Part shown: piece by piece, positions 1 to 64,000 of the stretch
Layout of the letters: every line of letters starts with the position of its first letter
Position numbering within the stretch: position 1 is the first letter of the stretch
Origin: an uncultured Verrucomicrobiota bacterium
GTDB taxonomy: Bacteria > Verrucomicrobiota > Verrucomicrobiia > Verrucomicrobiales > Verrucomicrobiaceae
Length of the DNA stretch: 64,000 nt
Assembly (NCBI GenBank): GCA_903838675.1
Contig: CAILZI010000126.1
Span: 62,001 to 126,000 of the forward strand
Direction: 5' to 3'
Made by a program: the position numbers and the translations under genes
The notes under the pieces: generated by a model
Told to the model about the DNA's origin: nothing
Seen by the model: the letters and a program-made list of their open reading frames with translations, nothing else
Database searches by the model: none

Positions 1-979
1 GAGTCGAAGGCGCAGGAGCAGGTGCTGCGGCAGCAGGAGGTGCTGGCGGTGCAGCAGGGTTTGAAGATGCAGGAGCAGGCTGTGTAGGAGCAGCGGATGG
101 TGCCGGTGCAGGTGATGCAGGAGGTGCTGACGGTGTAGCCGGGCTTGAAGGAGCGGCTGGTGCGGGAGCAGGAGGGGGAGGAGAAGGCGAGTCCGCAGGA
201 GGAGCTGGTGCCGCAGCAGGCGTCGCCATGGCAGGTGCAATCGTGGCACCGATGCCGCTGTTAACGGCATTCAACTTGATGTTAGGCATGCCTGGGATGG
301 CGGCGGCTGGCTTGGATTCCACTTTCGGGGCAGGTGGAGCATCGACTTCCTTGGTCGGCAGAGTGGAGGCGATCCAGCCGAGACGATTTTGACTGATGGT
401 CTGAAACCCTGGCATGTCGGGGAACTTCACGGCAAGGTCTTCATAGGCCTTTTTGGCTTCATCAGCCTTGCCCTGCGCCCAGAGCAGGTCACCCATGCGT
501 ACTTGCGCCATAGGAGCAGCCTCACTGGAGGCAAATTCGTTGGTGATGCGTTCAAAAACAGCCTGAGCCTCCTTGCTTTCACTCATGGCATCGAGCTTGG
601 AGCCAAGACCGAGCAGCGCAAAAACGGCAAGTGGGTTGCTTGCGTCCTTGGTGGTGAATTCCTTGAGTGCCTCCACCGCAGAGGATTTCTTATTCTGATC
701 CCAAAGCAAATCCGCCTTCAACAACAGCGCATTGGCAGCGGCATTGGTGCCGGGATAGCGGGAAATAACGAGATCACAGTCTTCAACAGTCTTGGCACCC
801 GTGAAGAATTCAGCAGCCTCGTTGGCCTTGAGGCTGTTTTGATGCTTGATCACGCCGAAGGCGATGAGCGAGATCACAATGATGATGAAAAGCCAGACGA
901 GCTTGCGCAAATTGTCCTCCAGAAACTTTTCCATGCCTGTGGCTGGGAGTTCTTGAGAGATGGAATCGAGTTGGGACAT
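1..979 (-). CDS. Membrane-anchored TPR protein with Pro/Ala-rich tail (3' end off window)
   Basis: Read on the minus strand from the ATG at 979, the frame stays open to the left edge, so the C-terminus is missing. A short cytosolic start (MSQLDSISQELPATGMEKFL) is followed by one membrane helix at about residues 28-47 (LVWLFIIIVISLIAFGVI). An alpha-helical TPR-like region follows to about residue 205 (repeated forms such as ALLLKADLLWDQNKKSSAV and AQVRMGDLLWAQGKADEAKK). From about residue 215 to the edge the protein is almost only Pro, Ala and Ser. The layout of one N-terminal helix plus periplasmic TPRs resembles YfgM/Tol-associated TPR proteins; the Pro/Ala tail may be a wall-spanning linker. 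Exact role unknown. Confidence 0.8.
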   Translation of the reverse strand, partial: MSQLDSISQELPATGMEKFLEDNLRKLVWLFIIIVISLIAFGVIKHQNSLKANEAAEFFTGAKTVEDCDLVISRYPGTNAAANALLLKADLLWDQNKKSSAVEALKEFTTKDASNPLAVFALLGLGSKLDAMSESKEAQAVFERITNEFASSEAAPMAQVRMGDLLWAQGKADEAKKAYEDLAVKFPDMPGFQTISQNRLGWIASTLPTKEVDAPPAPKVESKPAAAIPGMPNIKLNAVNSGIGATIAPAMATPAAAPAPPADSPSPPPPAPAPAAPSSPATPSAPPASPAPAPSAAPTQPAPASSNPAAPPAPPAAAAPAPAPST

Positions 980-1162
980 AGAGTGTGGTTTTGGAAATCG
1001 AGTGAGCGGCTGGCTCAGAAAATGAGGAGAGGCAAATTCTCGAAGGACTAAGAAAGACAGAACCGCAAATGATGAAGAAAGACGAAGCTGGTCACGCGTT
1101 TAGGCGCCTAGGCATCCGGGATTCATTCATCATTCGCCATTCAGATTTCGTCTTTGCGAAAC

Positions 1163-2143
1163 TCACGCTCCGACTTTGGCACGAGCTTCGTCGGCCAGTG
1201 CGGTGGAGAGGTAGCGCTCGCCGGTGGAACACGCGACGGTGACGATCAGCTTGCCAGCATTTTCAGGACGCTTGGCGACTTCGATGGCAGCGACCACGTT
1301 GGCACCGGTGCTGATGCCAACGAGGATGCCTTCTTCCTTGGCCAGGCGGCGGGCCATGGCGAAAGCTTCGTCATTGCTGACTTTGATACACTCGGTGATC
1401 TGCGCATGACCAGCGCTGTCCTTGAGATGAAGATTGGCAGGAACGAATCCGGCACCGGTGCCTTGAATCTTGTGCGGGCCGGGCTGTACAGGCTCGCCGG
1501 CGAGAGTCTGATTGATGACCGGGGAGGCTTCAGGCTCGACGGCGATGGCCTGGAAGCTGGGCTTGCGAGGTTTGAGAACTTCCGTCACGCCAGTGATGGT
1601 GCCACCTGTGCCGACGGCGGCGACGAGGATGTCGATCTTGCCATCGGTGTCGGACCACAGTTCTTCAGCGGTGGTTTTCGAGTGGATGGCAGGATTGGCG
1701 GGATTTTCAAACTGCTGCGGCATCCATGAGTTCGGCGTGGAAGCAACGAGTTCGGTGGCCTTGGCGATGGCGCCTTTCATGCCCTGCGCACCCGGCGTGA
1801 GCACAAGCTCGGCACCCAGCAGTGCGAGCAGCGTGCGGCGTTCCAGTGACATCGTTTCAGGCATCGTCAGGATGAGAGTGTAGCCCTTCGCTGCGGCGAC
1901 AAAAGCCAGCGCGATACCAGTGTTGCCGCTGGTTGGTTCGATGATGATGGTGTCTGGCTTCAAAATCCCACGCTTCTCAGCGTCCTCAATCATGGCCGCG
2001 CCGATACGATCCTTCACGCTGCCAAGCGGATTGAAGAATTCACACTTCAAAGCGATCGTGGCGTTGAGGCCGGCGGTGACTTTGTTGAGCTTCACCAGCG
2101 GTGTTTTACCGACGGTTTCGACGATGTTGTTGTAGATGCCCAT
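1163..2143 (-). CDS. cysK: Cysteine synthase A (O-acetylserine sulfhydrylase)
   Basis: 326 aa, full length for the family. It makes L-cysteine from O-acetylserine and sulfide with pyridoxal phosphate. The PLP lysine is Lys44 in [11 protein letters not shown], the substrate-binding loop is [11 protein letters not shown], and the glycine-rich phosphate-binding loop is [10 protein letters not shown]. The ATG at 2143 gives the usual N-terminus ([19 protein letters not shown]). The next gene upstream on the same strand is an aminotransferase about 60 bases away, so the two may share a transcript. Assignment is secure at family level; cysK versus cysM is less certain, although the sequence is CysK-like. 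Confidence 0.95.
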
Positions 2144-2203
2144 GTAGTTTGGAGGTTTGCGGTTTGAAGACGAGGCCGGCCATTGCCGGCAGCGATTGCG
2201 GGA

Positions 2204-3370
2204 TTAATGCTGATTGCAGAATTCTTCGAAGCGATCCATGCCGGCGTTGATCACGTCCAGGCCGGTGGCGTAGCTGAAGCGCACGGTGTGCTCCGCACCG
2301 AAGGCGACGCCGGGAACGATGGCGACCTTCTGCTTGCTGAGCAGTTTTTCACAGAAGTTCACGCTCTTGATCTGCGTCGGTTCGATGTCCACCAAGAAGT
2401 AGAAAGCGCCCATCGGCTCGACCACACGGACGTTCTTGATGTTGTTCAGACGGCCCAGCATATACTGACGGCGGACGTCGAATTCATCACGCATATCGCT
2501 GACGATCTGCTGGTCCATCTGCAAAGCGGCGAGCGCGCCGTATTGGGCAAAGCTGGTCGGATTGCTGGTGGTGTGGCTCTGAATGGTGTCGATGGATTCG
2601 GCGATCTTTTTCGGAGCGGCGGTGTAGCCGAGACGCCAGCCGGTCATCGCATAGGCCTTGGAGAAGCCGTTGATGGTGATCGTGTGATCGTAGATATCCT
2701 TGCTCAGGGAGGCAATGCTGATGTGCTCATTGCCGCCATAGACCAACTTCTCGTATATTTCATCGGACAAGATGACGATCCCTTCACCCACGGCGATCTC
2801 GGCCAGGGCGGTGAGTTCTTCCTTGGTGTAGATGGAGCCGGTCGGATTGCCAGGGGTGTTCAGGATGATCATCTTCGTCATCGGGGACATGGCGTCCTCG
2901 AATTCGTCCGGAGTGAGCTTCCAGCCATTTTCACGCTTCGTTTCCACGATCACGGGAATGCCGCCGACGATGCGCACCATTTCCGGGTAGCTGGTCCAGT
3001 AAGGGGCGGGAATGATCACTTCATCGCCCGGATTGACGCAGGCAAGGATGGCGTTGTAGCAGGAGTGCTTCGCACCGCAGTTCACGCTGATCTGAGAGGG
3101 CTCATACTGCACGTTGTTGTCCACCATCAGCTTTGCAGCAATGGCTTCGCGCAGCTCAAGGATGCCGGCGCTTTCGGTGTAGCGGGTTTTGCCGGAATTC
3201 AGGGCTTCCACGGCGGCGGCGATGATCGGTGCAGGCGTGTTGAAGTCTGGCTCACCAGCTCCGAAATTCAGCACATCCACTCCCTGCTTCTTCAACGCCT
3301 TCGCCTGGCTGGTGATAGACAGGGTCATTGAAGGAGCTACTTCGGCGATGTTCTTGGCGATAAAATCCAT
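2204..3370 (-). CDS. aspC: Pyridoxal-phosphate aspartate aminotransferase (class I/II fold)
   Basis: 388 aa from the ATG at 3370 (MDFIAKNIAEVAPSMTLSIT). The frame extends 39 codons upstream, but that part is Pro-rich and lies between this gene and the divergent rsmB, so it is unlikely to be coding. Family marks are the N-terminal SITSQAKALKKQG helix, FGAGEPDFNTP, NTPGNPTGS, the cofactor-contacting SDEIYEKLVY, the Schiff-base lysine in NGFSKAYAMTGWRLGY (Lys238) and a late VRFSYATG arginine for the substrate carboxylate. It matches the bacterial aspartate (or aspartate/prephenate) aminotransferase subgroup. It transfers an amino group between aspartate and 2-oxoglutarate; the exact substrate range cannot be read from sequence. 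Confidence 0.92.
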   Translation of the reverse strand: MDFIAKNIAEVAPSMTLSITSQAKALKKQGVDVLNFGAGEPDFNTPAPIIAAAVEALNSGKTRYTESAGILELREAIAAKLMVDNNVQYEPSQISVNCGAKHSCYNAILACVNPGDEVIIPAPYWTSYPEMVRIVGGIPVIVETKRENGWKLTPDEFEDAMSPMTKMIILNTPGNPTGSIYTKEELTALAEIAVGEGIVILSDEIYEKLVYGGNEHISIASLSKDIYDHTITINGFSKAYAMTGWRLGYTAAPKKIAESIDTIQSHTTSNPTSFAQYGALAALQMDQQIVSDMRDEFDVRRQYMLGRLNNIKNVRVVEPMGAFYFLVDIEPTQIKSVNFCEKLLSKQKVAIVPGVAFGAEHTVRFSYATGLDVINAGMDRFEEFCNQH

Positions 3371-3508
3371 GGTCAGATGTGGTTGGGCGGGTGAAAAAGG
3401 CGGGGGGCCATCTATAAAGGCGGGGCCGGGAAGTTTGTCAATCATTCCTCCCACTGCGGACAAAGGGCGGCTTGTGTCCAGCGTCACACCGCCTTAGTCG
3501 TGCAACCC

Positions 3509-4750
3509 ATGAGCCAACCACGCCCGCCATCCACTTCCCGCCCGCCTGCCGTCCCAATCCGAGGCATGGCGCTGGATGTTTTGGGGGAATGGTCCGGGGG
3601 GGAGCGCTTTGCCGCCGACCTGATGGACCACATCCAGCGTGACTGCGGCCTCAGCCAGCCCGACACCGCCTTTTTGCGTGACATTGTCCTCACCACCCTG
3701 CGCAACCTCTCCCTGCTCGACCATTGGATCGCCGTGATCACCGAGGACAAGCACCTCGACCACCGCAGCCGCTGGGGCCTGCGCATCGGCCTGTGTCAGG
3801 TATTGATTCTCAAGGTTTCAGAATACGCTGCAGTGAATGAAACCGTGGCCGCCACCGGCCGTGCCCGCAGCCTGATCAATGCGGTGCTGCGTCGTGCCTG
3901 CCGTGAATCCGAGGAATTGCTGGCCATGACAGCTACGCTACCTCTGGAAACTCGCACCTCGCACCCGAAATGGCTTATCGAACACTGGCTTGGACTCTAT
4001 GGCGAAGCCAAAACGATCGCCCTTTGTGAGTGGAACCAGGTCCCCGCGCCGATCTGCGCCCGCGTCAACCGGCTCTACCCGCAGATGACCGAGACGACGG
4101 ACGATTTCATTGTCTGCGACCACCTGCCACGTGAAGAATTGAGCGTGGGGAAAGTGTACATGCAGGACCCCAGCACCGCCATAGCCCCGCGCCTGCTGGC
4201 CCCGCAGCAGGGCCAGCGCGTGCTGGATGCCTGTGCGGCACCCGGGGGCAAAACCGCCCTGCTGGCCCAGTTGATGGAAAATACCGGCGAAATCATCGCC
4301 TGCGATGTCGCCCCGGGGCGGCTGCGCCGGCTGGAGGGAAATCTGCACCGACTGCACGTCACCAATACCCACATTGAGCAGCACGATTGGGAGGACCCGC
4401 AGATCCCCGCCTTTGCCAAGGGGGGCTTTGACCGCATCTTGCTCGATGTCCCCTGCTCCAACACCGGCGTCATGCGCCGTCGGGTCGATGTGCGCTGGCG
4501 TCTGCAGCCCGCAGACATCACCGCCCAGGTGCAAACGCAGAACCAATTGCTGCGCAATTGCCTCCGCGTCCTCAAACCAGGTGGCATCCTCGTTTACAGT
4601 ACCTGCAGCATTGAGCCCGCCGAAAACGAACTGCTCGTCACCAGCGTCCTCGAATCGACCCCCGGCTTCGAACCCGTCAAACTGCGCCACAGCTTCCCGC
4701 CGGACGACCAGATGGATGGAGCCTTCGCTGCCGCGATTCGCCGCGTGTGA
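3509..4750 (+). CDS. rsmB: 16S rRNA m5C967 methyltransferase RsmB-like
   Basis: About 413 aa. The frame opens with a GTG at 3500; the ATG at 3509 is preferred. Residues about 25-150 form a NusB-like RNA-binding domain (DTAFLRDIVLTTLRNLSLLD). The rest is a SAM-dependent methyltransferase with DACAAPGGKTALLAQL for SAM binding, LLDVPCSNTGVMRRRVD with the releasing cysteine, and YSTCSIEPAENE with the nucleophilic cysteine. These are the RsmB/Sun motifs. The protein is expected to act on free 16S rRNA in the cytoplasm. It is divergent from the aminotransferase gene and is followed, without a clear terminator, by a secreted isomerase-like gene 53 bases downstream. Confidence 0.92.
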   Translation: MSQPRPPSTSRPPAVPIRGMALDVLGEWSGGERFAADLMDHIQRDCGLSQPDTAFLRDIVLTTLRNLSLLDHWIAVITEDKHLDHRSRWGLRIGLCQVLILKVSEYAAVNETVAATGRARSLINAVLRRACRESEELLAMTATLPLETRTSHPKWLIEHWLGLYGEAKTIALCEWNQVPAPICARVNRLYPQMTETTDDFIVCDHLPREELSVGKVYMQDPSTAIAPRLLAPQQGQRVLDACAAPGGKTALLAQLMENTGEIIACDVAPGRLRRLEGNLHRLHVTNTHIEQHDWEDPQIPAFAKGGFDRILLDVPCSNTGVMRRRVDVRWRLQPADITAQVQTQNQLLRNCLRVLKPGGILVYSTCSIEPAENELLVTSVLESTPGFEPVKLRHSFPPDDQMDGAFAAAIRRV

Positions 4751-4803
4751 AGTTCGTGCGTGACATTTCCCTTCCGATTCTTCAAGACTCCTCCCCTTCA
4801 CTC

Positions 4804-5646
4804 ATGAAATTCACGTCCCTCCTCCTCACCCTAGGCTTTGCGGCTCAAATCTTCGCCGCTGATGCCCCAAACGCTGCCGGTTTGCAGCTCTACAGTCTGC
4901 GCAGCCAGTTCAAGCTGCGTGGCGTGCCGTGGACGCTGGATCGGGTGAAGGAGTTTGGCATCAAGGAGGTCGAACTCGCCGGCACCTACGATCTCACGCC
5001 TGAGCAGTTCAAAGCCGAACTGGAACAGCGCGGCCTAAAGGCCGTCAGCAGCCATTTCCCCTACGCACGCTACAAGAACGATCTCGACAACGTGGTGAAG
5101 GAAGCGAAGACCCTTGGCCTCAAGTATGCCGGGTGTGCGTGGATCGACCACAAGGACAACTTTGACGAAGCGGAGTGCCGCGATGCCATCGCCGTCTTCA
5201 ACAAAGCAGGTGAGGCGCTGGCCAAAGAAGGAATCACGATGTTTTACCACGCCCACGGCTTCGAGTTTGAACCCTATGGTGACGGCACTCTGCTCGATCT
5301 CTTCCTGCGTGAGACCAAGCCTGAATTCGTCTCCATGCAGATGGACATCCTGTGGATCATCTTCCCCGGCCAGGACCCGGTGAAGCTGCTGGAAAAATAC
5401 AGCGGCCGCTGGAAGCTCATGCACCTCAAGGATCTGAAGAAAGGTGTCGCCACGGGCTTCCTCACCGGCAAGACCGACGTGGCCAACGATGTCACCCTCG
5501 GCACCGGCCAGATGGACTGGAAATCCATCTTCGCCGCCGCCCGCAAGAACGGCGTGCAGCACTACTTCATTGAAGACGAATCCCCGACTTCCCTGGAGCA
5601 GATCCCCAACAGCCTGAGCTTCCTGCGCGCCAACGGCTTCGAGTGA
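4804..5646 (+). CDS. Secreted sugar phosphate isomerase/epimerase (xylose-isomerase-like TIM barrel)
   Basis: 280 aa from the ATG at 4804, which opens a clear signal peptide (MKFTSLLLTLGFAAQIFA, cut before ADAP). An in-frame ATG at 4747 would put non-hydrophobic sequence before it, so the later start is chosen. The mature part is an AP-endonuclease-2/xylose-isomerase-like barrel: GLQLYSLRSQF at the start, MFYHAHGFEFEPYG with a metal-type His pair, MQMDILWIIFPGQDP and LMHLKDLKKG. The family isomerises or epimerises sugars or inositols. Exported members are common in Verrucomicrobiota and Planctomycetota, and their substrates are mostly unknown. The next gene starts 5 bases after the stop. Confidence 0.85.
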   Translation: MKFTSLLLTLGFAAQIFAADAPNAAGLQLYSLRSQFKLRGVPWTLDRVKEFGIKEVELAGTYDLTPEQFKAELEQRGLKAVSSHFPYARYKNDLDNVVKEAKTLGLKYAGCAWIDHKDNFDEAECRDAIAVFNKAGEALAKEGITMFYHAHGFEFEPYGDGTLLDLFLRETKPEFVSMQMDILWIIFPGQDPVKLLEKYSGRWKLMHLKDLKKGVATGFLTGKTDVANDVTLGTGQMDWKSIFAAARKNGVQHYFIEDESPTSLEQIPNSLSFLRANGFE

Positions 5647-5650
5647 TCGC

Positions 5651-7789
5651 ATGTCTCGCCGCCTCCATGCCATCATCCTGCATGGCGTTTTCATCCTTTC
5701 GGGCATCTCGGCGCTGATCTACCAGCTCGTCTGGCAGCGTGCACTGCTGACGATCTATGGCAGCAACGTCGAGTCCGTGGCGATGGTCGTGGCGGCCTTC
5801 CTTGCCGGACTCGGCATCGGCAGCATTGTGGGTGGCTGGATTTCCAAATCCACGCGCGCACCGCTCGTGCTGCTGTTCGGTCTCGCGGAACTTGGTGTCG
5901 GAGCCTATGGACTCATTTCACTGAAGCTGTTCGACGCCGTCGGTGACCTGACTTCCGTGCAGTCTCACGGACTCACCACCGGTGCGCTCGTCTTCCTGCT
6001 CGTATTTCTCCCCACCCTGCTCATGGGCGCCACGCTGCCAATGTTGGTGGCGCATGAAGTGCGCGACACCGCGCATGTGGGAGAAAGTGTGAGCAGGCTC
6101 TACTTTGTGAACACGCTAGGCGCCGCTCTCGGTGCCTTCATCGCCGCACACTGGCTGCTAGGCAGTTTTGGCATGAGCGGCACCACGCGCATCGCGGCCT
6201 GTTTGAATGCCGCCGCAGCACTCATCGTACTGCTCGTCTTGAGAAAGCCAGCCGCTGAGTCCGCGGACCATGCAGCCGCTCCTGCTGCCAATCCACCCTG
6301 CGCAATTCCCTTCCGCACCGCTTTGCTGTGGTCGGCACTCTCCGGCTTTCTGGCGCTGTCCTGGGAGATCATCTGGTCACGTGTCTTCAACTTTGCCAGC
6401 TCTTCCAAAGCCCCAGTGTTTGGATACATGCTAGGCAGCTACCTTCTCGGACTTGCGCTAGGTTCTCTGTTCAGTCCGCGCTTGCTGAGGCAGGGCGGTG
6501 ACCTGCGCACCCAACTCGCGCGCTGGGTGATGTTTGCGAGCGTCGCAGGATTCCTCGTCGCCCCATTCACTGCTCTTGTAGCCACGCGGATGTTCTGGGA
6601 ATGTGGTTACGTCTTTGTCATCATCGCAGGAGCGCTGATTGGACTCACCTTTCCGCTGCTGTGCCACGCGGCCATTCCACCGGGCAAAGACACGGGCAGC
6701 CAGCTCTCGCGGCTCTATCTCTCCAACATCATTGGTTCCGGCGCAGGCAGCCTGCTCACGGGCTTCCTTTTCATGGAATGGCTGAGTCTGCAGCTTCTCA
6801 GTATGCTGCTGCTCGTTCTTTCGTGGTTGTGGGTGGAAAGCATTGCGCGTTTTGAACTGCCTGCGCGCCTGCGCTGGCAGCCGCTGTTCTTTGTTCTTAT
6901 CACCCTGAGCCCGTTCCAGAGCTTTTATGAGCGACTGCAATACAAGCATGAGTTTGGCCATGGCATGCACTTCGAGCAGATCATCGAATCGCGGCACGGC
7001 GTCGTCACGGTGGACACCAGCGGTGCGGTTTATGGCAACGGCGCTTACGACGGCATGATCGGCACAAAATTGGAACCGAAATCCTGGCTGGTGCGGCCCT
7101 ACTTCCTTTCCGCCGTGCGGGATCGCATTGAGGACGTCCTCGTCATCGGGGTCGCCAGCGGATCATGGTCACAGATTCTCGTCAATCATCCGCAGGTGAA
7201 GCACGTCACCGCTATCGAGCTCAGCAATGGCTACCTTGACCTCATTCGTGCACGCCCCGAAGTCGCAAGTCTGCTCACCAATCTCAAGCTGGAACTTGTT
7301 ATTGATGACGGTCGCCGCTGGCTGCGGCAGCATCCCGAGGCACGCTTCGACGCCATCGTGATGAACACCACGCATCACTGGCGTGAGTTCGCCTCGGCCC
7401 TGCTCTCGCGCGAGTTTTTGACCGAGGTCAAAGCGCATCTTACGCCCGAAGGCGTCGCCTTCTGGAACTGCACCGAGTCCCCGCGTGCCGCACGCACCGG
7501 CATGGAAGTCTTTCCGCACACGCTGATGGTCATAAATCACTGCCTGGCCAGCAGCACTCCGCTGGAGCCAAACCGTGACCGCTGGCAAAAAGTTCTCGCT
7601 GCTTATCACATCGATGGCCAGCCCGTGCTCGCCCCCGATCAAATCGACGGCGTGCTGGATTTCCTCAAAGGAGAAGCTCTTCCCATTCCTGGCGACATGT
7701 GGCACTGGTGCCGCCGTCCAGCGATGCAATCCGCCTGGAGTGATGCCAAGATCATCACTGACGATAATCTTGGCCATGAGTATCCCTGA
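5651..7789 (+). CDS. Polytopic membrane protein fused to a spermidine-synthase-like domain
   Basis: 712 aa. The N-terminal two thirds carry many membrane helices in an MFS-like arrangement (for example FILSGISALIYQLVWQRALL and LVFLLVFLPTLLMGATLPML). The C-terminal third, from about residue 440, is a Rossmann methyltransferase fold of the spermidine synthase family: HGVVTVDTSGAVYGNGAYDG, VLVIGVASGSW, VTAIELSNGYLDLI, LVIDDGRRWL and DAIVMNTTHHW. The SAM/dcSAM loop reads GVASGSW rather than the usual GGGDGG, so aminopropyl transfer is doubtful. No speD was seen nearby. The gene begins 5 bases after the isomerase-like gene and is probably cotranscribed with it. The substrate is unknown. Confidence 0.8.
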   Translation: MSRRLHAIILHGVFILSGISALIYQLVWQRALLTIYGSNVESVAMVVAAFLAGLGIGSIVGGWISKSTRAPLVLLFGLAELGVGAYGLISLKLFDAVGDLTSVQSHGLTTGALVFLLVFLPTLLMGATLPMLVAHEVRDTAHVGESVSRLYFVNTLGAALGAFIAAHWLLGSFGMSGTTRIAACLNAAAALIVLLVLRKPAAESADHAAAPAANPPCAIPFRTALLWSALSGFLALSWEIIWSRVFNFASSSKAPVFGYMLGSYLLGLALGSLFSPRLLRQGGDLRTQLARWVMFASVAGFLVAPFTALVATRMFWECGYVFVIIAGALIGLTFPLLCHAAIPPGKDTGSQLSRLYLSNIIGSGAGSLLTGFLFMEWLSLQLLSMLLLVLSWLWVESIARFELPARLRWQPLFFVLITLSPFQSFYERLQYKHEFGHGMHFEQIIESRHGVVTVDTSGAVYGNGAYDGMIGTKLEPKSWLVRPYFLSAVRDRIEDVLVIGVASGSWSQILVNHPQVKHVTAIELSNGYLDLIRARPEVASLLTNLKLELVIDDGRRWLRQHPEARFDAIVMNTTHHWREFASALLSREFLTEVKAHLTPEGVAFWNCTESPRAARTGMEVFPHTLMVINHCLASSTPLEPNRDRWQKVLAAYHIDGQPVLAPDQIDGVLDFLKGEALPIPGDMWHWCRRPAMQSAWSDAKIITDDNLGHEYP

Positions 7790-7830
7790 ATCGTGATTTG
7801 CATTCCCTCCTCCTAAGCTCATAAACCCGC

Positions 7831-7938
7831 ATGCAATTTAAGCGGCACCAGTCCTTCAATTCCATGCGATGGCTCATCAGCGAAGCTGAAACAGAGCAGA
7901 CGCCTGAACACTGGCTTTCTGGTCCTTCCGGTGAATGA
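7831..7938 (+). CDS. Possible 35-aa leader ORF before the FAD oxidoreductase
   Basis: ATG at 7831 to TGA at 7936-7938 reads MQFKRHQSFNSMRWLISEAE and onward, ending just ahead of the next gene's start. No family is recognised and no strong ribosome binding site is seen. It may be chance; it is listed because it fills most of the 156-base gap between two genes and its stop lies 7 bases before the ATG of the oxidoreductase. Confidence 0.2.
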   Translation: MQFKRHQSFNSMRWLISEAETEQTPEHWLSGPSGE

Positions 7939-7945
7939 TGCGGCC

Positions 7946-9223
7946 ATGAATCCGGACGTTCTCATCATTGGCGGTGGCAGCGCAGGCGTGGCGGCGGCTT
8001 TGGCTGCGGCTCGTCAGGGTGCAAAAACGCTGCTCGTGGAGCGTTACGGTTTTCTCGGCGGTGCCAGCACGGCCTCGCTCGTTCATTCGTTCTGCGGTTT
8101 GTACGATCTGCCAGCAACGCCGGACGCAACGCCGCGGGTTGCCAATCCCGGGCTGCCGGTCGAGCTCGCGCGTGAGTTGCTCGCCCGGGGGATAGCCCAC
8201 GGCCCCTTGCGCATGGGCAGGGTGGACGTGCTGATGCACCAGCCGCAGCGCCTGGCTGGATTTCTCGATCAATGGTGTCTAAACGAGCCGAACTTGCAGG
8301 TGCTGCTGCATACGGAAGCCGCAGGCTGTGTGGTGGACGCGCAGCGCATCACTGAAGTGACGCTGCAATGCCGTGGCACGACGTGGACTCTGCGCCCGCG
8401 CACCTTGGTGGATGCGAGTGGTGATGCGGTCCTCGCCGCGCTCACGAGTCACCCGTGGGACCCAACTCCGGCTCATGAACTGCAACGCCCGGCTTACATT
8501 GTCTGCCTTGGTGATGTCGATGCTGCCGTCCTTCAGGGTGACGGTCCTTTGAAAATCTCCGGATGTCTGGCACGGGCAATTCAGGAGAAAAAGCTGCCTG
8601 CGACGGCGGCGGGTGCGCATTTCCGTGGCAGCGCTGCATTGAACGAGGCGTTCCTGACTCTTGATCTGCCAGGTGATTCGCCGGAGTGTGCGTTTGATGC
8701 GACGGATGCACGGAGTTTGACGTGGATCGAGATGCAGGGCCGTGAAGTGACTTTTGCCATCGTCGAGCATCTGAGAAAAGCGCTCGATGGATTTGCCAAA
8801 GTGAGGGTCACGACGCTGCCTGTACGTGCTGGAATCCGTGAAAGCCGGCGATGGATTGGGGAAGTAACTTTAACAGAGGAAGACATCCTCGAAAGCCGCA
8901 GCGATGTGCACGGGGTTGCGAATGCAACATGGCCCATCGAGCTGCGTGAGACTGCCCGCGGTCCGCGCTTGCTTTACCCAAAGGAACCGAAAGCCTGCGG
9001 CATTCCGCTCGGGGCATTGCGCGCGCGTGATTTGAAGAACGTGTTTGTCGCAGGCCGCTGCATTTCCGCCACGCATCGGGCGCAGGCGAGCACGCGTGTC
9101 ATGGGCACAGCTCTGGCCACCGGACAGGCCGCTGGAATTGCCGCCGTCTTTCCTGAGCAAGACACCACAGACCTTGCACCCCAGGTGTGCACAATATTGA
9201 GCCAGCTGGAATCCGCCAAGTGA
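7946..9223 (+). CDS. FAD-dependent oxidoreductase (FAD_oxidored type)
   Basis: About 425 aa from the ATG at 7946; a GTG five codons upstream (7931) is possible. The N-terminus is a dinucleotide-binding fold, VLIIGGGSAGVAAALAAA, followed by LLVERYGFLGGAST. Later marks are LVDASGDAVLAAL, PVRAGIRESRRWIGE and the C-terminal FAD contact NVFVAGRCISATH. These agree with the FAD-dependent oxidoreductase family often found in Verrucomicrobiota/Planctomycetota carbohydrate loci; no enzyme activity is established here. The stop codon TGA overlaps the GTG start of the AMP-ligase gene (GTGA), so the two are translationally coupled and probably act in one pathway. Confidence 0.85.
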   Translation: MNPDVLIIGGGSAGVAAALAAARQGAKTLLVERYGFLGGASTASLVHSFCGLYDLPATPDATPRVANPGLPVELARELLARGIAHGPLRMGRVDVLMHQPQRLAGFLDQWCLNEPNLQVLLHTEAAGCVVDAQRITEVTLQCRGTTWTLRPRTLVDASGDAVLAALTSHPWDPTPAHELQRPAYIVCLGDVDAAVLQGDGPLKISGCLARAIQEKKLPATAAGAHFRGSAALNEAFLTLDLPGDSPECAFDATDARSLTWIEMQGREVTFAIVEHLRKALDGFAKVRVTTLPVRAGIRESRRWIGEVTLTEEDILESRSDVHGVANATWPIELRETARGPRLLYPKEPKACGIPLGALRARDLKNVFVAGRCISATHRAQASTRVMGTALATGQAAGIAAVFPEQDTTDLAPQVCTILSQLESAK

Positions 9224-10590
9224 ACATCGTCGATCTCATCTTTTCACGCAGCACGACCACGCATTCCGCCGTCGTCAGTCCGGAGTTGCAGCTCACCTTT
9301 GGCGAGCTGGAGGCACGCATGAAAAAATGCGTGCAACGCCTGAGTGAAGACCCATCTTGGCCGAAGAAGGAACGGCCGCGCATCGGATTAAACGCGCCGA
9401 GCGGTGCGGATTACATCGTGGTGGCGATGGCGATTCTTCAGCAGAACGCCTGCTTTGTGCCGATCCCGAACGAGCTGACCGCCAGCGAGCGTGCCCAACT
9501 GGCCCAAGCGACAGTGCTGGATGTCATCGTGCATGCGCAAAGTGTGGAGGACTGGCGCATCGAGGCGGTTTCACATGATTCACCAACGGGGTTTGATGAA
9601 GCGGAGCTTGCAGCGCTGAACCCGGCCTTCATCCGCTTCAGCAGCGGCACGACAGGGACGTCGAAAGGCATCGTGATTTCGCATGAGACACTGCTGGCCC
9701 GCATCACGGCGGCGAATGAGGGATTGCGCATCGGGCCGCAAGATCGTGTCCTATGGGTGCTGCCGATGGCGCATCACTTTGCGGTCTCCATCGTGCTTTA
9801 CCTTTATCACGGCGCCACCACGATCCTCGCGCCCGCGAGTGATCCGAAGGTGATGCTCGAAATGATGAAGGCGCATGGTGCGACGGTGATGTATGGATCT
9901 CCCTACCATTACACGATGCTTTCGGGACAGACCGATGCCGCCAGCCTCGGATCGCTGCGGCTTGCAGTTTCGACGGCGTTTGCGCTGACAAATGAAGTGG
10001 CGGAGCTATTTGCCAGCAAAACGGGACTGCATCTCACGCAGGGCATGGGCATCATTGAAGCCGGGCTGCCCATCCTGAATTTGCAGCATGCGAAGGACAG
10101 GCCGACTTCGATCGGCAAACCGCTGCCTGCGTTTGAAGTTAAGCTGGATGATGGCGAACTGATGCTGCGCGGGCCTGGGGTGTTTGATGCTTACCTGACA
10201 CCGTGGCAGCCGAGAGAGACAGTTTTGCGTGATGGCTGGTTCGCAACGGGCGACATCGCTGAGATGGATGAAGCGGGTTGTTTATATCTGCGTGGCCGAG
10301 TGCGCAGCGTGATCAATGTGGGCGGCCTAAAATGCTTTCCGGAAGAGGTGGAGGCAGTGCTTTGCAGCCATCCTGAAGTGAAGGCAGCGCGAGTGTCCGG
10401 ACGTGCGCATCCGGCGCTGGGTGCAATGCCCAAGGTGGAGATCATTCCAAAAAACACCGAGTCACCTCCTGCGGTGATGGAACTGAGAAAACTTTGCCAG
10501 GAGCGACTCTCCGCTTACAAGGTGCCGGTGTTCTACTCCTTTGTCTCTGAACTGCCACTGACCGCCAGCGGCAAAATCCGCCGCTACTGA
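9220..10590 (+). CDS. AMP-forming acyl/aryl-CoA ligase-type enzyme
   Basis: 456 aa from the GTG at 9220, which overlaps the upstream stop by four bases. A longer frame from 9187 would read through the end of the previous gene. It is an ANL-superfamily adenylating enzyme: the P-loop motif FSSGTTGTSKGIVISHE, YGSPYHYTMLSG, GMGIIEAGLPIL, WFATGDIAEMDEAGCLYLRGR, and a C-terminal catalytic lysine in LTASGKIRRY. It should activate a carboxylate as an acyl-adenylate and probably transfer it to CoA or a carrier. At about 456 residues it is shorter than typical fatty acyl-CoA ligases. Substrate unknown. Its coupling to the FAD enzyme suggests a small-acid modification pathway (inference). Confidence 0.87.
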   Translation: MNIVDLIFSRSTTTHSAVVSPELQLTFGELEARMKKCVQRLSEDPSWPKKERPRIGLNAPSGADYIVVAMAILQQNACFVPIPNELTASERAQLAQATVLDVIVHAQSVEDWRIEAVSHDSPTGFDEAELAALNPAFIRFSSGTTGTSKGIVISHETLLARITAANEGLRIGPQDRVLWVLPMAHHFAVSIVLYLYHGATTILAPASDPKVMLEMMKAHGATVMYGSPYHYTMLSGQTDAASLGSLRLAVSTAFALTNEVAELFASKTGLHLTQGMGIIEAGLPILNLQHAKDRPTSIGKPLPAFEVKLDDGELMLRGPGVFDAYLTPWQPRETVLRDGWFATGDIAEMDEAGCLYLRGRVRSVINVGGLKCFPEEVEAVLCSHPEVKAARVSGRAHPALGAMPKVEIIPKNTESPPAVMELRKLCQERLSAYKVPVFYSFVSELPLTASGKIRRY

Positions 10591-10688
10591 ATCATGGGCC
10601 AAACTCCTCGCACAGCCATCTTCGGCGCAGGACCTGCACATCAGGACCTCATGCCTGTTGTTTGCGCCAACGAAAATCAACTGACCTG

Positions 10689-11435
10689 ATGTTCGCACGC
10701 CTGCGCGCCTCCACCACCGCAGCCTACGTGCTGCCACTGCTGCTGTTCAATCTGCTGAATGGCATCCCCGGCCTGTTCCGCATCGAAAACTCGGAACTGC
10801 CCTGGCATGTGCGTGCGCCGGAGCACTGGGCCTATCCGCTGCAAACGTTGATCTGCGCGGTGGTGCTGGCGCTGTTTCGCCAGCACTACACATTCAAACC
10901 AGTGCGCGGCCTGGGGCTCGCGTTCTCATTCGGACTTGTTGGAATTGCTGCATGGGTGGCACCATCGCTGTTGCGTGAGAGCCTGATCCAGCACGGACAT
11001 GAGCCTGCGTCCTGGTGGGGTTGGCTCGGGCTAGCTGAACGCAAAGAAGGGTTTGATCCCATGATTGCGCAGGATTCACCACTTTGGTTCAGTCTTGACG
11101 TAGGCATGCGCTTTGCACGCATGGTCCTGGTGGTGCCCTTTGTAGAAGAGTTGTTCTGGCGTGGATTTTTGATGCGCTACCTTCTGACAGAGGACGGCCG
11201 GTTTGAGCGCGTCGCTTTTGGCACGCACCGCTGGAAGGTGTTCTGGATCGTCACGCTCGCGGTGATGCTTATTCATAACACAGAGGACTACGTCGGAGCC
11301 TTCGTATGGGGAGCATTGATGTACCTCGTGGCAGTGCGCACGAAGAGTCTCGGAGCCTGCGTGTTCATGCACACGGTGGGTAATCTTGCTCTCGGCTTCT
11401 ACGTGTTGAAGACGCAGCAGTGGGGCTTCTGGTGA
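10689..11435 (+). CDS. CPBP-family intramembrane protease, PEP-CTERM-associated type
   Basis: 248 aa from the ATG at 10689; a TTG at 10662 would add nine residues. Several membrane helices surround the CPBP/Abi motifs: EELFWRGFLMRYL (Glu153, Glu154, Arg158), a conserved histidine in MLIHNTEDYVGAF, and CVFMHTVGNLALG. The pattern resembles the CAAX prenyl protease-related proteins that go with exosortase/PEP-CTERM sorting (TIGR03008, from memory). Two PEP-CTERM proteins are encoded in this window, which fits, but no exosortase gene is here. It ends one base before the stop of the convergent lpxD, so the two genes are directly abutted tail to tail. Confidence 0.82.
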   Translation: MFARLRASTTAAYVLPLLLFNLLNGIPGLFRIENSELPWHVRAPEHWAYPLQTLICAVVLALFRQHYTFKPVRGLGLAFSFGLVGIAAWVAPSLLRESLIQHGHEPASWWGWLGLAERKEGFDPMIAQDSPLWFSLDVGMRFARMVLVVPFVEELFWRGFLMRYLLTEDGRFERVAFGTHRWKVFWIVTLAVMLIHNTEDYVGAFVWGALMYLVAVRTKSLGACVFMHTVGNLALGFYVLKTQQWGFW

Positions 11436-12473
11436 TCAGGCCTTCTTGCCTGCAGCAATCTGCGCTTCCAGCTCTTTCACCCGCGCCACCAATTGCGGCA
11501 GGCGGTTGATGCTGGCCAGACGGCGTTTTTCGTCACCAGCCGGAATGGCAGGGAAGCCAAGATAAGTCTGCCCGGCAGGAAGGTCACGCGTGACTCCACA
11601 ACGTGCGGCCAGTGTGCTCTGAGAACCAACATGAACGTGTCCCGCGATGCCCACCTGGGCGGCAATCACCACATAATCACCAATGATCGCGCTGCCCGCA
11701 ATGGCGGTGCATGCGACAATGATGCAATGTTTGCCGATGACCACGTTGTGACCGATCTGCACGAGGTTGTCGATCTTGGTCCCCTCCCCGATCCAGGTAC
11801 GACCAAAACGAGCACGGTCCACCGTGCTGCCAGCGCCGATCTCCACGTCATTGTCGATCTGCACAATGCCAGCCTGGCGCACCTTGCGATGGCGCCCCTG
11901 GCCGAATTCGTAACCGAATCCGTCGGCACCAATGACCGCACCGGAATGCAGAAACACCCCTTCTCCAAGAAGGCACTCGGCATGCACGGTGGCATTCGCA
12001 TGGAGCTTGGAACCTTTGCCGATCACCGCGTTGCGCCCGACAAAACAACCAGGGCCAATTTCAACTTCATCCCCTAATTCCACTCCGGCTTCGACCACTG
12101 CATTGGGGCCGATGGCCACACGTGATGGATCAAACTTGGCAGTGGACGCCACAACCGCCGACGCATGCACTCCGGGTGTGAAAGGTTCGGGCTGAAAGCC
12201 ATAAGTCTCCACGATCTGCTCAAAAGAACGAGAAGGGTCCGACACTGCAATGCAGGAGGCGTTGGGAGGAAACTCCTTCCAGCCAAGAGGAACGAGGACA
12301 GCGCTGGCATGGGTTTTCACCAATCGATCGTTGTAACGCGGGTCATGGAAAAAACTCAAATCACCGGCGATGGCTTCTTTCAAAGATGCAAAACCTGTGA
12401 TCTGCCCGGCGGGATCACCGCACAAAATAGTCCCCCCGACGAGGGTGGCGAGATTGGAGAGCGCGATTTTCAT
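11436..12473 (-). CDS. lpxD: UDP-3-O-acylglucosamine N-acyltransferase
   Basis: 345 aa from the ATG at 12473 (MKIALSNLATLVGGTILCGD); a start 12 codons upstream is possible but does not look like family sequence. An N-terminal LpxD domain (SLKEAIAGDLSFFHDPRYND) is followed by a left-handed beta-helix of hexapeptide repeats (IGPNAVVEAGVELGDEVEIG). The catalytic-type His lies in the GADGFGYEFGQGRHRKVRQ region and there is IGHNVVIGKHCIIVACTAIAG. It adds the second acyl chain in lipid A synthesis, which implies a Gram-negative envelope. It stands apart from other lipid A genes. Confidence 0.93.
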   Translation of the reverse strand: MKIALSNLATLVGGTILCGDPAGQITGFASLKEAIAGDLSFFHDPRYNDRLVKTHASAVLVPLGWKEFPPNASCIAVSDPSRSFEQIVETYGFQPEPFTPGVHASAVVASTAKFDPSRVAIGPNAVVEAGVELGDEVEIGPGCFVGRNAVIGKGSKLHANATVHAECLLGEGVFLHSGAVIGADGFGYEFGQGRHRKVRQAGIVQIDNDVEIGAGSTVDRARFGRTWIGEGTKIDNLVQIGHNVVIGKHCIIVACTAIAGSAIIGDYVVIAAQVGIAGHVHVGSQSTLAARCGVTRDLPAGQTYLGFPAIPAGDEKRRLASINRLPQLVARVKELEAQIAAGKKA

Positions 12474-12547
12474 GAACAGTATAATCTCATTTTTAAGGCC
12501 GCATTCCACGCCAATTTTTAGTGGCGCAAATTTTGCCCAGCAGACCT

Positions 12548-13870
12548 CTATCCTTGCAATGTCTCCACGCGCATCCAGCTCGGTTCACCACGCACGCACT
12601 TGAGCTGACTGATGGCGGCCAGAGCTGACTTCATGTCACCAAGACGTGCATCGTGAATCATGAGCACGAGTGAAGTTTCGCCACTGGTGTCTTCAAGATC
12701 TTCCGGCTGGATCATCGAAGAAATCCCAATCCCGCGCTCACCAAGTGCTGTGGCGACTTGAGCAAGCACTCCCGGAATGTCTTCAACGGTAAGTCGCAGA
12801 TAGTAGTGTGAAACCGTGTCATCCACCGGTTTCGATTTGCCGTACAGACCATGAGGCACGAAACCGCTGTGACGGGCTCCATGCATCAAAACGGCGGCGG
12901 CTTCGCACACATCGCTAATCACGCTGCTGCTGGTTGGGTCCTGACCGGCACCACGGCCGTAGAACAAGGTCTCACCCACTACATCGCCATTCACCAGCAC
13001 TGCATTAAACGCACCACTGACATTCGCCAAAACATGCGACAGCGGCACCAGGGAGGGTTGAGTCCTCACCTCGACGAGGCCGTTTTCATCAGCACGAATG
13101 ACGGAAAGCAGTTTGATTGTATAACCCAGGCGTTCGGCAAAGCGGAAATCCGTGATGTTCACGCGGTCCACGCCTTCCACATGGACCTTGTCCTGAGGGA
13201 TCCAGAATCCGTAGCTCAGCGAGGCCAAAATGATCGCTTTGTGCGCGGCATCCCAACCGCTGACATCCAGCGTGGGATCAGCCTCCGCATACCCCTTGTC
13301 CTGAGCCTCCTGCAAAGCGTCCTTATAGCTCAGTCCGGCCTGAGACATGCGGGTGAGGATGTAATTGCAGGTGCCGTTGATGATGCCGTGAATTGAGCGG
13401 ATGTGGTTTCCCACCAGCCCCTCTTGCAGCACCTGGATGATCGGAATTCCGCCTGCAACAGCCGCTTCAAAGTAAATTGGCACCCCACATTCCTCCGCCA
13501 GTGCGAACAATTCCTTTCCGCGCTCCGCCAGGAGGGCCTTGTTTCCGGTCACGACAATCTTTTTGGCCCGCAAGGCAGCAGCCACCAAATCGTAGGCCGT
13601 GGTCGTTCCGCCGATCAGTTCGACGATTACCGGAATGGCGGGGTCATTGACCAGCACTTTCCAATCTGTGGTGAGCAATTCTGCGGGCACCTCAATATCC
13701 CGCAAACGGGAAAGATCCCGCACCGCTATTTTGGAAACATGAAGTTCGGCCCCGATGCGCTGACTGATCAGAGATCGATTCTTTTGCAGATTCTTGAACA
13801 CTCCCGCCCCTACATTGCCTAAACCGGCCAAGCCTATGTTGATTACACGCGGAGAACTGACGTTGGACAT
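12548..13870 (-). CDS. hom: Homoserine dehydrogenase with C-terminal ACT domain
   Basis: 440 aa. The N-terminal NAD(P)-binding fold has INIGLAGLGNVGAGVFKNL, then VVTGNKALLA and the homoserine dehydrogenase signature GIINGTCNYILTRM with the catalytic region AEADPTLDVSGWDAAHKA. A C-terminal ACT domain (YYLRLTVEDIPGVLAQVATAL) suggests feedback control by threonine. It reduces aspartate semialdehyde to homoserine for threonine and methionine synthesis. The ATG at 13870 starts directly at the conserved fold. Confidence 0.95.
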   Translation of the reverse strand: MSNVSSPRVINIGLAGLGNVGAGVFKNLQKNRSLISQRIGAELHVSKIAVRDLSRLRDIEVPAELLTTDWKVLVNDPAIPVIVELIGGTTTAYDLVAAALRAKKIVVTGNKALLAERGKELFALAEECGVPIYFEAAVAGGIPIIQVLQEGLVGNHIRSIHGIINGTCNYILTRMSQAGLSYKDALQEAQDKGYAEADPTLDVSGWDAAHKAIILASLSYGFWIPQDKVHVEGVDRVNITDFRFAERLGYTIKLLSVIRADENGLVEVRTQPSLVPLSHVLANVSGAFNAVLVNGDVVGETLFYGRGAGQDPTSSSVISDVCEAAAVLMHGARHSGFVPHGLYGKSKPVDDTVSHYYLRLTVEDIPGVLAQVATALGERGIGISSMIQPEDLEDTSGETSLVLMIHDARLGDMKSALAAISQLKCVRGEPSWMRVETLQG

Positions 13871-14075
13871 GATGGATGAAATGCCGAAATTCGGGGGCCG
13901 TAGTCATGGCGGAGGCGGGAGGAACTCGCAAGCGAGAACGCAGGCATTCAGAAACTCGGCGATTTTCTTACTCAAAACCGATCTAAGCGCTGAAAATGAA
14001 GAACCTGCACCAATTTCGAAACAAAAAAAACCTTGTTCATCCCGGGGCCGACCTGATAAAGGTTTGGATAATTCA

Positions 14076-14315
14076 ATGCCCTTCCATTCCTTTAGATACT
14101 GGTTTGCGTGCAGCATCATCTCCTTCGTAGCGGTGGGTGCTACCGAGCCCGGTATGGCCGCAATGCTGGATCTAAATCTGCCTGGAGCAAATGCCAGCGG
14201 TGTGCTGCAGGTGCCTGAGCCCAGTCGCGCTTTCCTGCTGTTTGCAGGCATCATGGCCATGGCATTCACCTACCGCCGGGCATGGTTGAGTTGGAGGCGC
14301 AGTGCTCAGCCGTGA
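14076..14315 (+). CDS. Very small PEP-CTERM protein
   Basis: 79 aa from the ATG at 14076. The open frame starts at 13794, but the part before 14076 overlaps hom and has no signal-like sequence. Residues 1-29 look like a signal peptide (MPFHSFRYWFACSIISFVAV, small residues at about 27-29). VPEP lies at 46-49, followed by a hydrophobic helix and an Arg-rich tail (YRRAWLSWRR). That is the complete PEP-CTERM sorting signal, so the mature part between the two signals is only about 17 residues. The family signal is recognised by exosortase in the cytoplasmic membrane. Function unknown; it could be a short surface peptide or a decayed larger gene. Confidence 0.7.
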   Translation: MPFHSFRYWFACSIISFVAVGATEPGMAAMLDLNLPGANASGVLQVPEPSRAFLLFAGIMAMAFTYRRAWLSWRRSAQP

Positions 14316-14384
14316 AGCCAGCCTCTAGTCTGACTTGAGATGTTTTGATTCGACGCATCATGTGCAGCAGTTAGCATCGCTGCC

Positions 14385-16046
14385 ATGAAGGTTCTGGTCG
14401 CCCTTGTTCTACTCTCCCATACGGCACTGTTTGCCACAGATGCCTCTTTTACGAAACACGCCATCGCGACCGTCCACCCACTGGCCACTGCGGCGGGAAA
14501 GCAGGCATTTGAAAAGGGCGGAAATGCCATTGATGCCGCCATTGCGGCAGGATTGACACTCGGAGTGGTCGATGGGCACAATTCCGGCATCGGTGGCGGC
14601 TGCTTTTTCGTCATTCGTGCGGCTGATGGAACGGTCACCTGCATCGACGGTCGCGAAATGGCGCCGGCAAAGGCGCAGCGAGACATGTATGTGATCAACG
14701 GCAAGCTCGACGACGAGGCGAGCAAGACGGGTGCGCTGGCCTCCGGAGTTCCGGGGTATCTAAAAGCCTGCGCGGCAGCCCAAAAAAAGCACGGCAAACT
14801 CAAACTCGCCGATGTGCTGCTCCCCGCCGCAGAGATCGCTGAAAACGGGTTTCCGATTGATGAAGTCTATGCGCGCAAACTCACAGCCACGGCAGCCAAG
14901 CTCGCGAAATTCCCGTCTTCTGCAGCCATTTTCCTCAAAGACGGCAAGACACTCCGCAAAGGGCAGACGCTTGTTCAAAGCGATCTAGCAGCCACGTACC
15001 GGGCCGTGGCAAAAAGCGGAATTGAATGGTTCTACGGCGGTGAGTTTGCCCAAAAGACCGCCGAGTGGATGCTGGCCAACGGTGGCATCATTACGGCGCA
15101 GGATCTCGCCAACTATCAGGCTCCTGAACGTGTGGCGATCCGCTCGAAATATCGCGGCTATGATCTCATCACCATGCCGCCGCCGAGTTCGGGCGGAGTT
15201 CACGTTGCGCAAATTCTCAACATTCTTGAGCATTTCCCTATCCGCCACTTCCGCGCCAGCAGCCGCATCCATGTGATCACCGAAGCGATGAAACTGGCGT
15301 TTGCTGATCGCGCTTATTGGCTGGGCGATCCCGATTTTGCGCCGGTGCCACGGGGCCTTGTCGATCCTGCATACGCGGCCGAACTTGCGCAGAAGATTGA
15401 TATGGATCACGCCACGGCCGTTCCTTCGCACAACATGCCGCCGCATTGGAAGGGAGATGTTTTTGGCAAGCACACCACTTTCCTCTGCACCGCAGACGAC
15501 GAAGGCAACTGGGTGGCGCTCAATCAAACCATCAACACTGCATTCGGCAGCAAGGTCGTCATTCCGGGAACCGGGGTGCTGCTCAATGATGAGATGGATG
15601 ATTTTGCTGTGCAACCGGGCATTCCAAATGCCTTCAAGCTGGTGGGAGCCGAGGCGAACGCGGTTGCGCCTGGCAAACGACCGCTTTCGAGCATGAGCCC
15701 GACGATTGTGCTGAAGGATGGGAAGCCTGTCATCGTAACAGGAGCGGCGGGTGGGCCCACGATCATCACTCAGGCGCTGCTGCTGCTGATGCACATCATT
15801 GACGATGGGATGCTGCCCGCAGAGGCGCTGGCGGAGCCGAGATTTCACCACCAGTGGAATCCTGATGAGTTGAAGATCGAAAAGACTTTCGGCGAGGGCA
15901 CACTCACCCGCGTGAAAGCATTTGGCCACAAGCTGGCGGAGTCCGAGGGGTTTGGGGCATGTCAGGCGATCTACTTTGATGCGGACAAGAAGCTTTTCTT
16001 TCCCGCCAATGATCCACGGGTGCCGGGCAAGGCTGACGGGAAGTGA
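14385..16046 (+). CDS. ggt: Gamma-glutamyltransferase
   Basis: 553 aa with a short signal peptide (MKVLVALVLLSHTALFA). It matches the Ntn-hydrolase gamma-glutamyltranspeptidase family: ATVHPLATAAGKQAFEKGGN near the start, SGIGGGCFFVI, PPPSSGGVHVAQILN, and the self-cleavage site GKHTTFL, with Thr364 (first Thr) the likely N-terminal nucleophile of the small subunit. The later SSMSPTIVLKDGK and GAAGGPTIITQ glycine loops are present. It works in the periplasm, cleaving glutathione and gamma-glutamyl compounds. Its stop is directly next to the stop of the convergent response regulator. Confidence 0.95.
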   Translation: MKVLVALVLLSHTALFATDASFTKHAIATVHPLATAAGKQAFEKGGNAIDAAIAAGLTLGVVDGHNSGIGGGCFFVIRAADGTVTCIDGREMAPAKAQRDMYVINGKLDDEASKTGALASGVPGYLKACAAAQKKHGKLKLADVLLPAAEIAENGFPIDEVYARKLTATAAKLAKFPSSAAIFLKDGKTLRKGQTLVQSDLAATYRAVAKSGIEWFYGGEFAQKTAEWMLANGGIITAQDLANYQAPERVAIRSKYRGYDLITMPPPSSGGVHVAQILNILEHFPIRHFRASSRIHVITEAMKLAFADRAYWLGDPDFAPVPRGLVDPAYAAELAQKIDMDHATAVPSHNMPPHWKGDVFGKHTTFLCTADDEGNWVALNQTINTAFGSKVVIPGTGVLLNDEMDDFAVQPGIPNAFKLVGAEANAVAPGKRPLSSMSPTIVLKDGKPVIVTGAAGGPTIITQALLLLMHIIDDGMLPAEALAEPRFHHQWNPDELKIEKTFGEGTLTRVKAFGHKLAESEGFGACQAIYFDADKKLFFPANDPRVPGKADGK

Positions 16047-17294
16047 TCACTCCTCGCGCAGTTTCCTGCGCAGGGTGGCGCGATTCATTTTCATGGCGGT
16101 GGCGAGACGAGTGGGCTTGCCGTCGAAGCGCTTAAGCAGGGCCTCCAGCATGGCGGCTTCCACGGTTTCGAGGAGGTGGTCATACACCGGCATCGTTTCA
16201 TCTGGACCGGTGGTCTTTTGATCCAGCCAGGCGGCGATGCTGCGTTTCATCGTGTCTTCGAGATGATTGGTTTCATCCGGCTTGACGATGCTGGTGGGCA
16301 GATGATGGGGCAGGATGGTGCTGCCGCCGCATACGGCGGCGGCATGTGCCATGGCCGTTTTCAATTCACGCACATTGCCGGACCAGGTGTGGGCTTTGAG
16401 CGCCGAGAGTGCTTCGGCGGAGAGCACTTTCCCACCGAGAAAGGACACGGCCAATGCGGGGATGTCCGAGGTGCGCTCACGCAATGGCGGGAAGAGCACC
16501 TGGAGGACGGCCAGGGCGTAGAAGAGATCTTCCCGCAGATGTGGAACCGCCTCCTGGCTGGAGGCGCTGAAGAGGCGGGCCTTCAGAGTGCCGGAATTCA
16601 CGCGGTGCATCAGAGCCGCCTGCAGGGGCTTTGACCAGGCACTGATTTCATCGAGAAAGAGCACGCCATCTTCTGCCTTGGCGATGGCTTCATCCAAGCC
16701 AGCTTCCGCACGATCCGCAGTCCATTCGTCGGCACGAAAGACGATCAGCGGCTTTTCAGCACGGGCACTGTGCCGGTGAATGACCTGTGCGGCCAGGCTC
16801 TTGCCGCTGCCTGGGGGACCTTGAAGGAGGACGGGGGCGTCGTTGCCGCTGGCCTGGGCGATGACGGCAAAGGCACGCTGCATGGGCTCGCTGTTGCCGA
16901 TCATCGTCGTCTCAGCGCGCTGCTCGAGCTTCACTGGAGCGAGGACTTCGCGGATCGCGCGTTGGATGTCGGCGAGATTGAGGGGCTTGAGGAAGTACTC
17001 GCGTGCGCCGAGACGCCGCGCCTCCAATGCGGTGTCCAGCGTGCCGTGTGCGGTGATGATCATCACCGGGGGCGGCTGGGGCAGCGCCTGGATTTTTTCC
17101 AATACTTTCAGCCCGCTCATGTCCGGGAGACCGACATCGAGAATGATGAGCGCGTAGGATTGCGCGGTGAGTTTGTCGATTCCCCCCTGCCCTGAGGCTG
17201 CAACAACTGCGGTGGCATCGAGACGGCGAACCACCGTCGAGAGTGCGGCGGCCAGAGCGTATTCGTCTTCGATGATAAGGATGGGGGGAGTCAT
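16047..17294 (-). CDS. NtrC-type response regulator lacking the GAFTGA loop
   Basis: 415 aa. Receiver domain: residues 1-120, phosphoacceptor Asp53 (IILDVGLPDMSG), Lys103 in FLKPLNL. AAA+ domain: residues 130-335, Walker A GPPGSGKS (159-166), Walker B GVLFLDE, then REDLFYALAVLQVLFPPLRER and TWSGNVREL. Fis-type helix-turn-helix at the C-terminus (TRLATAMKMNRATLRRKLR). Between Walker A and B the sequence is shortened and no GAFTGA or close variant is present, so contact with sigma54 is unlikely; TyrR/HupR-like control of a sigma70 promoter is an alternative. Its ATG overlaps the stop of the kinase gene (ATGA). Confidence 0.88.
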   Translation of the reverse strand: MTPPILIIEDEYALAAALSTVVRRLDATAVVAASGQGGIDKLTAQSYALIILDVGLPDMSGLKVLEKIQALPQPPPVMIITAHGTLDTALEARRLGAREYFLKPLNLADIQRAIREVLAPVKLEQRAETTMIGNSEPMQRAFAVIAQASGNDAPVLLQGPPGSGKSLAAQVIHRHSARAEKPLIVFRADEWTADRAEAGLDEAIAKAEDGVLFLDEISAWSKPLQAALMHRVNSGTLKARLFSASSQEAVPHLREDLFYALAVLQVLFPPLRERTSDIPALAVSFLGGKVLSAEALSALKAHTWSGNVRELKTAMAHAAAVCGGSTILPHHLPTSIVKPDETNHLEDTMKRSIAAWLDQKTTGPDETMPVYDHLLETVEAAMLEALLKRFDGKPTRLATAMKMNRATLRRKLREE

Positions 17295-18388
17295 GCGGGA
17301 AGCAAGGGGAGCGACACGATGATCACCGCTCCGCCCTTGGGGTCATTTTGCAAATTCATCGTGCCACCATGCGCAGAGATGATGGTGGAGACAATGTTCA
17401 AGCCAACGCCCATGCCGCCCTCCTTCTCGGTGAAGAAGAGTTCGGTGCCATGAGCCAGCGAGGGTTCGGAAAAGCCGGTGCCGGAGTCTGAGAAGCGGAG
17501 CTCAAACCATGAGCCTGCGGGCTGGCCGCTCACGCTTAGAATGCCGCCGCGTGGCATGGCCTGAATGGCATTGATCATGAGGTTCCGCACGGCCTGAGCG
17601 AGGCGCTGAGAATCTCCCATGATCCAGATTGGAGTGGGGAGATCGAGTTTTATTTCAACGTCGGCATGGCGGCCCTGGGCCTCGATGTTTCTGGACACGC
17701 CGCGAATGCATTCGGTGAGATCGAGCTTCACGAGTTTGGGTGGCAGTGGATTCGCGAGGTGGAGCCACTGGTTCACGAGACCGGCGATGACTGCGGATTC
17801 GTTTTCGATGAGCCTGACCGCCTCTGCATCTTCGGCATTTTGAGGCGTCATCAGCTGCGCGTGAAGCTGGATGGAGGCGAGGGGGTTTTTGATGTCGTGG
17901 GCGAGGCTGGTGGCGACGCGGCCGAGCATGGCGAGGCGTTCGGACTGCGCGCGCTTGAGACGCTCGCGAACGAGGAGCCAGCCCACGAGGCCGGAGATGA
18001 GCCAGAAGGTGATGAAGGCGTTGAGTGTGGCGGGATCGCGGAGAGAGAGGGACGACACCACCGGCGTGCGGGTGAAGATCATGTCGTTCTTTTCATCCAG
18101 CCGCATGGTGAGGCGGTCTTCGGTGTTCGCGGGCGCGGTACCGGCCGTGCGAAACTCGATCTGCATGCCGAGCAGTTGTTCCAAATCATGCGCGAGCTTG
18201 CCGCTGCGCGGGAGATTCATGCGGCGCACAAATTCGGCATCGGCCTTGGCCAGCGCTTGGAAGAGGCGGTTGGACTCTTCGCGCTCGCGCTGGCGCAGCC
18301 ATGCCAGAAGCAGGAGCGAGCCCGCAATGATGAAGGCAAGGAAGCCGAGGCCGAGGATGAGGCGGAGCTTGTGAGGGGAGGCGGACAC
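17291..18388 (-). CDS. Membrane sensor histidine kinase
   Basis: 365 aa from a GTG at 18388. Two membrane helices (residues about 9-31 and 122-140) enclose a short periplasmic sensor of about 90 residues. Then comes a HisKA domain with His164 in SLAHDIKNPLASI and a HATPase domain (NLMINAIQAMP, FSDSGTGFSEP, GGMGVGLNIVSTII). It is the partner of the regulator downstream, which overlaps it by four bases. The GTG follows the sulfatase stop by only three bases, so sulfatase, kinase and regulator form one unit. Confidence 0.9.
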   Translation of the reverse strand: MSASPHKLRLILGLGFLAFIIAGSLLLLAWLRQREREESNRLFQALAKADAEFVRRMNLPRSGKLAHDLEQLLGMQIEFRTAGTAPANTEDRLTMRLDEKNDMIFTRTPVVSSLSLRDPATLNAFITFWLISGLVGWLLVRERLKRAQSERLAMLGRVATSLAHDIKNPLASIQLHAQLMTPQNAEDAEAVRLIENESAVIAGLVNQWLHLANPLPPKLVKLDLTECIRGVSRNIEAQGRHADVEIKLDLPTPIWIMGDSQRLAQAVRNLMINAIQAMPRGGILSVSGQPAGSWFELRFSDSGTGFSEPSLAHGTELFFTEKEGGMGVGLNIVSTIISAHGGTMNLQNDPKGGAVIIVSLPLLPA

Positions 18389-18391
18389 TGC

Positions 18392-19870
18392 CTACGGTTC
18401 CGGCAGAGGAGCGCTTTTATCAATCGGCATGTCTTCCCAGATGGCCTCCTTGGTGACGGGATCGTAGGTGAGGATGCGGCTCTTGCTACCGGGGACGGGG
18501 GCTTTATCGATCTTGGGCAGCCACTTGGCTAGCTCGGCTTTTTTGGCGGCGTACTCGGGGGCTTTGGCGAGATTGGTCCACTCGTTGGGGTCCTTCTTCA
18601 TGTCGTAGAGTTCCTCGCTGCCGTCGGCGTAGCGATTGTAGCGCCAGTCTTGGTTGCGGATGGTGTGATTGCCCTGATTGTGGGTGGTGATGGCGGGCCA
18701 TTCGCGTGGGGTACTGGCGTCTTGAAATTGGGGCATGAGGCTGTGGCCTTCGAGGTCGGGGCGCGCGGGCAATTTGGCGAGCGCGAGAAGCGAGGGGAAG
18801 ATGTCGAGCAGCTCCACGGGGCTGGTGCAGACCTGACCGGCTTTGATGCCGGGGCCGGCGAAGATGAGGGGGACGCGGGTGCTGCGCTCCCACAGGGTGT
18901 TTTTGCCAGTGATGAGCTTTTCGCCGAGATGCCAGCCGTGATCGCCCCAAAGGACAATGATGGTGTTGTCCAAACGACCGGTGGCTTCGAGCTGGCTCAT
19001 GAGGCGTCCCACCTGGCTGTCCATGAAACTTACACAAGCGAGGTAGGCGCGCACCAGAGGCCGCCATTCGTTGGTTTTGCGCAGCGTGCTCAGGCGTGGC
19101 TCGGGCAGCTTCCAGTGCAGGAAATCGGCAAACTTCGGCAAGTCATCGCGGTCATCTTCTTTGACCGGTGGCATCTGGAGAGAAGCATCGGGGTAAAGAT
19201 CAAACCACTTCTGCGAGGCGTAGCACGGCACGTGTGGCAGGCGGAAACCCGCAGCGATGAAGAAGGGCTTGTCTGCAGGCGCGCGCTTCAGCGCATCAAT
19301 GGCGGAGTCGGCGATCTTCCAGTCGGCGTTGTCTTCATCCTTCTCAGGGAAGATGCCCCAGTCCATCGCTGGATGACGGTCCGGGCCGGGGAGATTGGCA
19401 ATGGGTGTCTTCGGCTTCGGCATGGGGCCGCGATTGCCCCATTCATTGAACTCCACCTTCTGATCTTTCCCACGCAGCGAGCCATCGTGATAGATCTTCC
19501 CGCTGTTGAAGGTGAAATAACCCGCCTGAGTGAAGGTCTGCGGCAGCGTCACATGTTGCTTCGTCTGCTCCACTTCGCGAATGCCCGGAGCCAGACCATA
19601 GATGCCCGTGCTGGACGGACGCAGGCCCGTGAGCAGCGAACTGCGCGAAGGATTGCACAAAGGTGCCTGACAATGCGCGCTGGCAAACAAGGTGCCGCGC
19701 TTGGCCAACGCATCAATCGCCGGCGTCTTCACCTGCGGATGCCCACCCATGCAGCCAATCCAGTCGTTTTGATCGTCGATAGCGATGAAGAGGACGTTCG
19801 GGCGTGGGTCGGCGGCGTGGAGGATTGAGAAAGCGGTGGCGAGAGCTGCGAGCAGCGTAAACAACTTCAT
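18392..19870 (-). CDS. Secreted sulfatase, iduronate-2-sulfatase-like
   Basis: 492 aa from the ATG at 19870 (signal peptide MKLFTLLAALATAFSILHAA); another ATG six codons upstream is possible. NVLFIAIDDQNDW supplies the metal-binding aspartates. CNPSRSSLLTG is the C-x-P-S-R motif whose cysteine (Cys72) is converted to formylglycine by a sulfatase-maturing enzyme. FNSGKIYHDG, RLPHVPC, LWGDHGWHLGE and NTLWERSTRVPLI agree with the iduronate sulfatase/choline sulfatase branch. It removes sulfate esters from organic substrates, probably sulfated polysaccharide, outside the cytoplasmic membrane. It heads a unit with a two-component system, which may sense its substrate or product (inference). Confidence 0.9.
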   Translation of the reverse strand: MKLFTLLAALATAFSILHAADPRPNVLFIAIDDQNDWIGCMGGHPQVKTPAIDALAKRGTLFASAHCQAPLCNPSRSSLLTGLRPSSTGIYGLAPGIREVEQTKQHVTLPQTFTQAGYFTFNSGKIYHDGSLRGKDQKVEFNEWGNRGPMPKPKTPIANLPGPDRHPAMDWGIFPEKDEDNADWKIADSAIDALKRAPADKPFFIAAGFRLPHVPCYASQKWFDLYPDASLQMPPVKEDDRDDLPKFADFLHWKLPEPRLSTLRKTNEWRPLVRAYLACVSFMDSQVGRLMSQLEATGRLDNTIIVLWGDHGWHLGEKLITGKNTLWERSTRVPLIFAGPGIKAGQVCTSPVELLDIFPSLLALAKLPARPDLEGHSLMPQFQDASTPREWPAITTHNQGNHTIRNQDWRYNRYADGSEELYDMKKDPNEWTNLAKAPEYAAKKAELAKWLPKIDKAPVPGSKSRILTYDPVTKEAIWEDMPIDKSAPLPEP

Positions 19871-19930
19871 GAGCGCTTTAACGAACATGCTTGTTTCAAG
19901 TTTGCATCAACCTCAGCCAGAGGCCCAAGT

Positions 19931-21196
19931 CTATAAGACAGGCTTCACAATTTTTCGAAGCACGTCGGCATGCTTCGCGGCATACATGGCAATCAGGTAG
20001 CGGGCATCTACATAAGTTTTGCCTTTCTGGCCTTCTGCCCGCTTTTTGTACACCACATCAATTTGCTCACGGAAGGATGGGTTCATGGACTCAATGACCT
20101 TCTGGCGTTCAGCGTAGTCAGCAGGAGGTCCTCCCGGCCCGAAGAGCAGAGCAACGGCTCGCAGAAACTTTGAATATTCATGAACTCCCGCTTCTTCAAA
20201 GGCCTGCAACGCATAATTCCATTCGTTATATGCACTTGTGGTAAATACCTGCTCAATGCCTTCATCTGCAATTGCCAGAATCTCAACCGCCGAAATATAG
20301 CGCTTTGCTTCCAGCGGCAATGGCGCAAACAAGCCAGGATCATCCAATGCCGGACTGAGAGTCCAGACCAAATGCTCCAAGCCATGGGCCTTTTCGATCA
20401 CATGCATCAAAAGCCAAGCCTCGTTCGGCCTTTTGCGCTGCAACTGATCTGTCAATTTTACTGAACGTTCCGGGTCAACCATCGCAAGCGCACTCAATAC
20501 CTCGACATAGCAATAGAGGTATTTGCGGTCAGTTTCCTCTGTCCCGGCCTTGGCTTCCCAGGCATTCAGCAACTCGTCGATTTTTTCTTTGGGCAGATGG
20601 ATGTCCGCAGCATTGAAAGCTTTTAGCGCCTCTTCAACCCTGACGGAAGTCGGGGAGAAAAACTCGTCATTGTAAAAATGCTTCATCGCAAGCGCTGGTG
20701 ACAGTCTTGCCAGAACCTGCATTGCATCTTTTACCGGCGGAAAGCCCTTCTGCGGGAGAACCCAGGGCAGAACTGCTGGAGCAAGGTGCCGACAGAATTC
20801 TGGTTCAAGATTGCGTTCGGGCATGAAAGTGAATGAAATCCATTTGATCACCTCCTCGCCAACTTCCGGATCTGATAATGCCCGGGATAGAAATGGTACA
20901 GATGATTCTGCTCCTGTTCTGGCAAGCTCTTCCGACATGCGTCTTTGATTGGATCGTGATAATTCGGAATAATGTTCGGTCAGAAACTTCAATTCTGCTT
21001 TTCCAATATCTGACCGAAGCCAGACCAAGTATTCCTCGACGCCCAATCCGGTTGATCGATAAAATCCTTCAGTCTTCTTCAAGATCGCTTTGAGTTTCAC
21101 GTCGTCTGCTTCCTCCTGTGAATGTAAATGCAGGACACCGCCCAAAAGAGCACCTGCCACCCAAATCCAGTTCAGTGATGCTGCAAAACGTTTCAT
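19931..21196 (-). CDS. Secreted alpha-helical protein, DUF4375 (DMP19)-like C-terminus
   Basis: 421 aa from the ATG at 21196, which gives a signal sequence (MKRFAASLNWIWVAGALLGG); the frame itself opens six codons earlier. Nearly all predicted alpha helix with short HEAT-like segments (VPFLSRALSDPEVGEEVIKW). Residues about 305-395 (YALQAFEEAGVHEYSKFLRA and FGPGGPPADYAERQKVIESM) resemble the DUF4375/DMP19 domain; this is a pattern match by eye. No catalytic motif is evident. Base composition is less GC-rich than its neighbours, which might indicate separate history. Function unknown. Confidence 0.65.
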   Translation of the reverse strand: MKRFAASLNWIWVAGALLGGVLHLHSQEEADDVKLKAILKKTEGFYRSTGLGVEEYLVWLRSDIGKAELKFLTEHYSELSRSNQRRMSEELARTGAESSVPFLSRALSDPEVGEEVIKWISFTFMPERNLEPEFCRHLAPAVLPWVLPQKGFPPVKDAMQVLARLSPALAMKHFYNDEFFSPTSVRVEEALKAFNAADIHLPKEKIDELLNAWEAKAGTEETDRKYLYCYVEVLSALAMVDPERSVKLTDQLQRKRPNEAWLLMHVIEKAHGLEHLVWTLSPALDDPGLFAPLPLEAKRYISAVEILAIADEGIEQVFTTSAYNEWNYALQAFEEAGVHEYSKFLRAVALLFGPGGPPADYAERQKVIESMNPSFREQIDVVYKKRAEGQKGKTYVDARYLIAMYAAKHADVLRKIVKPVL

Positions 21197-21253
21197 TGAT
21201 TCATCGCTAGCCAATCGTCAGACTTCGATCAAACAGGATGGACTGCCAAGCTC

Positions 21254-23023
21254 TTAAGTCATGGGGTTCGGCACCAGATGCTCGGCAGCTTTTGCAGCTT
21301 CTGCACGCAATTCGGGATTCAGGTTCTTCTGCTCAAACTCGCGGCACCAGCCTTTGATCTCTAGCTCGTTGAAGATCTTGCCGATGACGCGGCGGAGGAG
21401 GCCTTTGAGGTTGGGGAGTTCGACTTCTTGGAGGGAGCGGATGGCGGCTTCTTTGTAGCTTTCGAGGAGGGTCATGGCCTTCTCATGCGCGCCGCTGTCG
21501 AGTGCCCAGTCGCGGATGGTGGCGTTGTCGGGCTTGGTTTTGGCGACGCCGTTCCAGAGAGCTTCCATCTGGTCTTTGACTTCGCCTTTGCCCTTCTCGC
21601 GCAGGAGGGAGAGGACGATGCTGGGGCGCATGTTCCATTCGTTGCCAGCGGCGGAGTCTTCGCCGAGATCGTCGAGGTCATCGCGGATCTGGTAGGCGAT
21701 GCCGAGATTTTCGCTGTAGGTGTGGAGCACGTCGGCGCATTCATCGAGCTGACCGGCGAGTGCGGCACCGACCTTGAGGGCGACTTCAAAGGCGGGCGCG
21801 GTTTTGCTGCGGAAGATTTCCAGCACCTGGGTGCTGCTGAGGGCGACGGGATGGCGCGTCCAGAGGAGTTCGGCACCCTGGCCGATGCAGAGCTCACGCT
21901 GGCCTTCAGCAGCAACGAGGATGGCGGCGCTGCGGATGTGAGCGGCGGCATCATTGTCGGCGAGGAGGCGGTAGCCTTCACCGATGAGCAGGTCTCCAAT
22001 GTTCAGGGCCACGGGGATGCCGTGCTCGGTGTGCAGGGTGGTTTCGCCGTAGCGTTCGGCGTCGCCGTCCTCGATGTCGTCATGAACGAGGGAGGCTTTG
22101 TGGAAGATTTCGACGGCGATGGCGGCTTTTTTGACGGTGTCGGAGATGGGGCCTTCGGGGTCTTCGCGCAGGGCCTGGTAGGCGGCGACGGTGAGGAAGG
22201 GACGCCAGCGTTTGCCGGCACGGGCGAGCCATTCGCGGGCGATGTCGTCGCTGTGGCCACGGGAAGGACCCATGAGCGCGTTGAGCGAATCCAAGGTGAA
22301 CCAGGTCTTCACCTCGTCGTGCAGCGCGTTCAGATTGAGGCGGCGGGTTTTGTCGTCGCTGGTGAGGTGGATGTAATCCCAGACCCAGTCGATATCGACG
22401 AGGGTGTCGATGCAGTCGTCCTGAAGGAGGGGCACGGCGACGGCAGGAATGGCGGCGGCTTCGATGTAGGGGAAGGTGCGCTCAAGCACGGGCAGGCAGG
22501 AAATGCCGACGATGGCCTCGATCTTGCCCGTCTGGATGAGCGACATGACGATGGCACTGCCTTCGGCCACGAGCACGGCGTAGCCAAGTTTTTCAGCTTC
22601 GTTTTGGAAATCTTGGATGGAGCAGAGGCCACATTGTTTGCAGAGCAGGCCGAATTCATCAAAGGGGGCCGGGCATTTGCTTTCGACGCGAAGGCATTTC
22701 GGCATCAACAGCAGGCGCTTTTCAAACGGCACGGTGGCCAGGGATTCACGCCAGGTTTCATTGGCGAGCAGCACGCCGACGTAGTCCCGATGGATCTGGT
22801 CGATGGCGTGGATTGTGATGATTTTATCCGTGTGCTCCTGCAGATCTGCCAAAGGCACCGGGGGGACGAGTTTCTGCTCCTCGGCATAGCCACGCACCCA
22901 GCCCAGGATCTGATCACGATCATGCTTGGTCTGGGGGATATTTTTCTTCGGCTGGCGGATACGGCGGTTCAGACCGGGAATAGGCGGCGGAAGGGCGGCA
23001 GAACGGACAACGACAGCAGACAT
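21254..23023 (-). CDS. DUF116 domain fused to trans-polyprenyl diphosphate synthase
   Basis: 589 aa, about twice the usual polyprenyl synthase length. Residues about 35-235 look like DUF116, with five clustered cysteines (Cys110, 117, 128, 131, 134) in LLLMPKCLRVESKCPAP and LLCKQCGLCS; these could bind a metal or Fe-S cluster. Residues 250-589 are an isoprenyl diphosphate synthase: GKRWRPFLTVAAYQAL, first Asp-rich motif LVHDDIEDGD (Asp315, 316, 319), GIPVALNIGDLLIGEGY and second motif QIRDDLDD (448-452). It should build a prenyl diphosphate such as octaprenyl-PP or geranylgeranyl-PP. How the DUF116 part contributes is unknown. Confidence 0.88.
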   Translation of the reverse strand: MSAVVVRSAALPPPIPGLNRRIRQPKKNIPQTKHDRDQILGWVRGYAEEQKLVPPVPLADLQEHTDKIITIHAIDQIHRDYVGVLLANETWRESLATVPFEKRLLLMPKCLRVESKCPAPFDEFGLLCKQCGLCSIQDFQNEAEKLGYAVLVAEGSAIVMSLIQTGKIEAIVGISCLPVLERTFPYIEAAAIPAVAVPLLQDDCIDTLVDIDWVWDYIHLTSDDKTRRLNLNALHDEVKTWFTLDSLNALMGPSRGHSDDIAREWLARAGKRWRPFLTVAAYQALREDPEGPISDTVKKAAIAVEIFHKASLVHDDIEDGDAERYGETTLHTEHGIPVALNIGDLLIGEGYRLLADNDAAAHIRSAAILVAAEGQRELCIGQGAELLWTRHPVALSSTQVLEIFRSKTAPAFEVALKVGAALAGQLDECADVLHTYSENLGIAYQIRDDLDDLGEDSAAGNEWNMRPSIVLSLLREKGKGEVKDQMEALWNGVAKTKPDNATIRDWALDSGAHEKAMTLLESYKEAAIRSLQEVELPNLKGLLRRVIGKIFNELEIKGWCREFEQKNLNPELRAEAAKAAEHLVPNPMT

Positions 23024-23187
23024 GAGGGGAAAGGAAGAGTGGCAGAATGCCGGATGAAAAGAGTGGGCGGTTTAACCGTGTGAGATGGACTTAGTCTTGC
23101 AGATATTGCGCTAAAGTATGCGAATCTTGCGCCACGACTGGAAACGAATCGGCTATAAGTGGTGCTGGAACTCCAAGTCTCAATCAA

Positions 23188-24318
23188 TCAAACCACCGTG
23201 CCACGACCACTTTTCGGCGTGTTTTTCTTGGATTTGGAGTCTGGCAGACCCTCATCCTGGAGAATGGTATCCTGAGGGAGAGGCTCCGCCCCTTCCTCTC
23301 CTTTGGGATCGGGCTCAGCAAAGGGGGTGGCCTTTTGGTAGAGTTTGAGGCGGGTGTCGAATTCCTCTTGCAACTTTTTGCGGTCTTCTTCAGGAAGGTC
23401 TTTGTCGTCGTTAAGCAGGGTGATGCAGCGCTTCTGCCAGAGCTCGGCTTCCTTGTATTCACCGTTGCGAGCGAGTGCGGCAGCCATGGTGTCGATCATT
23501 TCGTAAGGCTGCTCATCGCTCTGAACGACTTCAGCGACAAGTTTCAAGGCACGACGTGCAAGCAGGACGGCGCTTTCGCCATTGTGCAGATTGTCCTCCG
23601 GGCAGGTGGCCAGGAACCAAGCGAGATTGTTGGAAGCCCAAGGATCCTCGGAGCGCGCGGCGCGGCGGTACCAAGCTCCGGCACGGCGGTAATCCACCGG
23701 CAGGCCCTGGCCGGTGTAATAGAGATTCGCCAGGCGCGTCATGGCGGGAACGAAATCCTGCTGCGCGGCTTTGAGGTACCAGAGCGCCGCCTTTGAAGCA
23801 CTTTTGGCAATGCCGTCGCCCCGTTCGAGCTTGGAAGCATAGGCGGTCTGTGAGGGAGGATTCCCCTGGTCGGCGGCTTTCTTGAACCATTCCGCCGCTT
23901 TGGCTGTGTCTTTGGTCACGCCTTTGCCTTCCTCATACATGGCGGCCAGACTGTGCTGTGAAAGGGCAAAGCCAAGTTCCGCAGAGCTGCGATACCACTC
24001 CGCCGCCTTGGCGAGATCTTTTTTCACCCCGACCCCGTCTTCATAAAGCGTTCCCAGGACATGCTGCGCGCGCAGGTGCTTCTGCTTGGCGGCTTTTTCG
24101 ACGGACTTCACGCCTTCCTCGAGATTTTTCTTCAAGCCTTCACCTGTGATCATGCGCAGTCCGAGTTCGAACTGAGCATCGGCATCGCCACGATCAGCCC
24201 AGTCTCGAAGATCCTTTTCATCAACACGCTGAGGCTGCTGCGCCGTCAGGATTGAAGCAGAAAACAGCAAGGCAACAAGGAGGCCGGCGAGGAGGGGGGG
24301 GAAAGACGCATGCTTCAT
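23188..24318 (-). CDS. Secreted Sel1/TPR-repeat protein
   Basis: 376 aa with signal peptide (MKHASFPPLLAGLLVALLFS, cleavage near TAQQ). About five Sel1-like repeats of about 36 residues follow, for example AQHVLGTLYEDGVGVKKDLA, ALSQHSLAAMYEEGKGVTKD and AMTRLANLYYTGQGLPVDYR. After these come two TPR-like helical pairs and an acidic, Pro/Lys-rich tail (EPDPKGEEGAEPLPQDTI). Sel1 proteins are protein-protein adaptors; the partner is unknown. The upstream region contains a stem-loop at 24357-24393, then the divergently oriented c-di-AMP riboswitch unit. Confidence 0.82.
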   Translation of the reverse strand: MKHASFPPLLAGLLVALLFSASILTAQQPQRVDEKDLRDWADRGDADAQFELGLRMITGEGLKKNLEEGVKSVEKAAKQKHLRAQHVLGTLYEDGVGVKKDLAKAAEWYRSSAELGFALSQHSLAAMYEEGKGVTKDTAKAAEWFKKAADQGNPPSQTAYASKLERGDGIAKSASKAALWYLKAAQQDFVPAMTRLANLYYTGQGLPVDYRRAGAWYRRAARSEDPWASNNLAWFLATCPEDNLHNGESAVLLARRALKLVAEVVQSDEQPYEMIDTMAAALARNGEYKEAELWQKRCITLLNDDKDLPEEDRKKLQEEFDTRLKLYQKATPFAEPDPKGEEGAEPLPQDTILQDEGLPDSKSKKNTPKSGRGTVV

Positions 24319-24356
24319 GAGGCGAAATTACGTCTAGCTGTGGCCGTCTCAACCAT

Positions 24357-24393
24357 CAAAATGCAGCCGCCCCTTAAATTGGCGGTCATTTTG
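24357..24393. other. Stem-loop in the leader of the Sel1 gene
   Basis: CAAAATG (24357-24363) pairs with CATTTTG (24387-24393), and after a two-base bulge CCGCC (24367-24371) pairs with GGCGG (24381-24385), leaving a 9-base AT-rich loop. It lies about 40 bases before the minus-strand ATG at 24318. It could be a leader structure of the Sel1 mRNA or an operator; there is no U-run, so a terminator is unlikely. Confidence 0.4.
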
Positions 24394-24516
24394 CCTCCAT
24401 TCACTGCAAACCTAAGGCCAAGAAATCTGCGCAAATACAACGGCTGACACCCTGCAATCCAAAAAAACTGCCCCCCATGTCAAGCCGTTGCTCCCAGTTT
24501 ATCTTGGACCGCCATT

Positions 24517-24545
24517 TTGACAAAATGCCCAAGTCGTGCGTAAAT
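24517..24545 (+). promoter_or_regulatory. Candidate promoter for the c-di-AMP riboswitch transcript
   Basis: A perfect -35 box TTGACA (24517-24522) is followed after 17 bases by a poor -10 (GTAAAT, 24540-24545). The -35 box sits inside an inverted repeat CATTTTG-A-CAAAATG (24513-24527), a possible operator. It ends just before the riboswitch. The weak -10 keeps confidence low. Confidence 0.4.
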
Positions 24546-24549
24546 GGAA

Positions 24550-24710
24550 CTGCAGCCGAAGCTGCCATTCCTTCCAGAATGGTGGCGCGGGGGACCCAAC
24601 GAACCCTGAGTCGAAAGACCCAGGGCGGGGCGAAGGAAGGTGGGTAACCACTGACCAGTCCACTTCCAAGGACCAGTCCGACAGCTAACCTCGCAGGCGA
24701 CATTGGAAGG
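24550..24710 (+). promoter_or_regulatory. ydaO/yuaA-class (c-di-AMP) riboswitch
   Basis: Three conserved blocks occur in order and at the right spacing: GCGGGGGACCCAA (about 24586-24599), GGGGCGAA (24627-24634) and CCGACAGCTAACCTCGCAGG (24678-24697). They match the ydaO-yuaA class (Rfam RF00379, recalled). Stems are visible: GCCATTC/GAATGGTGGC, AACCCTGAG.../...CCCAGGG and GGAAG(g)TGG/CCACTTCC. The class binds cyclic di-AMP and usually switches genes off. Downstream, TTGGAAGG (24703-24710) can pair with CTTCCAA (24663-24669) of an aptamer stem. It also contains the ribosome binding site GGAAGG, eight bases before the ATG at 24719, which suggests control of translation start. No terminator hairpin with a U-run follows. 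Confidence 0.9.
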
Positions 24711-24718
24711 GCGATCCT

Positions 24719-24856
24719 ATGCCCGTCGCGAGTGCGCCGGAACCATGGTCTCCCAAGAACCACCGCACCCGCGAGTGGACGGGAAACCGCCCACAGACCG
24801 GGGCCTATGAGACCCATACCCATGAACTGCCAAAAATATCCCAGCCTCATGACTGA
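24719..24856 (+). CDS. 45-aa ORF directly under the riboswitch
   Basis: ATG at 24719 with a strong ribosome binding site GGAAGG (24705-24710) at 8-base spacing, inside the riboswitch expression platform. The peptide begins MPVASAPEPWSPKNHRTREW and ends at TGA 24854-24856. It is hydrophilic, rich in His, Pro and Thr, with no recognisable domain. Its stop region overlaps the ATG of the next small ORF by eight bases (ATGACTGA), typical of translational coupling. It could be a true small protein, a leader peptide, or the first part of a gene split from the next frame by a +1 shift. Confidence 0.5.
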   Translation: MPVASAPEPWSPKNHRTREWTGNRPQTGAYETHTHELPKISQPHD

Positions 24857-25019
24857 GAGCTTTTTCAATGACTCCCCCTGGACCACGCAGCCGCCGCCAG
24901 CATCCCTGATCCTGAACTGGGTGCAAGTGATCTACCAGCCCGACTGCCGCCCAGAAGAACTCGACTTCGATCAGGCTTGGAGCGCTGCGCCTTATGCAAG
25001 CGCCCTGCGCCTCGCCTAA
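24849..25019 (+). CDS. 56-aa ORF overlapping the riboswitch-controlled ORF
   Basis: ATG at 24849 overlaps the end of the previous ORF; an in-frame ATG at 24822 is possible. The peptide starts MTESFFNDSPWTTQPPPASL, contains LILNWVQVIYQPDCRPEELD and ends YASALRLA. Compact, Trp-containing and acidic; no domain recognised. It sits 41 bases before the 172-aa membrane protein, so all three may be read from the riboswitch transcript. Confidence 0.45.
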   Translation: MTESFFNDSPWTTQPPPASLILNWVQVIYQPDCRPEELDFDQAWSAAPYASALRLA

Positions 25020-25060
25020 CGAACCAGCGCCTGAAACTCCAATTCCAATCTGAAATCAAC

Positions 25061-25579
25061 ATGACTCATCACCACTTCAAAGCCCCCTGGGGCCGCACCT
25101 TGCTCATCATCTCCGTTTTCACGACGCTGGTGACGCTTGGAGTTGCCATCATGCTTACACTCGGTCGGCAAACGCCTCAATTTTTCAGCCTGCCTGCACT
25201 GCCCTCGCGCGCGTTGATCATCGCTGCAGTGCTGCTCATTCCACTCGGTGCGCTGCCGTTCATCATTCGCGGTTACGTTCTGACCAAGGATGGCATTCTC
25301 ATCAAACGCCTGTGGTGGAACACCGTGCTTCCATTCACCGAAATGCGCACCGTCGAAGTCGAACCGCTCGCGCTGAGCCACAGCTTTCGCACCTGTGGCA
25401 ATGGCGGCCTTTACTCCTTCACCGGCTGCTACTGGAGCAGGCAACTCGGCCACTTCCGTGCTTACGTCACCGATTTGAACCGCACTGTCATCGTCCACAT
25501 GAAGAACCGCACTGCCGTGCTTTCTCCAGACGATCCAGAGGCATTCTCCCGCGCCGTCACCTCCCGCCTGCATTCCTAA
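25061..25579 (+). CDS. Two-helix membrane protein with PH-like C-terminal domain
   Basis: 172 aa from the ATG at 25061 (MTHHHFKAPWGRTLLIISVF). Two membrane helices (about residues 13-35 and 48-70) are followed by a beta-rich domain beginning RGYVLTKDGILIKRLWWNTV and continuing LPFTEMRTVEVEPLA and LYSFTGCYWSRQLGHFRAYV. The arrangement resembles small bacterial PH-domain membrane proteins. It is the largest product on the riboswitch transcript, and a perfect intrinsic terminator follows. c-di-AMP riboswitches commonly control envelope and osmotic functions, so an envelope role is plausible (inference). Confidence 0.75.
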   Translation: MTHHHFKAPWGRTLLIISVFTTLVTLGVAIMLTLGRQTPQFFSLPALPSRALIIAAVLLIPLGALPFIIRGYVLTKDGILIKRLWWNTVLPFTEMRTVEVEPLALSHSFRTCGNGGLYSFTGCYWSRQLGHFRAYVTDLNRTVIVHMKNRTAVLSPDDPEAFSRAVTSRLHS

Positions 25580-25626
25580 TCCAATTTGGAACTCAACATC
25601 GGCGCCACCTGACATGCTAAAATCAC

Positions 25627-25657
25627 GGGCTGCGGATTCATTTCCGCAGCCCATTTT
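25627..25657 (+). terminator. Intrinsic terminator after the riboswitch unit
   Basis: Perfect 10-bp stem GGGCTGCGGA / TCCGCAGCCC with a 6-base loop (TTCATT), followed by ATTTT. It lies 47 bases after the stop of the 172-aa protein gene and before the lipoprotein gene. Confidence 0.85.
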
Positions 25658-25704
25658 CACGCTCCAGCATTCGCTTTCAGTTCCAAATATGTTAAGGGAG
25701 TCGT

Positions 25705-26160
25705 ATGAAAGCACTCCCGCGCATCGCTTTGCTCGCCTGTTTCAGCATTCTTTTTCTTGTCGGCTGCGACGCTAACACAAATGCCATTCCTGGCCCGCCG
25801 TTTGCCTATGATGACTTTGGCACTGAATTGATGGCCAGTGACCTGCTTGGCCCCAAGGGCACGAACACTCAGGTGATAGCTCGGTTTGGTTCCACAAAAT
25901 CAACTCCGCCGCCTGAAGGTCCAGATGTGCGTTATGTCAGTGTCGGGCAGGCCATGAACCACCTGCGTCGCAGTGTGCGCAAAATGCCCAGAACTCCGGA
26001 AAATGAACCGCTGCACAAGCGTCTCTCGGCCACCTACAGCCGCTTGTACTATCAATATTCCTCGACACGCGACTCGTTTCTCTCCGCTCCCTCGGGCAGT
26101 TATGGCAGGGGTGGCATGAACCGGGCGCTCATGATGCCCCCGATGCCTCCATCAATCTGA
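25705..26160 (+). CDS. Small lipoprotein of unknown function
   Basis: 151 aa. The signal peptide MKALPRIALLACFSILFLVG ends at a lipobox LVGC, so Cys21 should be lipidated. The following Asp-Ala might favour inner-membrane retention if a Lol-type rule applies. The mature part has no recognised domain: a linker, then a helical region (VGQAMNHLRRSVRKMPRTPE) and a Gly/Ser/Met/Pro-rich end (GRGGMNRALMMPPMPPSI). It follows a terminator and so has its own promoter. Confidence 0.7.
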   Translation: MKALPRIALLACFSILFLVGCDANTNAIPGPPFAYDDFGTELMASDLLGPKGTNTQVIARFGSTKSTPPPEGPDVRYVSVGQAMNHLRRSVRKMPRTPENEPLHKRLSATYSRLYYQYSSTRDSFLSAPSGSYGRGGMNRALMMPPMPPSI

Positions 26161-26219
26161 CCGCAGCGCATTTGACAAGGCCACCGCTGCCCGCCACACT
26201 CCGGCAGTTAAAAAGCAAG

Positions 26220-26293
26220 GCGGGTGTAGCTCAATGGTAGAGCAGGTGCTTCCCAAGCATCATACGTCAGTTCGATTCTGATCACCCGCTCCA
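26220..26293 (+). tRNA. tRNA-Gly (anticodon CCC)
   Basis: Acceptor stem GCGGGTG (26220-26226) pairs with CACCCGC (26283-26289); discriminator T26290 and CCA 26291-26293 are encoded in the DNA. The D arm is GCTCAATGGTAGAGC, the anticodon loop TTCCCAA gives anticodon CCC, and the T arm is GTCAGTTCGATTCTGAT. All arms fold normally. Confidence 0.95.
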
Positions 26294-26349
26294 GATTAAC
26301 TGGCTGCTCGCATGATGACTCGCATGCAAAATTGAGGCAGTGTTGACGG

Positions 26350-28050
26350 ATGCTTCACCCAAACTTGCACCCTGGCAATGCGCTGCGAACCCATCGTTGG
26401 CGCATGCTGCTGTACTCATGGGCCTGGTGCATCCTGGTGCTGCACAGCATGTGGAGCGCGGAGCCCCAGGCACAAACAGCCGTGGAACTTCTAATCGACG
26501 GCCAGCCTTTTTCGATGAGTCCGGGGGTGGCTCGCGTTCCAGCTTCTCACCGGTCGGTGAGCTTGCGGCTTGGGAAATCTGCCCAAGAGGACCCGGAAGG
26601 CTGCCGACGCATGCGCTTCAAGCTTGGGGAAATCGATGAGGGGTGGCGGCAGATTGCCAGCGAGATGTGTGTGCTGGTGAGGTTTGCTGATGCGAAGGGT
26701 GACCAGGTAGGACAGCGGCTGTTTCCCGTGGATGGCGCAAGCAGCGGCTGGCGCGGAACGATTGAGACTTCCACCTTCACACGACGCCGCGAGAATGTGC
26801 GAGTGCCTCCGGAAGCGGTCTCAGCCACGATGGCGGTGTCTTCCTCCGGACCTCCCACAGCCATGGGAGTGTATGTCGTTCGGAACGTGAAAATCATGAG
26901 CGGCGGGCTGAATGCAACGCGGCTCATCTATGAAACGGGACCAAGCATGGGGATGGAAGCCAAAGGCTGGGGCCGCAGTGGAACGCGGCCTTCGATGGCC
27001 AGGATCTTGCCTACCAACGAAGGGGATGCACTTTGCATTCTGGATGATGACCCAGGAGCGCATGCCGAGTGGAGCCTGTCACGTGCCGCAGCTCCTCACG
27101 TGGAGGCGGGTGAGCTGCTCACGGTGGAATGGTCAGAGATGCATGACATCGGCATGGGCAACCGATTTGACGTCAGTTACGGACGGCTGAATGCCGGCAG
27201 CTACACCTTCTGGAGCGAAGAACTGGATGCCACAGGCGAACCGCTCCCCCCTGCACAACGGATTGAAATCATCGTGCTGGAACCCTACTGGAAAAGCGGA
27301 TGGTTCTGGATCATCGCAGCAGCAGCCGCAGGCCTTCTGCTGTGGCTGGGGTGTCGGGCCATCATTCAGTGGCGCATCCGTAAGCACCTGGCAAGGGTGA
27401 AGCAGGAACGTATGCTGGAGCAGGAGCGCCTGCGCATCGCGCGTGATCTGCATGACGACCTTGGCGCGCGGCTGACGCACATCTCGCTGATGAGCGGACT
27501 GGCAGAGAATGATCCGGAGAGCGCCGCCTCGCGTGAGAGTTTTCAGCGCATCTCCAGCATGGCGCGCGAGCTGGTGGCGGCGCTTTACCAGACTGTCTGG
27601 ACGGTGAATCCGGAACACGACAATCTTGAGGACTTGGTGAACTACCTCTGCCAGCTCACGCAGAACTTTGCGGAATCGGCGCGAATCCGTTGCCGAATTC
27701 ATTCCTGCGAGGTGACGGATCAGCGGCTCGTGACCAGTGAAGTCCGCCACAACATCACTCTGGCCGTGAAGGAGGCGCTGAACAACGCGGTGAAGCATTC
27801 GGGAGCGACGGAGATCAGCGTGAGCATCGAGTTCAATGAAGCGCGCCTGAGCATTTCGATCACGGACAACGGCCATGGCTTTGATGCAGCCCATGCACCG
27901 CAAGGAAATGGCCTCAAGAACATGCAGCGCCGCATGGAAGCCGCGGGAGGCACGGTCAGCATCCAGAGCCAGCCTGGAGAAGGGACTGCGGTTTGCTTCG
28001 CGGTGTCGATTGCGGCAGCTCCCAAGCGTTCAAACTCTTCTACCATTTAA
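26350..28050 (+). CDS. NarL-type sensor histidine kinase (HisKA_3)
   Basis: 566 aa. An N-terminal hydrophobic segment (MLLYSWAWCILVLHSMWSAE) leads to a periplasmic region of about 270 residues with a Y_Y_Y-like beta domain at its end (NRFDVSYGRLNAGSYTFWSE). One membrane helix follows at about 317-340 (WFWIIAAAAAGLLLWLG). The cytosolic part has the HisKA_3 box RIARDLHDDLGARLTHISLM with His368 and a HATPase domain (NNAVKHSGATEIS, ITDNGHGFD, GNGLKNMQRRMEAAGG). The ligand is unknown. The regulator gene starts four bases after its stop. Confidence 0.9.
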   Translation: MLHPNLHPGNALRTHRWRMLLYSWAWCILVLHSMWSAEPQAQTAVELLIDGQPFSMSPGVARVPASHRSVSLRLGKSAQEDPEGCRRMRFKLGEIDEGWRQIASEMCVLVRFADAKGDQVGQRLFPVDGASSGWRGTIETSTFTRRRENVRVPPEAVSATMAVSSSGPPTAMGVYVVRNVKIMSGGLNATRLIYETGPSMGMEAKGWGRSGTRPSMARILPTNEGDALCILDDDPGAHAEWSLSRAAAPHVEAGELLTVEWSEMHDIGMGNRFDVSYGRLNAGSYTFWSEELDATGEPLPPAQRIEIIVLEPYWKSGWFWIIAAAAAGLLLWLGCRAIIQWRIRKHLARVKQERMLEQERLRIARDLHDDLGARLTHISLMSGLAENDPESAASRESFQRISSMARELVAALYQTVWTVNPEHDNLEDLVNYLCQLTQNFAESARIRCRIHSCEVTDQRLVTSEVRHNITLAVKEALNNAVKHSGATEISVSIEFNEARLSISITDNGHGFDAAHAPQGNGLKNMQRRMEAAGGTVSIQSQPGEGTAVCFAVSIAAAPKRSNSSTI

Positions 28051-28054
28051 GCTG

Positions 28055-28684
28055 ATGAAAGACAAGAAAACAGTCGTGATCGTGGAGGATGATGCCGGGC
28101 TGCGCGAGCAGCTCATGCTGGTGCTGAAAAGCGCCCGTGACATTGAATGCCTTTACTCGGTAAACTCAGGAGAGGAGGCCATTCGCAGAATCTCGGCGCA
28201 GCCTCCGGATGTCGTTTTGATGGACATCCAACTGCCCGGAATGTCTGGCATCGAGTGTGTGGCGGCATTGAAAAAGAAGCAGCCTGATCTGGAGTTCATC
28301 ATGCTCACAGTTTATGAAGACTCAGACCGTCTCTTCAGCGCACTTAAGGCGGGTGCCAGTGGGTATTTGATCAAGTCGGGACCGCCGGAGAAGCTGTTTG
28401 AAGCCATCCGGGATGTGCACTCCGGCGGCTCGCAATTTTCGGCTCATATCGCGCGCCGGGTGGTGCAATATTTCTGCAGCCCGGCCAAGCCAAGCGCGGA
28501 GACGAACAAGCTTTCCCCAAGAGAGCTGGAGGTGATCGAACTGCTGGCCTCGGGCTACATCTACAAGGAGATCGCGGACAAGCTGGGGATTGGCACGGAG
28601 ACAGTGCGCACTTATGTGAAAAACATCTGCACCAAACTGCAGGTAAAGAACCGCACCGAGGCGGTGGCGAAGCATTTTTCCTGA
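28055..28684 (+). CDS. NarL/FixJ-type response regulator with LuxR helix-turn-helix
   Basis: 209 aa from the ATG at 28055; the frame is open further upstream inside the kinase gene but shows no family sequence there. Receiver: VVIVEDDAGLREQL, phosphoacceptor Asp57 in VLMDIQLPGMSG, Lys in YLIKSGPPEKL. LuxR-type output domain: LSPRELEVIELLASGYIYKE and GIGTETVRTYVKNICTKL. It is the cognate partner of the kinase immediately upstream. The target may be the ThuA/cytochrome c gene 119 bases downstream (inference). Confidence 0.93.
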   Translation: MKDKKTVVIVEDDAGLREQLMLVLKSARDIECLYSVNSGEEAIRRISAQPPDVVLMDIQLPGMSGIECVAALKKKQPDLEFIMLTVYEDSDRLFSALKAGASGYLIKSGPPEKLFEAIRDVHSGGSQFSAHIARRVVQYFCSPAKPSAETNKLSPRELEVIELLASGYIYKEIADKLGIGTETVRTYVKNICTKLQVKNRTEAVAKHFS

Positions 28685-28803
28685 ACCAGAAACTCGCGAA
28701 GGGTCTCCCCGCTTTAGGGGATGCTGGAGTATTTGTGGGGTTACCGGAATGCATGCAGCGTGGTGAAGACGCACTCCTGCCGTCTCCAACCGACCTTCCT
28801 CCG

Positions 28804-31800
28804 ATGATCAAAACTTTACTGCTGCTGCCGCTGGCACTCTTTGCATGCATGCTCGCTCCCTTGGCGCATGCTGCCGCCAAGCCGATTTCCGTGCTCGTGA
28901 TCGGCGGGCAGAACAACCATGACTGGAAGGTGGGCAATGAATTCCTCATGAAGCTGCTGACCAGCTCCGGCTTCTCTGCGGTGGAGTCCAACACGCCATC
29001 CAAAGGAGCGACTGCCGAGGAATGGGCCACGTGGAATCCGCAGTTCGACAAGTACCAGTGCGTGGTGCTGGACTACAATGGCGAGATGTGGCCTGAGGCT
29101 GTGAAGACGGCCTTTGAAAAGTATGTGGCCGACGGCGGATCGGTGGCGCTCGTGCATGCAGCCAACAACAGCTTCACGGGCTGGGTGGAGTATGAAAAGA
29201 TGGCAGGCATGCTGTGGCGTCATGCCATCTACGGAGCCAGCCTTTACCTCGAAGACAATGGAGCCGTGGTTCGCGAACCGGCAGGCAAGGGCCGCCCCTG
29301 CGGCCATGGTAAGCAGTGGGAGTGGCAAGCCACCGTGCGTGACACGCAGCACCCGATCACCGCCGGCATGCCGCCAGTGTGGAAGCACGTGAAAGACGAG
29401 CTCTACCACGGGCAGCGCGGACCGGCGGAGAATGTGAACATCCTGCTCAGCGCCTTTGATGATGCCAAGTACGACGGCACCGGGAAGCATGAGCCGATCC
29501 TCTGGTGGGTGCCTTATGGCAAAGGCAAGGTGGTGACCAATTTGATGGGCCATGTGGGTGAAAACTCTGGCCCGCTGGCTTGTGTGGGATTTCAGACCAC
29601 GCTCCTGCGTTCCATCGAATGGCTGGTGAATGGGCACTGTGACACTCCGATCCCTGCGGACTTTCCCACACCTGAGCTGACCAGACGGCGCTTCCCGGGC
29701 GGGATTCCACGCGTGCCACTGCTGGATCTCACCAAAGAGGAAGCCATGGCGAAGATCAAGGTGCCGAAGGGCTACCGGCTGGAGCTTGTGGCCTCTGAGC
29801 CCGACATTGTGCATCCGGTGATGTGCACTTGGGATGGTGATGGGCGCATGTATGTCGCGGAGATGCGGACGTACATGCATGATGTGAAGGCCACGGGTGA
29901 GAACGATCCGCTTTCGCGAGTGAGCCGCCTGAGCGACAGCGATGGAGATGGCATCATGGACAAGACCACCGTCTTTGCCGACGGGCTGGTGCTGCCGCGC
30001 ATGGTGCTGCCGCTGGATGACCGGGTGATCATCGCAGAGACTTACACGGGGAAGTTCCTCACCTATCGAGACAGCAACGGCGACGGCATCGCGGATGAGA
30101 AAAAGGATTTTTATAACGGTGAGCCGACCAAGAACAATCTGGAACACCAGGACACGGCCCTGCAATGGGGAATCGACAACTATCTTTATAGCGGCAATCT
30201 CTCGCGCCGCTTCCGTGTTACAGCCAATGGCAGCCGTATGGAGCCAAGCCAGATCTTTGGACGCACGTCCCAATGGGGACTGGCCATGGATGATGAAGGA
30301 CGATTCTTCTGCTCGGCTGCCGGTGGGGAGAATCCCGCCTTTGGGTTTCAGCAGTTTCCAACCTACGGCAGTCTGACGCTGCCTGATGAAACTGAGCCGG
30401 GATTTGCGGAGACTTTTCCTGGTGTGCAGAGCTTCGACACGCAAAGCGGGCTCACGCGCATTCACAACACCAAGGGCACGCTGAATCATTTCACCGCCTG
30501 CTGTGGGCAATCCATCTTCCGTGGCAAGGGTGAGATGCAGGGAGACTACATCCTGCCGGAGCCCGTGGGCCGCATGATCCGCCGAGCCAAGGTCAACAAT
30601 GTGGAAGGCAAGCGCGTGCTGGCGAATGCGACGCCGGGCGATGAATTCATCACCTCCACGGATATGACCTTCCGCCCCATCTGGACGGCGACGGGACCTG
30701 ATGGGTGCCTTTACATCGTGGACCTGCATCATGGGATTGTGCAAGAAAGCGCCTGGGTCCCTGCAGGCGGATACCTGTACACCGCCGTCCTCAACGAAGG
30801 CTATGACAATTATGTGGGCCACGGCCGCATCTACCGTCTCGTGCATGAGAGCTACAAACCCGGCGCGCAGCCGCGCATGCTGCAGGAGACACCGGCGCAA
30901 CTGGTGCAGCACCTGTCGCACGCGAACGGCTGGTGGCGCGATACCGCGCAAAAGCTCATCGTGCTGAAGGACGACAAGGGCGTGGTGCCTGCACTCATGG
31001 AACTCGCGCGTAAAGGAGATGCCCCGCTGGGCCGCATGCATGCGCTGTGGACGCTGGATGGACTGGGTGCGACAGACCGGCAGTTGATCATGGAAGCATT
31101 CAGCGACGGCGACGAGCGGGTGCGCGCCGCAGCGCTGCGCATCAGCGAATCCTATTTGAAACAGTCCGACAAAGAGGTGGTGGCCAAACTGGAACCGCTG
31201 CTGAAAGACCGCTCTCCAGATGTGGTGGTGCAGGCGGTGAATTCCCTGCGCTACATGCCGAACAAGAGCGGACACGTGGCCATTCAGGCGGCAGCAACAG
31301 CTCACCCATGGAATGAAATCATCACTGCATCCGCACGGCAGAGTCTGCAGTTTGACCCGGCGAAACCCAGCGGCATCGGCGTCGCGATTGATGCCGTGGG
31401 CATGAAGCTGATGCGCAAGGGCAGCGATCATTACGCGCAGCTCTGCATTGCCTGCCACGGACCGGATGGCAAAGGCATCGTGAGCTCTGACAAGATCAAC
31501 CTGGCCCCGTCGCTTGCGGGTTCGCCGCGAGTGATTGGCAGCCCGGATGCGGCGGTACGCATCGTGCTCCACGGCCTCATGGGTGAAGTGGATGGCAAGA
31601 CCTATGCCGGTGCCATGGTGCCGATGAAGGCCAATGACGACCAATGGGTGGCTGAAGTGCTGACCTTTATCCGCAACAGCTTTGGCAACAGCGCGCCAGC
31701 CATCATTCCAGCCGAGGTCGCAGCAATCCGCGCTGCGAGTGAACGCAACGAGCCCTACAGCCTCGCTGAGCTTGCGCCGTTTCTGGCAGTGACTCGCGAT

Positions 31801-32205
31801 GCGATGAGCACCTGGGCATTCAGTGCTTCCCATAAGGACAACGAAACCAAGAGGGCCTGGGATGGCGAAGCGAAGTCCCGCTGGTCCTCGGGCACCGCGC
31901 AGCGACCTGGCATGTGGTTCCAGTTCGACATGCGCAAGCCGCTGCAGCTGACCCGTGTGACTCTAGATTCGCTGGCCTCCAAAGATGACTACCCTCGGAT
32001 CTATGAGGTCAGAGTGAGTGATGATGGCGAGAAGTGGTCCGAGCCTGTCGTGTCGGGCAAGGGAGCCGCGATGACGTCCATCCATTTCCCGCCGCAAACC
32101 CATGCCCGCTTTGTCCGCATCACGCAGACGGGTTCTGACAAGGGCTGCTTCTGGTCATTCAATGAACTGGCGGTCTATGGGACGGCGGAGAGCAAAGCCA
32201 AATAG
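28804..32205 (+). CDS. Large secreted ThuA/PVC-type/HEAT/cytochrome c/discoidin-like protein
   Basis: 1133 aa from the ATG at 28804 (signal peptide MIKTLLLLPLALFACMLAPL). Domains in order: ThuA-like fold, residues 27-290 (ISVLVIGGQNNHDWKVGNEF); PVC-type beta-propeller domain from about 318 (VPKGYRLELVASEPDIVHPV); HEAT-like repeats about 700-850 (DGDERVRAAALRISESYL); a class I cytochrome c with one CIACH haem site (Cys881, Cys884, His885); a C-terminal F5/8-type carbohydrate-binding-like domain (MWFQFDMRKPLQLTRVTLDS). Such fusions are frequent in Planctomycetota and Verrucomicrobiota and are thought to be periplasmic sugar dehydrogenase-type enzymes that pass electrons to the fused haem. The actual substrate is unknown. 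Confidence 0.88.
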   Translation: MIKTLLLLPLALFACMLAPLAHAAAKPISVLVIGGQNNHDWKVGNEFLMKLLTSSGFSAVESNTPSKGATAEEWATWNPQFDKYQCVVLDYNGEMWPEAVKTAFEKYVADGGSVALVHAANNSFTGWVEYEKMAGMLWRHAIYGASLYLEDNGAVVREPAGKGRPCGHGKQWEWQATVRDTQHPITAGMPPVWKHVKDELYHGQRGPAENVNILLSAFDDAKYDGTGKHEPILWWVPYGKGKVVTNLMGHVGENSGPLACVGFQTTLLRSIEWLVNGHCDTPIPADFPTPELTRRRFPGGIPRVPLLDLTKEEAMAKIKVPKGYRLELVASEPDIVHPVMCTWDGDGRMYVAEMRTYMHDVKATGENDPLSRVSRLSDSDGDGIMDKTTVFADGLVLPRMVLPLDDRVIIAETYTGKFLTYRDSNGDGIADEKKDFYNGEPTKNNLEHQDTALQWGIDNYLYSGNLSRRFRVTANGSRMEPSQIFGRTSQWGLAMDDEGRFFCSAAGGENPAFGFQQFPTYGSLTLPDETEPGFAETFPGVQSFDTQSGLTRIHNTKGTLNHFTACCGQSIFRGKGEMQGDYILPEPVGRMIRRAKVNNVEGKRVLANATPGDEFITSTDMTFRPIWTATGPDGCLYIVDLHHGIVQESAWVPAGGYLYTAVLNEGYDNYVGHGRIYRLVHESYKPGAQPRMLQETPAQLVQHLSHANGWWRDTAQKLIVLKDDKGVVPALMELARKGDAPLGRMHALWTLDGLGATDRQLIMEAFSDGDERVRAAALRISESYLKQSDKEVVAKLEPLLKDRSPDVVVQAVNSLRYMPNKSGHVAIQAAATAHPWNEIITASARQSLQFDPAKPSGIGVAIDAVGMKLMRKGSDHYAQLCIACHGPDGKGIVSSDKINLAPSLAGSPRVIGSPDAAVRIVLHGLMGEVDGKTYAGAMVPMKANDDQWVAEVLTFIRNSFGNSAPAIIPAEVAAIRAASERNEPYSLAELAPFLAVTRDAMSTWAFSASHKDNETKRAWDGEAKSRWSSGTAQRPGMWFQFDMRKPLQLTRVTLDSLASKDDYPRIYEVRVSDDGEKWSEPVVSGKGAAMTSIHFPPQTHARFVRITQTGSDKGCFWSFNELAVYGTAESKAK

Positions 32206-32284
32206 CGCGGCGAAGCGGTGGCGGGAAAACTCATCCTTCTCTAGACGTCAGACAAGGCCGTCTGTGCGGGACTGTTCAGCAGAA

Positions 32285-33844
32285 TCACGCCGTCATGCGC
32301 GCCAACACTGCATCATCAACCGGCTTGCAGGAGCGATAGCCATCGCCGTGCTCAGGCAGCTCGGCGAGAAAAGAACAGCGAGCTTCGCCTGTTTGGAAAT
32401 CCAGCCCGATCAAGGCACGACCGATGCGCTCGCCGGACTGGCGATAATTGAAATAGCAGAGGCTGGCGCGATCGCGTATGAGGCGGGAGAGGAAGTCGTG
32501 CAAGGCACCGGAGCGCTCATAGAAGTCGAGACGGAGGAAGACGGGATGGCGGAGCAGATCTCCACGCAAGGGAATGGCGCGGAAGGCGACGTCCACGGCT
32601 CCGGTGAGGTCTTCCCATGGATAGCCGCCTGCCGCGAGTCGTGAGGGCAGCGCGACCAGTTTTTCGGCATTTTCTGAATTCACGGTGAAGACCGGCCATG
32701 CCTGATCTGTGCGGTGAAGGCCGTATTGGAAGTCGGCGATGTTGAGGCCCTCAAAGCAGGAATCCAGCAGGGCAAGCATGGCACCGGGACGCTCAGGAAT
32801 CTGAACACGCAACGCGCGTGAGGCAGTGTTGCTGGAGCCTTCGGACTGGGCGATGAGGCCGAGCTGGAGGAAGTCGATGTTGGCTCCGGTGATGACGATG
32901 AGAACCTTTTTGCCTGCGAGTGCGGCGCGGTCTTTGAGCACTGCGGCGAGACCCATCGCGCCGGATGGTTCTGAAATGCAGCGCAGTGTCTCCCACAGCA
33001 GGCGGATGGCGGCGCTGACCTCGGCATTGGTGATGGTGGCTACTCGATCTAGAGACTCCTGACAGATACCGAAGGGCAGTGTGCCTGCTTTGCGAACAGC
33101 GGTGCCATCGCAGAAGATGTCGAGGTCGTGCAGCTCGACGGGTTTTTCTGCGGCGAGCGCGGCTTTCATGGAGGCCTGGCCCACACCTTCAACACCGACG
33201 GCTTCCATGTTCGGCCAGTACGTTTTGAGCCAGCAGGAAACCGCCGAAGCCATGCCACCGCCGCCGATTTGCAGGTAGGCGGCATCGAACGGACCATGCC
33301 CGGAGAGCACCACTTCGTCTGCCAGGGTGCCCTGCCCGGCCATGACCTTGAGGTCATCATAGGCATGCACGTACGTCGCGCCGCTGCTGCGTTCATCTTC
33401 GCGTGCAGAGGTCACGGCTTCATCGTAGCTGTCCCCTGCGAGCATGATGCGGACGAATTCGCCACCATGATGCAGCACGGCGTTTTGTTTCACCTTGGGC
33501 GTGGAGCGCGGCATGTAGATGCGTGCGTGAATGCCGAGGGTTTTGGCAGCAAGAGCCACGCCCTGAGCGTGATTGCCAGCGGATGCGGTGACGACACCTT
33601 TGGCACGCTGCTCGGGCGTGAGCTCGGTCATGGCATTGCAGGCACCGCGCCATTTGTAGCATTTCACGGGAGAGAGGTCTTCGCGCTTCACCCAGATCTC
33701 TGGTCCGGGCTCGGAACCGGGCAGGATGAGACACTCCATGGGCGTGGGCTGGCCGAAGCGATAGACCCGCTCGCGGGCAAACAAAATTTCCTGCCGCAAG
33801 CGGCGATCCAGAGGCAAATTTTCGCGTTCCATTCTTGGCGGCAT
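32285..33844 (-). CDS. ilvA: Threonine ammonia-lyase (biosynthetic threonine dehydratase)
   Basis: 519 aa, close to biosynthetic IlvA length. The PLP region reads WVKREDLSPVKCYKWRGACN (Schiff-base Lys in YKWRGA). ASAGNHAQGVALAA binds the substrate, and a serine/glycine-rich phosphate loop reads IGGGGMASAVS. Two C-terminal ACT-like regulatory regions follow (RVQIPERPGAMLALLDSCFE; FLRLDFYERSGALHDFLSRL), as in isoleucine-inhibited enzymes. It deaminates threonine to 2-oxobutanoate for isoleucine synthesis. The starts at 33844 and 33832 are both possible. Confidence 0.92.
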   Translation of the reverse strand: MPPRMERENLPLDRRLRQEILFARERVYRFGQPTPMECLILPGSEPGPEIWVKREDLSPVKCYKWRGACNAMTELTPEQRAKGVVTASAGNHAQGVALAAKTLGIHARIYMPRSTPKVKQNAVLHHGGEFVRIMLAGDSYDEAVTSAREDERSSGATYVHAYDDLKVMAGQGTLADEVVLSGHGPFDAAYLQIGGGGMASAVSCWLKTYWPNMEAVGVEGVGQASMKAALAAEKPVELHDLDIFCDGTAVRKAGTLPFGICQESLDRVATITNAEVSAAIRLLWETLRCISEPSGAMGLAAVLKDRAALAGKKVLIVITGANIDFLQLGLIAQSEGSSNTASRALRVQIPERPGAMLALLDSCFEGLNIADFQYGLHRTDQAWPVFTVNSENAEKLVALPSRLAAGGYPWEDLTGAVDVAFRAIPLRGDLLRHPVFLRLDFYERSGALHDFLSRLIRDRASLCYFNYRQSGERIGRALIGLDFQTGEARCSFLAELPEHGDGYRSCKPVDDAVLARMTA

Positions 33845-33927
33845 ACATTCCCGCCCCTAGTGCATCAGCAAGAGGTTTCCGCTTCAGGTGGTGCACAGAA
33901 ATTCTAAGCTACACAGGCAGGGGTAAC

Positions 33928-35568
33928 TCATGCAGACTGACCTACGGCAAGATCGAGAAAGACTACCACCACTGGATTTCCAGTCTGCATTGTAACCTCA
34001 AGGCTGTTTTTGCCTTCGCGCAGCAGCTTGGTGGGGATGATCCATGCACGGAATTCCTCTGGTTTGCCAAGCAGCGATGGATACGGCACAGGGAAAGGCT
34101 CGGAGACATCGTGTGTCGGATTCAGCAATTCGCCGTTGAATATGGCTGTCCATTCGCCATTCCCGAGTGGCTTGTCGACTTGAATGCGGAGACGTGCTTC
34201 ATGCTTCCAGCCTCCGGTAGGCGGGGCGAGATCGAAGTTGAATATCGCGGACTTGCCAGGCTCGTACTTGTGAGGTACGGGCAACGGCTTCATGCCGGGT
34301 GCGCGCCAGCCTTGGGCGATGAACCAGTGCTGAGGCTCCTGTGCGAGTGCCGTGGGATCGCGCATGGCTTTGAGGGCCTCAAACGGCGGCTCGCCAAAGA
34401 CGCCGCGCCCTTCGCCCTGACCGTGCTGGCGATAGTAAGCAAAATTAAAGAGGCTGAGGCCATCTGCGCCGCGTTCATAGGCGAGGTGGGCGGAGGTGTG
34501 CAGGTGCTCGCGGGTGGCGCGGCGGAAGGGAAATACGTCGTAGCCTTTTGCGACTTTGTCCCCCTTCCAAATGGTGTGGCAGAGTTCAAAGTAGAGTGCG
34601 GCGCCCTGCGTCTGGGTGCGTATCGCTGCAAGATCGTGCTGCTGCGTGGTGAAGTAGTGCTCGGAGGCATTTACCATGTCGAGCCCGGCGGCGACGAGTG
34701 CTTTCAAATCGAGGCCGAGAACATCCAATGCGGGCAGGTGGCAGGGCACTCGGGCACACAGCCAGCGCCGCTTGCCATTGCGGGCGGTTTGATCAAGCAG
34801 CGCCCGCACTTCGCGAACGAAGCCGGTCATGATGGCGTGGCGCTGCTCCAGAAGTGTTTCTTCCAGACGGAAGTAGCCGTAGAAGCGCAGAAAATCGAGC
34901 TCCAGGCCGTCGATGTCGTAATTCTCACACAGGTCGCGAATGAGCGCGAACTTCTGCGCCCGCACTTCTGGCACGGCCCAATTTTGGATGAGATCGGCTC
35001 CGCGCAGCGAACCGGGCTTGAGGCGGTATTCGGGGTGCTCGACGTAATATTTTGTGACGCTCATGCCGATGCTGCCGCCGGGTTTGTCACCGGGTTTGGG
35101 ATCGCTGAACTCTTTGTTATGGGCGTCGTTCATGCGAAAGGAGATGAACGCGGCCTGCTGGCGCTGACGACAGCGGTCAATGAAGACCTGAACGACATCG
35201 CCTCCATCCAGAACAAACTGGCCGAAGGGATCGGGCTTCTGGCCGTAACGCTGTTTGATCCAGGCGTAGTGCTCCGCCAGTGGGAGCACCTTGCTGGGCC
35301 ACATGGGCACCATGCCAAGGCCAGGCTGCAGCATGTGCGCGTCCACGAGTCCTGTTACTTCATCCACTGTGGCTTCGAGCATCTCCTTGCGAAACGGTTC
35401 CCTTTCCTTGTGGAACGGGCTGATGCATGAGGTGATGTTTGTGGTGTCGTTGCTGTAGAGCACCTTTGGCGGTGTGCGTGAAGGGCCCTCTGCGTGCGCG
35501 AGCCATGGCAAGGCTGCGGCAGCCTTGATGAACTGGCGTCTCGTTGCGCCTCTTGAGTCAACAATCAT
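33928..35568 (-). CDS. Tat-exported glycoside-hydrolase-like TIM-barrel protein
   Basis: 546 aa from the ATG at 35568; the frame opens 16 codons earlier. The N-terminus carries a twin-arginine signal (ATRRQFIKAAAALPWLAHAE). The body looks like a TIM barrel of the GHL10-type hypothetical glycosidases: YDIDGLELDFLRFYGYF is the conserved acidic strand, and WLCARVPCHLPALDVLGLDL and ADGLSLFNFAYYRQHG follow. A C-terminal beta domain (EARLRIQVDKPLGNGEWTAI) may bind carbohydrate. Substrate and activity unknown. The family is abundant in polysaccharide-degrading Verrucomicrobiota (recalled). Confidence 0.7.
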   Translation of the reverse strand: MIVDSRGATRRQFIKAAAALPWLAHAEGPSRTPPKVLYSNDTTNITSCISPFHKEREPFRKEMLEATVDEVTGLVDAHMLQPGLGMVPMWPSKVLPLAEHYAWIKQRYGQKPDPFGQFVLDGGDVVQVFIDRCRQRQQAAFISFRMNDAHNKEFSDPKPGDKPGGSIGMSVTKYYVEHPEYRLKPGSLRGADLIQNWAVPEVRAQKFALIRDLCENYDIDGLELDFLRFYGYFRLEETLLEQRHAIMTGFVREVRALLDQTARNGKRRWLCARVPCHLPALDVLGLDLKALVAAGLDMVNASEHYFTTQQHDLAAIRTQTQGAALYFELCHTIWKGDKVAKGYDVFPFRRATREHLHTSAHLAYERGADGLSLFNFAYYRQHGQGEGRGVFGEPPFEALKAMRDPTALAQEPQHWFIAQGWRAPGMKPLPVPHKYEPGKSAIFNFDLAPPTGGWKHEARLRIQVDKPLGNGEWTAIFNGELLNPTHDVSEPFPVPYPSLLGKPEEFRAWIIPTKLLREGKNSLEVTMQTGNPVVVVFLDLAVGQSA

Positions 35569-35662
35569 TTGCTCAGCAGGGTGGATGTGGTTCAGGCTGG
35601 CCTCAGCTGTAGACAATCAGAGTGTCTCCGTTTGCATCGCCAACAAAAAATGCAGCCAGTTT

Positions 35663-36697
35663 TTACTTGGCCGGAAACGGATTCCGCTCGTCGAAGCCTG
35701 CCTGATGCCAGTAGGGGTAGATCTTTGGTTTTTCGCTGGCGGCATCGAGCTTCGCCACCTGTTCGGTGGTGAGGTTCCAGCCGACGGCACCGAGATTTTG
35801 GCGGAGCTGCTCCTCATTGCGGGCACCGATGATAAGGGTGGAAACGGTGGGGCGCTGGAGAAGCCAGTTCAATGCGACCTGTGGCACGGATTTGCCGGTT
35901 TCTGCAGCCACTTCATCCAGTGCATCGACGACTTTGTAGAGATACTCATCTTCCACCTGCGGGCCCATGGAAGAGCTGAGCTTGTGGTTGAGGCGGCTCG
36001 TTTCAGGGCGTGGCTGATTGCGGCGGAGCTTGCCGGTGAGGCGGCCCCAGCCGAGGGGACTCCAGACGACTGCGCCGACTTTTTGATCCACGCCGAGGGG
36101 CATGAGCTCCCACTCGTATTCGCGGCCAACGAGCGAGTAGTAGGTCTGATTGGCGACATATTTGGTGAGGCCAAACTTGTCGGCATGGGCCAGTGATTTC
36201 ATGAGGTGCCAGCCGGAGAAATTGGATACGCCGATGTAGCGGATTTTCCCTGCACGCACGAGATCGTCCAAGGTGCCGACGACTTCTTCCACGGGGGTCA
36301 TGGCATCGAAGCCGTGAAGCTGGTAGAGGTCAATGTAGTCGGTACCGAGGCGCTTGAGGCTGTTTTCAACGGAGCGGATGAGGTGCCAACGGGAGGAGCC
36401 GACGTTGTTGGGACCATCGCCCATGCGAAAGGTGCCCTTGGTGGAGATGAGCACCTGATCGCGACGTCCTTTGATGGCCTGGCCGAGGATCTCCTCAGCG
36501 AGACCGTTTGAGTAGATGTCCGCCGAATCAAACATGTTCAGCCCGTTTTCGAGGCAGATGTCGATGAGGCGTGAGGCTTCGGCGACATCGGACGCGCCCC
36601 ACTCTTTGAAGAACTCTGTGCCTCCGCCAAAGGTGCCGGTGCCGAGAGTGAGTGCGGGAACTTTGAAGCCGGAGCCGCCGAGTTGTCTGTATTCCAT
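35663..36697 (-). CDS. Aldo/keto reductase
   Basis: 344 aa. Typical (alpha/beta)8 aldo-keto reductase: catalytic Asp and Tyr in MFDSADIYSNGLAEEILG, Lys in VLISTKGTFRMG, His in LYQLHGFDAMTP. The NADPH-binding end reads TLIIGARNEEQLRQNLGAVG. It reduces aldehydes or ketones. It is on the same strand and directly downstream (30 bases) of the luciferase-like and Old Yellow Enzyme genes, so the three probably form one redox unit. Confidence 0.92.
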   Translation of the reverse strand: MEYRQLGGSGFKVPALTLGTGTFGGGTEFFKEWGASDVAEASRLIDICLENGLNMFDSADIYSNGLAEEILGQAIKGRRDQVLISTKGTFRMGDGPNNVGSSRWHLIRSVENSLKRLGTDYIDLYQLHGFDAMTPVEEVVGTLDDLVRAGKIRYIGVSNFSGWHLMKSLAHADKFGLTKYVANQTYYSLVGREYEWELMPLGVDQKVGAVVWSPLGWGRLTGKLRRNQPRPETSRLNHKLSSSMGPQVEDEYLYKVVDALDEVAAETGKSVPQVALNWLLQRPTVSTLIIGARNEEQLRQNLGAVGWNLTTEQVAKLDAASEKPKIYPYWHQAGFDERNPFPAK

Positions 36698-36727
36698 AGG
36701 AGGGGTGGGTTGAGTGGGTGAGTGTAG

Positions 36728-37747
36728 TTACGAACGAGTGAACTGCAGTTTTTTAAAAACATCCGCAGCGATTTTAAATGAGTGCAGCCGCGCCTGCTGA
36801 CTGTGGATGTGGGCGGTGGCGATGATTTCATCTGCGCCGGTGTCATTGAGGAGGACTTCAATCTGCTGGCGGAAGGCGTCCGGACCGCCGACGGCGGAGC
36901 AGCGTGTCATGCGGGACACCTGCGTTGCCTCCACCGGATTCCAAAGAGCGTCGATGTCATTGACCGGGGGCTGCAACTGCGTGGGCCTGCCGCGAATGAG
37001 ATTCAGAAAGACCTGCTGCAGCGAGGTGAAGAGCCGTTTGGCTGCGGCATCCGTGTCAGCGGCAATGACGTTCACACCGATCATCACGTGCGGTTTGTCC
37101 AGAGTTGCAGATGGCTGGAACTGGCTGCGATAAATATCCAGCGCCTGATGCAGCAGCTCGGGTGCGAAGTGGGAGGCAAAAGCAAATGGCAGGCCCATCT
37201 CAGCCGCGAGGGTGGCGCTGAAGGTGCTGCTGCCAAGAAGGTAAAGCGGCACATGGAGCCCCTGGCCCGGCACGGCAAACACGCGCTGCCCGGGCAAGGG
37301 AGCACCGAGGAAGCCCTGCAACTCACGCACATCAGCTGGAAAGGTGTCTCCGCTGCTGCCGAGACCGCGGCGCAGGGCGCGAGCGGTGAGTTGATCTCCG
37401 CCGGGAGCGCGACCCAGGCCGAGATCTATGCGGCCGGGGTAGAGCGACTCCAAAGTGCCAAACTGCTCTGCGATGACGAGCGGTGCATGATTGGGCAGCA
37501 TGATGCCACCGGAACCCACACGAATGATTGAAGTGCCACCGGCGATGTGGCCAATGACCACCGAAGTGGCCGCGCTGGCCACACCGGGAATGTTGTGATG
37601 CTCGGCCACCCAGTAACGATGGTAGCCCCACTTTTCCGCGTGCTGCGCCAGATTCAGCGAGTGTCGGAAGGACTGCGCGGCAGTCTCACCCTGCAAAATC
37701 GGGCATAAATCCAGAACGGAGTAGAGGAGGCCTGGGTGCGTTTTCAT
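36728..37747 (-). CDS. Luciferase-like flavin monooxygenase (MsnO8-type)
   Basis: 339 aa. LLM-class motifs: [60 protein letters not shown] and [15 protein letters not shown]. These bind reduced FMN (or F420 in other branches). Its ATG overlaps the stop of the Old Yellow Enzyme gene by four bases, so translation is coupled. It may oxidise the same compounds the neighbouring reductases handle (inference). Confidence 0.9.
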
Positions 37748-38793
37748 AACGCAAGGTAATCGGTGTAGCCCCTGGCTCCGTCTGCATAGAAAGTGGAGGT
37801 ATCAGGCGGGTTCAGCGCAGCATTTTGAGCCAGGCGCTTCGGCAGATCAGGATTTGCCAGGAAGGGGACGCCAAAAGCCACGGCATCGGCATCACCAGCG
37901 GAAAGAATCGCGTTGCCTGACTCCAGGGTGAATTTTTCATTAGCGACATAAACGCCGCCAAAGGCTTTTTTCAGCGCAGGGCCGATGCTGCTGGGTGCCT
38001 GGTGTTCGCGAGCGCAGATGAAGGCGAGTTTGCGGAGACCAAGCTCACGCGCGACGTAGCTGAAGGTCTCCAGCGGATTGGCATCGCCCATGTCATGTGC
38101 ATCACCACGCGGAGCGAGGTGCATGCCCACGCGATCGGCACCCCAGACGGAGATCACGGCATCTGTGACCTCCAGCATCAGGCGGGCGCGGTTTTCCAAG
38201 GAGCCACCGTAGGCGTCGGTGCGATGATTGGTCTTGGTCTGGAGGAACTGGTCCAGCAAGTAGCCGTTGGCACCGTGGATTTCCACGCCATCGAAGCCAG
38301 CGAGCTTCGCATTTTCAGCGCCTTTGCGAAAGGCTTCGATCACATCGGGGATTTCGGACAAGTCCAAGGCGCGTGGCGTCACGAAGGGTTTTTCTGGTCG
38401 CACGATGCTCACATGACCCGCTGCGGCGATGGCGCTAGGGGCTACTGGCAGCGCGCCATTCAGAAACATCGGATCCGAAATGCGGCCCACATGCCAGAGC
38501 TGAAGAAAGATGCGACCACCGGCCTCATGCACGGCCTTGGTGACAAGTTTCCAACCGGTCACCTGCTCATCCGACCAGATGCCGGGGGTGTTGGCATAAC
38601 CGACGCCCATAGGGGTGACAGAGGTGGCCTCCGTGAGAATGAGCCCGGCGCTGGACCGCTGACGATAGTACTCGGCCATGAGGGCGTTTGGCACACGCTG
38701 GTGCCCTGCGCGGGCACGGGTGAGCGGAGCTAGGAAAATGCGATTGGGCAGGTGCAGGGAGCCGAGCTGGAGGGGATCGAAGAGAGTAGACAT
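37744..38793 (-). CDS. nemA: Alkene reductase, Old Yellow Enzyme family
   Basis: 349 aa. FMN barrel with the OYE signature: [33 protein letters not shown], the substrate-binding His/Asn pair in [35 protein letters not shown] and a C-terminal FMN phosphate site [18 protein letters not shown]. It reduces electron-poor C=C bonds (enones, N-ethylmaleimide, nitro-compounds) with NADPH. It is the first gene after a perfect inverted repeat facing the ArsR-type gene and is probably repressed by that protein. Confidence 0.93.
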
Positions 38794-38803
38794 GATCAGA
38801 TAG

Positions 38804-38834
38804 TTCTATTGTTCACAATTACCGAACAATAGAA
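38804..38834. promoter_or_regulatory. Palindromic operator between the OYE and ArsR-type genes
   Basis: A perfect 11-bp inverted repeat, TTCTATTGTTC (38804-38814) and GAACAATAGAA (38824-38834), with a 9-base spacer. It starts 10 bases before the ATG of the Old Yellow Enzyme gene and lies within the divergent promoter region. It is the obvious binding site for the dimeric ArsR-type repressor. Confidence 0.8.
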
Positions 38835-38923
38835 TGATTGAACTGCAAGTGAAATTAATGTAGCATCCGTACATCAGACCTCTCCACCATCCTTCAGCCG
38901 AAAGTTTCACAGTCGCGGGCATC

Positions 38924-39205
38924 ATGCATGCCCTGTCAGATCCGGTGCGTCTCAGCATTGTGGCCGAACTGCGCAAGGCCGAGGAAGGGCTGAACTGCGT
39001 AGAGACGACCAGCCGCCTGAAGTGCACCATGCCGAAGTCTACCTGCTCCCAGCACTACCGCATCCTGCGCGAGTCAGGCATCATCCAAAGCGAGCGCCGT
39101 GGTGTGGAGCTGACGAGCAAGGTACGGCGCAAGGAGCTGGACAGCCGCTTTCCCGGCCTGCTGGATGCCATTCTGAAAGCATGGCGGCGTGAGCATGAAG
39201 CATGA
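38924..39205 (+). CDS. ArsR-family winged-helix regulator
   Basis: 93 aa from the ATG at 38924. The ArsR helix-turn-helix is complete (HALSDPVRLSIVAEL; TCSQHYRILRESGIIQSERR). The in-frame sequence upstream of this ATG also looks like the family N-terminus (RPLHHPSAESFTVAGIMHAL), running back to an ATC codon at 38873 with a stop at 38861 and no ATG, GTG or TTG between. Either translation starts at 38924 or at an unusual codon near 38873. It should repress the divergent OYE operon and its own gene. It lacks the metal-binding cysteine set of true arsenic sensors. Confidence 0.85.
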   Translation: MHALSDPVRLSIVAELRKAEEGLNCVETTSRLKCTMPKSTCSQHYRILRESGIIQSERRGVELTSKVRRKELDSRFPGLLDAILKAWRREHEA

Positions 39206-39268
39206 GATCAACCTCACTTTCGTCGAAACGCCGCCATTTTTCCGCACCTCTCAACAGCCCGCATCAAC

Positions 39269-40498
39269 TCATGGCGCAGAGACTTCCTTGCCATTTGTCA
39301 GCCATTCCAGATTGAAACGGGCCAGCGTCAGGCGACCACCGGCAAAGTAGGCCAGGGCAGAACCGTCGCCGCTGCGTCCGTAGAAGCAGAGGATGGTGCC
39401 GCTCTTTGTCACGGCGATGTCGGAGTACATGCTGGGACCGGGCTCGATGGATTTGTTCACGGGCCAGGTTTTGCCTTCGTCGCGGCTGATCTTCACGCTG
39501 ACGTTTTTACGATCACGATTTTTACCGGGCTCAGCATTTCCTTTCGCTTTCTCCAGATTGTGAGGGTTCGAGAAGAGGATGAGGCTTTGACCGTTGTGAT
39601 CATAGTGCACAATGCCGCCCATGCAGATGGGTTCGAGCAGGGCGTCGTCGAATTTCGGCGTGCTCCAATTTGCAGCACCGTCTTTGCTAACGGTGATGAG
39701 ACGGCGATGGGCCTTTGATTCGCTGCGCACATTGAGCATGACGCTGCCATCGTTGAGTTCGATGGCGACGGTTTCGTTGGGGTTGATCCATTCTTCTGTG
39801 CATGGCACGGCGATGTCGCCAGCCTTCCATGATTTGCCCTGATCATCGCTGAAGATGGTGGCGGTGACACTGGGACGATGGGCATTGCCACCTGTACCGG
39901 TGGAGAGCCAGATGGGGACGACGAGACGACCGGTCTTGAGCTGAATGCTGTGATCGGGGCCAGTGGCAAGGACCTTCCAGTCGTAGTCTTTCTTGAAGGC
40001 ATCAAAAGTGGAGGTGATCTCGGCGGGCTTGCTCCAGGTGAGGCCATCGTCTTCACTGCGCTGATAGAAGCAACGCTCGTATTCCAGGCAGAAGAGCATG
40101 TGCACTGTGCCGTCCTTGCCGGCGATGAGCACGGGGTTGTTGTAGGTCACGTCGTTGGGATCGACGTTCTTCATTTTGAGCGCGAAGGGGTTCTTCGCTT
40201 TTGGGCCCTCAACGTTGGCGATGCTTTGCGGTGTGCTCCAAGTTTTGCCCTCATCGGTGCTGCGACGGAGCAGAATGCGGATGTCGTCCCAGTCACTGAC
40301 ACCGGCGGCACGTTTGCGTGCCTCACACCAGGCCAGCACGGTGCCCTTGGCGGTCACCACGATGCCGGGGATGTGATAGATCTGGTAGGCGGGATTATCA
40401 CCGACGATGAACAGATCTTGTTTTTCGATGAAGGGTTCAGCGGCTGCAAGAGAGCCGCAGAGTGTGGCGAGGAATACAGAGAGGAGGATGAATTTCAT
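39269..40498 (-). CDS. Secreted BNR-repeat sialidase-like protein (copy 1)
   Basis: 409 aa, signal peptide MKFILLSVFLATLCGSLAAA. GH33-like six-bladed propeller with Asp boxes STDEGKTW, SEDDGLTW, SDDQGKSW and SRDEGKTW. The place of the conserved RIP motif, whose Arg belongs to the sialate-binding triad, reads YHIPGIVVTAKGTVLAWCEAR, with His for Arg. A later triad-type Arg is seen in MLNVRSESKAHRR. It is closely similar along its length to the next upstream gene, so the pair arose by tandem duplication. It may cleave sialic acid or a related acid sugar; the His substitution makes strict sialidase activity uncertain. Confidence 0.85.
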   Translation of the reverse strand: MKFILLSVFLATLCGSLAAAEPFIEKQDLFIVGDNPAYQIYHIPGIVVTAKGTVLAWCEARKRAAGVSDWDDIRILLRRSTDEGKTWSTPQSIANVEGPKAKNPFALKMKNVDPNDVTYNNPVLIAGKDGTVHMLFCLEYERCFYQRSEDDGLTWSKPAEITSTFDAFKKDYDWKVLATGPDHSIQLKTGRLVVPIWLSTGTGGNAHRPSVTATIFSDDQGKSWKAGDIAVPCTEEWINPNETVAIELNDGSVMLNVRSESKAHRRLITVSKDGAANWSTPKFDDALLEPICMGGIVHYDHNGQSLILFSNPHNLEKAKGNAEPGKNRDRKNVSVKISRDEGKTWPVNKSIEPGPSMYSDIAVTKSGTILCFYGRSGDGSALAYFAGGRLTLARFNLEWLTNGKEVSAP

Positions 40499-40549
40499 GG
40501 TTGGTTCAGATCAAGACTGGTGGTGTTGGAAGGAAAATCGCGAGGTCTC

Positions 40550-41782
40550 TTATGGCGCGGAAGAAAATGAATCACGGCCATCAGTGAGCCATTCGAGATT
40601 GAAGCGCGCGAGCGTGAGGGCCTTGAAGGTGTAACCGCCGAAATCGGTGCCGTTCTGACCGCGACTGTATAAACAGAGGATCTTCCCGCTCTTCGTCACT
40701 GCGAGATCGCTATAACTGCTGTAGCCGGAATCAAGGGGCTTGCTGATGGGCCAGGTGTGCGCCTCATCATAGCTGAGCTTCAGCGTGAGATTTTTGCGGT
40801 CACGCACCTTGCCTGCTTCTTCTTTGCCATCAGCACGGGCGAGATTGTCGGGATTGGAAAAGAGGATGCGGTTCTTGCCACCCTGGCTGGCGAGCGAACA
40901 ACGGACAATGCTGCCCATGCAAATGGGTTCCCGCAGCGCGTCGTCAAACTTGGGGGTGCTCCACCCGGTGGCACCGTCTTTGCTGACGGTGACAATGCGG
41001 CGGTGCGCCTTCGATTCACTGCGCACATTGAGCATCACGCTACCGTCGGCCAGTTCGATGGCGATGGTCTCGTTAGGATTGATCCACTCTTCCGTGCAGG
41101 GCACTGCGATGTCACCTGCGTGCCAGGTTTTGCCCTGATCATCGCTGTAGATCGTCGTAGTGACGCTGGGACGATGAGCATTGCCGCCGGTTCCCGTGGA
41201 AAGCCATACGGGCACTATGAGACGGCCATTCTTGAGTTGAATGCCATGATTCGGACCTGTGGCCAGAACCTTCCAGTCGTATGCGGAGCGGAACTTATCA
41301 AACGCGCCGGTGATCTCCACCGGAGTGCTCCAACTCGCTCCATCGTCTTTGCTTCGCTGATAGAAGCACCGCATGTATTCGAGGCAGAAAAGCATGTGTA
41401 CGGTGCCGTCACCGTCGGCAATGAGGACGGGATTGTTGTAAGTCACGTCCGAAGGACTGATGCCTTTCACTGCGAGTGAGAAGGGATTTTTCGTCTTTGG
41501 TCCCGGCACATCGGCGATGTTTTGCGGTTCATCCCATGTTTTGCCTTCATCGGTCGAGCGTCGCAGGAGAATGCCGATCTGTCCCCAATCAGCGCTATTG
41601 AAGCGAGCCTCGCACCATGCAAGCACGGTGCCTTTGGCAGTCACTATGATGCCGGGAATGTGATAGAGCTTATAACCGCCTGTATCGGCCATGAACAGAT
41701 CCTGCTTCTCGATGAATGGCTCAGCAGCGGAGAGTGAGCCACAGAGCAGCAGGAGGAAGGCGAAATGTTTCAGGGTTGGCAT
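40550..41782 (-). CDS. Secreted BNR-repeat sialidase-like protein (copy 2)
   Basis: 410 aa, signal peptide MPTLKHFAFLLLLCGSLSAA. Same layout as copy 1, with Asp boxes STDEGKTW, SKDDGASW, SDDQGKTW and a degraded SYDEAHTW. It shares long identical stretches with copy 1, for example VPCTEEWINPNET, MLNVRSESKAHRR and LTLARFNLEWLT. The RIP position is again HIP (KLYHIPGIIVTAKG), so the change predates the duplication. It lies 51 bases upstream of copy 1 on the same strand; cotranscription is likely. Confidence 0.85.
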   Translation of the reverse strand: MPTLKHFAFLLLLCGSLSAAEPFIEKQDLFMADTGGYKLYHIPGIIVTAKGTVLAWCEARFNSADWGQIGILLRRSTDEGKTWDEPQNIADVPGPKTKNPFSLAVKGISPSDVTYNNPVLIADGDGTVHMLFCLEYMRCFYQRSKDDGASWSTPVEITGAFDKFRSAYDWKVLATGPNHGIQLKNGRLIVPVWLSTGTGGNAHRPSVTTTIYSDDQGKTWHAGDIAVPCTEEWINPNETIAIELADGSVMLNVRSESKAHRRIVTVSKDGATGWSTPKFDDALREPICMGSIVRCSLASQGGKNRILFSNPDNLARADGKEEAGKVRDRKNLTLKLSYDEAHTWPISKPLDSGYSSYSDLAVTKSGKILCLYSRGQNGTDFGGYTFKALTLARFNLEWLTDGRDSFSSAP

Positions 41783-41934
41783 GGGTGCAGAGGTTGGTGA
41801 TAAATTGCAGCGGGTTCAGATCAGCGTGGGAGATGAAGCGGCGGCATCTGGCGCGAAGCGTTGTGACAGTGAAACGATGAGCTTGATGAAGACAGGACGG
41901 TCCTGCCTCAAGGGCTATGCAAGCTCAGCAGCGG

Positions 41935-43071
41935 TCATGGTTTGATTTTGCCGAAGTGGATGTGCGTGCGGGTCTTGTCAGCCGTGCCGCTGTCCCACAC
42001 GGCGCGGAAGTCACCGGGGGCGACCTCGATCAGCGTGGGGTAGGAGTTTTTGATCCCGGCTTCATAGAAGGTTTTTTCTTCGCTCCACTGGCCGCCTGCG
42101 GGCTGCACCTTGTAGCGCAGCGACGAGCGCGCGGCTTTGGCGGGCATGGCTGGACCGTCGTTATAGACATAGAGATGACTGCCATCTGCATTGCGGCTGA
42201 AGAAACCTTTGGAGCGGGAATTCCAGAGATCCGGCTCCTGTTTGGCGGGCGTCCAGGTGGTGCCGCCGTCTTTGCTCACGCTGGAAAATGCACGCGGGGG
42301 ATCAAGCGCTGCTTTTTCCTCCCAGTTGCACGTGCGCATGACGAGCTTGAGTTCATCGGGTGCATCGCCAACGGCAATGCCGCCTTCGTGCAGGAAGACC
42401 TTGCCGGTCTCCGGCTGCGGAATGTAGCCCTCAAACTTCCACTCCAGCAGGCTGGTGCTGCTGAGCATGAATTGATCACGTGAACCGAGGGGATCGTTGC
42501 GCAGGGTGTTGCGATGAGCTGGCAGCAGATAGCGCTTCTGGCCTTTCACTTCGGTTTCCATGATTCCGGCGACGACGATCAGCGGGCCAGTGTAGTGCAT
42601 AGACAGTTCCAGAGGGGTCCATGAACGACCGCCGTCCGCGCTGTACGCTGCGACAAGCTGGGAATCTTCGCTGTGGCGGAAGTTCATGGGGCAGCGCATG
42701 GCGAAGCACCACATGACATCCTGGTTGGAGGGCTTGAAGAGAATGGCATTTGCGTAAGCGAAGTGAATCGAGCCCTGCCAGTGATTGTGATCAAAGACGG
42801 GCACCGGTTCATTCCAGGTGTCGCCGTCATTGGTGGAAACGCTGGCGTAGATGCTGCCCATATCGACCTTCCCGGGAATGCCCACACCGTAGGCCGCCAC
42901 GAGCTGCTTGGGCTTCCACAGGGCAAGGTAGGGCTCCCAGACCAGAGAGGCACCGGGGTGCTGGTCCATGTGGCGGATGATGCGGACGTCTTTGACATCG
43001 CCGCGATAGTCTTCGGCGATGGCAAGGCTGGCCACGCAGATGGTGGCGAGGGTGAGCAGATTCGTTTTCAT
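41935..43071 (-). CDS. Secreted BNR-propeller protein, distinct GH33-like branch
   Basis: 378 aa from the ATG at 43071 (signal peptide MKTNLLTLATICVASLAIAE); the frame is open 35 codons further but that overlaps the upstream gene. Asp boxes: STNDGDTW, SADGGRSW and SKDGGTTW. It has only distant similarity to the two neighbouring sialidase-like proteins. Function as an exo-glycosidase or lectin-like propeller is possible. It sits 19 bases after the stop of the RraA-like gene and is probably cotranscribed with it. Confidence 0.75.
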   Translation of the reverse strand: MKTNLLTLATICVASLAIAEDYRGDVKDVRIIRHMDQHPGASLVWEPYLALWKPKQLVAAYGVGIPGKVDMGSIYASVSTNDGDTWNEPVPVFDHNHWQGSIHFAYANAILFKPSNQDVMWCFAMRCPMNFRHSEDSQLVAAYSADGGRSWTPLELSMHYTGPLIVVAGIMETEVKGQKRYLLPAHRNTLRNDPLGSRDQFMLSSTSLLEWKFEGYIPQPETGKVFLHEGGIAVGDAPDELKLVMRTCNWEEKAALDPPRAFSSVSKDGGTTWTPAKQEPDLWNSRSKGFFSRNADGSHLYVYNDGPAMPAKAARSSLRYKVQPAGGQWSEEKTFYEAGIKNSYPTLIEVAPGDFRAVWDSGTADKTRTHIHFGKIKP

Positions 43072-43090
43072 GGTTGGTTGCAAATGATGG

Positions 43091-43855
43091 CTACCATTCC
43101 CCGTCGCGTTGGAACTTGGCTTTGGCGTTTTTGCCGAACTGAACGCCGGCGGCGGCGAGATTGGCCAGCACTTCATCGCTGCTGAGACCGGCGCTGCTGC
43201 GTGCAGCGGGGATGACCGTCATGCATTCGTTGGAATCCATGAAGCGGGAGGCTTCGAGGATTTGCGGCTGGGCTTCGGGTTCGATAACGAGGAAGCCGTG
43301 CTTGTCGGCGTGTATGAGATCGCCAGGGCTGACATTGCGGCCAAAGACTTCGACTTCGCAATTCCAACGCACGGGATGCACGTGTGCATGGCCGACGCAA
43401 AAACGACGGGCGAGGGCTTTGAAACCGGCGTTGGTCATTTCATCGACATCACGAATCGCGCCATCGACGATGGTGCCCACACAACCGAGAGCGCGGTGCA
43501 TGTTGCTGTTCACCTCGCCCCAGAAGGAGCCGATGGTGCGTGGTTTGTCGAGATCCTGGACGCAGACGATTTTGGGACCTGAGATGCTGGCCACGTAGCG
43601 ACGGTAGTCATTCCATGCGTTCGCATTGGCTTCGCGATGTGCCTTGTTGCTTGGCTCAACCACGACGGTGACGGCGTAGCCAACCATGGGCCCCATCTGC
43701 GGCATGAAGTCGCGGGTTTCTTCAAGGTTGAAGCCATCTGCGGCGGGATCGCGTTTGGTGATTTGTTCCCAGCCATTGTAGATGGTGGGCGTGTTCCAGC
43801 GTTTGAGTTGGAGGAGGTCGGAATGAGGAATCATGGAATGCAAAGGATGGGACAT
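43091..43855 (-). CDS. RraA-like family protein (aldolase/demethylmenaquinone methyltransferase-like)
   Basis: 254 aa from the ATG at 43855; alternatives are 43858 and 43834. The RraA fold is marked by RWNTPTIYNGWEQ near the start, GTIVDGAIRDVDEMTNAGF with the Arg-Asp pair used by 4-hydroxy-4-methyl-2-oxoglutarate aldolases for metal/oxaloacetate binding, and VSPGDLIHADKHGFLVIEPE. Members act as class II pyruvate aldolases or as RNase E regulators. In this place, first in a unit with three BNR proteins, an aldolase role in sugar-acid breakdown is more likely (inference). Confidence 0.8.
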   Translation of the reverse strand: MSHPLHSMIPHSDLLQLKRWNTPTIYNGWEQITKRDPAADGFNLEETRDFMPQMGPMVGYAVTVVVEPSNKAHREANANAWNDYRRYVASISGPKIVCVQDLDKPRTIGSFWGEVNSNMHRALGCVGTIVDGAIRDVDEMTNAGFKALARRFCVGHAHVHPVRWNCEVEVFGRNVSPGDLIHADKHGFLVIEPEAQPQILEASRFMDSNECMTVIPAARSSAGLSSDEVLANLAAAGVQFGKNAKAKFQRDGEW

Positions 43856-43881
43856 CATGAACGACGCGACATTTGAAATCT

Positions 43882-43906
43882 CTGTGGTCATTTCATCTTA
43901 CCACAG
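43882..43906. promoter_or_regulatory. Inverted repeat operator between the RraA-like unit and its regulator
   Basis: CTGTGGT (43882-43888) and ACCACAG (43900-43906) form a perfect 7-bp inverted repeat with an 11-base spacer. It lies in the short divergent gap, 26 bases upstream of the RraA-like ATG at 43855 and 21 bases upstream of the regulator ATG at 43928. A dimeric GntR-type regulator would be the natural ligand. Confidence 0.65.
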
Positions 43907-43927
43907 CAAGGTGCGCCTCATCCGCCT

Positions 43928-44992
43928 ATGCATGCCGTCCCACCCCGCCCCTCACTCATCACGCACAGCGCCGACTTTTTACGCGAGGCTCTGCTGCGTG
44001 GAGAATGGCAGGAGGTGCTGCCGCCGGAGCGCACGCTTTGCATTCGAATGCGCATCAGCCGGCCCACGCTGCGAGCGGTGCTCAGGCAACTGGAACGCGA
44101 AGGTGTCATTGGTGCGGTGGTGAAAAAGCGCCGGCAAATTTTTGCCCATCCACAAGTGCGAGGCAAGGCGGTGGCATCACGTTTGATCGCGCTGCTGACG
44201 CCGGTGCCGCAGCAAGCGATGCCGCCTTTTGTGCTGTTCTGGGTGGAAGCGCTGCGTGAACTGCTGTCGGAGTCGGGCTATCAGCTTGAATTGCATGCGA
44301 TCCCGCACTGCTTCACTGACAAACCTGCTGGGGGGCTGAAGAAACTCACCCAGCGTGTGCCTGCCGCAGCGTGGGTCATGTTTCGTTCGACTCCATTGAT
44401 GCAGCGTTGGTTTTTCGAGCAGCAACTGCCGGCGATCATCGCCGGATCATGTGCTGGTGACATGGGGCTTCCCTCCGTGGATCTGGACTATCGTGCGACG
44501 TGCCGTCATGCGGCGACGATGCTGATGCAGAAGGGGCACCGACGCATCGCCCTGCTGCTGCCGGACTCAGCGCATGGAGGAGACGCGGACAGCGCCCAGG
44601 GATTCCGCGAAGCCTTTGCCACATGCGAGGCGCAGCCTTGCGTGGTTCAACATCACGAAACTGCAGAACAAGTAATCAAGAGTCTGGATGAGACCCTGAG
44701 AAGGAAGCCCGCACCGACGGCATTTCTGGTGGCGCGTTCGATTCACACGCTGACGGTAGTGACACATCTGCTGCGGCTCGGCCACAAACTGCCGCGTGAT
44801 TTTGCCATCGTGTCACGAGATAACGATGCGTTTCTCGATCATGTGGTGCCGAAGGTTACGCGATATTCAGCCGATGCAGCGAAGTTTGCGAAGCGGCTGG
44901 CTAAGCTGGTGCTGGAGCTGGCGCAGACGGGGCATACGAGCACAAAGCCGGTGCGATTGATGCCGGATCTGCGGCGTGGAGAAACTGTGTGA
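43928..44992 (+). CDS. Transcriptional regulator: GntR-type HTH plus LacI-like sugar-binding domain
   Basis: 354 aa. Residues 10-75 are a winged HTH (ALLRGEWQEVLPPERTLCIR; ISRPTLRAVLRQLEREGVIG). The remainder is a periplasmic-binding-protein fold of the LacI/GalR type (IIAGSCAGDMGLPSVDLDYR; GHRRIALLLPDSAHGGDADS; RDFAIVSRDNDAFLDHVVPK). The GntR-HTH plus LacI-sensor layout is common for carbohydrate loci in Verrucomicrobiota and Planctomycetota. It is divergent from the RraA/BNR genes and probably controls them. Its effector should be a breakdown product of the BNR substrates. Confidence 0.88.
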   Translation: MHAVPPRPSLITHSADFLREALLRGEWQEVLPPERTLCIRMRISRPTLRAVLRQLEREGVIGAVVKKRRQIFAHPQVRGKAVASRLIALLTPVPQQAMPPFVLFWVEALRELLSESGYQLELHAIPHCFTDKPAGGLKKLTQRVPAAAWVMFRSTPLMQRWFFEQQLPAIIAGSCAGDMGLPSVDLDYRATCRHAATMLMQKGHRRIALLLPDSAHGGDADSAQGFREAFATCEAQPCVVQHHETAEQVIKSLDETLRRKPAPTAFLVARSIHTLTVVTHLLRLGHKLPRDFAIVSRDNDAFLDHVVPKVTRYSADAAKFAKRLAKLVLELAQTGHTSTKPVRLMPDLRRGETV

Positions 44993-45001
44993 ATGAATCG
45001 G

Positions 45002-45997
45002 TTACGCGCCGAAGGCTTCGATGAAGCACACTTCGAGCGCGAGGCCTTCGTTGACGTTGGTATGCAGGTGGCTTTCGAGCTGGCGCAACACGCGGATGCG
45101 TTTGGCGACATCTCCGGGCTCCCATTTGGCTGCAAGGGCGGCGGTAGCTTCTTGAAACTTGGGCAGGTCGAGATGCTCGGCACCGGCCTGCTGGCGGGCG
45201 ACATCGCCCATCCAGGAGAGGAGGAGCTCCATGAGCGAAGTGCGCTGCTGGAGATAGTCGGCCTCGATTTGGGCTTCGACCTGTTCTTCACGCTGCTTGA
45301 GCCACGCGCCATCTGTGGTTTTGGCGTAGTGGTCTTGCTCGCGTTCGAAGTCGGCCTCCTGCTCTTTTTTGATGGATTCATGCAGGGCTTCGAGAATCTC
45401 TTCGAAGTCCTTCTTCAAGGAGAGCGCGGACGAAATGCTGCCGCTTTCTTTTTTGGACATCTGCTTGAGCACGTAGAGCAGCTTGCCCTCGTGCTCGGTA
45501 AAGATGCGTGCGCCATCGGGGGGCATCAAGGCGACTTCAAGAACGCGGGACTGGATGGTGGGTAGCAGTTGCTGGGGCTGGGTGCTCAGTAGCAGCAGGA
45601 GCGTGTTCGGTGGTGGTTCTTCGAGCGTTTTGAGGAAGGCATTCTGCGCCTGGGGATTCATGCGCTCGGCATCGACAATGACCGCGAGCTTCCAGCCGTT
45701 GGGTGCGGCGGTGCGGTGAATCATCTTTTCCAAATAGCGGATGGTGCCAGGGTCGTCGCCATCATCGCCGATAGTGATGCGGCGTGATTTGCTCTGAGGG
45801 CGCAGGACGATGGCCCCCTGCCCTTCCCAGGCTTCGAGGGTGCCCATTTTCGTACCGACCATGAGATCAAGCACCTTGGCGGCAAAGACCTCATGCTGTG
45901 CCTCCTTGGGACCGGTGATCAGGTAGGCGTGGCCGAGGCGGCCGTTGTCACGGGCTCGGGCGAGGAGTTCAAGGGCATGGTCGCTCTTAAACGGCAT
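45002..45997 (-). CDS. holB: DNA polymerase III delta-prime-like subunit
   Basis: 331 aa. Clamp-loader AAA+ fold: GRLGHAYLITGPKEAQHEVF in the P-loop position (GPKEAQHE, not a functional Walker A, as expected for delta-prime), AVIVDAERMNPQAQNAFLKT LEEPPPNT-type Walker B/SRC region (here LLLLSTQPQQLLPTIQSR, with arginine finger SR). A charged helical segment about 190-260 (EREQDHYAKTTDGAWLKQRE) is longer than in E. coli. The start overlaps the end of tmk by 11 bases, a common tmk-holB arrangement. Confidence 0.85.
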   Translation of the reverse strand: MPFKSDHALELLARARDNGRLGHAYLITGPKEAQHEVFAAKVLDLMVGTKMGTLEAWEGQGAIVLRPQSKSRRITIGDDGDDPGTIRYLEKMIHRTAAPNGWKLAVIVDAERMNPQAQNAFLKTLEEPPPNTLLLLLSTQPQQLLPTIQSRVLEVALMPPDGARIFTEHEGKLLYVLKQMSKKESGSISSALSLKKDFEEILEALHESIKKEQEADFEREQDHYAKTTDGAWLKQREEQVEAQIEADYLQQRTSLMELLLSWMGDVARQQAGAEHLDLPKFQEATAALAAKWEPGDVAKRIRVLRQLESHLHTNVNEGLALEVCFIEAFGA

Positions 45998-46622
45998 GGG
46001 ATTGTGAAGTGATGATCTGCCAGATGTTTTCGTGCACGGCTTCAGGAGTGACCGAGGCGTCGATGATTTTCACGCGTGCGGGTTCTGCCTGAGCAACTTC
46101 GAGATAACCCTGGCGGACTTTTTCGAAGAACGACTGCGGCTGGCTTTCGATGCGATCAAGCTCACGACCGGTTTGATCAATGCGCTGCCGGGCGGTGGCG
46201 CTGTCCATATCGAGCACAAGCGTGAGCTGTGGCAAGGTGCCACCGATGGCGAAGTGATTGATGGCACGCACACTTTCCAGCGGAAGCCCCCGAGCGATGC
46301 CCTGATAGACGGTGGTGGAATCGAGGAATCGATCGAGGATGATGAAGGTTCCGGCTTCAAGCAGGGGGCGGATTTTTTCGCGGACGAGCTGGGCGCGACT
46401 GGCGGCGAAGAGCAGGAGCTCGGTCTCCGAGGTCATGGCGGCTCCCTCCTTGGCGTGCTGAAGGAGATGGCGGATGCTTTCGCCAAGTTCGGTGCCGCCG
46501 GGTTCACGCAGCACGACGACGGCACGCCCGGCGGTTTCGAGTCGTGCACGAAGCAGGGCGATCTGCGTGGACTTGCCGCAGCCTTCGGAGCCTTCGAAAG
46601 AGAGAAGGAAGCCAGCGCTCAT
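45987..46622 (-). CDS. tmk: Thymidylate kinase
   Basis: 211 aa from the ATG at 46622; a start six codons earlier is possible but would overlap guaA. P-loop FEGSEGCGKSTQ, the DR motif IILDRFLDSTTVYQG, and LTLVLDMDSATARQRI followed by the lid. Phosphorylates dTMP to dTDP. It sits 4 bases after the guaA stop and overlaps holB, so guaA-tmk-holB are likely one transcript. Confidence 0.94.
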   Translation of the reverse strand: MSAGFLLSFEGSEGCGKSTQIALLRARLETAGRAVVVLREPGGTELGESIRHLLQHAKEGAAMTSETELLLFAASRAQLVREKIRPLLEAGTFIILDRFLDSTTVYQGIARGLPLESVRAINHFAIGGTLPQLTLVLDMDSATARQRIDQTGRELDRIESQPQSFFEKVRQGYLEVAQAEPARVKIIDASVTPEAVHENIWQIITSQSHAV

Positions 46623-46626
46623 GAGA

Positions 46627-48147
46627 TCACTCCCACTCAATGCTGGCGGGCGGCTTGGTGCTGATGTCGTAGAGCACGCGGTTCACGCCTTTGACACTGT
46701 TGAGGATCTTGTTGGAGGCGTTGCGCAGCACGGAGTAGGGCAATTCGACCCAGTCGGCGGTCATGGCGTCTTCGCTGATGACAGCGCGCAAGGAGATGGC
46801 CTGCTCATAACTGCGTTCATCTCCTTTGACGCCGACGGTTTTGACGGGGAGCAGCGCGGCATAGGCCTGCCAGGTGCGCTCATACCAGCCGCTGCGGCGG
46901 AGTTCAGCAATGAAGATGGAATCCGCATGCTGGGTGGTGGCAACGCGCTCTGGGGTGATCTCACCAGGGATACGAACAGCGAGGCCCGGGCCTGGGAACG
47001 GATGACGCCACAAAGCCTGATGCGGGATGCCTAGGCTGGCACCGAGAGCGCGGACTTCGTCTTTGAAGAGTTCGGCGAGCGGTTCGAGCACCTTGCCTTG
47101 CGCCTTGAGTTCCATGATCTTATCGACGCGGTTGTGGTGAGTCTTGATCTTGCTGGCGATGGAGCCGCTGGTGGCGCTTTCGATGACGTCGGGATAGAGA
47201 GTACCCTGCGCGAGAAGCTCGACGTTGTCCGCGACCTTCCAGAATTCTTCAACGAAGAGCGTGCCGATGATGCGGCGCTTCTGCTCCGGATCGGTGACGC
47301 CTTTGAGCGCGCCAAGGAAGATAGAGCTAGCATCGATCTGCTCGATTGGGACGCCGACTTCTGCGAAAAGCTGCTTCACTTCCGCGCCCTCATTGAGGCG
47401 CATCATGCCGGTGTCGATGAAGATGCAGCGGACTTTGACGCCGGCTTTGGCGAGGAGAACGGCGAGCACGGTGCTGTCCACGCCGCCGGAGACACCGCAG
47501 ATGACCTCGCGGTTGCCGACTTCGGCTTTGATGCGCTCCAGCATCTGGGCTTTGAATTCCTGGATGTCGAACTTAGCGAGAACCGCGCCGCTGCGTGTGA
47601 GGAAGTTCTTGAGGATGGCGGTGCCCTCGTGTGAATGCGTGACCTCTGGATGGAACTGAATGCCCCAGCAGCGGTCCGACCACTTCAGAGCCACCGGGAT
47701 GGCGTCTTCATTGGTGGCGATGATCTGGGTCGAGCTGGCGAGGTTTGCACAGGTGTCGCTGTGACTCATCCAAACCTGGGATTCGTGAGAGATGCCGTTG
47801 AAGAGGTCTTCGTGATCGGTGACGACGAGCTTGGCGGGGCCGTATTCGCGAGTGACGCCGGGTTTGACGGTGCCGCCATGCTTGATGTTGAGCAGCTGCA
47901 TACCGTAGCAGACGCCGAGGACGGGAACGCCGAAGGACATGAGCTTGTCGTAATCGACATCCGGGGCATCGACATCAGACGTGCTGCGCGGACCGCCAGA
48001 AAGGATGATGGCCCCTGGACTCTTGAGGTTGGCGAGTTCAGCCGGTGGATATAGGTGCGAGACAAAGCCCAGCTCCCGAACGCGGCGAACGATGAGCTGA
48101 GAATACTGGGAGCCGTAATCGAGAACGGCGACTTCTTGGGCGGTCAT
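46627..48147 (-). CDS. guaA: GMP synthase (glutamine-hydrolysing)
   Basis: 506 aa from the ATG at 48147. The open frame runs 276 codons further upstream, but that part is antisense-frame sequence inside guaB and not part of the protein. N-terminal class I glutamine amidotransferase: [20 protein letters not shown], nucleophile Cys80 in [11 protein letters not shown], and the catalytic His in [15 protein letters not shown] pyrophosphatase domain: [16 protein letters not shown]-terminal dimerisation domain ends [17 protein letters not shown]. Converts XMP to GMP, directly downstream of guaB. Confidence 0.96.
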
Positions 48148-48193
48148 GAGAGGGGGGGGCGAATGCAGAATAAAAGAACCGACGCCTTGTGGA

Positions 48194-49684
48194 TCAATGA
48201 GGCTCGTAGTTGACCGGTTCTTCGGTGATGACGACGTCGTGCGGGTGGCTTTCCTTGAGGCCACCGGCGGTGATGCGCACGAAGCGGGCTTTGGCACGTA
48301 GTTCGTCGAGGGTATTGGCACCGACGTAGCCCATGCCTGAGCGGAGGCCGCCGATGAGCTGGAAGACGACATCTGCGAGGGGGCCTTTGTAGGGTACGCG
48401 GGCTTCCACGCCTTCGGGAACGAGCTTGCCGGAGGAATTCTGGCCGTAGCGGTCGCCCGCGCCTTTGCGCATGGCTTTAAGACTGCCCATGCCACGGTAT
48501 TCCTTGAAGGTGCGCCCCTGCCATTTAACCATGTTGCCGGGGCTTTCAGCCGTGCCGGCCAGCAGGGAGCCCAGCATGACGAAGTCAGCACCTGCGGCGA
48601 GGGCTTTGACGATGTCTCCGGAGTAACGAATACCGCCATCGGCAATGACGGTGACGCCTGCTGCACGGCAGATTTCAGCGACTTCCTGAACGGCGGTGAA
48701 CTGAGGCATGCCAACGCCGGATATGATGCGTGTGGTGCAGATGGAGCCGGGACCGACGCCGACTTTGACAGCGGAAGCGCCTGCTTTGACGAGATCGCGC
48801 GCGCCTTCGGCGGTGACGACGTTGCCAGCGACGATGGGGATGCTGGAACCGAGGGCCTCCCGCAGGCGGGCGATAACCTGCATGACGCGGGTGGTGTGGC
48901 CCGTGGCGGCATCAATGAAGACGGCATCTGCACCGGCAGCCTGCATGGCGAGACCACGATCCACGCAGTCCTCACCTACGCCGACGGCGGCGCCCACGCG
49001 GAGCTGGCCGTTGGCGTCTTTGGCGGCGTTGGTAAACATCTGGCGCTTCACGATGTCCTGCTTGGTAATCAGGCCGGCGAGCTTGCCGTTGGAGTCGACC
49101 AGCGGGAGTTTTTCAATGCGGTGCGTGTAGAGAATTTTCAGAGCATCCTCAAAGCTGGTCTGCGGGGTGCCGGTGGAAAGTTTATCCCGTGGCGTCATAA
49201 TGGCCGAGACGGGGGTGCTTTCATCCTCGATGTACCACATGTCACGGCTGGTGACCATGCCGGCCAGTTTCCCCTGAGCATCCACCACAGGGAAGCCGCT
49301 GACGCCCTTTTCATGCATCAGACGCTGCACTTCTCCCAGGCGTGTCTCAGGAGAGACGGTGTGCGGATGCTGAATGACGGTGTTTTCCGAGCGCTTCACC
49401 CGCGCCACATGCTCAGCCTCCTGATCAATTGGGCAATTGCGGTGAATGACGCCGAGGCCGCCCTCACGTGCGAGGGCAATGGCGAGTTCGGACTCCGTGA
49501 CGGTGTCCATGGCCGACGAGAGAATCGGCACGTTCAGGCCCATGGCGGCCAGTTTAGTGGAGACATTGACATCCCCAGGCAGCACCTGGCTCAGTCCGGG
49601 AAGGACAAGGACATCGTCGAAACTTAAAGCAAGAGAAGGCAGTTCACCCATACGCCATTCAAGCGATGAATCCGCAAATGTCAT
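48194..49684 (-). CDS. guaB: Inosine-5'-monophosphate dehydrogenase
   Basis: 496 aa from 49684; the ATG at 49651 ([19 protein letters not shown]) is an equally good start. TIM barrel with two CBS domains inserted ([40 protein letters not shown]). The catalytic loop is [16 protein letters not shown] with Cys316, and the flap contains [15 protein letters not shown]. Oxidises IMP to XMP with NAD+. The guaA gene follows after 46 bases. Confidence 0.96.
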
Positions 49685-49792
49685 GCAAAAAACTATGAAT
49701 CAGCGGCCCTGCAAATTCAGCTTACTGCATAACAAATCAACCCCAAGCAGGAGGGCACGGGAGCTGGCACGAAATTTCGGCGAATGCAGAGC

Positions 49793-50530
49793 TTAGAATC
49801 CAGGCCGGTAGGTGCGCGCCTTGCCAGTAAATGGGTCGATCTGAATGGTATAAAAATTGGGGGGCAGATTTTTTGCTGTGATGGCGCTGCCAGCATCACT
49901 GGCCAGTGTGACGTGACACAGGGTGATATCTTGAGCGAATGGAATAGTCGTGAGCCCAGAACTTGAAATGGTTCCAGCAACCCGATAAGAGCCGTCTGGC
50001 ATAAAACGAATCGCATTGTAGGTGGCCCCAGACACGCCTGAATAACCAGGAGTGGACCCATTTTTCGTATCCTGCTGCGAATTCCCGTTTAGCAGCGGCG
50101 ACAGATCAGAATCTGCGACGAGTGTGATGCTGTCCGGCAGGCGACTCAAAGTGCCCATGGGGATAAATGTTTCTGTCAAAGTGGAACCCGAAGTCAGCGC
50201 AGCAGTCGTCACTTTGAACATCTGGTATGCGCGAAAATCCTGTCTGGCACCAGGCAGGTCGATGTCGGTGTTGAATTTAAAAAAGCGAATTTCAACCGGT
50301 GAATTTTGAGTGAACGCAAACTGCTGGGCTTGTGAAATAGCCCCCAATAGAGCGTCACCAGCACCCGATAATTTGCTGGACTGCAATGTTCTCATCAGTG
50401 CGGGGGTCGCAACGGCCATGATCATTACAATAATCGCAACGACGACCAACATTTCGATGAGGCTGAATGCAGCCTTCCAGCCCAGACGATTCGGCAAATA
50501 ATTTCTCATGGGACAGAGATTTAATTTCAT
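49793..50530 (-). CDS. Verru_Chthon cassette protein D: GspH-like pseudopilin
   Basis: 245 aa from the ATG at 50530; the ATG at 50509 is an alternative. The prepilin leader cleaves within [26 protein letters not shown] gives Phe+1 and Glu+5, while the -1 residue is Ala rather than Gly. The remainder is a beta-rich GspH/FimT-like head ([34 protein letters not shown]). It matches the cassette D family of Verrucomicrobium/Chthoniobacter (TIGR02596, recalled). Last gene of the A-B-C-D series; GspH-like proteins belong to the pseudopilus tip. Confidence 0.88.
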
Positions 50531-50562
50531 AGCACGTGGTCAAATTCAGTCGCGCGTGGCGT

Positions 50563-51750
50563 CTACAGACTCCACCTGGATTGTTTGAGAGGAATCATGG
50601 TGGTGAAAACACGATAATTCAGTTTTTTACTAAGGAGCATTTTTTCCAACTGCCCAGGCGTGCCATCTGGATTATGCAGATCTGCGGCCAGACTGGAGGC
50701 CTGCTGAAACAAGCCTCCACAAAGGTTCACAATGGCCTGCTGAGTTGCTGAATCACTCGCGAGTTTTTCTCCGGAAACTTGATCCAAGGCCACCATGGTG
50801 ACCTGGATCAATGGGGGAAGAAGATGCTGTGTTCCCTGGCTGCCTGCCTGCACCGACGCAGCCCCGGGATTGGAAGTCTTGGTGGAATCGTAGATGTAAT
50901 TTGGGGCAATGCTGGTTGCCACAATCCCTGTCGAACCAGGGGGGACTTCGATCTGGGGGGAAATGATGAGGAGGAGAATATTTTCCGCTATGGGCCGGGT
51001 AAAAGCACGTGAAGCCGAGGTTTCCGAAGTCTGGATAGTGCCCAGCACGGCCTCTTGAAACCACTTTTTCGAATTTGAAGTAACGGGTTTCATATTGGAA
51101 CTGTAAATCTGATTCATTTCCGCGGTCGGGCTGTATTCCATGAGGCGAAAACGAGAACGCGTTGGAACAAGGGTGTTTGAAGCGAGGAATTTGGGGCGGA
51201 AACTGGTGTCGTCCCCCCACTTCACAAAGTAACCACGACCGCACAAAAGACTGGTCATGTTTTCGGTGTTTGCCATGGATTGAGATTCCGTTGTTGCGAG
51301 CAAATTTGTGACTCCGAGGGGGGCTTGAAAGAAAATCCCATGACCGGGATAATTTGACGCGCCACCAGGCAGTGATGTGAACAGGGGGTCAGAACCGGTG
51401 CCGGTAGGACCGCAGACGAACTGCAGATCAGAATTACGCAGATAATTCGTCGCCGGGGCGATGATCTGACCAGCATTGCTCGTAACCGGCGTATCCCAGT
51501 AAGCATTGAGCACGGCCTGACCTATGTTGCGAGACAGAACGTCCATGGCCATGCGCGCCTCACGAAATTGTGAGACACGGGAATTGGCTCTGACCCAAGT
51601 GCGCTGGACCAGTCCGAGGACCTGGGTAATCACCAGCATCAAAATGACCAAAAAGGTCACAGAGACGAGCAATTCGATCAAAGTAAAGGCGCGCCCGACG
51701 CAGCGATTGCTTCCTTTCGAACCTGATTGTTTCAAAGTTGCAGCTCTCAT
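50563..51750 (-). CDS. Verru_Chthon cassette protein C: GspJ-like pseudopilin
   Basis: 395 aa from the ATG at 51750; a longer frame from 51777 would overlap the previous gene. The prepilin segment is VGRAFTLIELLVSVTFLVIL, with Ala before the cleaved Phe and Glu+5. It resembles GspJ/PilW minor pseudopilins, including the early ANSRVSQFREARMAMDVLSR helix. Matches the cassette C family (TIGR02599, recalled). The large C-terminal part is cassette-specific. Confidence 0.88.
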   Translation of the reverse strand: MRAATLKQSGSKGSNRCVGRAFTLIELLVSVTFLVILMLVITQVLGLVQRTWVRANSRVSQFREARMAMDVLSRNIGQAVLNAYWDTPVTSNAGQIIAPATNYLRNSDLQFVCGPTGTGSDPLFTSLPGGASNYPGHGIFFQAPLGVTNLLATTESQSMANTENMTSLLCGRGYFVKWGDDTSFRPKFLASNTLVPTRSRFRLMEYSPTAEMNQIYSSNMKPVTSNSKKWFQEAVLGTIQTSETSASRAFTRPIAENILLLIISPQIEVPPGSTGIVATSIAPNYIYDSTKTSNPGAASVQAGSQGTQHLLPPLIQVTMVALDQVSGEKLASDSATQQAIVNLCGGLFQQASSLAADLHNPDGTPGQLEKMLLSKKLNYRVFTTMIPLKQSRWSL

Positions 51751-51760
51751 AGTCTGAAAT

Positions 51761-52264
51761 TCAGCGGTTCTTGGCAAACAGATAACTAAAGGTGGTGTAA
51801 TTCGATCCGTTCATAGTCCCAGAACTCGACGATGAAGTGGTGGGGAACTGAAACGATGAACTGTTGGTCCTTGCAATTCTGATCAAGGCACGCTGCAGAT
51901 AAGTTTGCGTGCCAGTATCCTTGGGCAGGCTGGCGGGCCCCCGGTATTCGACTTCCACCAGATAGGTCATGTCTGCAGACCCCGAGGGCACCTGTGTGCC
52001 CTCTTCATTGAAGTAAAGCTGCTTCTTGGTCCCAAGCTGGGGAACGTTGCTGTTTTTGTCCCCCCAAAGCATGCCATCCAAGTTTTGCACCACCTGCTCA
52101 CGAATGTTGCTGTTGGAGAGACTGACCGAGGTTTTGCGGGACATTTCCAACCCCATCGGCAGCAGGCCAAGAAAGGTAATGATAGCCAAGGAAGCAATGG
52201 CCACCGCGAGGGTGATCTCAACCAGAGAAAACCCGTGAGGGATGTTCGTTCGAATGGTTTTCAT
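51761..52264 (-). CDS. Verru_Chthon cassette protein B: GspI/PilV-like pseudopilin
   Basis: 167 aa. Leader NIPHGFSLVEITLAVAIASL has the classic Gly|Phe cleavage site and Glu+5. Short beta-rich head (MTYLVEVEYRGPASLPKDTG) and a Ser-rich segment near the end. Matches the cassette B family (TIGR02598, recalled) and by position and leader GspI/PilV. Ten bases separate its stop from the ATG of C. Confidence 0.88.
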   Translation of the reverse strand: MKTIRTNIPHGFSLVEITLAVAIASLAIITFLGLLPMGLEMSRKTSVSLSNSNIREQVVQNLDGMLWGDKNSNVPQLGTKKQLYFNEEGTQVPSGSADMTYLVEVEYRGPASLPKDTGTQTYLQRALIRIARTNSSSFQFPTTSSSSSGTMNGSNYTTFSYLFAKNR

Positions 52265-52286
52265 AAAAGAAAGATCAATGGATCAC

Positions 52287-55200
52287 TCACGGATTGAAGC
52301 GCTTGCTTTCGAGCGCCCTGAAGCGGTAGAAACTTTCCAGTGGCGCCAGCCCAAGCGGATTGCCACTGGCGGCATAATCAGGAATAGCCGTGGTCGCGTC
52401 CTTCGGATCCAATGGATTCGCTCTGGCGTTCGGATCAATGTAGCGCTCAATCAACGCTGACCCGCGGTATTCGCTCAACACAGCATCTTTGACGGTATCA
52501 AAGGTCGTTGGAACCGTGGAACGGGCTTTTTTGATCACCTGGGAGCGGACATGCACGCGGAAGGTGTTGCTGCGTGTGGTGATGCGATTGTAAAGATTTG
52601 AGTAGGGGCGTTCACGCACGTTGTCACCGGTGATGGTATGATTTTGCCAGAATTGATCCATGGCATTCTGGCGGCTGCCAGCGGTCAAGCCCGTCAACTG
52701 AACGCTGGTTTCGCCCTGGGAGATCCAATTGCCGTTGTTGGTATCTGGAATCAGATGCATTTCACAAATCTGGCTGGCAGAACGGAACAAGCCGCGAATC
52801 TGAGTGACGTTATGATTGGCGCCCTGAGCCGTGCCATTGAACTTTTCATCAAACTGAACGAGGGTTTCCTTCACATTGATGGGGCGGTGCCAGTACTGAC
52901 CGTCATTTTGCTCATCATAAAAGTTGATGTTTGTGGGGCCGTTCCCTGCCCGAGTGTTGAAATTTTTTGATTTATATACCGAGATGTTGGGAATGGCGGT
53001 GATGTATTCGCCCTTCATCAAGGCATGCAGCGCCGTGGCGCGCCGGATGTTGGTGAACGGCATGATTTGGAAGTTGAGATTGATCCTTCCAGCCATCGAA
53101 AGAGGTTCGCTGATCGCGTAAGGCTCAACGACAGGCATGCAGAACATGTCCAACAGGTAGTGATCTCTCGGATTGTTATCCCCCGGGTGCCCTGTAGCCA
53201 CGGATACTCCACCTCCAGTATTGGATAGTGTGTAAGGCCTGAACAGGAGAGTCTGCCAAGGCTGGCCAGGAATTCCCGTGGACGGCGCTTTAGAAGCCGA
53301 TCCGCCCTGCCAGACCCCGGTAGGCAGGGATCCAAACATGACAGGAGAAGAAATCATGCGGTTGGGGGACATATAGACGCCACTGCGCCAGTCATCCGTG
53401 CTGTTCCACGCGTCAAAAAAGTAACCTGAGCGGTAGTTCTTGACCGCACTGCCGAAGGTGTATTTGCCGATGTAGAAATTGCCTTCATCCGGCTTGTTCA
53501 CATAAGGTCCGCAACGAGCTCCGGCGATGCCAGTGTCAAAATCTCCATAGCGGTTGGCGTCGTTCGCTGCCGCAGTGCTAGGCGGCATATCCGGCGTCCA
53601 TTTGAGGTCGGACAAGGCATTGGAGCCAAAGGTGACGCCACGGACCATCTGCAAATCCTGGCCCAAAACCGGGAACTGATTTGGCGGCAGTTTGCAGCCA
53701 GTTTCATTGCCTGCATAACAATCCGTCCATGAGTGAATCAGCTTGACGTCACTGGGCGATCCTGTCCACAGAGGATGCTTCTGCCACATGTTGGTAGGGA
53801 CACTGGCCAAGGCCGCAACGAGGCGGTAATCCCCGCCGGCAGGAATCATGGTTCGTGTCACATCACTGCCCTGCCATGTGCTGGTGATCGTTTCATTGGG
53901 GATGAGGCCCGGACCATGCCAGGTACCAGCAACTCCCTGATTCATGAACTGTCCATTGGCCGTGATACCCTGAGTTGAAGTGTCCAGCCGCCCACGACAG
54001 GTCTGCCCGATTGCATCAACGGAAGTGATTGGAGTTAAAGCGCCAATCGAAAACGGCTGGGTCCCCCCAGTTTTGTAAGCTGGATTCACCGACCAGCCAT
54101 TGAGTTTGCGAATGCAGCCAGCTTGATTGAAGCACCACCAATGGGGTGCCTGACAGGAACGATACCAATTCAGGCGGCCGTAACTGTCCGTCGTGGAATA
54201 ATACCCCACCTGATGAGCGAGAGCTGGAGGCGGTTGGACACCGTTGGCAGCCACACTGTCATTATAAACCAGGGCCGGAACGGGGAGGGTTGTATCTGGG
54301 ATGGAGACATTGATGACTTGTACCGGCTGCAGCGACCTGCCGGTATAATCGTGCTTGTCATAGATTCGAATGACCAATTGCTTGCCGCCAAAAGAGAGTT
54401 GCAGCGGCTGATTACGATTAACGGTGACGAAGTTGCTGTTCAGACCATAATTGGTATTACCAGCGTGATTCGTGGTGGTGCCTCCATTCCAGGCTGGATC
54501 ACTCGGCGTCATCACTTTTCCGTTGATGGCAGACCCGCTGATGGGACGTCCGCCACTGCCCCCTGTCACGGACGGCGGTCCGGCATGCCCACCAAAGGGA
54601 AGCGTCCCACCCGAATTGTACTGGAAGACATTGCCATTCGACTTCAACACCACATCCTGATTGGTATCGAACAATTTAACGGGTCCATTAACTCCCTGCA
54701 GAGTCATGGCCCCAATAAAATCGCCCTGGAGCACGATCGTATATTCCGGATACATTTTAGTCCAGCCCAGCATGGGGCAGAAAGCTTCCAGCATCAGCAT
54801 GACCTGAACGCGTTTTTCGGTAGGCTGCAGAGGCGTGTCGGATTCCAGTGACAAATTCCAGTTTAGGGGGTCATACCCTGGGTGATTGTATGGGTGCCAT
54901 TTGTTTGTCGTCGCTATTGTACTGGCATCCACTTGGTACTGCAGCTTTGAAGCACCCAGAAGCAGAGGCGGAAAATTGGAGTACCAGCGGGCCTGGGCAT
55001 TGGGATCAAGCATCTTGGATACGATGAAAGGATGCGAAGTGCCATAACATTGGAGATTGGTATAAATCGGCAAAGCGCCAGTATTGCCGCCGGCATCAAT
55101 CGTCGGATCATAACGCGGCGCGGTACCGCCTCCGGAGGGAATTCCCGTTTTGCCCATCACTCCATTGGGATCCTGGAAGCCATCCGCGGTGCAGATGACA

Positions 55201-57350
55201 TTGAAACCGATTTCCGAGATGGTCAGAAACCTGCCAAAACCGCGATAATTATTCCCTGCATTGCTCCAGACGATCGGAGTCACGGTGCCATGTCCGGGCA
55301 GCACCCCCGAATCTGCGGAGGTGTATTGGTTGGTGGCACTGTCATAGGTGCTCGAGGTGCTGTTAACATTGGTGGCAGGCGGGGTGATGTTTTGGTTGGT
55401 GAAGGTGTATAAAGAGGAACCCGGAGTATCCAGGGTGTCAGCGACTGTATAAAGGCTGGCGCCTGAGCTGTTTAAGACTCCTGAGAGGCCAACCCCCTGC
55501 ATGCCATTATTTTTGCGTGCAAGAATGCCGTCGTACAGATTGGTGCAGCGAATGTAGTCAAAGAACTGCACCGCAAGCTGGTTCACATTGTTTGATCCAT
55601 ACTTGGTGCTGTAATTGCGTGAACTGCCAATGCCTGATGTCTGCGGCCAGGTCAGATTTGTCATTTGCGTCACGAGATAGTTGAGCAGGAAATTGTTACG
55701 CTTCAAACCCTGCGAGCCTTTGAGGTCATAGGTCTGGCTATGCGCCTCGTACCGACGGAAGATATAACTGTTGGCGATACTGGCCCCGGCAGACGTACCG
55801 CGCAGCGTCGCACACAGGGCGATGGCTTGATCAAAACTGGTGCGGCATTGTGTGCCCAAAGTTTCATCCGGGAGGGGCCAGACGGCAACGCGCGGGAGTC
55901 CATACATGGTGAACTCAGGAGCCCGGCTTTGAGCGGTCAGGAAAAAGCGGGCGTGCTCCAGAGAATCATGGCTGTAAAGCTTACGACCACCATTCAGGTT
56001 CGGATTGTAGGTTGGCTGGCGTCCCACCCCGGTTTGTGCGGCACCCGTTGCAGAACCAGTAAAGGCCGCATCCTGAAACAGCATCTCATCGACGCTGGCA
56101 AACAACCGCTCCGATTTCACGGTGGAAATATTGATGTATTGCGATAACTGCGATCCCATTTCGGAGTAAGGATTGGAATAGTCGTCTGTGCCGAAGGTCA
56201 GGGTTCCGGATTGTGAACCACCCGAAGTGATCTTGGGGGCGATGTTATAAATATAATTTTTATATGCCAGGACATCACTGACGCTGCTCAGACCTGAATC
56301 GAGGCTGGGATTGAGGGGATCCAGCCGCATACCAGGTGCCAGCACTGAACTGAGAGCGACGGTGGCAGGATGACCAGGATAACGCTGATACTCGCCAATG
56401 AGCGGAGGACAGTTGGCCCAGAAGTAGTCACGCTTGTGATAATAGAAGGGAGAATTGAAGAAAGTAGGCTCTGAAGCGGTGTTGATGTTCACTTTGCAGC
56501 ATTCGTCATCCGTCCAAAAGGCGACACGACCTACGATAGGATTGTCAGCCGAAGGTTGCACGCCTGCATAGTTCGAAATCCAGTTGAGCGAGCTGTCCAG
56601 CGTGCCCGTGGTGCCATCCTGCAGAACGTAAATCCACTCCACGGGCATGGGCAGTCTCAAATCATTTGGAGCACTGACGGTCGAAGGCGGCCGCACTTCC
56701 GTGTAGGTGACCGTTGAACCACTGCTGCCTGCCGGCGTTGTAGCGCTGTAGGTGAACCCTTCCACCTGTGTGGTGGCAGTCCCCGTGGAAGGGGATTGGG
56801 AGCCTAAATAATTCCAGGCGGCACGCGGATCAATGATGGGGAAAAAAACATCCGTTCCAGTACTGGAGGCGCTGGGGGAATTGGGAAGGGAGGGACGAAC
56901 AACAGGCTCATTCAAATCCACATAACGCGCCTTGTTATTTGGGTTCGACGACCAGTCAGTGGGAACCACTTCGGCGGCAAGCGCGGCTGATTCCGACTGC
57001 CCGGTCACTTTCATCTGCGTACTGGAATATAATTTGTAGGCGGCGTTGAACGAGCCGTCGGCGTTGTAGACCCGGACCATGCCGGGTTGAGTGGCATGAA
57101 AGGTTCTGGGCTGGGTCTGATCTGTGTACTGTCCGTTTTGGATCTGTGCTTCGACAATCGAAGTGGCGGTGTCCGCCAAGTCCTTGGCGCTCCGTGCGTT
57201 CAAATAGGACTGAGTTGATTTGTATTCCGTCTGGGTGGTGGTGAAAATGGCCACCATCAGAATCGCCATCAAGGCCAGTGCACTGATCACCATCACCAGC
57301 GCCATACCCTGACGGCTCGTTTTGAATGAATGAGGAATTAACTTTTTCAT
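52287..57350 (-). CDS. Verru_Chthon cassette protein A: giant GspK/PilX-like pseudopilin
   Basis: 1687 aa. The N-terminus SRQGMALVMVISALALMAIL looks like the GspK/PilX leader: cleavage after Gly, and no Glu at +5, a typical GspK trait. The rest is very large, rich in Asn, Thr, Gly, Pro and Tyr, with no recognised enzymatic motif; it is presumably a secreted pilus-tip or surface module. Matches the cassette A family (TIGR02600, recalled). It is first of the four cassette genes and follows a sigma70-like promoter at 57387-57415, downstream of the autotransporter-repeat gene. Confidence 0.88.
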   Translation of the reverse strand: MKKLIPHSFKTSRQGMALVMVISALALMAILMVAIFTTTQTEYKSTQSYLNARSAKDLADTATSIVEAQIQNGQYTDQTQPRTFHATQPGMVRVYNADGSFNAAYKLYSSTQMKVTGQSESAALAAEVVPTDWSSNPNNKARYVDLNEPVVRPSLPNSPSASSTGTDVFFPIIDPRAAWNYLGSQSPSTGTATTQVEGFTYSATTPAGSSGSTVTYTEVRPPSTVSAPNDLRLPMPVEWIYVLQDGTTGTLDSSLNWISNYAGVQPSADNPIVGRVAFWTDDECCKVNINTASEPTFFNSPFYYHKRDYFWANCPPLIGEYQRYPGHPATVALSSVLAPGMRLDPLNPSLDSGLSSVSDVLAYKNYIYNIAPKITSGGSQSGTLTFGTDDYSNPYSEMGSQLSQYINISTVKSERLFASVDEMLFQDAAFTGSATGAAQTGVGRQPTYNPNLNGGRKLYSHDSLEHARFFLTAQSRAPEFTMYGLPRVAVWPLPDETLGTQCRTSFDQAIALCATLRGTSAGASIANSYIFRRYEAHSQTYDLKGSQGLKRNNFLLNYLVTQMTNLTWPQTSGIGSSRNYSTKYGSNNVNQLAVQFFDYIRCTNLYDGILARKNNGMQGVGLSGVLNSSGASLYTVADTLDTPGSSLYTFTNQNITPPATNVNSTSSTYDSATNQYTSADSGVLPGHGTVTPIVWSNAGNNYRGFGRFLTISEIGFNVICTADGFQDPNGVMGKTGIPSGGGTAPRYDPTIDAGGNTGALPIYTNLQCYGTSHPFIVSKMLDPNAQARWYSNFPPLLLGASKLQYQVDASTIATTNKWHPYNHPGYDPLNWNLSLESDTPLQPTEKRVQVMLMLEAFCPMLGWTKMYPEYTIVLQGDFIGAMTLQGVNGPVKLFDTNQDVVLKSNGNVFQYNSGGTLPFGGHAGPPSVTGGSGGRPISGSAINGKVMTPSDPAWNGGTTTNHAGNTNYGLNSNFVTVNRNQPLQLSFGGKQLVIRIYDKHDYTGRSLQPVQVINVSIPDTTLPVPALVYNDSVAANGVQPPPALAHQVGYYSTTDSYGRLNWYRSCQAPHWWCFNQAGCIRKLNGWSVNPAYKTGGTQPFSIGALTPITSVDAIGQTCRGRLDTSTQGITANGQFMNQGVAGTWHGPGLIPNETITSTWQGSDVTRTMIPAGGDYRLVAALASVPTNMWQKHPLWTGSPSDVKLIHSWTDCYAGNETGCKLPPNQFPVLGQDLQMVRGVTFGSNALSDLKWTPDMPPSTAAANDANRYGDFDTGIAGARCGPYVNKPDEGNFYIGKYTFGSAVKNYRSGYFFDAWNSTDDWRSGVYMSPNRMISSPVMFGSLPTGVWQGGSASKAPSTGIPGQPWQTLLFRPYTLSNTGGGVSVATGHPGDNNPRDHYLLDMFCMPVVEPYAISEPLSMAGRINLNFQIMPFTNIRRATALHALMKGEYITAIPNISVYKSKNFNTRAGNGPTNINFYDEQNDGQYWHRPINVKETLVQFDEKFNGTAQGANHNVTQIRGLFRSASQICEMHLIPDTNNGNWISQGETSVQLTGLTAGSRQNAMDQFWQNHTITGDNVRERPYSNLYNRITTRSNTFRVHVRSQVIKKARSTVPTTFDTVKDAVLSEYRGSALIERYIDPNARANPLDPKDATTAIPDYAASGNPLGLAPLESFYRFRALESKRFNP

Positions 57351-57386
57351 GACGTGGATCCGGTTGGAATTAATTTAATTTGATCG

Positions 57387-57415
57387 ATCATATGATTTTG
57401 CCCTTATTCTGGCAA
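57387..57415 (-). promoter_or_regulatory. Sigma70-type promoter for the A-B-C-D cassette
   Basis: On the minus strand TTGCCA (57415-57410) and TATGAT (57392-57387) are separated by exactly 17 bases. Transcription would start near 57380, giving a leader of about 30 bases to the ATG at 57350. Two overlapping 10-bp palindromes cover the -10 box (TGATCGATCA 57381-57390 and ATCATATGAT 57387-57396), and a 6-bp inverted repeat TCATGT/ACATGA (57423-57438) lies just upstream of the -35; they may be regulator sites. Confidence 0.6.
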
Positions 57416-57438
57416 GTATTTATCATGTAATGACATGA

Positions 57439-57626
57439 AACCCTGTGAGGTGTTCCCTTGGAGAGTTCCTCACTTTTGGGCCTGACCTAACTTAACCCAG
57501 CCGAGCAACGATGCTGGATTTGCTGTTTACCGCCCCCCCCCAGCGGCAGCCTGGAAGTGCTCACCGTGGGAGATAAGTTCATGCTATCGAGTGTGACTAT
57601 GGTGCGATTGAAAAAAAATCAAACGG
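57439..57626. other. Noncoding gap before the autotransporter-repeat stop
   Basis: No gene or strong terminator is seen. It contains a run of nine C (57533-57541) and a short A-tract flanked by TTGA/TCAA (57608-57622), which is too weak to be called a terminator. The A-B-C-D cassette promoter lies to its left. Confidence 0.5.
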
Positions 57627-60600
57627 TTACCGCACGTAGCGCCGGCGCCTTCTGAGGCCAAGGCCCAGGAGGCCGAGCAGGAGCAAGGTGAGCCGGGCGG
57701 GCTCTGGAACAGCCACCGTAATCGTGCCAGCCGTGTAGAGGTTTGCCAGATTCCAATACAGACCTGAAGTCAAGGTCGGCAGGTCGGTGAAATCCGTGGA
57801 GTAGGTGCCCACGGCATACGTCAGATTTGTGAAGGTTCCGGTGGGGACGAGGCCACCCCAGTCGATGAGCTTGAAGGTGTCACCCACATGGAAAGTTGTC
57901 GTCGGCAGAGTGGTGTTAAGATTTACATTGGTGACCACGAGGCTGGCAGCGGTGAGGCTCGGGGAAAAAATCTGATTGAAGCTGCTGTCGTAGGTGATGT
58001 TTGGGGTGATGTAGGCGCCATTTGTGCCCTTGGCCGCCCCAGTAAGATCTACTTTGGCACCGGCTGCACCGATGATGATCAGGCTGTCGACGGCCGAGGA
58101 TGGATTTACGCCGTGACTGTCAGAGTACAGATTCAAGCTAAGCGTGCCAGCTATGGCCAAGGTGCTGCCGCTCTGCAGACTGATGGTCAGAGGCGAGGTG
58201 CTGGCGGTCGCGCCAGGGGTACCTGCAATTAACGTGGCTCCGGAATTGATCGCGACATTGTGGGTGGCGTCCACCGCAATCGTGCCCGTTCCGGCTAATA
58301 CTGCTCCGGATGCTACAGCTACATCACCATGACCTGTGCCAGAGCCCGTGGTGTTGTTCACCAGCAGTGTGCCTGAATTGACATTGGTGCCGCCATAGTA
58401 GGTGTTGGCCCCGCTGAGAGTGGTGACGCCCGTACCGACGGTCGCCACCGTGAGCTGATCGGAGGTGGCTGAAGAACCACCCTGCACTTCCGAAATAACC
58501 CCCGTAAAGGCCATGCCCTTACCGGTGGTGGCGGAGGAGTTCAAAATCAGCGTGTATGTTTCCTGCACTCCCGGGAGAAGATTTTGCATGGTCACATTGC
58601 CACTGAAGGTCACGGGAGTGGTGGAGGAATTGATGGTGGCAGAGCCGAAGTAGGTATTGGTAACGCCATTAGTGGAGAAACGGTCGGCATAGAGGTCGAT
58701 GTTCTGCGTGACGGCGGAGACCCCTGAAGCGAGCGTCAGGGTGACGGAAGGAGAGCTGGAGTCCTTCAGCCAATACACGGGATCCGTTCCGGTTCCATTG
58801 ACCGTCCCGACCGAGTGAGCCCCCATGAAATAGGTGCTGCCATCACTTGTCACATTGACCTGGGTTCCATAGAGCATGTTGGCAGCTGTGCTGAAGTCTG
58901 AGGTGCGGACCAGGTTGATGGTGCCGTCTGCATTGACCTGGGCGAGCTGGTAAATGCCGTTGCGTTCCGGATTGTTGAGCTCGTCTTTCACCAGGATGCG
59001 GGTGCTCAGGCCTGTGTAGGTCAGGGTGACAGGGGTGGTTCCATCCGCCACGGTGGCCTGGGAGATGCTGAACTGGTTCGGGCCCAGGATCGCGGTGATC
59101 ACTGTTCCCGCAGCGATGCCAGCACCACTGATCTGCGTACCCACAAAGAGAGTGGTGGTGCTGCCCGATGCGAGCGTGATGATCGTGGTGCCAGAGCCGA
59201 ACGTGGAGCTCAAAGTGGTGCTTTGGGTGAAGGCATAAGCGGCAATGTTGGTCCCACCGATGACAGCGTTCACATTGTAGAAAGCTCCAGCTCCAGAAAG
59301 AGCGCTGCCAGTGCCATCGACCGTGCCGTTTCCAGTGGCCAGGAAGACGCCGCCCAAAGCATTGCTATGGTCGGCAATGAAGGAATAGGAATTTTCCACA
59401 CCGAGGATGGACGCCCCGGTGGTGGCAAAATCAACATTGGCGGAGAGCTGATAGGTGGCGTCTCCCAGCTGGAGAGTGCTGCCGGAGAGCGCGGTGTTGC
59501 TGTTTAAGACCAATGTGCCATTGCGAACAATGGTGGCAGCCTGACCGCTGCCACTGACACCGGAAAGAGAGCCATAGTTGTTTGTGGCGTTGGCCAGTGT
59601 CATGGTCCCCCCTCCATTCAGAGTGAAACCGCCAGAGCCTGTGATCTGTCCGTTGAAAGCCACAGTGCCAGGCAGGTCAATAATGACGTTGCTGGAAGCC
59701 AGGCGATTGAGCGACACGGTCGATGATACGGTGTTCAAAACGTATGTGGCATCAAACACCGAGATACCCGTGCTGTTGGCTCCGCCAAAGATCAGTGCAT
59801 TGCTGAAAGTATCCCCAAGGAAGTTCAGGATCAGTTCTTCTTGAGCATAGGGAGTGTCCGTCGTCGTGCCGACGCTGACGGCTCCTGTTCCAAAGGAGCC
59901 GTTGCCGAAGCCGATCAAGGTGCCTTCGGCCAACACGGTTCCTCCGCTATAGGTGTTGGTCGGGGCGGAAAGCTCAAGCACGCCATATCCAGCCTTGATC
60001 AGGGAACCGCCGGCCCCCTGAAGCGTGCCGCTCAAGATGGCATCCACTGCGGTTGCGGACTTACCACTGGTGACATTGACCATGCGGGATTTGACCCCCA
60101 GATCGATGGCGTTGACAAACGTCACGGTTTTGTCTGCGTCCTGGGCACCAAGCATCAGAGTGTCATTGTCGAGCACAAAGCCTCCTGAGCCCCAGGCCAC
60201 GAGAGCGCCGCTGCCCCCCAGATTGACGTTACGATTGGCCCCGTAGGCGGCAAAGCCACCGCTGCTGTTCCAGTCCACCTGGGTGGCACCCGTTCCGAGA
60301 CTGCGGGTGAAATCGCCTGAAATCGAGGTGAGGCCAAGAATACCGCCATCCAGCCGCACATGGCTGAAGATGGGGAGTGCACCGCTGGAATCCAAGCGCA
60401 GAACACCGCCTTCGATAAAAGTGGTGCCCGTGTAAGTGTTGGCACCCGAAATCGAGGTGGTTCCGTTGCCAGTCTGAACCAGATTCACGGCACTTGAGGC
60501 AGCGGTGTTGTTTGCGATGACCGAACTGATGGAGAAAGCGGCAGCAGGATCCCAGTTGTGAATAATCAAATCTGACGTTCCCAGATAGACGAGACTGTTC

Positions 60601-63600
60601 GTGCCGGTGGCATTGGCAGCGGTGGAAAGCACGAAATGAGTGGCATCCGTGATGCTGGCCACGGTGGTGCCGGCGATGATACCTGTGCCTGAAACCTGCT
60701 CACCCACACTGATGTTGGCGGTGGAAACGACGGTGACGGTGGTGCTGCCCGAAGCCGTGGTGGATCTCAAGCCTGAGTTGAAGTCGGTGTTGGTCAGGCC
60801 GCTGGTGAGTGTGCCACCTGTAATGGAATTGATGTGGTTGCCAGCATGGGTGGTTTGCAGGATGGCGCCTTGGTTGATCGTCAAGGTGCTGCCAATCGTG
60901 ACGGTGCTTGCTCCGGGAGCGGCTCCGACAAAGCTGCTGTTGTAAAAACGGATCGTGTTCACCGTGGCGCCAGTGACGGTGGTTCCCGCAAAAGCGTCAG
61001 AGCTGAGCGCACCATCCATGACGTTCATGGCACTGGTCCAGGTGGCGGGGTTGCCCTGAATGGTGTGTGCGGCCACGCCGCCATAATCAGAGCCCTGCAC
61101 ATTGTAGGAAGTGCCGTTGGACTTGAGGGTCACATCAATAAACGCAAAGTAGTTCACGCCTGGATGCAGGGCCTGATCGTCTGAGATGGTCCAGGTGGCA
61201 CGTGGCAGGATGACCTGAGCATCGATGCCAAACAAACCTGAAAGCGTGATGTTAGCGCTGCCAGAACCGTTGTCATTTTTCACGAACAACAGCGTGCTGC
61301 CAGCATTCCAGGTGGCCGACTGCGGATTGTTCACGTCCTGCAGGTTCAAAGTTGTGTCCACATTTAATGCAGTGGTCACGGTGATGACGGAGGCGCCTTG
61401 ATTGATCACAAAGTTCCCTGGCAGGTCCTGGATGGTTGCCCGTCCAGCGCTGCCAACAACCGTCAGATTGCCACCTCCAAGGGTCAAAGAGCCGACATCA
61501 TTGCGCACAAACTGGTCGGTGAGGTAGGATTCCAAGCGCAAGGTACCATCATTCACAGTCAGGTTGGTCACCCCATAGCTGCTCGAGTTCGGTGTGAGGT
61601 AACCGAGCAGATCCAGCACGCCTGCGCCAGTCTTGACGATGCTGTAGTTATCCTGCGCAGTCGGAGTGGTGATGTTGCCTCCCAACTTGAGTGTGGTGTA
61701 GGCATTCCCGACATCGAACTGGGCGCCCACGCCGGAGTTGATGGTAAAGCCCCGGTCCGTGGAGGTGCTCAAACCATTGAACTGCAGTGTACCGCCGTTG
61801 AAGACAAGATTGGAGGCCCCATTAAGGGAAGCTCCAAGTCCGCTGGCTGCGCCGGCATACGAGAGATTGAAGGAACCTGTGTTCAGCGCGAGCTGTGAAA
61901 GTCCGATATGCGTGGAGTCCAGAATGCTGACGATGGTTGTACCCGGCGGAATCCCCAGGCCGGTGACCGCCTGACCGACACGCAACCCTACTGTGGTAGG
62001 TACGGTCACGGACGAGCTGCCACTATTAGTGGAGGAAGCCATCAAGGTATTACTCAGCGGTGCCGCGAATGCCAAGGTGTTGGAGGCCGTGGTAGTGGCT
62101 GCGATCGATATGAGGATATGGGTGGCATCCACAATGCTCGTGATGGTGGCTCCTGAGGGAATCCCGGTGCCGGTGATTTGCTCACCGACAGCGAGGCCTA
62201 CGGTGGAAGAAACTATCACAGTGGTGCTGCCGCTGGTGGTGGAGGAAACCAGAGAGGGGGCGCTTGCCCCGAAGGTCAGGTTGTTTTGTCCAGTCAATGT
62301 GACCACGACATTGAGCAGCACGGTGTTCAGGTCGGTAATGCTGGCGATCACAGCACCGGCAGGTATGCCATTGCCACTGACCGACTGGCCGATTGTCAGG
62401 CCGAGGGTGCTAGGAACAGTGACCATGCTGCCAACCTGCGTTGTGGCATTCACACTGCCTGCAACCAGACTTGCCGTACCATAGGTCAGAGCGATGCTAC
62501 CGACGGTCGAATTGGCAGGCTGATTCAGAGTGAAATGGGTGGCGTCAACGATCGTCAGAATCGTATCCCCAGCTGGAATGGTGCCATCCGAACTGGAGAC
62601 GGTCTGGCCCGGGGTCAGACCGGCTGTCGTGGCCCCGCCCAACAGGGTCACGGTGCTGCTGGCAGCGGTGGTGCTGCTAGCCCCGGGGGCTACAACGGAA
62701 GTGGAAGGAAGGATAAAGGTCAACGGGCTGTTGGTCACTGCAACAACCGCCCCGTTCGACATGGTGAACTGATTCGCGTTGTTGATGGCGGTGATGAAGG
62801 AACCCCCGTAGTTGAGGCTGACGCCGGAGCCATTGGCCGTGGCACTCGCGCTGAGCAGCACGGTGTTGCCATTGATACCTGAAATCGTGGTGCCAGCTGC
62901 GATACCAGCACCGGATACCGGCATGCCAACTGCCAGCCCGGTGGTGCTTGTCACTGCCACCGAATTGGAGCCCGAACTGGTCGTGGATGAAACGGTGGAA
63001 ACGCTGGGCAGACCGGTGCCCGTCACGATTTCACCATAGGTGAGACCTGTGGTGGTGCCTGGCACTGTCACCACATTGCCAAGGGACTGGTTGACGGCCG
63101 TCAACACGGTGGCCACGCTGCCGACAATGGAGAGACTGTTCACAGTCACCACCCCAGAATTGAGAGTGTTGACACCTGTGTAGGTGTTCTGGCCGGCCAA
63201 AATGAGATTGCCCACACCGCTCTTGTCCACCCCGTTGGTACCGCCTGTGCCGTTTGCAATCACGGCGGAAATATCCAGCACACCACTGCCAGTGTTGCTT
63301 TGCAGAATCAAGAGATCCGCACCAGCGCCGGCACCGTTGACCAAGATGCCGGTGCCATCCGTGCCGATGATAGCTGAATTAGACCCCATGTTGTTGGTGA
63401 AGAGAATGCCGCCAGTCTGAATCGTATTCGTTCCACTCAACGTGACATTGTAGGTAGTGTTGGTCTTGGCAGGGGTGTTGTTAAACCGCAAGGTGTTGGC
63501 CGTCTCATTGGTCTGAGTGCTGTTGCCCACAATGTCCATGTTGGCGTTGGTGACCCAGTCATTGGTGGTCGCAGCAGGAAGGAAGGCACCGCTGCTGGTG

Positions 63601-64000
63601 TAATTGGTCAGGCCGGAGATCAGCGAGTTCGTACTGCCAGTGACGTCACGGGCGACGAAACTCAGAGTGCTTGTGGCAGTCGATGTGGCGTTCGCTGAGA
63701 GGGTCACCGTCGTGCCGTTAATGCTCGCCACGGTGGTTCCTGCCGTGATACCGGTGCCTGAAACTAATTCCCCTGCAACCAATGTAGCAGCCAAAGCCGA
63801 ACTCACCGTTAACGTAGGGCTGCCGCTGGTGGTGGATATGGAGGCAGTTTGTGTCGTGGTGGCCCAGGAGATGCCGCCCACCGTGGCCCAGCCGCCGAGG
63901 ATGCCGTTGGTAAGAGCGGAGCTCGTGCTGGCAATGTTGTTGGTGCTGAAATCGACCATGCCGCCTGCCGAGCGTGTGATGGTGTTCATGCGCAGAATGG
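57627..64000 (-). CDS. Giant autotransporter-associated beta-strand-repeat protein with PEP-CTERM tail (5' end off window)
   Basis: More than 2120 aa. The frame is open through the right edge (codons Ile-Leu-Arg precede the internal Met at 63989), so the N-terminus lies beyond the window. Passenger repeats of the PF12951/TIGR02601 type recur: LILAGQNTYTGVNTLNSGVV, ISGANTYTGTTFIEGGVLRL, LSAPTNTYSGGTVLAEGTL and LSGANTYYGGTNVNSGTLLV. Between these are about nine copies of a 55-65-aa module. The C-terminus is VPEPARLTLLLLGLLGLGLR followed by an Arg-rich end, the PEP-CTERM sorting signal; no outer-membrane barrel is present. It is expected to be a long beta-helical surface protein. Composition is strongly Thr/Ser/Gly/Asn, unlike its neighbours. 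Confidence 0.9.
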   Translation of the reverse strand, partial: ILRMNTITRSAGGMVDFSTNNIASTSSALTNGILGGWATVGGISWATTTQTASISTTSGSPTLTVSSALAATLVAGELVSGTGITAGTTVASINGTTVTLSANATSTATSTLSFVARDVTGSTNSLISGLTNYTSSGAFLPAATTNDWVTNANMDIVGNSTQTNETANTLRFNNTPAKTNTTYNVTLSGTNTIQTGGILFTNNMGSNSAIIGTDGTGILVNGAGAGADLLILQSNTGSGVLDISAVIANGTGGTNGVDKSGVGNLILAGQNTYTGVNTLNSGVVTVNSLSIVGSVATVLTAVNQSLGNVVTVPGTTTGLTYGEIVTGTGLPSVSTVSSTTSSGSNSVAVTSTTGLAVGMPVSGAGIAAGTTISGINGNTVLLSASATANGSGVSLNYGGSFITAINNANQFTMSNGAVVAVTNSPLTFILPSTSVVAPGASSTTAASSTVTLLGGATTAGLTPGQTVSSSDGTIPAGDTILTIVDATHFTLNQPANSTVGSIALTYGTASLVAGSVNATTQVGSMVTVPSTLGLTIGQSVSGNGIPAGAVIASITDLNTVLLNVVVTLTGQNNLTFGASAPSLVSSTTSGSTTVIVSSTVGLAVGEQITGTGIPSGATITSIVDATHILISIAATTTASNTLAFAAPLSNTLMASSTNSGSSSVTVPTTVGLRVGQAVTGLGIPPGTTIVSILDSTHIGLSQLALNTGSFNLSYAGAASGLGASLNGASNLVFNGGTLQFNGLSTSTDRGFTINSGVGAQFDVGNAYTTLKLGGNITTPTAQDNYSIVKTGAGVLDLLGYLTPNSSSYGVTNLTVNDGTLRLESYLTDQFVRNDVGSLTLGGGNLTVVGSAGRATIQDLPGNFVINQGASVITVTTALNVDTTLNLQDVNNPQSATWNAGSTLLFVKNDNGSGSANITLSGLFGIDAQVILPRATWTISDDQALHPGVNYFAFIDVTLKSNGTSYNVQGSDYGGVAAHTIQGNPATWTSAMNVMDGALSSDAFAGTTVTGATVNTIRFYNSSFVGAAPGASTVTIGSTLTINQGAILQTTHAGNHINSITGGTLTSGLTNTDFNSGLRSTTASGSTTVTVVSTANISVGEQVSGTGIIAGTTVASITDATHFVLSTAANATGTNSLVYLGTSDLIIHNWDPAAAFSISSVIANNTAASSAVNLVQTGNGTTSISGANTYTGTTFIEGGVLRLDSSGALPIFSHVRLDGGILGLTSISGDFTRSLGTGATQVDWNSSGGFAAYGANRNVNLGGSGALVAWGSGGFVLDNDTLMLGAQDADKTVTFVNAIDLGVKSRMVNVTSGKSATAVDAILSGTLQGAGGSLIKAGYGVLELSAPTNTYSGGTVLAEGTLIGFGNGSFGTGAVSVGTTTDTPYAQEELILNFLGDTFSNALIFGGANSTGISVFDATYVLNTVSSTVSLNRLASSNVIIDLPGTVAFNGQITGSGGFTLNGGGTMTLANATNNYGSLSGVSGSGQAATIVRNGTLVLNSNTALSGSTLQLGDATYQLSANVDFATTGASILGVENSYSFIADHSNALGGVFLATGNGTVDGTGSALSGAGAFYNVNAVIGGTNIAAYAFTQSTTLSSTFGSGTTIITLASGSTTTLFVGTQISGAGIAAGTVITAILGPNQFSISQATVADGTTPVTLTYTGLSTRILVKDELNNPERNGIYQLAQVNADGTINLVRTSDFSTAANMLYGTQVNVTSDGSTYFMGAHSVGTVNGTGTDPVYWLKDSSSPSVTLTLASGVSAVTQNIDLYADRFSTNGVTNTYFGSATINSSTTPVTFSGNVTMQNLLPGVQETYTLILNSSATTGKGMAFTGVISEVQGGSSATSDQLTVATVGTGVTTLSGANTYYGGTNVNSGTLLVNNTTGSGTGHGDVAVASGAVLAGTGTIAVDATHNVAINSGATLIAGTPGATASTSPLTISLQSGSTLAIAGTLSLNLYSDSHGVNPSSAVDSLIIIGAAGAKVDLTGAAKGTNGAYITPNITYDSSFNQIFSPSLTAASLVVTNVNLNTTLPTTTFHVGDTFKLIDWGGLVPTGTFTNLTYAVGTYSTDFTDLPTLTSGLYWNLANLYTAGTITVAVPEPARLTLLLLGLLGLGLRRRRRYVR
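59005..63860 (-). repeat. About nine copies of a 55-65-aa Gly/Thr module in the giant protein
   Basis: Consensus core: STVGLxVGxxVxGTGIPAGT followed by TxASIxDATHxxLS. Approximate copies: 63650-63850, 63001-63060 (partial), 62800-62990, 62490-62690, 62270-62460, 62065-62255, 61855-62040, 60580-60770 and 59005-59215. Six are nearly contiguous between 61855 and 63060; the last two stand apart among the beta-strand repeats. The copies diverge at DNA level, so this is an old protein repeat, not a recent array. Confidence 0.75.

What the first reader, a model, noticed from the sequence alone, without database searches (positions are those of the whole stretch)
24517..25657. Complete c-di-AMP riboswitch operon driving two tiny overlapping ORFs and a membrane protein
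Three ydaO/yuaA consensus blocks occur in order, the last very close (CCGACAGCTAACCTCGCAGG). The element ends in TTGGAAGG, which contains the ribosome binding site of a 45-aa ORF and can instead pair with an aptamer arm, giving a plausible on/off switch at translation. Known ydaO targets (recalled) are mostly wall hydrolases and potassium or osmolyte transporters. Here the targets are two unknown small proteins and a two-helix PH-like protein, closed by a perfect terminator. This would be a new type of c-di-AMP regulon.
Basis: partly seen in the sequence, partly recalled or inferred. Interest (0 to 1): 0.8.

Follow-up and report, generated by a model that had tools for sequence, protein, structure and literature searches.

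The report
c-di-AMP riboswitch of a membrane-protein operon
A genuine c-di-AMP riboswitch lies here, but the tiny first protein is not real; in sister species the switch heads an operon for a flotillin-like membrane protein, and that gene is missing from this genome.

Summary
The riboswitch is real: RF00379 matches window 24544-24714 at 46.5 bits (cut-off 38), and the genome encodes a diadenylate cyclase. ORF1 (24719) is not conserved: ATG in 7 of 18 genus loci, with drifting frame. Its "RBS", TTGGAAGG, holds the 3' strand of the known ydaO pseudoknot, which covaries over 42 riboswitches. ORF2 is an internal start of a 65-aa frame (24822-25019) that is a two-CxxC zinc-ribbon-like protein in relatives; here the cysteines are lost. 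The membrane gene (25061-25579) is bPH_5. All 17 other riboswitch genomes of the genus also carry a ~600-aa SPFH/band-7 gene in the operon; in this assembly about 32 nt stand in its place. Riboswitch and SPFH otherwise co-occur perfectly (17 both, 30 neither, 1 exception of 48). Elsewhere in the phylum the riboswitch mostly precedes K+ transporters. No intrinsic terminator follows the aptamer; in relatives a leader strand pairs just upstream of the true start codon, suggesting translational control, but energy modelling does not confirm ligand coupling. I found no paper naming SPFH genes as c-di-AMP riboswitch targets.

The parts
24544..24714 (+). c-di-AMP (ydaO/yuaA) riboswitch aptamer, RF00379
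   Evidence: 46.5 bits vs gathering 38; 18 of 48 genus genomes carry it (17 over the cut-off, one at 37.8 bits)
24663..24669 (+). aptamer loop CTTCCAA, 5' strand of the pseudoknot
   Evidence: 6-bp core (24663-24668 with 24704-24709) paired in 92.8% of 180 cells over 30 distinct rows of 42; both-side changes in 6 of 6 pairs; slid controls 58-67%
   Evidence: the TTGG(A/G)AGG tail is present in 18 of 18 genus loci although ORF1's ATG is present in 7
24722..24741 (+). post-aptamer hairpin (24722-24729 with 24734-24741)
   Evidence: 92% of cells paired, but 5 of 8 pairs invariant and only 2 with both-side changes; outermost pair and one inner pair broken in the window
24747..24752 (+). leader strand GGTCTC, proposed start-site sequestering strand
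   Evidence: pairs with the pre-start GARACC in all 19 sequences tested
24809..24814 (+). GAGACC, 7 nt upstream of the true start codon; partner of 24747-24752
   Evidence: GGTCTC/GAGACC versus GGTTTC/GAAACC between genomes; mean duplex energy -9.6 kcal/mol versus -5.4 for shuffled partners
24719..24856 (+).
   Evidence: start not conserved in 11 of 18, frame and phase drift
   Evidence: relatives carry CRECG..WRCPQC; cysteines lost in 7 of 18 genus loci including the window; mean dN/mean dS 0.62 in that group
25061..25579 (+). membrane protein with bacterial PH domain (bPH_5, PF10882), 172 aa
   Evidence: 49.8 bits; pairwise dN/dS of the window with six relatives 0.15-0.19
25587..25618 (+). 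junction where the SPFH/band-7 gene stands in relatives
   Evidence: collinear with G027 up to 25586 and from 25619; 1859 nt of G027 including the 597-aa SPFH gene have no counterpart
25627..25652 (+). operon-closing stem-loop, same as the one after the SPFH gene in relatives

Best explanation
This is a genuine c-di-AMP riboswitch at the head of an envelope operon typical of one verrucomicrobial genus (Prosthecobacter and relatives): riboswitch, small zinc-ribbon-like protein, optional bPH membrane protein, SPFH/band-7 (flotillin-like) protein, terminator. In the window the SPFH gene has dropped out between the bPH gene and the terminator, and the zinc-ribbon ORF has lost its cysteines, leaving riboswitch plus bPH. 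Shown: riboswitch identity, pseudoknot, gene order in relatives, co-occurrence with SPFH, absence of SPFH from this assembly, no intrinsic terminator before the first gene. Inferred: c-di-AMP binding closes the pseudoknot with the tail (24703-24709) and turns expression off, as in other ydaO switches; the switch acts on translation, with the leader strand GGTYTC (24747-24752) pairing with GARACC just upstream of the start codon (24809-24814).
For: RF00379 46.5 bits; DAC domain protein in the genome, 125.9 bits; pseudoknot covariation; SPFH in 17 of 48 genus genomes, all 17 being riboswitch genomes (Fisher p 4e-12, not corrected for kinship); SPFH directly or closely downstream in other genera and families (G276, G147, G240, G310, G366, G037); window collinear with G027 on both sides of the missing gene, with the same terminator; no SPFH elsewhere in G000; leader/pre-start duplex -9.6 vs -5.4 kcal/mol, matched partners better than partners swapped between genomes in all but 2 of 5000 permutations; no + strand terminator-like site between aptamer and 24822.
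Against: Energy modelling gives almost no difference in start-region accessibility with the tail blocked or free (0.57 vs 0.59), and in the window itself the sequestering helix is improbable. The sequences are related, so the permutation count is not a probability. The tail/leader alternative pairing carries a mismatch in the window's group. The missing SPFH could be an assembly fault: the genome is in 265 contigs and 92.6% complete, and no reads were available. bPH shows no relaxed constraint.
Confidence: 0.75

Rival explanations
1. The operon in the window is: riboswitch controlling two small proteins through the ORF1 ribosome binding site.
For: GGAAGG lies at a plausible distance before ATG 24719, and the ATG is present in 7 of 18 genus loci.
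Against: CTG replaces ATG in 11 of 18; frame and phase drift; the GGRAGG tail is kept regardless, and is explained by the pseudoknot.
Confidence: 0.05
2. The SPFH gene is really present in this organism and was lost only in the assembly; the window operon is then the ordinary four-gene operon.
For: Fragmented genome (265 contigs); bPH under normal constraint in the window (dN/dS 0.15-0.19).
Against: The junction lies inside a 207-kb contig without N, collinear on both sides, and nothing like the gene is found elsewhere in the assembly.
Confidence: 0.2
3. The riboswitch acts on transcription (Rho-dependent or by pausing) rather than on start-codon access.
For: Energy modelling does not support ligand-dependent sequestration. 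As quoted in PMC9960051 (passages read), a Streptomyces c-di-AMP riboswitch lacks a canonical terminator.
Against: Leader/start-site complementarity kept in 19 of 19 sequences despite register shifts.
Confidence: 0.3
4. In the window the riboswitch is a decaying relic without function.
For: SPFH absent, zinc-ribbon cysteines lost, leader helix improbable in the window.
Against: Aptamer score 46.5 bits, within the 45.3-46.8 of L006-L010; six relatives with an intact SPFH have also lost the cysteines; bPH is constrained.
Confidence: 0.25

Closest known systems
ydaO/yuaA c-di-AMP riboswitch (RF00379)
   Same: Covariance-model match over all 134 positions, conserved blocks, tail pseudoknot
   Different: Targets here are SPFH/bPH/zinc-ribbon-like genes; K+ transporters, the commonest target seen elsewhere in this phylum, are not next to it
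Corynebacterium glutamicum nlpC c-di-AMP riboswitch (PMC9960051, passages read)
   Same: No canonical terminator; control proposed at translation, through pairing near the start of the first gene
   Different: There a CTCC is proposed to block the SD GGAG; here the paired bases GARACC are not a Shine-Dalgarno sequence and the evidence is comparative only
c-di-AMP riboswitches before K+ transporters in Verrucomicrobia (stated as predicted in PMC6488665, passages read)
   Same: Same riboswitch class and phylum; seen here too: KimA-like, KUP, TrkH, KdpA
   Different: Window lineage has the SPFH operon instead
Bacterial SPFH/band-7 operons (flotillin-like; recalled)
   Same: SPFH gene with small membrane partners
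   Different: Control by a c-di-AMP riboswitch was not found in the papers searched

Membership tests
RF00379 c-di-AMP riboswitch | Covariance-model score above the curated cut-off | tested here: met
   46.5 vs 38 bits
RF00379 c-di-AMP riboswitch | Pseudoknot between the arm loop and the 3' tail | tested here: met
   the pseudoknot is in print for the ydaO structure (PMC5393176, passages read)
RF00379 c-di-AMP riboswitch | Organism can make c-di-AMP (DAC domain) | tested here: met
   G000:C173, 125.9 bits
RF00379 c-di-AMP riboswitch | Binds c-di-AMP | not testable with these tools
   needs in-line probing
RF00379 c-di-AMP riboswitch | Regulates the downstream gene | not testable with these tools
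   needs a reporter assay
Translational c-di-AMP riboswitch (C. glutamicum nlpC type) | No intrinsic terminator between aptamer and first gene | tested here: met
   window only
Translational c-di-AMP riboswitch (C. glutamicum nlpC type) | Ligand-dependent masking of the start region | tested here: inconclusive
   comparative support, energy model flat
Riboswitch-SPFH operon of this genus | SPFH/band-7 gene downstream | tested here: not met
   absent from the window and from the G000 assembly
bPH_5 (PF10882) | Pfam cut-off | tested here: met
   49.8 vs 22.5 bits
Zinc-ribbon-like small protein (weak DUF6487, PF20097) | Two CxxC pairs | tested here: not met
   window ORF has none; no Pfam match at E 1. 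Relatives: weak DUF6487, 20.2 and 18.7 bits vs cut-off 24

The most novel reading that the evidence does not exclude
c-di-AMP, elsewhere in this phylum tied mainly to potassium uptake, has been re-wired in this lineage to a membrane-scaffold operon (SPFH/flotillin-like protein with zinc-ribbon-like and bPH partners) through a translational riboswitch that masks a start codon lacking a Shine-Dalgarno sequence; in the window species the scaffold gene has been lost and bPH alone remains under c-di-AMP control.
Probability: 0.4. Interest if true: 0.55.

Novelty: new variant of a known kind. Interest (0 to 1): 0.4.

Why it matters
If the SPFH operon is controlled by c-di-AMP, the osmolyte/turgor messenger acts not only on ion transport and wall enzymes but on a membrane-organising protein, in a phylum where c-di-AMP is hardly studied. 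The perfect riboswitch-SPFH co-occurrence in 47 of 48 genomes gives a clean, testable prediction, and the window genome gives a natural case in which the main target is gone.

Tried and rejected
ORF1 as a gene: rejected. TTGGAAGG as a dedicated ribosome binding site: rejected in favour of the pseudoknot. A + strand terminator downstream of the aptamer as expression platform: none listed. Tail/leader pairing as the ON state: it fits GGGAGG and TTTCCC genomes but carries a mismatch in the window's group; left open. Post-aptamer hairpin: kept as probable, but covariation is weak. bPH as the constant partner: rejected; relatives of it occur without a riboswitch, and it is absent next to 7 of 18 riboswitches. 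AlphaFold model of the SPFH protein: mean pLDDT 59.4, too poor to use; no fold search was made. One search used a wrong frame for the bPH gene and its zero is void; one search replaces it. RNAalifold and custom covariance models were not used.

Full report
Riboswitch. cmscan places RF00379 at 24544-24714 on the + strand with 46.5 bits against a gathering score of 38. It is the only one in the 7.09-Mb genome, which also encodes a DAC-domain protein. Genus-wide 18 of 48 genomes have the element, 17 over the cut-off and one at 37.8 bits; phylum-wide 24 of 387, one of them (G079, 28.4 bits) below the cut-off. Both searches used strict filters, so they are lower bounds.

The tail is not a ribosome binding site for ORF1. 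The tail TTGGAAG (24703-24709) is complementary to the loop CTTCCAA (24663-24669). Over 42 riboswitches (30 distinct rows) the 6-bp core is paired in 92.8% of cells, all 6 pairs show changes on both sides, and slid controls fall to 58-67%. Four or more rows are shifted by one column in that alignment and count as partly unpaired. This pseudoknot is in print for the ydaO crystal structure (PMC5393176, passages read). ORF1 itself starts with ATG in 7 of 18 genus loci and CTG in 11, and its frame length and its phase to the next gene vary.

The real first gene. In relatives the conserved start is CCATGAAC or similar (24822 in the window). Eight of 18 genus loci encode a small protein with two CxxC pairs; two have only the first pair before a stop; seven, the window included, have lost the cysteines; one (L005) keeps an 18-aa remnant. 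Pfam gives only weak DUF6487 matches for two of the cysteine-bearing ones, 20.2 and 18.7 bits against a cut-off of 24. Mean dN over mean dS is 0.62 in the cysteine-less group and 0.34 in eight cysteine-bearing sequences, so the ORF in the window's group is at best weakly constrained. The frame nevertheless stays open in all seven.

The membrane gene. 25061-25579 is bPH_5, 49.8 bits. Pairwise dN/dS of the window with six relatives is 0.15-0.19, like the other pairs, 0.12-0.29. A bPH gene lies next to 11 of 18 riboswitches; in L011 its start is frame-shifted. Relatives of it also occur away from any riboswitch; of the genus search's 18 of 48 genomes with a match, several have only such copies.

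The missing gene. In all 17 other riboswitch genomes of the genus an SPFH/band-7 gene of about 600 aa follows (one, G023, runs off its contig). The protein search over the same 48 genomes finds it in exactly those 17: 17 both, 30 neither, 1 riboswitch only, which is the window (Fisher p 4e-12, not corrected for kinship). Window and G027 are collinear up to 25586 and again from 25619; what follows is the same stem-loop that closes the operon after SPFH in G027 and G058, then the same lipoprotein-like gene (G058 has it too). Two searches of G000 find no SPFH; the second has 17 positive genomes as control. An assembly fault cannot be excluded.

Wider targets. Of the 24 riboswitch genomes of the phylum draw, the first large gene is KimA-like (AA_permease_2) in 8, KUP in 3, TrkH in 3, KdpA in 1, SPFH in 5, a Na/H exchanger, a citrate synthase and a porin in 1 each, and the window's bPH in 1 ('KimA-like' is my label by recall). 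SPFH also follows the riboswitch in G037, of another family. In one search, 7 of 14 SPFH-bearing named loci had the riboswitch, all seven from records titled Verrucomicrobi- or close kin (Brevifollis, Pedosphaera); seven did not (mostly proteobacterial records, one Actinomadura, one verrucomicrobial locus cut at its contig end). Names among the relatives include Prosthecobacter, Brevifollis gellanilyticus and Verrucomicrobium sp..

Mechanism. No + strand terminator-like site was listed in 24300-25720. In all 19 sequences tested (18 genus loci plus L090) the leader strand GGTYTC can pair with GARACC close upstream of the start codon. The mean duplex energy is -9.6 kcal/mol, against -5.4 for shuffled partners; swapping partners between genomes does as well in 2 of 5000 permutations. 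GGTCTC goes with GAGACC and GGTTTC with GAAACC, with L004 (G-U) and L010/L011/L019 (extra base) in between. Against this, partition-function modelling shows little change of start-region accessibility when the tail is blocked (0.57 vs 0.59 unpaired), and in the window the helix is improbable (0.23 expected pairs). The intervening hairpin has weak covariation. The translational reading is therefore an inference, with a precedent in C. glutamicum (PMC9960051, passages read). In L072, a kup leader, GGGGAG lies at Shine-Dalgarno distance before the start, and an upstream TCTCCC is complementary to it (by eye).

Literature. Searches for c-di-AMP + riboswitch + flotillin (two papers; passages of PMC5052260 read, which does not link them; PMC9228545 seen only in the listing), ydaO + SPFH (none), riboswitch + SPFH (one paper, on mitochondria, listing only), c-di-AMP + riboswitch + band 7 (none), c-di-AMP + Prosthecobacter (none), c-di-AMP riboswitch + Verrucomicrobi and ydaO + Verrucomicrobi (three papers each) gave no report of SPFH targets in the listings and passages seen; PMC6488665 states K+ transporter targets in Verrucomicrobia. 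Subscription papers are not covered.

Noticed in passing
window 26220-26290: A tRNA (67.4 bits) lies just downstream of the lipoprotein-like gene; by eye its anticodon is CCC (Gly).
   Followed up: no
L072 6360-6500 (- strand): kup leader with a complementary TCTCCC and GGGGAG before the start codon: a possible translational c-di-AMP switch of a K+ transporter in another class of the phylum.
   Followed up: partly
L102, L107, L108, L109, L111: Proteobacterial records carry relatives of the SPFH protein (44-64% identity) without a c-di-AMP riboswitch.
   Followed up: partly
L063 5194-6255: A c-di-AMP riboswitch (86.3 bits) 63 nt before a citrate synthase gene in another verrucomicrobial genome, an unusual target.
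   Followed up: no
A2/A3 alignments, SPFH protein residues 30-310: The SPFH protein seems to hold repeated beta units (motifs HFQDA.AFL..GG and VG.V) before the band-7 domain; the AlphaFold model was too poor to judge.
   Followed up: partly
L143: A genus member without riboswitch (G015) has a bPH relative with 50% identity elsewhere in its genome.
   Followed up: partly

Follow-up and report, generated by a model that had tools for sequence, protein, structure and literature searches.

We have identified, in an uncultured Verrucomicrobiaceae bacterium, a motor-less cassette of four prepilin genes that probably encodes a GspHIJK-like pseudopilus tip module dedicated to a client protein. Related cassettes reach 21 copies in a genome while motor numbers stay steady, and about half of them adjoin a gene for a giant protein with PATR repeats or a PEP-CTERM tail.

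Background

Minor pseudopilins of the H-I-J-K set initiate the filament and form its cap, and GspK and PilX, which lack Glu5, are located at its tip (PMC7541494, PMC10191384). GspK has been proposed to contact substrates of type II secretion systems (T2SS) (PMC10191384). Cargo recognition by the T2SS is a long-standing open question, in which the tip formed by the minor pseudopilins is a leading candidate.

The DNA analysed here, referred to as the window, comprises 64,000 nt (contig CAILZI010000126.1, positions 62,001-126,000, assembly GCA_903838675.1); the host genome assembly consists of 265 contigs and is 93% complete. An initial annotation of the window proposed that four of its genes form a full GspK-I-J-H set with an enormously enlarged K-like member, and that this set is a client-specific tip that plugs into a core machine encoded elsewhere. 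It also described the four families as named in TIGRFAMs and lacking an established function. This agrees with our survey: the family library gives no function, and in the literature searched we found no published function and no mention of the Verru_Chthon cassette or its family accessions.

Results

The cassette and its prepilin leaders

The cassette (49793-57350) lies on the minus strand, and its four co-directional ORFs were all confirmed at the positions given in Table 1. As a TTG-initiated ORF, C extends to 51777 and encodes 404 aa; its start is probably the ATG at 51750, because Met10 of the TTG ORF is invariant across the family. Spacing is operon-like (A-B ~22, B-C ~10 and C-D ~32 bases), and guaB, guaA and tmk-like ORFs follow downstream in the same direction. 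In the gap between the giant ORF and A, the minus strand holds one sigma-70-like match and no terminator-like site was found.

Table 1. Positions of the cassette genes and the adjoining giant gene in the window (a slash in a leader separates positions -1 and +1)
Feature	Position	Strand	Description
D, GspH-like minor pseudopilin	49793..50530	-	245 aa; leader KAA/FSLIEM; Verru_Chthon cassette protein D
C, GspJ-like minor pseudopilin	50563..51750	-	~395 aa from conserved ATG; leader RA/FTLIEL; Verru_Chthon cassette protein C
B, GspI/PilV-like minor pseudopilin	51761..52264	-	167 aa; leader HG/FSLVE; Verru_Chthon cassette protein B
A, very large GspK-like pseudopilin	52287..57350	-	1687 aa; leader RQG/MALVM; Verru_Chthon cassette protein A
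Giant-to-A gap, 276 bases	57351..57626	-	sigma-70-like match at 57415-57387
Likely client gene, 3' end	57627..64000	-	runs beyond the window to about C126:159736; tail VPEPARLTLLLLGLLGLGLRRRRR

The set belongs to the Verru_Chthon cassette proteins, as all four products pass the curated NCBIfam cut-offs: A is TIGR02600 (1073.9 bits, cut-off 332.3), B is TIGR02598 (77.6 bits, cut-off 51.4), C is TIGR02599 (348.1 bits, cut-off 256.5) and D is TIGR02596 (115.3 bits, cut-off 70). Each begins with a prepilin leader, that is, a short basic stretch, Gly or Ala at -1, Phe or Met at +1, Glu at +5 except in the K/X type, and a hydrophobic helix; D also passes the N_methyl cut-off in a profile search of the genome. 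The leader types named in the initial annotation were found as described. A has Gly before Met and no Glu at +5 (0/37 family A leaders scored have Glu5), B has Gly before Phe with Glu at +5 (25/25 in the family), and the GspJ-like C and GspH-like D leaders have F+1 and E+5, though the window copies carry Ala rather than Gly at -1. Ala at this position is found in about half of the family (17/33 C and 16/30 D leaders).

Likeness to the type II minor pseudopilins

Profile searches placed D, C and B next to GspH, GspJ and GspI. The GspH profile was matched by 31/31 members of the D family (best E 4.6e-15). Among C members, 26/33 matched GspJ and 25/33 HpsC, and among B members 15/26 matched XpsI, 14/26 PilV and 11/26 GspI. 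In the window copies, C matched GspJ with 27.7 bits across its first 66 aa and D matched GspH with 26.1 bits, scores that lie below the curated equivalog cut-offs (GspH 80, GspJ 64.85 and GspI 44.35 bits), and GspI was not listed for B. Because none reaches the Gsp equivalog cut-offs, the cassette proteins are called H-I-J-K-like here and not members of those families. Apart from its own family, the sole NCBIfam match of A was GspK (NF037980; 28.3 bits over residues 14-93, cut-off 130). Sequence-profile searches of the PDB matched C and D to pilins over the leader and returned no match for A or for B. Matches of D to WD40 proteins were discounted as sums of twelve weak repeats around a common PDG motif.

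Gene order points the same way. In 12 mapped paralogous cassettes (e.g. L122, L123, L127, L149-L153 and L164) the genes run D-B-C-A, matching gspH-I-J-K in E. coli type II secretion operons. A is of the GspK type in lacking Glu5, in standing last in the H-I-J-K order and in having a leader closest to that of GspK. The proposed full set is supported by profiles, leaders and paralogue gene order, but the likeness of A to GspK profiles is significant over the leader helix only and ends after the first 60-90 residues.

The enlarged protein A

Across the family, A ranges from 899 to 1745 aa with a strongly variable middle part; the conserved parts are DDEscKvNiNTA at 281-292 and the C-terminal third. 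The T2SSK_1st domain (PF21687) had no match in A, its matches being confined to ORFs of ~310-600 aa at other loci. Canonical GspK genes separate from A (312-443 aa, with the T2SSK_1st domain) number 2-3 per genome of this family, and the host genome carries three. When A was aligned by hhalign with the canonical GspK set of these genomes, collected with a simple ORF rule so that a few rows may be in the wrong frame, the probability was 90% over the leader helix; elsewhere only weak suboptimal matches with E 0.01 or worse were obtained, so the resemblance of KVNINTA to the GspK NLN motif is treated as a lead and not as a result. AlphaFold models of A 1-640 and 1166-1687 had mean pLDDT of 42 and 45, too low to be usable, from shallow alignments of 17-18 rows, and a fold search with the low-pLDDT model of 1166-1687 gave no match at E<=0.001. 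A is thus enormously enlarged with a GspK-like leader, as had been claimed, but it falls short of the curated GspK cut-off and of the T2SSK_1st domain.

Core machinery is encoded elsewhere

No motor gene (ATPase, platform or secretin) was found in or next to the cassette, as the initial annotation had noted, so the locus is not a complete T2SS or type IV pilus (T4P) locus; the closest T2SS ATPase on the same contig lies ~85 kb away. The host genome has 14 T2SSE-family matches, about 7 of them full-size GspE/PilB, 7 secretins over the cut-off and one prepilin peptidase gene, and T2SS-type GspD, GspE, GspF, GspI and GspK genes are located on its contigs C126 and C171. The tip proposal presupposed a T2SS or T4P core and a prepilin peptidase in the genome, and both are encoded away from the cassette.

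Copy numbers were counted in seven Verrucomicrobiaceae genomes (the host, G200, G235, G188, G191, G066 and G218). Copies of A over the cut-off numbered 2, 2, 2, 4, 4, 12 and 21, and T2SSE matches numbered 14, 11, 13, 12, 14, 10 and 14, respectively. Cassettes range from 2 to 21 against motors steady at 10-14; the former thus multiply independently of the latter, which is what one would expect of exchangeable parts.

A giant ORF adjoins the cassette

Directly upstream of A, on the same strand, is an ORF of 13,369 codons, or 13,348 aa from the likely ATG. Its product has a mass of 1.305 MDa, no cysteine, a Sec-type signal peptide (judged by eye), PATR repeats (TIGR02601, 53.5 bits) and a PEP-CTERM tail (TIGR02595, 23.0 bits), both profiles over the cut-off. 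It has the features of an exosortase substrate, namely the PEP motif, a transmembrane helix, a basic tail and the signal peptide, in a genome that encodes an exosortase; exosortase-family genes were found in 7/7 genomes. The gene leaves the window, and the initial annotation, made from the letters of the window alone, missed it as a likely client.

The same arrangement recurs. In the second cassette of the host genome (contig C11), the stop of a PATR/PEP-CTERM ORF of 2205 codons overlaps the start of A by ATGA (TTATGAAAA); such an overlap suggests that the two may be translationally coupled, which counts in favour of the client reading. Among close orthologues with upstream sequence, 12/12 have a PATR/PEP-CTERM ORF at the same place.

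Each of 67 non-identical cassettes was scored as adjoining a giant if a PATR or PEP-CTERM ORF of 450 aa or more lay no further than 800 bases away and ran in the same direction; the control of 249 ORFs is conservative but not genome-wide, because it was taken from the same 20-kb loci. A giant adjoins 36/67 cassettes and 11/249 control ORFs (Fisher p 1.8e-19, paralogous cassettes not being fully independent). With the window and its close orthologues left out, the count is 23/49 (p 4e-13), and within one genome alone it is 14/23 (p 2.5e-11). Where present, the giant lies right next to the cassette in the same direction, and in many cases the two are separated by 20-40 bases or overlap. For the other 31/67 cassettes, the automatic rule detected no PATR/PEP-CTERM giant up to 800 bases away. 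Locus L107, scored negative by the automatic count, holds a PATR/PEP-CTERM protein fused in frame to A (2074 aa), although it may instead be that a stop codon was lost and A has a start of its own inside the frame. Flanking genes also bear on the kind of client. Two orthologous B-C-A-D cassettes flank a PATR-plus-GH5 protein (L104) and a plain GH5 cellulase (L108); cellulases are a well-known kind of T2SS cargo. Four reciprocal-best cassette pairs between genera retain homologous flanking genes.

That about half of the cassettes adjoin a giant suggests that each tip is built to handle its own neighbour. A strict rule of one client to one cassette was rejected, since either can occur without the other; one tip may therefore serve several clients, or none of these. 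In the host genome, PATR giants outnumber cassettes: only two A genes are present, and no prepilin leader was detected on the contigs that carry PATR ORFs of 14,657, 9,961 and 5,979 aa. The earlier proposal of a client-specific tip on a core encoded elsewhere is thus borne out for the distant core and fits the decoupled copy numbers and the adjacency to giants, while the word client-specific goes a step further than the adjacency itself, as roughly half of the cassettes have no giant.

Discussion

On balance, we lean towards the explanation that A-B-C-D forms a pseudopilus tip in the manner of GspH-I-J-K in type II secretion or FimU-PilV-PilW-PilX in type IVa pili, with D as H, B as I, C as J and A as K, and that it carries or displays its neighbour. 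The four prepilins would be cut by the single prepilin peptidase of the genome and would assemble into a priming or tip complex in the inner membrane, which a T2SS- or T4P-type core encoded elsewhere would push outwards. As the subunit without Glu5, a trait of GspK and PilX as well, A would take the very tip, and its large extracytoplasmic part may bind and carry, or display, the product of the adjacent gene. In the window this client would be the 13,348-aa PATR beta-strand-repeat protein, whose Sec signal peptide is predicted to take it to the periplasm and whose PEP-CTERM tail would be offered to an exosortase. The genes found here would suit either passage through the secretin of a T2SS or presentation at the tip of a T4P, so we infer handling of the client and leave both release and display as candidate outcomes. 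Cassettes would have spread by duplication, with different clients and a few motors in common.

Several observations count against the tip-module reading. The GspK likeness of A is confined to the leader and PF21687 is absent from it, 31/67 cassettes are without a giant, and there are giants free of a cassette. A rod-like protein of 1.3 MDa would be an unusually large T2SS cargo. The 276-base gap between the giant and A also weighs against it, as a common transcript across it can at most be supposed.

A wider proposal, which we put forward tentatively as a possibility, is secretion by interchangeable tips. Here a few T2SS/T4P motors would be common to between 2 and more than 20 H-I-J-K-type cassettes, each with a giant K-like subunit matching its adjacent client, and a pseudopilus would carry clients, megadalton, cysteine-free PATR/PEP-CTERM proteins among them, across the outer membrane or present them on it.

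The cassette might instead be the priming and tip set of a type IVa pilus. In that case A, as a chimera of GspK and adhesin, would itself be the tip adhesin, and the PEP-CTERM giant would be an independent surface protein that merely happens to be encoded at the locus. PilV is among the profiles matched by B, T4P and competence minor-pilin profiles are among those matched by C and D, and T2SS and T4P HIJK sets are interchangeable in function for piliation (PMC10191384). The length range and variable middle of A would suit an adhesin, cassettes whose A has no giant neighbour are common, and several PilT-type ATPases occur in genomes of the family. We nevertheless regard a pilus as unlikely, because adjacency to signal-peptide-bearing PATR/PEP-CTERM giants is far over chance in paralogues and comes with a stop-start overlap and one fusion, and because a cellulase neighbour is a secretion-type cargo. 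In addition, neither A nor the 2120 aa of the giant that lie within the window matched the PilY1 domain (PF05567) at E<=1.

Giants and cassettes could also be mobile or fast-duplicating surface-gene families that co-occur in variable regions, the pseudopilins exporting some other enzyme or a polysaccharide, as has been proposed for cyanobacterial HpsB-D. The cassettes without giants, the fact that most PATR giants lack a cassette, and the HpsC matches of C are in keeping with this, and the hps locus joins pseudopilins with glycosyltransferases and HpsA, whose function is unknown (PMC4284469). This reading nonetheless seems improbable to us given the immediate, co-directional and often very close or overlapping position of the giant and the homologous flanks retained between genera; moreover, in the window and the orthologue regions checked, the neighbours are guaB/guaA/tmk-like and no glycosyltransferase was noticed.

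PATR repeats are familiar above all from the passengers of autotransporters, and the Pfam name of PATR is Passenger-associated-transport-repeat, but that the giants are ordinary self-exporting autotransporters with no need of a cassette is very improbable, and self-export was rejected for the window giant, as its C-terminal 2120 aa hold only PATR and PEP-CTERM matches and no autotransporter beta-barrel (PF03797).

If the tip-module reading is right, up to 21 tip sets on a few common motors, many of them adjoining different huge or enzymatic cargo, amount to a natural experiment for tip-client swaps. It also suggests a testable role for four named families that had no published function in the literature searched, and a way in which PEP-CTERM giants above 1 MDa could be exported.

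Comparison with known systems

The closest counterpart is the Verru_Chthon cassette itself, of which the window holds the same four genes; the link to giant neighbours and the H-I-J-K order of the paralogues are added here. With GspH-I-J-K (XcpU-V-W-X) of the T2SS, the cassette has in common the leader types, the profile affinities of D, C and B and of the A leader, the absence of Glu5 from A and the paralogue gene order. It differs in the size of A (899-1745 aa, whereas canonical GspK ORFs in genomes of this family have 312-443 aa), in the lack of a T2SSK_1st match in A, and in its location away from motor, secretin and platform genes.

In Myxococcus xanthus, a single core serves three minor-pilin/PilY1 clusters (PMC7541494). 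These clusters 1-3 are likewise alternative minor-pilin sets, each with a large partner, but the cassette lacks a PilY1 domain, its partner is a signal-peptide PATR/PEP-CTERM giant, and its copies number up to 21. Cyanobacterial HpsA-HpsB-C-D is similar as a motor-less pseudopilin set adjoining a protein of unknown function, with HpsC matched by C members, although the hps locus is rich in glycosyltransferases, of which none was noticed around the cassette, and window A had no HpsA match in NCBIfam.

The giant, with its PEP-CTERM tail and the exosortase-family genes that accompany it, resembles the PEP-CTERM/exosortase proteins of Verrucomicrobium spinosum; the work that began from that species makes no link to a pseudopilin cassette or its families (PMC1569441). 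The parts are of known kinds; what sets this cassette apart is the size of its K-like subunit, how many copies occur and its coupling to giant clients.

Results

The cassette neighbour that we propose as the client of A, the very large GspK-like pseudopilin, is encoded by a giant single ORF whose product (13,348 aa, 1.3 MDa) contains no cysteine, is composed of 16.5% Thr and 14% Gly, and carries, in addition to PATR repeats, a GxGIxxGTxIxxI-type motif that occurs 31 times or more. It is exceeded in length by a second PATR ORF of 14,657 aa on contig C102 of the same genome. A PATR/PEP-CTERM protein and A are joined at L107, a locus of another genome, where the prepilin leader of A comes immediately after the PEP-CTERM tail. 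In the prepilin peptidase of the window's own genome, a large insertion (~100 aa) divides the Peptidase_A24 domain match in two.

Features and their coordinates
Feature	Coordinates	Strand	Remarks
Giant single ORF	window 57627-63989; C126:119627-159736		40 kb; loci L026, L097, L098
PATR/PEP-CTERM protein and A in one continuous reading frame	L107:5463-11684	minus	2074 aa
Prepilin peptidase gene	L099:6572-7834		sole one found in own genome

Another cassette clade (L147, L148) adjoins 1207-aa signal-peptide proteins with He_PIG repeats, whose C-terminal end resembles, by eye, that of the PATR giants adjoining the cassettes L130, L132 and L136. One contig (L059) that its label assigns to Akkermansia muciniphila (MAG MiH-14oct19-163) harbours a Prosthecobacter-type A gene; probably the label is wrong or the contig was misbinned.

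The phylum has an A-like N-terminus also beyond Verrucomicrobiaceae: it is encoded in 208 of 388 genomes, with up to ~15 matches per genome. The proteins bearing it outside that family are mostly ~700-1700 aa (for example L160-L179; genomes G179, G320 and G157). Giant K-like pseudopilins would form a much wider family than the A of Verrucomicrobiaceae.
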